DNA of 18,790 bases, from assembly GCA_024278415.1 (NCBI GenBank), contig JAJRTI010000693.1, positions 1 to 18,790 of the forward strand, in the 5' to 3' direction. Of the stretch, positions 1-18,790 are shown one piece after another. How positions within the stretch are numbered: position 1 is the stretch's first letter; each line of letters opens with the position of its first letter. Made by a program: the position numbers and the translations under genes. Source of the DNA: Planctomycetota bacterium. GTDB lineage: Bacteria; Planctomycetota; Brocadiia; JAJRTI01. The notes under the pieces were generated by a model. That model ran no database searches. It saw only the letters and a list, made by a program, of their open reading frames with translations, and was not told where the DNA came from.

Positions 1-113
1 AAGTGTCCAAGCCTGGATGTGCGAAGGTGTTCCGCTCCAGCTTTTGTTTTTTTCGACGTTCCTCACGGAGAAGGCGTCAACAGCCGCATCGCCGCACCTT
101 CACCGCGCCTCGC

Positions 114-142
114 TTGATCCGATCGGCCTCCGTGCATAGAAT
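114..142 (+). promoter_or_regulatory. sigma70-type promoter of the aminotransferase gene
   Basis: A -35 box TTGATC (114-119) and a -10 box TAGAAT (137-142) are separated by 17 bp. This predicts a transcript start near 149 and a leader of about 45 nt before the ATG at 194. The leader carries AAGGAG at 180-185, 8 nt before the start codon. Called by eye. Confidence 0.6.
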
Positions 143-193
143 CCATCGCTTCCCCCATGACGGGAAGTCCCAATTGCACAAGGAGCAACCACC

Positions 194-1399
194 ATGGCTC
201 GAACGGTCGAGAAGTCGTGGAAAATCTGGCGCGAGGCGCAGCAGCTCATTGGCGCCGGCACGGGCACGCTGTCCAAGCGGCCTATGTACGACGGCGACGA
301 GCCGGGCTGCATCGTGCGCGGCAAGGGCTGCCGCGTGTGGGATGCGGACGGCAACGAATACATCGACTTCCGCAACTCCCTGGGCCCTATCACCCTCGGC
401 TATTGCTACCCCGCGGTCGACGAAGCGATTCGCGCCCAACTCGACCAGGGCATCATCTTCGGCCATCCCCACCCGATCGAAGTCGAGCTGGCGAAGCAGC
501 TCGTCGCGGTGATCCCCTGCGCGGAGAAGGTGCGGTTCCTCAAGACCGGCGGCGAGGCCATGGCCGCGTGCATCCGCCTAGCCCGCGCATTCACCGGCCG
601 GCCGCGCATCGTCTCTTGCGGCTACCACGGCTGGATCAACCGCATCGGCGGCATGGAGGTCGGCATCGTGCCCGCGGTCGCCGAGTACATGACGAGCCTG
701 CCGTACGGCGACATCGACGCGTACACGGACTACCTCGACAAGCACGCGGCCGAGACCGCGGCGGTGACCGTGGCCGCGTCGTACGCGCACATCGGCCCAG
801 ACGACGACTTCCTGCCCAAGCTGCGCGCGCTGACGAAGGAGCGCGGCGTGCTGCTCGTGTACGACGAGATCGTGACCGGCTTCCGTGTGCGCATCGGCGG
901 CATGCAGGAGTACACCGGCGCGGTGCCGGACCTGGCGACGTTCGCCAAGGGCCTGGCCAACGGCATGCCGCTGAGCGTGTACTGCGGCCGCGCGGACATC
1001 ATGGACACGTGCGAGAAGGCCGGCGTGTCGTCCACGTACAGCGGCGACACGCTCGCGCTCGCGGCGTCGCTCGCCACGGTGAAGGAGTATCGCGAGCAGG
1101 GCGTGGTCGAGCACATTTGGGCGCGCGGGCGGGAACTCATCGACGGGATGAACGAAGCGTTCCAACGCCACGGCGTGTCCATGCAGGTCACCGGCTGCCC
1201 GGCCTGCCCGTCCATCGGCGTGCAGGCGCAGGATCCGCTCGCGCGGGGCAACACGCACGAAGCCTTCTGGCGCGCGGCGTACCGCAACGGCGTGAGCCTC
1301 TACAGCGTCTCCTACTGCAACTTCAGCCACTCCGCGGCCGACATCGCCGAAGCGGTCGAGCGGCTCGGCCGAGCAGCGGGGGAGATGGTTAATGGTTGA
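194..1399 (+). CDS. class III PLP-dependent aminotransferase (glutamate-1-semialdehyde aminomutase-like)
   Basis: The 401-aa product is a fold-type I, class III aminotransferase of the HemL-like branch, expected to be a cytosolic PLP enzyme. Visible landmarks are the N-terminal RGKGCRVWDADGNEYIDF stretch (42-59), KTGGEAMA for the cofactor phosphate (117-124), YHGW (144-147), the pyridine-nitrogen aspartate in YDEIVTGF (D224) and the Schiff-base lysine in FAKGLANG (K252). True HemL is usually about 430 aa and reads S-T-G-T-E where this protein has K-T-G-G-E. No haem genes lie nearby, so a role in amino-sugar or other omega-amino chemistry is as likely as haem synthesis. The start is fixed by AAGGAG 8 nt upstream. 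The last codons (M-V-N-G-stop) lie inside the left inverted repeat of the downstream cassette, so the native C-terminus may have been altered. Family call firm, substrate unknown. Confidence 0.88.
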   Translation: MARTVEKSWKIWREAQQLIGAGTGTLSKRPMYDGDEPGCIVRGKGCRVWDADGNEYIDFRNSLGPITLGYCYPAVDEAIRAQLDQGIIFGHPHPIEVELAKQLVAVIPCAEKVRFLKTGGEAMAACIRLARAFTGRPRIVSCGYHGWINRIGGMEVGIVPAVAEYMTSLPYGDIDAYTDYLDKHAAETAAVTVAASYAHIGPDDDFLPKLRALTKERGVLLVYDEIVTGFRVRIGGMQEYTGAVPDLATFAKGLANGMPLSVYCGRADIMDTCEKAGVSSTYSGDTLALAASLATVKEYREQGVVEHIWARGRELIDGMNEAFQRHGVSMQVTGCPACPSIGVQAQDPLARGNTHEAFWRAAYRNGVSLYSVSYCNFSHSAADIAEAVERLGRAAGEMVNG

Positions 1400-1416
1400 T
1401 GGTTCATGGTTAATGG
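1381..1416 (+). repeat. left 36-bp inverted-repeat arm (7-bp periodic)
   Basis: The arm starts GGAGATGG and continues as ATGGTTA, ATGGTTG, ATGGTTC, ATGGTTA, ATGG. It pairs with 1893-1928: 33 positions are Watson-Crick, one of the three remaining would be a U-G wobble in RNA, and two are A-C mismatches. The aminotransferase stop codon (1397-1399) lies inside it. Confidence 0.9.
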
Positions 1417-1428
1417 CGGAGGCCGGTC

Positions 1429-1905
1429 GTGAGCATTAGGCGAGTGGAGGACATGCCCGCCTACAGGGCGCTGTTTGCGTTGGCTGTTCGCGTCGAGAAG
1501 GTCACGCGGAACTTCGGGCCCGATTTCCGGTGGCTTCGGGAGCAATTGCTTCGGTCGTCTGAATCGGCCTGTGCCAACATGACGGAGGGGTTCTATTCGC
1601 AGTGCACCACCGAGTATCGGCAGTGCTTGTTCAGGTCACGGCGTGAGGCGCGAGAGACGGTCACACACCTACAATACGCGGTCGCGGTCAAGCAGCTTGC
1701 CCATGAAGTGGGACAAGCCATCGCGGCTAAGTACGACGACGCACTGGAGCAACTCGCGAAGCTGATCGCCAGCATCGAGAGCAAGCTGAGGCGAGCCGGC
1801 AAGTCCAAGCCGGACAGCGTAAGCGAAGACGAAGCGCCCTACCAAATCGCCGGTGTACAGTTGGGCGACGACGACACCGACATCCCTTCCGCCCATCAAC
1901 CATAA
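1429..1905 (+). CDS. four-helix-bundle protein (S23 / intervening-sequence protein family)
   Basis: The 158-aa product matches the family of short four-helix-bundle proteins first known from 23S rRNA intervening sequences (S23/IVP) and related to the Avd accessory protein of diversity-generating retroelements. Core helices span about residues 5-120. The family signature is visible at 37-54, where REQLLRSSESACANMTEG matches the usual pattern of basic-RSS, then N-x-x-E-G, followed by the amphipathic SRREARETVTHLQYA helix (70-84). Residues 121-158 are an acidic, probably disordered tail; its last residues, H-Q-P, are encoded by the right inverted repeat. The GTG start has GGAGG (1418-1422) 6 nt upstream. 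Codon use (AGG, TTT, TTG, GTT) is less GC-rich than in neighbours, which fits a transferred gene. Biochemical function is unknown; family members may bind nucleic acid. No reverse transcriptase is present, so this is not a retroelement Avd in context. Confidence 0.85.
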   Translation: MSIRRVEDMPAYRALFALAVRVEKVTRNFGPDFRWLREQLLRSSESACANMTEGFYSQCTTEYRQCLFRSRREARETVTHLQYAVAVKQLAHEVGQAIAAKYDDALEQLAKLIASIESKLRRAGKSKPDSVSEDEAPYQIAGVQLGDDDTDIPSAHQP

Positions 1906-1928
1906 ACCATCAGCCATTAACCATCTCC
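1893..1928 (-). repeat. right 36-bp inverted-repeat arm
   Basis: The reverse complement reads GGAGATGG followed by ATGGTTA, ATGGCTG, ATGGTTT, ATGGTTG and ATGG, mirroring the left arm at 1381-1416. The stop codon of the four-helix-bundle gene (1903-1905) lies inside it, and it ends 4 bp before the GTG of the ABC-F gene. Confidence 0.9.
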
Positions 1929-1932
1929 ACGC

Positions 1933-3837
<1,905 letters not shown>

Positions 3838-3845
3838 CGAGGCAA

Positions 3846-3888
3846 GCTGGGTGGGGGGGGCTGGCCGGCCTTGCAACGCCCACCCGGC
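3846..3888 (+). terminator. possible terminator-like G-rich hairpin after the ABC-F gene
   Basis: The arms GCTGGGTGGG (3846-3855) and CCCACCCGGC (3879-3888) pair at 9 of 10 positions, a few bases after the ABC-F stop codon. There is no U-tract, so an intrinsic terminator is doubtful. The left arm continues into a run of eight Gs. Confidence 0.3.
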
Positions 3889-3986
3889 GTCTGGACGGGA
3901 GTCGCCCCACAAGGTTTGCTGAGCCTGCGGCACTGGCCGCTCAGATCAGCAGACATCCGTGGCAAAACCTCTGTTGTTGTACCGGC

Positions 3987-4014
3987 TTGACGAACGCAGG
4001 CGCGCGGGTATAGT
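3987..4014 (+). promoter_or_regulatory. sigma70-type promoter of the GT-C glycosyltransferase gene
   Basis: TTGACG (3987-3992) and TATAGT (4009-4014) are 16 bp apart, placing transcription start near 4020. This supports the ATG at 4049 as the real start, since an upstream start at 3959 would lie before the promoter. A perfect hairpin (GAGGCCGT, 3-nt loop, ACGGCCTC; 4015-4033) covers the predicted start point. Confidence 0.6.
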
Positions 4015-4048
4015 GAGGCCGTCTCACGGCCTCTGTCGAATCGTGCCC

Positions 4049-5536
4049 ATGACTTCCTCGCCCCCAACCGCCAAGCGCGAACGCGTCGCCATCGTGCTGG
4101 CGCTGCTGGCCGCCGCGGTGTTGCGCTTCCAGGCGCTAGACCTCATGGAGTTCAAGGGCGACGAGGCCGCGGCGTGCCTGATGGCGGAGGGCGTGGCCGA
4201 GGGCAAGTGGCTGCCGCAATCGGGGTTGGGATCGGGCGTGGGTGTGCGCAATCTGCCGGCGTTCGTCTATGTGATGGCCGCACCGTCGTTGCTCACGCTC
4301 GATCCGATCTGGCTGGCCGCGTTCATTGGCTTGCTGAACGTCGCCGCGGTCGCGGTCTGCTGGCGGATTGGCCGGGACTTCTTCAGCCGAAGCACCGGCA
4401 TCGTCGCCGCTTGGCTGTTTGCGGTCGCGCCGTGGGCCGTGCTCTACTCGCGCAAGATCTGGGCGCAGAGCACGCTGCCGCTCGTCTCGGCCGCGCTCCT
4501 TTACGCGCTGCTTCAAGTCCTGGTGCGCGGCAACAGACGCTACACGTTCCTCGTCGTCTTCCTCGCGCTGCTCGCTCCACAACTCCACTTTGCCGGCGGC
4601 TGTGCGACGTTGATGGCGCTGCTGCTCCTCGTTCTATTCAGGCCGAAGCTGAGCGGCCGCGGCGCGGCGTGTGGCGTACTCGCCGCGGCCATCGTGGCCG
4701 CGCCCTATCTGTGGCTCCAGGTGCGCACGGGCTTCGAGGACGTGCGCGGGGCCACGCGCGTCGCGAGCGGAGGTTCGGCCCAGCGCAACCGCACGGCGCG
4801 CACGGCCGCGGCCGGGAAGCTCCTCCTCGACATCAGCGGCATGGGCGACTTGCGTTACGTGCTCGGCGACTCCGCGGCGGCGTTCGAGGCCGAGACCCGA
4901 GTCCCTCTCGACGCGCATTGGCTGTGGCTCGCGCTGCTGGTGGGCGGGCTCGTGGAGGGTGTGGCCTGCGCGGCGCGGCGCCATCGCGCCGCCGCGATCG
5001 TGCTCGCGTGGTTCGCGGCGCCCATGGTCGTCTATGGGCTCGCCGGCCTGCGCACGTGGCCGCACTACCTCGTCGTCGCGTTCCCGGCGCCGTTCCTCAT
5101 CATGGCGTGGAGCCTGCGCGGGCCGCGGTGGTGGCGCCGGGCGGCGCTCTCCGGCGCGTGCGTCGCCATGCTGGCGGGCGTGGCATTCAACGCCGGGCTG
5201 CTGAGCTTCGTGGAGGAGCACGGTGGGACGCAGGGCGACTACGGCGTGGCCTACTGCCACAAGCGAGCGGCCGCGCAGTATCTCATGCAGAGGACCTCCC
5301 TCAAGCGCCTCTACGCGTCGCACGACACGCGCGGCAAGACCGCGGTGCGCGCCGAGTATCGCCGGCTGCTCACCCTTTACGACGCGCCCCCATCCAGCCG
5401 GTCCCCCGGCCCTCTCGTGCGCGCGGTCATCGTGGAGCCCGGCCGCGACCCACTCGACGCCGGCGAACTCCGCATGCTGGAGGGCAAGACGAGGCGAGAC
5501 TTCGGCCCAGTCCGCGTGTACACGTGGTCGAAGTAA
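4049..5536 (+). CDS. GT-C fold membrane glycosyltransferase (PMT/ArnT-like)
   Basis: The 495-aa polytopic membrane protein has an N-terminal helix followed by F-K-G-D-E-A (D38-E39), the acidic pair expected in the first outer loop of GT-C glycosyltransferases such as the GT39/GT83 families. About ten hydrophobic segments follow, alternating with basic loops (for example 11-31, 70-105, 118-135, 153-175, 180-240). The last 100 residues are soluble and probably extracytoplasmic. Enzymes of this type move a sugar from a polyprenyl-phosphate donor onto lipid or protein acceptors at the outer face of the membrane; the acceptor here is unknown. The frame is open to 3959, but the promoter and the unlikely Arg-rich extension favour 4049. 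No clear Shine-Dalgarno site. It forms its own transcription unit. Confidence 0.72.
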   Translation: MTSSPPTAKRERVAIVLALLAAAVLRFQALDLMEFKGDEAAACLMAEGVAEGKWLPQSGLGSGVGVRNLPAFVYVMAAPSLLTLDPIWLAAFIGLLNVAAVAVCWRIGRDFFSRSTGIVAAWLFAVAPWAVLYSRKIWAQSTLPLVSAALLYALLQVLVRGNRRYTFLVVFLALLAPQLHFAGGCATLMALLLLVLFRPKLSGRGAACGVLAAAIVAAPYLWLQVRTGFEDVRGATRVASGGSAQRNRTARTAAAGKLLLDISGMGDLRYVLGDSAAAFEAETRVPLDAHWLWLALLVGGLVEGVACAARRHRAAAIVLAWFAAPMVVYGLAGLRTWPHYLVVAFPAPFLIMAWSLRGPRWWRRAALSGACVAMLAGVAFNAGLLSFVEEHGGTQGDYGVAYCHKRAAAQYLMQRTSLKRLYASHDTRGKTAVRAEYRRLLTLYDAPPSSRSPGPLVRAVIVEPGRDPLDAGELRMLEGKTRRDFGPVRVYTWSK

Positions 5537-5655
5537 CGGGCGAGACGGAGTCGGTGGGGCTGTGCTTGGAGACCCGCGTCGTCCGATTGGCCAAACGCAC
5601 TCCCACAACGCCACAGGGGGGTGCACGATTCGATATTGCCTAGGCGAGCGGGGAC

Positions 5656-5685
5656 TTGCATTCGATGTCCGAATGCCTATACAAT
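5656..5685 (+). promoter_or_regulatory. promoter with embedded inverted repeat (possible operator)
   Basis: TTGCAT (5656-5661) is followed, 18 bp later, by TACAAT (5680-5685); a TATACA reading at 5678 gives 16 bp. A perfect inverted repeat, GCATTCG - 5 nt - CGAATGC (5658-5676), fills the spacer, where a repressor or activator could bind. The gene starts at 5720 after a strong AGGAG site. Confidence 0.5.
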
Positions 5686-5719
5686 AATTCCACTCGAACG
5701 ACCTCAGAGGAGAAGATCA

Positions 5720-6442
5720 ATGAGTGTCCGCACGAGGAGATGCATCGCGTTCGTGTTCGCGCAGGCGCTGTTTCTTGCGCCGGCTTACGCTGCCGGCGCG
5801 GCGCGCTGCGAAGCGCCTGTGCTGAAGTATCTGGCGGCCGCGCAAATGCGCGCCCAACTGGCCGGCCAGCCGCGCACGACCGAGCAAGAGTTCGTCGCGG
5901 CCCGAGACCAGATGCTCGGCCGTGTGGACGCGGCCATTGCGCGGGTGCAGCAATCAAAGTTCACCGACCAGGTGCTGCGCGCACGGGCGCTGAAGCAACT
6001 GCGCAGGGCGAGCAAAGACGTGCAGCGCCGCGCCGGCAATTACGTGAAGAAGCTGTCCGACGCGGCCGTGGCGCAGGCCCTGGCAGTTGTGCGCGAGCAT
6101 GGGCGTTATCGCCGCTGCCTGGCGCAGCACAAGAACGGCCGCGCAGCTTTGCAGGCTTGCGTAGCGATTGATTTGCGCACGAAACTCGCTGCGGCCGAGC
6201 AGCGCGTGGCTTCCGCGAGCCGGGCGACGATGCTTGCCGATTTGCAGCAAGCCCGCACGCGGCTGACCGCGCTGACGTACGATGGCGGGGACTACGACGA
6301 GTACTTCGAGTTCTCGTGGTACGTCTTCACGTCGGACGATGCGCTGATGTGGGCGCTGTGGCCGCCCCTGCTCGTGGCCGACGTGCTGCTGTCGCCGATC
6401 GTCTTCGCGTACAAGATGGCCCATTGGCTCTTCCTCGACTGA
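5720..6442 (+). CDS. exported helical protein of unknown function with C-terminal membrane helix
   Basis: The 240-aa product is not recognised. Residues 1-24 are a signal peptide: a basic MSVRTRR start, a hydrophobic core and an A-Y-A cleavage site. Residues 30-185 are almost all charged and Ala-rich helix, probably coiled coil, with three cysteines (C30, C133, C147) in the mature part. An acidic, aromatic patch (188-200) leads to a hydrophobic segment at about 212-231 that could anchor the protein in a membrane. The start is chosen by AGGAG about 7 nt upstream of the ATG; the frame is open further upstream, but that part precedes the promoter. It stands alone between two glycosyltransferase-like membrane genes on the same strand. 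Real gene likely, function unknown. Confidence 0.7.
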   Translation: MSVRTRRCIAFVFAQALFLAPAYAAGAARCEAPVLKYLAAAQMRAQLAGQPRTTEQEFVAARDQMLGRVDAAIARVQQSKFTDQVLRARALKQLRRASKDVQRRAGNYVKKLSDAAVAQALAVVREHGRYRRCLAQHKNGRAALQACVAIDLRTKLAAAEQRVASASRATMLADLQQARTRLTALTYDGGDYDEYFEFSWYVFTSDDALMWALWPPLLVADVLLSPIVFAYKMAHWLFLD

Positions 6443-6630
6443 GCGGTGTTGGACGAACGTCTGGCGCCGGCTTCTGACGAGAGCCACGAGCGCGTCCCGC
6501 TCCACCGAGCAGGCGCGCTCGTTTCGCGTTCGCTTCTCGCAGCCGCTGGCGCTCAGTACAACCATTCCTCAAGTTCGTTTAGGCTTTGCCACCCAAGCCA
6601 TTCCAAAGGCGTCTGTCTGGCCGTGATGAC
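6443..6630. other. intergenic sequence, no gene seen
   Basis: The gap between the exported-protein gene and the next start is 351 bp. This first part holds no supported gene, promoter or terminator. On the minus strand a reading frame runs into it from the hairpin repeat at 6631-6776 and ends near 6553, but it has no ribosome site and looks repeat-derived. Confidence 0.4.
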
Positions 6631-6776
6631 GGAATGCTGGAATGGCGGAATAATGGAATGCGCTGCCTCGCCCGGCCGCCATTCCATCATTCCATTCTTC
6701 CAATCTTCCCGCCAGGCTTGGCAGTGCCCAGGGACACTTGCGATCCCTGCACGGATCTGCGGAATGTCGCACTGAG
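6631..6776 (+). repeat. dispersed hairpin repeat, copy A (8-bp units GGAATGAT)
   Basis: The left arm (6631-6660) is made of degenerate 8-bp units related to GGAATGAT and the right arm (6680-6709) carries their complements; about 22 of 30 positions can pair. A tail (6710-6776) follows with CGCCAGGCTTGG and a near-palindrome ATCCCTGCACGGAT. The right arm and tail clearly match copy B at 9032-9165 in the same orientation. Confidence 0.8.
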
Positions 6777-6793
6777 CACATGGGGCCACACCC

Positions 6794-9019
6794 GTGAGAC
6801 TCGCCTCTACCTCTCCTCGCCATTCGGCCGCCGCGGCGGCCGTGTTCTACGCGGTGCTGGCCGTGGTGTGCACCTTCCCGCAGGCTGTGCTGGTGCACGA
6901 CGGGCTGCCGCTCGACCCGGCGGACGGGCAGCCGTACGAAGATCCCTACCTGAACGCGTGGATACTCGGCTGGGGCGCGAGGGCGGCCATCACCCAACCC
7001 CTCCAAATCTTCGACGCGAACGCGTTCTACCCGCGGGCCAACACGCTCGCGTATTCGGACCACATGCTGGGGTATCTGCCGCTGACGATCCCGCTGTTCT
7101 GGCTCACCGGCAACGCGATCCTCCTGCACAACGTGGTCTTGTTGGTCTCGTTTGCGGCCTCTGGGTTTGGCGCGTTCCTGTTGGTGCGGCAACTCGTGGG
7201 CGCGAGCGGGCCGGCGCTCATCGCTGGCATTGTCTATGCCTTCTGCCCGTTCCGTTTTGCGGAATACGGCCACGTGCAGGTGCTGTCCACGCAGTGGATG
7301 CCGCCTGCGCTGTGGTGCATGCACCGCTGGCGGGCGCGGCTTCGGCCCGGCCATCTCATGCCGTGGCGGCCGTACGCCGGCTTCATCGTGTTCGGCGGCA
7401 TGCAGTCCCTGTGCTCCACCTACTTCTCGATCTACTTCCCCCTGTTTGTTGGCTGTTTTGCGGCCGTGGCATTCGTGCTGCGCCGCGAGCGCGGGCGGCT
7501 GCGCAAGGCTACGTGGACGCTTCTTGCGCCAGTCATTTGGACCACGCTCGTGCTGCCGACGCTGCTGCCGTACGTGCGGCTGCGGCAGCAGATGGGCTTC
7601 AAGCGCGACCTGTATCATAACGTGAAGTACTCGGCCGCGCCGGGGAGTTTTTTTTCAACGCCATTGCTGAACCGGCTGTATGGCGCCACGGGCCTCATGC
7701 CGCCGCGCGCGGAAGCGGCGGGGTTCATGGGGTTCGTGACGATGGGTCTTATGGCCGGCGCGGTGGTGTGGCTCGTGCGGGGCCGGCCTAAAGCGGCCGG
7801 CCCTGACGCGGCGGGATGGGGGCCGCGGCGCGCCGGGGAGCGCGAGTGGGCGTGGGTCTACCTGGCGGCGGGCGCGCTCATGGCCGTGCTGGCGATGGGG
7901 CCGCGCATTCGCTGGGGCGGGCAGGCGATCTGCCCAGGCCCGTACATGCTGCTCTACAAGTACGTGCCGGGCTTCGATGGCCTGCGCGCGCCGGGCCGGC
8001 TGCTCATGCTGGTGATGTTGTGTGCCTCCGTGGTGGCCGGCGTTGGGCAGCATCGGCTGTGCCTGGCCGCTGGCCGCGGGCGGCGGCGGTGGCGGTGGCT
8101 TGCGCTGTGGGCGCCCCTAGCGGTGCTGCTTGTGGAGTTCGCGGCGTTCCCGATTCCGCTGACACAAGTGGCCGTGGGCGACCGCATCCCGCCGGTCTAC
8201 AAGTGGCTCGCCGAGCAGCCGCCGGGGTTGCGCATCGTCGAGGCGCCGCTCGACCTAGGCATCGAGGACATGCGCCGCATGTACTACTCGACTTACCATT
8301 GGGATAGGATCGTCAACGGCAAGAGCGGGTTCCGGCCGCCCGAATGCACGGCCGCGTTCCTCAGCTACGCGGGCCCGACGCGCCTGCTCGCGTCGCTCAT
8401 GGCCCAGATGGACATCGACTACGTGATCGTGAACGAGGACATGATGCCGGGCATCACCAAGATGTACGCGCAGGAGCCGTGGTGCAAGCGGGTGCGGGTG
8501 TTCGGCCCGGTCACCGTCTTCCGCTTCCACGGCGAGCGTGTGGGCCGGCCGCGGCTGAAGGTGCGCGCAGAGGACTTGGCGCCGGTCCCATCGTCGGCGT
8601 GGCGCGCCAGTGCGAACGTGAACCCGGAGTTGGCCGCGCTCGTGCAGGACGGGTCCCCCGAGACGGTGTGGCAGACCGGCGAGAACCAGCAGGGAGGCAT
8701 GCAGTTCACCATGACGCTCGACCGGCCGCGGCCGGTGCGGCTGATCCGCGTGGGCTTCGGCCTCCACGGCGACGAAGTGCCCTGGGCCATGTCCCTGTCC
8801 GCGAGCCCCGATGGCAAGACGTGGCGCACGGTCTACGGCCCCGACAGTTTCCGCGACATGCTCGCCTGGCTCTACTGGTCGGCCCTGGAGAACCCGCGCA
8901 ACCCGGAGCTGGACCTCCCGCTTCCGCCAGGGTCGTGGCGCGCGATCCGGATGGAGTTGCTCGGTGGGGGGTACGCCGGCTGGGTCATGGCGGAGGTGGA
9001 GCTGTTCGAGACGCCGTGA
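6794..9019 (+). CDS. GT-C-like polytopic membrane protein with C-terminal discoidin-like domain
   Basis: The 741-aa protein has an N-terminal helix (12-35), then an outer loop with acidic Y-E-D-P-Y-L-N-A-W (48-56), as expected for the catalytic loop of GT-C glycosyltransferases. About ten further membrane segments run between 95 and 455. A soluble part (456-590) is followed by a region (598-741) that resembles an F5/8 type C (discoidin) fold: L-V-Q-D-G-S-P-E-T-V-W (616-626), S-A-S-P-D-G-K-T-W (669-677) and a closing A-E-V-E-L-F (733-738). The layout suggests a sugar transferase or polymer-handling protein whose C-terminal domain binds carbohydrate outside the membrane. GTG start with no good Shine-Dalgarno site, 17 bp after repeat copy A. 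Residues 330-338 are encoded by a perfect 9-bp inverted repeat. Fold likely, activity inferred. Confidence 0.72.
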   Translation: MRLASTSPRHSAAAAAVFYAVLAVVCTFPQAVLVHDGLPLDPADGQPYEDPYLNAWILGWGARAAITQPLQIFDANAFYPRANTLAYSDHMLGYLPLTIPLFWLTGNAILLHNVVLLVSFAASGFGAFLLVRQLVGASGPALIAGIVYAFCPFRFAEYGHVQVLSTQWMPPALWCMHRWRARLRPGHLMPWRPYAGFIVFGGMQSLCSTYFSIYFPLFVGCFAAVAFVLRRERGRLRKATWTLLAPVIWTTLVLPTLLPYVRLRQQMGFKRDLYHNVKYSAAPGSFFSTPLLNRLYGATGLMPPRAEAAGFMGFVTMGLMAGAVVWLVRGRPKAAGPDAAGWGPRRAGEREWAWVYLAAGALMAVLAMGPRIRWGGQAICPGPYMLLYKYVPGFDGLRAPGRLLMLVMLCASVVAGVGQHRLCLAAGRGRRRWRWLALWAPLAVLLVEFAAFPIPLTQVAVGDRIPPVYKWLAEQPPGLRIVEAPLDLGIEDMRRMYYSTYHWDRIVNGKSGFRPPECTAAFLSYAGPTRLLASLMAQMDIDYVIVNEDMMPGITKMYAQEPWCKRVRVFGPVTVFRFHGERVGRPRLKVRAEDLAPVPSSAWRASANVNPELAALVQDGSPETVWQTGENQQGGMQFTMTLDRPRPVRLIRVGFGLHGDEVPWAMSLSASPDGKTWRTVYGPDSFRDMLAWLYWSALENPRNPELDLPLPPGSWRAIRMELLGGGYAGWVMAEVELFETP

Positions 9020-9031
9020 GGGCGGAGTGAA

Positions 9032-9165
9032 GGAATGATGGAATGATGGAATGATGGAAGGCGCGGTCTTGTCCGAGAGCCACTCCATCATTCCACTCTT
9101 CCAATCTTCCCGCCAAGCCCACCAAACGTGCGATCCGTGCACGGATTTGTGCACTGTCGCCATGA
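9032..9165 (+). repeat. dispersed hairpin repeat, copy B (8-bp units GGAATGAT)
   Basis: Three perfect tandem GGAATGAT units (9032-9055) are followed by a 20-bp spacer and a right arm (9081-9110) of complementary units. A tail contains CGCCAAGCCC and the perfect 14-bp palindrome ATCCGTGCACGGAT (9132-9145). It lies between convergent genes, where its hairpin could serve as a two-way terminator, although neither side has a clear U-tract. Confidence 0.85.
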
Positions 9166-9185
9166 GCCGTACCCGCCCCGCGCCC

Positions 9186-9494
9186 CTACGCCGGCTCCAG
9201 AACTTGCAGGCTCACGCCCGCGACTAAGTCCTTCACCCGCTCGCGGTATTCCCCCATGTGGGGTGCGGCGAGGTGGGCCTTCAGATGGTCGAGGCTCTCC
9301 CATTTCTCCACGATCGTGACGACGTTTTCCCGGGTGCCGCCTTGTGCGTCAATGCCGGAGTCCACGTCGACGGTGGGGCCGTATTCGAGGCATCCCTCTT
9401 CCGCTTGGACCTTGGGCACGAGCTTGTGGAACTCGTCGATGAACGCTGTGCGCTCGCCGGGTTTGACTTCGATGCTTGCGATGACGTAGATCAT
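9186..9494 (-). CDS. ABM-domain protein (antibiotic biosynthesis monooxygenase / YgiN-like)
   Basis: The 102-aa protein fits the dimeric ferredoxin-like ABM family. Visible signs are the opening strand MIYVIASIEVKPG, E-E-G-C-L-E-Y (32-38), the strand V-V-T-I-V-E-K-W-E-S (58-67) and A-H-L-x-x-P-H-M (73-80). Family members oxidise small phenolic or quinone-like molecules without a cofactor, or act as stress enzymes; the substrate is unknown. The start at 9494 is chosen because GGAGA lies about 8 nt upstream and the family begins exactly there; the upstream in-frame extension passes through an intergenic repeat. It is the last gene of the minus-strand run, about 100 bp after the FHA gene, and convergent with the membrane gene to its left. 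Confidence 0.85.
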   Translation of the reverse strand: MIYVIASIEVKPGERTAFIDEFHKLVPKVQAEEGCLEYGPTVDVDSGIDAQGGTRENVVTIVEKWESLDHLKAHLAAPHMGEYRERVKDLVAGVSLQVLEPA

Positions 9495-9532
9495 GTTCTT
9501 CTCCAAAGGGGCGATATCAGACAGGAGAGGCC

Positions 9533-9565
9533 ACCAAGACACGAAGGCACCAAGGTTCACGAAGG
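9533..9565. repeat. short tandem array of ACCAAG/ACGAAG units
   Basis: About four 8-bp-spaced units (ACCAAGAC, ACGAAGGC, ACCAAGGT, TCACGAAGG) lie just upstream of the ABM gene. Arrays of this CACGAAG type recur between genes in many environmental genomes, sometimes near GxxExxY-protein genes (from memory). No such gene is present here. Confidence 0.55.
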
Positions 9566-9592
9566 AGATGAACGACGGCGTTGCGCAGTTCC

Positions 9593-11995
9593 TTACTCCT
9601 GCACGGTGCGGGCCGCGAGGCCGGCGAGCCGCTTCTTGGCTTGGGCTGCCTGGGGCGAGTCAGGGTATTTGTCGATGATCTCTTGGTAAGCAGCCTTGCC
9701 CTTTTCGGGCAACTTGTTCTTGATGAAGTTGTCGCCCTCGGTAAGCTTGGCTTGCATCCAGGCCAGCTTCTCGTCGGCTTTGGCGACTTCCTTCTTTACG
9801 ATCGCGAGCTGCTCAGCGGCCTTCTTGGCGACATCGGTGCGGGGGAACTGGCGCAGCACGTTCTCGATGTAAATGCGCGCGAGGAGGAATTGCTTTTTCT
9901 TCCGGCACTGCTGGGCGCGGTCCATATACGATTGCGCTATGGCCTCGAGTTCGGCTTTGTGGCGGGCCCGAGTCTCTTCGAGCTTCGCTAAGAGCGCCTT
10001 CACTTTGGCCTCTTGATCCGAGCCCTTGAGGATAGCGGCCAGTGCGTCGATGTCTTGTTCGACCTTCATGAGGTCCTGTGTGGACTGGGCCTTGTCCGCG
10101 TCGCCGAGTTGCGTCTCCAACTGCGACAGGCGCTCGTCGACCTTGGCGACGATGGCGTCGACTTCCTTCTGAAGCTCCTCGCGCTGTTCAGCCGAGAACA
10201 CGGGCACGCCTGCGATGGCCTTTGCGGCCTTGAGCGCGTCGCCCCACTTGCCATCCCCTGCCAGCTCCTTGACCTTGGCGACTGCTTTGTCGAACACGCG
10301 CCCTCGCTTGGGGGAGATGTTGGTGAGCGTGAGCTTCAGCTCCACGGAGCCGTCGGGCTCGATCGTGGTTGGTTTGGCGAAATAGGCGAGCACCGGCTTC
10401 CCGGCGACGGTGGTGTGCTTGAGCGTGCCAGGCTTGTTGTACGCCACAACCAGCGCGCTCTCGCCTTGGCCCCACATGATCTCCTCGGCATCCGTTTTCT
10501 CGAACCCGGCTTGCTGGGCCGCGTATGCGCCCTTTACCAGCGCGACCGGGGATCCGGCGGCCAAGGCGGGGCTCATGGCGAACGAGACGCCCGGCACGAC
10601 GCCTGTAATCCTTGCCTTGGATCTGAACGTGAACTCGACGTCGATGCCGCCTTCAGTCGGCGTGATGCGCTGCACGTAGTCCACGGGCCGCGGCGCGGAG
10701 TCGGACGGCATGAACATGACGCCGCGGAACACGATCGAGTTTGTCTCGTCGTCGATCTGCGGGTAGTTGGGGGTCGGCTGCGACAGGCCGTGCCGGCCGA
10801 AGCTTGCGAGACCGTCCGGGGTGAGCGTGGCCTCGCCATCGGCGAGTGCGAGTGCGCCGTTGAAGCGCACGTTCATGACGCCTTGGTCGGTGGGGTTGAG
10901 CGCGATGCTCTCGGGGAACTCGACCACGTACTTGTGGGGCGCCTTCTCCAGCGCGTTCTCGTCGTTCAGCACCAACTCGTCGAAGCCTGCCTCTCCGACC
11001 TTGCCGAAGGCCTCGCAGGCCACCTCGATCCGCTTGGCGCCGATCGGGATCGCGAGGGCCTGGGTGAACGGTGTCCATTCGGATGTGCCCGCGACGACGC
11101 CCACGTATTGGTCCGTGCCAAAATCCGAGCCCGGCTCGCCCAGCCACCGCACGCGCACGGCCGCGACGCCCTGGCCGCCGGTGGCCTTGGTCCAGCCAGA
11201 GACCACAAAGCCGACGTTCGTGCCCACGTCGATGACGCGGTTGCGCACCAGAGCGGATCGGGACAAGGGGGTGGCCTGCGCCGGGCTCTTGGCGACTGCG
11301 ACCTTGCTGTCCTCGACGGTCTGGAGCGCCCACTGGTACGCGTCGCCTTCGCGTTTCCAGCCCAGGGGCAGGCCATCGCCGCCGACCTCTTGCTCGAAGG
11401 ACGCGTTGGGCGCGAGGTAGTTGCGGTTGCCTGCGCGCACGCCCTTGGTGGAGACGATCTTGCGCACGCCCCACGTGCCGAGCGCGAGCATGATGAGGAT
11501 GACCGCTCCCGGCAGCACGAAGGGGAGGATGGGCTTCTTGCTGCCCTCCATGTAGTCCATGGCGCTGGCGTCGATTTCGGCCACTTGCGCCATGATGTCG
11601 GACTCAGCCCCAATGGGTGTGGGCGCCGCTGGTGCGGCAGCCTGCAACTGCTGCGCGGGCGCCGCGGCGGCCTCCTTCTGGGCCGAGAGGTCGCGGAACT
11701 TCAGCTTCGTGTTGCCGACGATGATCTCGTCGCCCTCCTTGAGCGGCTCGTCGCCGGCGATCTTCTTGCCATTCAGACCCGTACCGTGCCGGCTGCCGGC
11801 GTCCTTGAGCGTGCAGCCGAACTCGCTGACCACGATGGCCACATGATGCTGCGACACCGCGGCGTCGGCGAGCACAATGTCATTGTCTTCAGCTCGGCCA
11901 ATGGTGACTTGCTCCTTGGCCAGGCCGAATGCCCTGCCCTTGTCTGGGCCTACGACCACCTGCAGCGCGTAGCGCGGGGAGTTGCCGGAAGCCAC
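9593..11995 (-). CDS. FHA-domain membrane protein with jelly-roll-like region and C-terminal coiled coil/TPR
   Basis: The 800-aa protein begins with a complete FHA domain (about 9-102), the module that binds phosphothreonine: G-R-A-E-D-N-D (33-39), S48 and H50-H51, G-S-R-H-G-T (67-72) and N75. An Ala/Pro linker leads to one membrane helix (156-178). The following part, beginning N-A-S-F-E (197-201), resembles a carbohydrate-binding jelly roll, followed by further beta-rich sequence to about residue 560. The last 220 residues are coiled coil and TPR-like helices (for example 690-800). The predicted topology is a cytoplasmic phospho-reader facing an outside beta and coiled-coil body. The GTG start is fixed by AAGGAG (12005-12010) 9 nt upstream; the frame extends further, but that part is Pro/Arg-rich and overlaps the promoter. 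No kinase gene is in the window. Confidence 0.83.
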   Translation of the reverse strand: MASGNSPRYALQVVVGPDKGRAFGLAKEQVTIGRAEDNDIVLADAAVSQHHVAIVVSEFGCTLKDAGSRHGTGLNGKKIAGDEPLKEGDEIIVGNTKLKFRDLSAQKEAAAAPAQQLQAAAPAAPTPIGAESDIMAQVAEIDASAMDYMEGSKKPILPFVLPGAVILIMLALGTWGVRKIVSTKGVRAGNRNYLAPNASFEQEVGGDGLPLGWKREGDAYQWALQTVEDSKVAVAKSPAQATPLSRSALVRNRVIDVGTNVGFVVSGWTKATGGQGVAAVRVRWLGEPGSDFGTDQYVGVVAGTSEWTPFTQALAIPIGAKRIEVACEAFGKVGEAGFDELVLNDENALEKAPHKYVVEFPESIALNPTDQGVMNVRFNGALALADGEATLTPDGLASFGRHGLSQPTPNYPQIDDETNSIVFRGVMFMPSDSAPRPVDYVQRITPTEGGIDVEFTFRSKARITGVVPGVSFAMSPALAAGSPVALVKGAYAAQQAGFEKTDAEEIMWGQGESALVVAYNKPGTLKHTTVAGKPVLAYFAKPTTIEPDGSVELKLTLTNISPKRGRVFDKAVAKVKELAGDGKWGDALKAAKAIAGVPVFSAEQREELQKEVDAIVAKVDERLSQLETQLGDADKAQSTQDLMKVEQDIDALAAILKGSDQEAKVKALLAKLEETRARHKAELEAIAQSYMDRAQQCRKKKQFLLARIYIENVLRQFPRTDVAKKAAEQLAIVKKEVAKADEKLAWMQAKLTEGDNFIKNKLPEKGKAAYQEIIDKYPDSPQAAQAKKRLAGLAARTVQE

Positions 11996-12057
11996 GGTTG
12001 GAGTCTCCTTGATAGGCTGGCAAGTAGGGGGCGCCGGGGCCTGGTACGGGGCCAAAC

Positions 12058-12086
12058 AGTTTAGCGAGGGAGGCCGGGGTTGTAAA
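12058..12086 (-). promoter_or_regulatory. sigma70-type promoter of the FHA gene
   Basis: On the minus strand, TTTACA (12086-12081) and TAAACT (12063-12058) are 17 bp apart. Transcription would begin near 12050, giving a leader of about 55 nt before the GTG at 11995. The FHA gene can thus be expressed apart from the upstream epimerase. Confidence 0.5.
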
Positions 12087-12165
12087 GGAATGGAACCAAG
12101 CCGCGGCCGCGCAAGCTTTGGCGCCGGGCCTGTCACGGCAACACATGGACGGGTTTTCGGCCGTG

Positions 12166-12188
12166 GGTTTTCGGTGTTCGCCGAAACC
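12166..12188 (-). terminator. hairpin at the end of the epimerase gene
   Basis: On the minus strand GGTTTCGG (12188-12181), a 6-nt loop and CCGAAAACC (12174-12166) form an 8-bp stem with one bulged base, beginning within the epimerase stop codon. There is no U-run, so termination is only possible. GGGTTTTCGG also occurs twice as a direct repeat (12151-12160, 12165-12174). Confidence 0.3.
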
Positions 12189-13147
12189 TATCGCCGCAAC
12201 CCGGCCTTCCCACAGATCCGCTCGCGGAACCATGCCACCGCGCGTTCGAGCCCCTCGCGGACCGTGGTGGTGGGGTTGTAGCCGAGCACGCGGCGAGCCT
12301 TGTCAATGTTCGCGTGGGTCTTGAGTTGGTCGCCGGGGCGCGGGGGCTTGCGGATGGGCTGCGCCTTCTTGCCCACGATCTCCTCGACCGTGCGGATGCC
12401 CTCGCCTGTCGAAACGCACACATCGGATCCGATGTTGAAGATCTCGCCAACGCATTTGTCCACGTGGTCGAGCACGGCCATGAACCCGTCGCAGATGTCA
12501 CCCACGTACGTGTAGCTGCGCAGGTGATCCTCGCAGCCTTCGTAGAGCACGAGGCTGCGGCCTTCGAGCAGATGGCGGATGAGCTGGGGATATAACTTCT
12601 CCGGACGCTCGCGCTCGCCGTAGACCGAAAACAGCCGCAACGAGCACGCGGGCATGCCCTTGTCCCGTTGGTACGCGAGCACGAGTTGCTCCGCGGCGAG
12701 CTTGGTCACGCCGTAGTAAGACGTGGGCTTGGGCGGCGCGTCTTCCGAATCGGTCGCGTGTTTGCCGTAGACCGAGGACGTGGCGATGTTGACGAAGAGC
12801 TTGAGCGTCGGCAGATCCTTCACCGCTTCGATGAGCCGATGCGTCGCGGTGAGGTTGTTGCGCACGTACGCCTCGAACGGTGTCGAGGCGGAAATGCCGG
12901 GCTGCGCGGCCAGGTGGTAGACCGCCTCCACGCCCTGCACCGCGGCCGACAGGTCGTCCTCGGCGAGGTCTACGCGGTGGATCTGTGCGCCGGCCGCGGC
13001 CACGTCGGCCGCGTTCAGCTCCTTCAACTCGCGCGCGTAGTAGCCGTCCAGGTTGTCGATACCCGATACCGTATGGCCGAGTGCGAGGAGCCGTTCGGCC
13101 AGGTGCGAGCCGACGAAGCCGGCGGCGCCAGTGACGAGGATGTGCAT
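12188..13147 (-). CDS. NAD-dependent nucleotide-sugar epimerase/dehydratase (extended SDR)
   Basis: The 319-aa protein is a complete extended short-chain dehydrogenase. The NAD-binding G-A-A-G-F-V-G is at 7-13 with acidic D31 ending the second strand, which favours NAD(H). The catalytic set is T123-S124-S125 and Y145-x-x-x-K149. S-L-R-L-F-S-V-Y-G-E-R (169-179) matches the loop of UDP-sugar 4-epimerases, and the substrate region includes R-P-G-D (around 271-274). Similarity is nearest to UDP-glucuronate/UDP-glucose 4-epimerases; dehydratase activity cannot be excluded. It would supply activated sugars for surface glycans in the cytosol. It starts 16 bp after the stop of the spermidine-synthase-like gene with no clear Shine-Dalgarno site, so translation may depend on the upstream gene and the two are probably cotranscribed. 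Confidence 0.88.
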   Translation of the reverse strand: MHILVTGAAGFVGSHLAERLLALGHTVSGIDNLDGYYARELKELNAADVAAAGAQIHRVDLAEDDLSAAVQGVEAVYHLAAQPGISASTPFEAYVRNNLTATHRLIEAVKDLPTLKLFVNIATSSVYGKHATDSEDAPPKPTSYYGVTKLAAEQLVLAYQRDKGMPACSLRLFSVYGERERPEKLYPQLIRHLLEGRSLVLYEGCEDHLRSYTYVGDICDGFMAVLDHVDKCVGEIFNIGSDVCVSTGEGIRTVEEIVGKKAQPIRKPPRPGDQLKTHANIDKARRVLGYNPTTTVREGLERAVAWFRERICGKAGLRR

Positions 13148-13163
13148 GGCAAGGTGTGGGGTG

Positions 13164-15794
13164 TTAGGCGTTGGGAACAGCGGGAACGCGGCCCGCTTTG
13201 CTCACGGCCACGAGCGCGATGCAGGCAATGTTGAGCGCGGCCACGACGATGCAAGTGATGGCCATGCCAAGGATGGGCAGGAGGATCGCTCCGGAGATGA
13301 GCGCCCCCGCGCAGGCGCCAAAGTGGTCGCACGCGTCCACGAGGCCTGCGGCCTTGGCGGTGTTGTGGGAGCGCTCGAGGTAGAGCTTGCTCACCAGCGG
13401 GAACTGCGCGCCGGGGATCATGCCGCCTACAACGACGAGCAGCATGAAGAGGCCCTGCGCGGTGATCGATGACGCGGCGATGAGGCGCGAGAGCGCGGGC
13501 AGGGCTGCGGGCACGGCCACCGCATACGCCACGAGTCCTGCCTGGAGCAGGATGAGCGCGACAACACCGTTGGTGACCCGCTTCGCGGCCAGGTTCATGA
13601 GCGCCGCGCCGAGCGCGAGGCCGAACATGAACAATGCGACCAGCAGACCGACCATGTGGTAGAGGTAGCCGAAGAGGTTTTGGTAGGCGAAGAGCAGCAG
13701 GAGGTCGAATGCCATGGCCGAGAGGCCGCACACGAACATGGAGAGCAAGCTGTTGAAGCGGATCTGCGCATCCTTGGGCCGGCGCAAGCCGAGCACGTAG
13801 ATGAGACGCAATACGACGAGGCCGGCCACTCCCGCCAGCACCCATCCGAGCTTGAGCCCTTCGACTCCCCGGAAGAAGCGGTGGAGCTTCGAGTTGGTGT
13901 ACTTGTCCCAGATGAGGAGGTTGAAGAAGTAGCTGACCGGCCTGAGGTCGGTGTTGATCTTCGCGGGTTTGTAGTCTTCCGGCTTGGGTTCGGGCGCGGC
14001 GAACAGGTCGTCTTCTTCGGCCTTGGGCAGCAGCTTGGGGCCGCCCGGGGAGCGGAGCATCATCTCCCTCAAGATGTTTCGCGTGCGGCTGGGCACGAGG
14101 AGGAGCATCTCGAAGAAGTCGCCCGTAAACGTCTCGTATTTGACGCCGCGCTTGGCGAAACGCTTGGCCATGACTTTGCCGTCTGAGGTGACGACGCCCG
14201 GGGCGTTGCTGCCGAAGATGAACGCGTGCGCCCCGGGGGTGATGACCACATGCTTGAAGACTTTCGCAAACGTGTGGTAGATGCTCGCGGTGAAGTCTCC
14301 CATGATGTCGCCCACGTAATTGGCCGAACTGGAGCACGTGATCGCCGCCACGCCACCGGGGTTGAGGATGCGCGAGACCTCCTTGAAGCATTCCTCCGTG
14401 TAATAGCGGTTGAGCATCGCGGTCGACGGGTCGGGCACGTTGACGAATACGATGTCGTAGCGTTTCTGGCAGGACTTGACGTAGTAGCGCCCGTCGCCGA
14501 AGTGGTGGGTGACGCCGGCGTGGGCCAACGCGGCGATGTCCGCCTTGGGCAGATAAGGCTTGATGAGGTCGAGGGAGGCCGGGTCGAGTTCGACGTGGTC
14601 GATCCGCTCCATGCCGGCCTTGAGGAACTCGCGGAGGAGGCCATGCGCGGCGTGGCCGACGATCAGCATCGATTTGGGCGAGGGGTGCTGATTGACCACG
14701 TAGTTCGCGGTCTGCGGGAAGACGTATTTGTCTGGGAACTGGAACGACGGCGAACCGCTGGCGAAGACCTCGTACTGGCCCTCATGTTCGCCGATGGCCA
14801 AATGCTCGTACTTGGAGTCGACGTAGTCCAGCAGCTTGGCGCGCGTCTTGAGCCCGTCCCATCGCTTGTGGATGGTGGCCGCATCCGCGCGGTTGAGGAG
14901 GGGGATAAGGCACGCCCATGCAACGACACAGATTACGCCCGCGGCCGCGAAGAGCCGGCGCATGCCGCGGGGGCTGCTCGGCGCGGCCGCACCCAGCAGG
15001 GCGAGGGCGGCAGGCAAGATGAACGCGACGCTGAGCGCCTTGAGCAGCTCACCGGCCTTGGCCTCCAGGCTGGACCAATTGCCGCCCTTCAGGCCGGCTG
15101 CAAGATCCGTGTGGTGGGCCGCGGCCATGAGGCCCGCCCAGAACAGGACCGCGGCCACCGCGAGGCCAATGGCCGTAACCAGGACGGTCCGCCGGTCGCT
15201 CACAGAGAGCATCCACAGCGCCGCGCAGACGGAGAGCAGCAGGAGAAACGCCGCGATCTGCATGGCGTTGTAGTAGTGAACCACGAGGCAGGTGAACGCG
15301 ATGCCGCCGGTGAGGAATCCTGCACACTCGACGACGTAAACCCAGCCGATGCTGGCGGCTTGTTCGCTGTCCTCGCCGCGAGCCACGAAGCGGCAGCCGA
15401 CGGGAAAGGTGAGTCCGACGAGGAAGGAGAAAGGGGCGAGGGTGATGAGCGTGAACACGAACATCGGCTTGAAGCCGAGCAGGAGGCCGACCGGAAGCTG
15501 GTAGAAGTCGCGCACGCTCCGTACGGCCCAGACCTGAGCGAGAGGCGAGACACCGGCCACGAGGACTCCCACCACGAACAGCCCCAGCAACCCTCTGCGC
15601 AACCGCGCGACGACGGAGCCGACCGCCGCGCCGATGCCGATCCAGAGCAGCCACATGCCGAAGAAAATACCTAAGCAAAGCTCGTTGCCGGAGAAGACCG
15701 TGAGGAATTCTCGTACGAGCATGGCCTGGCAGGCGATGCTGCACGCACCCAGGACGAAGAACGTGAAGATGACGGGCACTCGTCGATCGGACAT
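13164..15794 (-). CDS. membrane-embedded spermidine-synthase-like protein
   Basis: The 876-aa protein has about nine membrane helices (8-300), a cytosolic-type methyltransferase fold (about 320-560), a connector and about seven more helices (648-866). The central fold resembles polyamine synthases: M-L-I-V-G-H-A-A-H-G (376-385) in place of the usual Gly-rich loop, V-E-L-D (401-404) and F-G-D-G-R-Y-Y (432-438). The motif Y-D-I-V-F-V-N-V-P-D-P (446-456) has Asn452 where spermidine synthases carry their catalytic aspartate. Ordinary aminopropyl transfer is therefore doubtful; binding of an S-adenosyl compound and a membrane role are inferred. Large proteins of this fusion type are known but uncharacterised. 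The start is ATG with GGGAGGT 11 nt upstream. First gene of a unit with the epimerase. Confidence 0.82.
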   Translation of the reverse strand: MSDRRVPVIFTFFVLGACSIACQAMLVREFLTVFSGNELCLGIFFGMWLLWIGIGAAVGSVVARLRRGLLGLFVVGVLVAGVSPLAQVWAVRSVRDFYQLPVGLLLGFKPMFVFTLITLAPFSFLVGLTFPVGCRFVARGEDSEQAASIGWVYVVECAGFLTGGIAFTCLVVHYYNAMQIAAFLLLLSVCAALWMLSVSDRRTVLVTAIGLAVAAVLFWAGLMAAAHHTDLAAGLKGGNWSSLEAKAGELLKALSVAFILPAALALLGAAAPSSPRGMRRLFAAAGVICVVAWACLIPLLNRADAATIHKRWDGLKTRAKLLDYVDSKYEHLAIGEHEGQYEVFASGSPSFQFPDKYVFPQTANYVVNQHPSPKSMLIVGHAAHGLLREFLKAGMERIDHVELDPASLDLIKPYLPKADIAALAHAGVTHHFGDGRYYVKSCQKRYDIVFVNVPDPSTAMLNRYYTEECFKEVSRILNPGGVAAITCSSSANYVGDIMGDFTASIYHTFAKVFKHVVITPGAHAFIFGSNAPGVVTSDGKVMAKRFAKRGVKYETFTGDFFEMLLLVPSRTRNILREMMLRSPGGPKLLPKAEEDDLFAAPEPKPEDYKPAKINTDLRPVSYFFNLLIWDKYTNSKLHRFFRGVEGLKLGWVLAGVAGLVVLRLIYVLGLRRPKDAQIRFNSLLSMFVCGLSAMAFDLLLLFAYQNLFGYLYHMVGLLVALFMFGLALGAALMNLAAKRVTNGVVALILLQAGLVAYAVAVPAALPALSRLIAASSITAQGLFMLLVVVGGMIPGAQFPLVSKLYLERSHNTAKAAGLVDACDHFGACAGALISGAILLPILGMAITCIVVAALNIACIALVAVSKAGRVPAVPNA

Positions 15795-16007
15795 CGCGTG
15801 GGGTGACCTCCCAGTGTGGCAGTGACTCCGCCGGCCGATGGTGGCGCGATGGGCAGAGCAAGAAGGATATCAGGAAGGTGGGGAGCCCTCAAGCAGACCG
15901 CAAGCACGATTGATGTGCTCCGCTATCAGGGGGCACCTGTCAGGGGACCCGATGCGATCCGCGCACGTGCGGGGCTTCCGCATCGCGTCCCCGGGCATCC
16001 GATCTCC
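15795..16007. other. intergenic region upstream of the spermidine-synthase-like gene
   Basis: This gap holds the Shine-Dalgarno site GGGAGGT (15806-15812, minus strand) and a 10-bp palindrome CGCACGTGCG (15962-15971) nested between GATGCG and CGCATC. No promoter can be named with confidence, although the minus-strand gene at 15794 must be transcribed from somewhere here, because a terminator closes the preceding unit. Reading frames across it look like shadows. Confidence 0.4.
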
Positions 16008-16046
16008 AAAAAAGGAAACGGCAGCCAGGGCGAGCCCGGCTGCCGT
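16008..16046 (-). terminator. intrinsic terminator of the cytochrome/LTxxQ/radical SAM unit
   Basis: On the minus strand a stem of ACGGCAGCC with GGCTGCCGT (9 bp), extended by three G-C pairs past one unpaired base with a 4-nt loop, is followed by TTTCCTTTTTT. It begins 70 bp after the radical SAM stop codon. This is the clearest terminator in the window and separates that unit from the gene at 15794. Confidence 0.88.
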
Positions 16047-16116
16047 CTCTCGTGTCGTCGTCTGTTTTGTCGGCCTGCGGGCATGGCGGACGTCCGCGCG
16101 CCGACTGAGGTTCATG

Positions 16117-17346
16117 CTATGCCCAGATACCCGGGATTTTTGTCCTACACTTTGGGCACCTGCCGTTCTTGATCTTGCAGCTCAAGAGCTTTACGGCCAT
16201 GCGCCGGATGAGCGTCGTGCCGCAACGGTGGCACTTGGTGGTCTGGCCCAGGCCGGGGAAGCCTGAGATGTACACGTACTTGAGCCCGACCTTCATGCCT
16301 ATCTCGCGGGCGTTCTCGACAGTCTTCATGGGCGTGCGCGTGACGTTGCGCATCTTGAACTTGGGCTCGAACTTGGCGAAGTGCACGGGCGTGAAAGGGC
16401 CGAGATGGTCTCGGATCCACTTGCACATGTCTTTGATCAGTTCGGGCCGGTCGTTGTATCCCGGCACGAGCAGGATCGGCACCTCGATATACTTGCCCTC
16501 CTTCGCCACGGTCTCCATCGCATTGAGGACCGGGGCCAGCTCCGCGCCACAGACCTTGACGTAGAACTGTTCCGTGAAGCCCTTCATGGTGATGCAGAAG
16601 GCATCGATGAGCGGGAAGAGTTCCCGCAAAGGCTTCTCGTTGATGTAGCCCGACGAGCACATGGCGTTCTTGTAGCCCATTTTCTGGGCCAGCTTGGCGG
16701 TCTCGACCATATAGTCGTAGAAGGAGATGGGCTCGGTGAAGGTGTAGCACACGGTGCGCATGTTGCCCTTGCGCTTCACGTATGCCAGCAGCCGCTTGCT
16801 GTCTGCCTTCTTGTTCTGGGTCCACTCCGGCTTCTTCTGCGAGAGTTCCCAGTTTTGGCAGTAGAGGCACCGCAGCATGCAGCCCGCGCTGGCGACGATC
16901 GCCATGTGGGTGCCAGGTAGATAGTGGCTGAAGGGGCCGATCTCGACGGGGCTGTCAAACTGGGTTATGCAGGGGTTGTTCCACGCGTGGGTCTTGAGGA
17001 CTCCATTGTGGTTCTTGCGGACGTAGCACCGGCAGGTCTTGCCGGCCGGAAGGTAGCAGTTTCGGGCGCAGACGTAGCACTTGATGGCCTTGTTGTCCAA
17101 GGTTTCATAGAAGCGCCTATCCACTTCCTTGATCTGGCTTTCCGGCACGGACTCGGACTTGCCCGTTTCCGGGTTGGAGTCGTCCACAAACTTTTTCTGG
17201 TCGGCTTCCTCGGCCAGATTCTCAAGGTCTTCAGCGTAGAGGCCGGATGTGCCCAGGAGGAGCGGGGACACGGACAGGGCCGTGCCCATCGCTCCGCAGG
17301 CCGCGGCGAACTCGCGCCGATTCAATCCTGTGGGTCGGTCAGACAA
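16117..17346 (-). CDS. AmrS-like radical SAM enzyme (AmmeMemoRadiSam family) with Tat-type N-terminus
   Basis: The 409-aa protein has the radical SAM motif G-C-M-L-R-C-L-Y-C-Q-N-W (155-166; C156, C160, C163 for the 4Fe-4S cluster). It is preceded by a Cys-rich N-domain (C90, C93, C97, C105, C107) and ends in a zinc-ribbon-like part (C372, C375, C390, C397, C400). K-G-F-T-E-Q-F-Y (255-262), L-V-P-G-Y-N-D (293-299) and G-L-K-Y-V-Y-I (354-360) are typical of the radical SAM member of the AMMECR1/Memo system, a relative of pyruvate-formate-lyase activases. The substrate is unknown. The start is TTG at 17346, chosen for AGGAG 9 nt upstream; longer starts would overlap the preceding gene. It gives an N-terminus N-R-R-E-F-A-A-A (9-16) plus a hydrophobic stretch, like a Tat signal, suggesting export of a folded Fe-S protein. 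AMMECR1 and Memo partners are not in the window. Confidence 0.87.
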   Translation of the reverse strand: MSDRPTGLNRREFAAACGAMGTALSVSPLLLGTSGLYAEDLENLAEEADQKKFVDDSNPETGKSESVPESQIKEVDRRFYETLDNKAIKCYVCARNCYLPAGKTCRCYVRKNHNGVLKTHAWNNPCITQFDSPVEIGPFSHYLPGTHMAIVASAGCMLRCLYCQNWELSQKKPEWTQNKKADSKRLLAYVKRKGNMRTVCYTFTEPISFYDYMVETAKLAQKMGYKNAMCSSGYINEKPLRELFPLIDAFCITMKGFTEQFYVKVCGAELAPVLNAMETVAKEGKYIEVPILLVPGYNDRPELIKDMCKWIRDHLGPFTPVHFAKFEPKFKMRNVTRTPMKTVENAREIGMKVGLKYVYISGFPGLGQTTKCHRCGTTLIRRMAVKLLSCKIKNGRCPKCRTKIPGIWA

Positions 17347-17383
17347 GGCAATACACTCCTGTGCAGTCAAACGTTCCGAAGCA

Positions 17384-18451
17384 TTAGTCGATGGCGCAGC
17401 CGCCGGCGTTGGTCGCGGCGTTCTCGATTTTGTCGAGATCGACCGCTTGGGTACCCTTGAAACCGGCGGAGATGTTCGTCCGCTTGGCAAGGATGTGGAG
17501 CATGTTGGGGCTGAGGAACATGCTGCCAACCACGTCGAGGCGGGGGGCGCACTCGTCGTTGGCGACTTTGCCCAGGCGCATATTGACGTGCATCATGCGG
17601 TCTCGGATCGTGTAGTAGTCGCTGGCGAGTTCGGCGCCAAGCTTGCTGCGATTGAACTCGAAGTCGAGATCGTCCATCTTCCGGGCCTTCTCGATCACGG
17701 CCAAGAAGCGCGCGCTTTCTTTCTTCCTGTCAGCCGCGGTCATCTCGCCACACTTATGTTCGATTTTCTTGATGTGGCAGTCGACCAGCTTCGCCTTCTC
17801 TGCTTCGAACTGCTCGTCAGACAGGCTGCGAATCTTTTCGAGCTTCTTTTCGTTGGCCGACGAGGCATCGGCCTGGCCGATACGCGTGGGATCGCGGAGA
17901 TCCTTCACTGGGATGAGGCAGTGCTGGTAGTTGTAGACTTTCTCGACTTGGCTTTCGTTGAGAATGGCCTTCGTGGCCATCTGGCCTTTAAGCTTGGCGC
18001 GGCTCAGTGCGTTGCGGATCTGGCCGAGCCGGGCGTTGGCCTTCTTGCACGATTCAGGCAGGTCCGCGGAACTCACGTCTTCGCCCCTCAGGGCGCGGGC
18101 GCGAAGAGCGGCATAGCCCTTCTCCATGATCGCGTTGAGCTTCTCGATTTCCTTCGTGTACTTGCGGCGCTCGCGCTCAACCCGGGCACCCACGATGATC
18201 AAGCTATTCATCTGCGTGTCGGTCAGGTAGAGGCTGTTGAGCATGTTGAGCAGGTCGATCTCATGCTTGAGCGCCTTGGCGTTGTGCGTCATGAACTGGC
18301 TGGCATAGCGGTGCTCGCCGGCCTTCTGGAGCCTCTTGACGGCGCGAGAGCTTAACGTCTCGCCCTCGAATGCTTTCCCCGAGCGGGGCTCGGCATACGA
18401 CACGCCACAGGCCAGGGCCACGATGACAGACATTAACACGAACCGTTTCAT
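17384..18451 (-). CDS. secreted helical protein with LTxxQ-like motifs
   Basis: The 355-aa product has a signal peptide (1-20, cleavage after S-Y-A) and a mature part that is nearly all charged alpha helix. L-T-D-T-Q (76-80) and a related L-N-E-S-Q (about 164-168) recall the LTxxQ motif of periplasmic CpxP/Spy-type and metal-responsive proteins. At least six cysteines lie in the mature part, one followed by His (D-C-H), but there is no CxxCH haem motif. Folding-helper or metal-related function is therefore only a guess. The ATG has AGAGGAG 7 nt upstream, a strong site. The radical SAM start lies 37 bp beyond its stop, so the two are very probably one transcript, and its own start follows the cytochrome gene by 82 bp. 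Confidence 0.72.
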   Translation of the reverse strand: MKRFVLMSVIVALACGVSYAEPRSGKAFEGETLSSRAVKRLQKAGEHRYASQFMTHNAKALKHEIDLLNMLNSLYLTDTQMNSLIIVGARVERERRKYTKEIEKLNAIMEKGYAALRARALRGEDVSSADLPESCKKANARLGQIRNALSRAKLKGQMATKAILNESQVEKVYNYQHCLIPVKDLRDPTRIGQADASSANEKKLEKIRSLSDEQFEAEKAKLVDCHIKKIEHKCGEMTAADRKKESARFLAVIEKARKMDDLDFEFNRSKLGAELASDYYTIRDRMMHVNMRLGKVANDECAPRLDVVGSMFLSPNMLHILAKRTNISAGFKGTQAVDLDKIENAATNAGGCAID

Positions 18452-18533
18452 AACAGGGCTCCTCTAAGAAAAGGATACCAAGAAACAAACGACGACTGTT
18501 TGCGTTCGTCAGACCGCAGCGGAGTTTCAGGGC

Positions 18534-18790
18534 TCAGCCTTCGTCCTGGTTCCCGCGCTGGGCCAAGTAGTCACAGATGACTTCGGCTTCCTTGTCGGTC
18601 AGATTATACGAGAGGTGTTTCATGGAGCCGACGGTCTTGCGCCATTCCCCGGCCGTCTTGACCGCGGTGAGCGACTTGTCCATCGAGTGGCAGACGCCAC
18701 AACGCATCTCGTACAGATCCTTGCCGGCCTTCACGCGCTCTTGCATGTTGAACATGATCGAGTCGCTAAGTTCGTATTTTTCAGGCTTGA
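18534..18790 (-). CDS. C-terminal part of a c-type cytochrome-domain protein (5' end outside the window)
   Basis: The frame is open from the right edge; only the last 85 residues are visible. They include a haem-binding C-G-V-C-H, a later methionine in G-S-M-K-H suited as the distal ligand, and the closing helix T-D-K-E-A-E-V-I-C-D-Y-L-A. This is the pattern of single-haem cytochrome c domains at the C-terminus of larger periplasmic proteins. An internal ATG at 18755 could be read as a start, but it lacks a ribosome site and the frame upstream of it (K-P-E-K-Y-E-L-S-D-S-I) looks coding, so a longer protein is preferred. It is the first visible gene of the minus-strand unit that continues with the LTxxQ protein and the radical SAM enzyme. 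Confidence 0.75.
   Translation of the reverse strand, partial: KPEKYELSDSIMFNMQERVKAGKDLYEMRCGVCHSMDKSLTAVKTAGEWRKTVGSMKHLSYNLTDKEAEVICDYLAQRGNQDEG

Follow-up and report, generated by a model that had tools for sequence, protein, structure and literature searches.

The locus at positions 1381 to 1928 of the window, as the whole analysed stretch of 18,790 nucleotides from a Planctomycetota bacterium is called here, is probably one copy of an insertable DNA element in which an IVP/S23 gene lies between inverted end arrays of tandem units, a reading that rests on comparison of sequences. Such comparison shows that gene and arrays occur as a unit, with repeat units that vary from element to element and that are common to close proteins, including some at unrelated loci, and that related species can have the element or lack it at one and the same junction.

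The window locus

The features of the locus and its surroundings are the following.

194..1399, + strand: class-III aminotransferase (PF00202), upstream neighbour, with its stop codon from the left arm
1381..1416, + strand: left arm of tandem ATGGTTN heptamers, including the aminotransferase stop codon at 1397-1399
1418..1422, + strand: GGAGG resembling a Shine-Dalgarno site, located just inside the left arm and 6 nt 5' of the GTG start
1429..1905, + strand: IVP / S23 / four-helix-bundle gene, 158 aa, GTG start, TAA stop
1893..1928, - strand: right arm, the same heptamers inverted, ending 4 nt 5' of the ABC-F ORF start at 1933
1933..3837, + strand: ABC-F ATPase (NF000355, 476 bits), downstream neighbour
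6626..6709, no strand assigned: gene-less inverted array of ~8-nt units, a candidate non-autonomous relative
9024..9110, no strand assigned: another inverted array without a gene, made of GGAATGAT octamers, with a similarity of 82% to the first over 91 nt

The two arms of 36 nt are spaced 476 nt apart and are complementary at 33 of 36 positions (92%), the left one being composed of ATGGTTA ATGGTTG ATGGTTC ATGGTTA ATGG. A total of 376 inverted pairs were listed for the window; in the group of the 25 longest, this one is the best matched, the other 24 (27-40 nt) reaching 70-82%. Its score of 60 corresponds to a p of 0.002 against a null of cross-paired flanks from 31 IVP genes. A cruder self-inversion score is 52 for the window compared with 31-48 in 10 block shuffles, which by itself amounts to a modest excess. 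An earlier note on this DNA, made from the letters alone, had described 36-bp inverted arms of ATGGTTN units around a four-helix-bundle gene, and this description holds, with the ORF at 1429-1905 matching PF05635 (23S_rRNA_IVP) at 51.1 bits (cut-off 33.8) and TIGR02436 at 51.3 bits (cut-off 24). The note's Shine-Dalgarno site just inside the stem corresponds to the GGAGG at 1418-1422, its remark that codon use is less GC-rich than in the neighbours agrees with a GC3 of 0.753 for the ORF compared with 0.92 and 0.874 for the neighbouring genes, and the arms do pair when the region is folded as RNA, with a stability that exceeds that of all 100 shuffles (z -5.84). New with respect to that note is the position of two stop codons, as the TGA of the aminotransferase (1397-1399) lies inside the left arm and the TAA of the IVP ORF (1903-1905) inside the right one.

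An AlphaFold model of the protein consists of four helices with a mean pLDDT of 86.9, and in Foldseek it matches the solved S23 proteins 2gsc and 2rld, with weaker matches (E-values 0.07-0.4) to Avd (4dwl) and to Avd in the reverse transcriptase complex of a diversity-generating retroelement (8ub7). PF05635 is the sole domain match of the protein and a HUH/Y1 transposase domain was not found; the element consists of a single ORF with no transposase, recombinase or recombinase fold of its own, and the ORF list and domain profiles of the window contain no reverse transcriptase match adjoining the IVP gene. No Rfam match was obtained in the window, which places the element outside a 23S rRNA gene.

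The last residues of close homologues of the window aminotransferase are unlike those encoded here. For the junction itself, the nearest genome found was that of the Armatimonadota locus L046 (G006), which has an aminotransferase 73% identical to that of the window, with no ABC-F match within 1.5 kb on either side of it. Among the 120 relatives listed for the window subfamily, the C-terminus is HxP in 15 proteins and NH or NHx in 11. These tails are peptides that a heptamer array could encode, a hint consistent with units that follow the protein. Further along the window, the blocks at 6627-6777 and 9028-9167, which are 82% identical over 91 nt and 81% identical over 42 nt, flank a 741-aa ORF (6794-9019) and resemble gene-less elements with another unit.

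Enclosure of IVP genes and co-variation of units with the protein

Enclosure of PF05635 genes by inverted arrays was scored by aligning the upstream 350 nt to the reverse complement of the downstream 350 nt, with a threshold of 32 set at the 99% level of a cross-pair null, in which flanks of different IVP genes are paired; since some of the paired flanks have units in common, this null is conservative. The first sample, the window together with 118 loci, came to 119 sequences, and a purpose-built HMM found the gene in 117 of them. The first and fourth sets of this sample came from genomes picked for an ATGGTTN array, and the second and third from the phyla around such genomes. In total 79 of the 117 genes are enclosed (26/30, 23/30, 15/27 and 14/29 in the four sets, plus the window), compared with 1 of 29 control PIN-domain genes, a small set from Chloroflexi-type genomes of one phylum (30 fetched, one incomplete gene dropped); the Fisher P against all 117 IVP genes is 8e-11. 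A second sample of 84 genes, from 80 further stretches of nine genomes, reached a score of at least 32 in 11/11 cases in G224, 9/10 in G229, 9/11 in G194, 4/5 in G202, 3/3 in G014, 2/4 in G148, 10/20 in G158, 6/13 in G231 and 1/7 in G019. Overall, 130 of 202 distinct PF05635 genes are enclosed and 72 fall under the threshold. As the loci were the best-ranked family matches, many of them in draft genomes, this fraction may be high for strong members of the family.

Matches to PF05635 were found in 15 of 16 array-bearing genomes, in 78 of 115 genomes of one phylum, in 31 of 81 Chloroflexi-type genomes and in all 21 array-bearing Bacteroidota-type genomes. At times the genes are clustered, with two to four copies in 3-10 kb (G158:C33 at 87105 and 89530; G014:C135 at 5064 and 8029; G231:C20 at 278468-287968). 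With one query each, 11 of 72,556 plasmid records matched and none of 50,697 phage records did. Four named complete cyanobacterial plasmids were read, of which three pass the enclosure test and the fourth scores 30; in two cyanobacterial plasmids (L450 and L451) the four-helix-bundle genes adjoin tyrosine recombinase genes.

The elements have a common anatomy. The best unit period is 7 nt in 98 of 129 elements, 8 nt in 21 and another in 10, and the median arm measures 35.5 nt (n=130), or about five units. Read in the sense of the gene, the left arm has more G than C in 120 of 129 elements, less in 6 and as much in 3. Where a neighbour was found, it is co-directional with the IVP gene in 95 of 115 cases upstream and in 94 of 111 downstream, the corresponding values for the PIN controls being 16/28 and 17/26. 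Comparison across loci shows that, where the upstream gene is co-directional, its stop codon usually marks the beginning of the left arm, with no more than 15 nt between the stop and the outer arm edge in 73 of 95 cases; this position is a description and not proof of a target, because compact operons alone favour short distances. The gene itself is under purifying selection, judging from dN/dS values of 0.04-0.16 in 8 of 12 IVP pairs (three were saturated and one gave no value).

Units differ visibly between the IVP copies of one genome. Common units were found in 17 of 27 protein pairs with at least 70% identity, comprising 12 of 12 pairs with homologous flanks and 5 of 15 with unrelated flanks, compared with 55 of 7424 pairs below 45% identity with unrelated flanks; the other 10 of the 15 close pairs with unrelated flanks are without common units. 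In one pair of loci from two Flavobacterium species (L285/L286) both arms have changed alike (CTGA/CATA and an additional T), which hints at conversion between arms. Concerted arm evolution is not claimed, the mirrored change being absent in L276/L283 and L273/L278.

Presence, absence and gene-less arrays

Five IVP sites of the Flavobacterium genome G224 were compared with two other genomes, giving ten sites. At all ten the flanks align to within 11 nt of the arm edges; three sites have an IVP gene, and at the other seven the insert lacks the gene, measures 52-156 nt and has a self-inverted score of 29-66. One of the G224 junctions has a match in all 41 genomes of the genus that were searched; of the 30 in which it was read, eight are empty (0-12 nt), 15 have gene-less inserts of 49-129 nt, five have the gene and two were left uncalled. 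The self-inverted score, which has no null here, is at least 32 in 8 of these 15 inserts and 12-27 in the other seven. Judged by eye from the alleles of this junction, any target-site duplication would be 1-2 nt at most. The IVP copies at the junction are mostly mutual nearest relatives, so that inheritance with loss may explain much of its pattern. At two further junctions (L271/L279 and L284/L287) sister species have clearly different IVP copies with different units. The flanks of the L268 junction (G224) resemble, by eye, a guanylate kinase and nicotinate mononucleotide adenylyltransferase pair; a table in the accessible part of PMC5524665 lists guanylate kinase, four helix bundle protein and nicotinate mononucleotide adenylyltransferase for two Flavobacterium columnare strains.

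In the genome collection, at least 118 loci from many phyla were found to have ATGGTTN arrays. IVP ORFs are present in four of the 118 listed, with a distance from the array of no more than 300 nt in one case (1/118), for which reason the IVP gene was rejected as the usual neighbour of such arrays. An inverted partner lies within 650 nt in 29 of the 118 listed loci, and in 29 of 29 the G-rich strand runs inward, the same polarity as around the IVP gene; random segments of ATGGTTN loci, arrays included, reach the inverted-partner score in 64 of 590 draws. Nine of the hairpins have wide gaps, one of them with an IVP gene (L064) and the others without a clear gene by eye.

In genome G194, a strict count over 400 kb at periods of 4-15 gave 17 arrays of period 7, 7 of period 8, multiples and 4 others; periods 4, 5, 6, 9, 11 and 12 were absent, and one block-shuffled copy gave no array at all. 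At a looser cut there are 26 arrays, 24 of them away from IVP genes, and 19 of these 24 match the arms of the genome's own elements, compared with 0-9 of 24 for the arms of eight other genomes. Comparison shows, for at least one genome, scattered gene-less arrays with the units of the resident elements. The same strict count over 400 kb of G229 gave two arrays of period 7, one of period 8, two of period 6 and two of period 12, without dominance of periods 7 and 8; its gene-less arrays match its own arms in 4 of 11 cases, those of a sister species in 5 of 11 and those of an unrelated genome in 4 of 11, that is, unrelated arms as often as its own, so that G229 gives no support. The gene-less ATGGTTN arrays look like parts of the same system and not like independent repeats.

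Readings of the element and its relation to known systems

The published systems compared here are cited from the accessible parts of the papers concerned. Intervening sequences (IVSs) of 23S rRNA share with the window element the protein family, inverted-repeat arms, heptamers before the ORF and a length of about 430-570 nt (PMC4990558). One classical IVS has tandem heptameric repeats 5' of an S23 ORF and a stem that is cut by RNase III, and a Xanthomonas member of the S23 family is a homopentamer (PMC4990558); rRNA insertions of CPR bacteria also contain IVP genes (PMC11270868). The window copy has the inverted-repeat stem and the IVP/S23 ORF but differs in lying outside rRNA, as the sampled copies mostly do, between protein genes; units that vary between elements and co-vary with the protein, as well as gene-less copies, further set the present elements apart. 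A 23S motif occurs in 10 of 191 loci, and of nine checked one (L129) has an Rfam rRNA match, its IVP gene and AGAGGAC-type arms being located inside bacterial 23S rRNA (1752.7 bits). Together with the heptamers of the classical IVS, L129 makes an IVS with an IVP gene look like such an element placed within an rRNA gene.

The arms could be an RNA stem that is cut by RNase III to release the ORF loop, with complementarity selected in the RNA, and the stable stem of the window region (z -5.84), the cleavage of the classical IVS with heptamers and S23 ORF by RNase III (PMC4990558) and the co-directional upstream gene (95/115 compared with 16/28 for PIN controls) would be in keeping with this. However, the differences between arms are of the A-C type in 170 cases and of the G-U type in 122 (P 0.006), and owing to this lack of a G-U excess the RNA stem is thought not to be the part maintained; as RNA processing alone would also leave the polarity, the unit-protein co-variation and the gene-less copies unexplained, we regard such an RNA-level unit as quite improbable. 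Alternatively, the arrays may be ordinary slippage-prone repeats at gene ends, with IVP genes settling in existing hairpins that they neither make nor move. In line with this, 117 of the 118 listed ATGGTTN loci have no IVP gene within 300 nt, and at one site one species has an IVP element where another has a gene-less array with a different unit. Against it stand the common units in 5 of 15 close pairs with unrelated flanks compared with 55 of 7424 distant ones, and the G194 gene-less arrays, 19 of 24 of which have units of resident elements; this explanation appears unlikely.

The IVP protein could also be an Avd-like helper of a reverse transcriptase or Y1 (HUH) transposase encoded elsewhere in the genome. 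PF05635 and Avd are homologous (PMC10053308), the window model shares the four-helix fold with Avd, weakly matching 4dwl and 8ub7 (E 0.07-0.4), and in 81 Chloroflexi-group genomes a reverse transcriptase occurs in 19 of 31 genomes with IVP compared with 17 of 50 without, the counts for Y1 being identical. In contrast to Avd, the window IVP gene has no reverse transcriptase beside it, nor is one required in the genome: G158 has 22 IVP matches and no reverse transcriptase, and G011 nine matches with neither reverse transcriptase nor Y1 (E <= 0.001; drafts). A required partner of either kind in the same genome is unsupported by these IVP-rich genomes, and a mover of this type seems very unlikely. 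Three weak PF05635 matches (G139:C110, G200:C15 and G210:C4) lie about 1 kb or less from a reverse transcriptase, as expected for Avd.

For the preferred reading, an insertable element made of gene and arrays, the closest working analogue is the layout of REPtrons, in which a protein gene likewise lies near cognate repeats with many gene-less repeats elsewhere (PMC8266576); the gene-less REPs are thought to be mobilised in trans by TnpA-REP (RAYT) (PMC8266576). The IVP protein differs in lacking a HUH/Y1 domain, and its repeats are tandem heptamers, not REP palindromes with GTAG; cognate repeats with dispersed gene-less copies were found as a layout only, in related genomes. Presence and absence at an orthologous site, as in transposons with terminal inverted repeats, was found for the related Flavobacterium element. 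Xanthomonas has convergent, intergenic heptamer arrays too, namely inverted GGGAATC repeats with 70 and 75 convergent pairs in two genomes, mostly of four units and with a mean distance of 28 nt to the next 5' ORF, which are described as G-quadruplex repeats with no linked protein, unlike the IVP elements, and as generally apart from mobile elements (PMC4692102); the accessible text of that paper has no mention of xcc0516, 'four helix' or S23. The same source reports few heptamer pairs in Nostoc and an over-representation of heptamer repeats in bacterial genomes (PMC4692102), and heptamer direct repeats are present in Beggiatoaceae (PMC4679880). The IVS heptamers, the Xanthomonas pairs, the Beggiatoaceae repeats, the IVP insertions of CPR bacteria and the IVP-Avd homology are already known piecemeal; literature linking PF05635 genes outside rRNA to heptamer arrays was not found in a search of openly accessible published papers.

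What the earlier note had suggested for the wider setting fared unevenly. Its IVS-related cassette outside rRNA is recovered, the layout surrounding 130 of 202 PF05635 genes and L129 having the same build in 23S. Of its mobile or IVS-like unit, the insertable cassette stands, given the empty and filled alleles at one Flavobacterium junction, but the RNA stem as the maintained part does not (170 A-C, 122 G-U). The note had also held that repeats occurring independently of the gene would argue against a cassette, and this is partly what was found, with an IVP gene within 300 nt at 1 of 118 listed loci; but the polarity (29/29) and the G194 arrays (19/24) suggest one system.

As to mechanism, the IVP protein, whose family has been solved as a ring of five four-helix bundles, may bind several tandem units together, perhaps one unit per subunit and on a single strand; a ring reading tandem units would fit arrays of about five units as well as their fixed polarity and the way units co-vary with the protein. 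Recognition of the units could cause the element to spread or be maintained and could act likewise, in trans, on the gene-less hairpins, as has been proposed for REPs and TnpA-REP. Cutting and copying would fall to host enzymes, with a step from recognition to movement that we infer, and an rRNA IVS with an IVP gene would be the same element landed in a 23S gene. The broader proposal, that these elements form a widespread, unrecognised mobile class whose ring protein reads its own heptamers and mobilises or maintains them in trans, that they are thus a main source of the heptamer excess noted in bacterial genomes and that IVSs with IVP genes are 23S landings, is advanced tentatively, at somewhat less than even chances. 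Against an element speak the lack of a match in the phage records and the 11 matches in 72,556 plasmid records, unlike many transposons; the missing recombinase fold, the 72 of 202 genes under the threshold, the 10 of 15 close pairs without common units, the G229 result and the general separation of the Xanthomonas heptamers from mobile elements (PMC4692102) count against it too.

If the element reading is right, the purpose of S23/IVP proteins and of rRNA IVSs and the excess of heptamers in bacteria become testable together and may share one answer, in the form of a protein with a cognate repeat of its own, inserting between genes. Furthermore, the way in which units co-vary with the protein would provide natural specificity pairs for how a four-helix ring reads nucleic acid, which bears on Avd as well.
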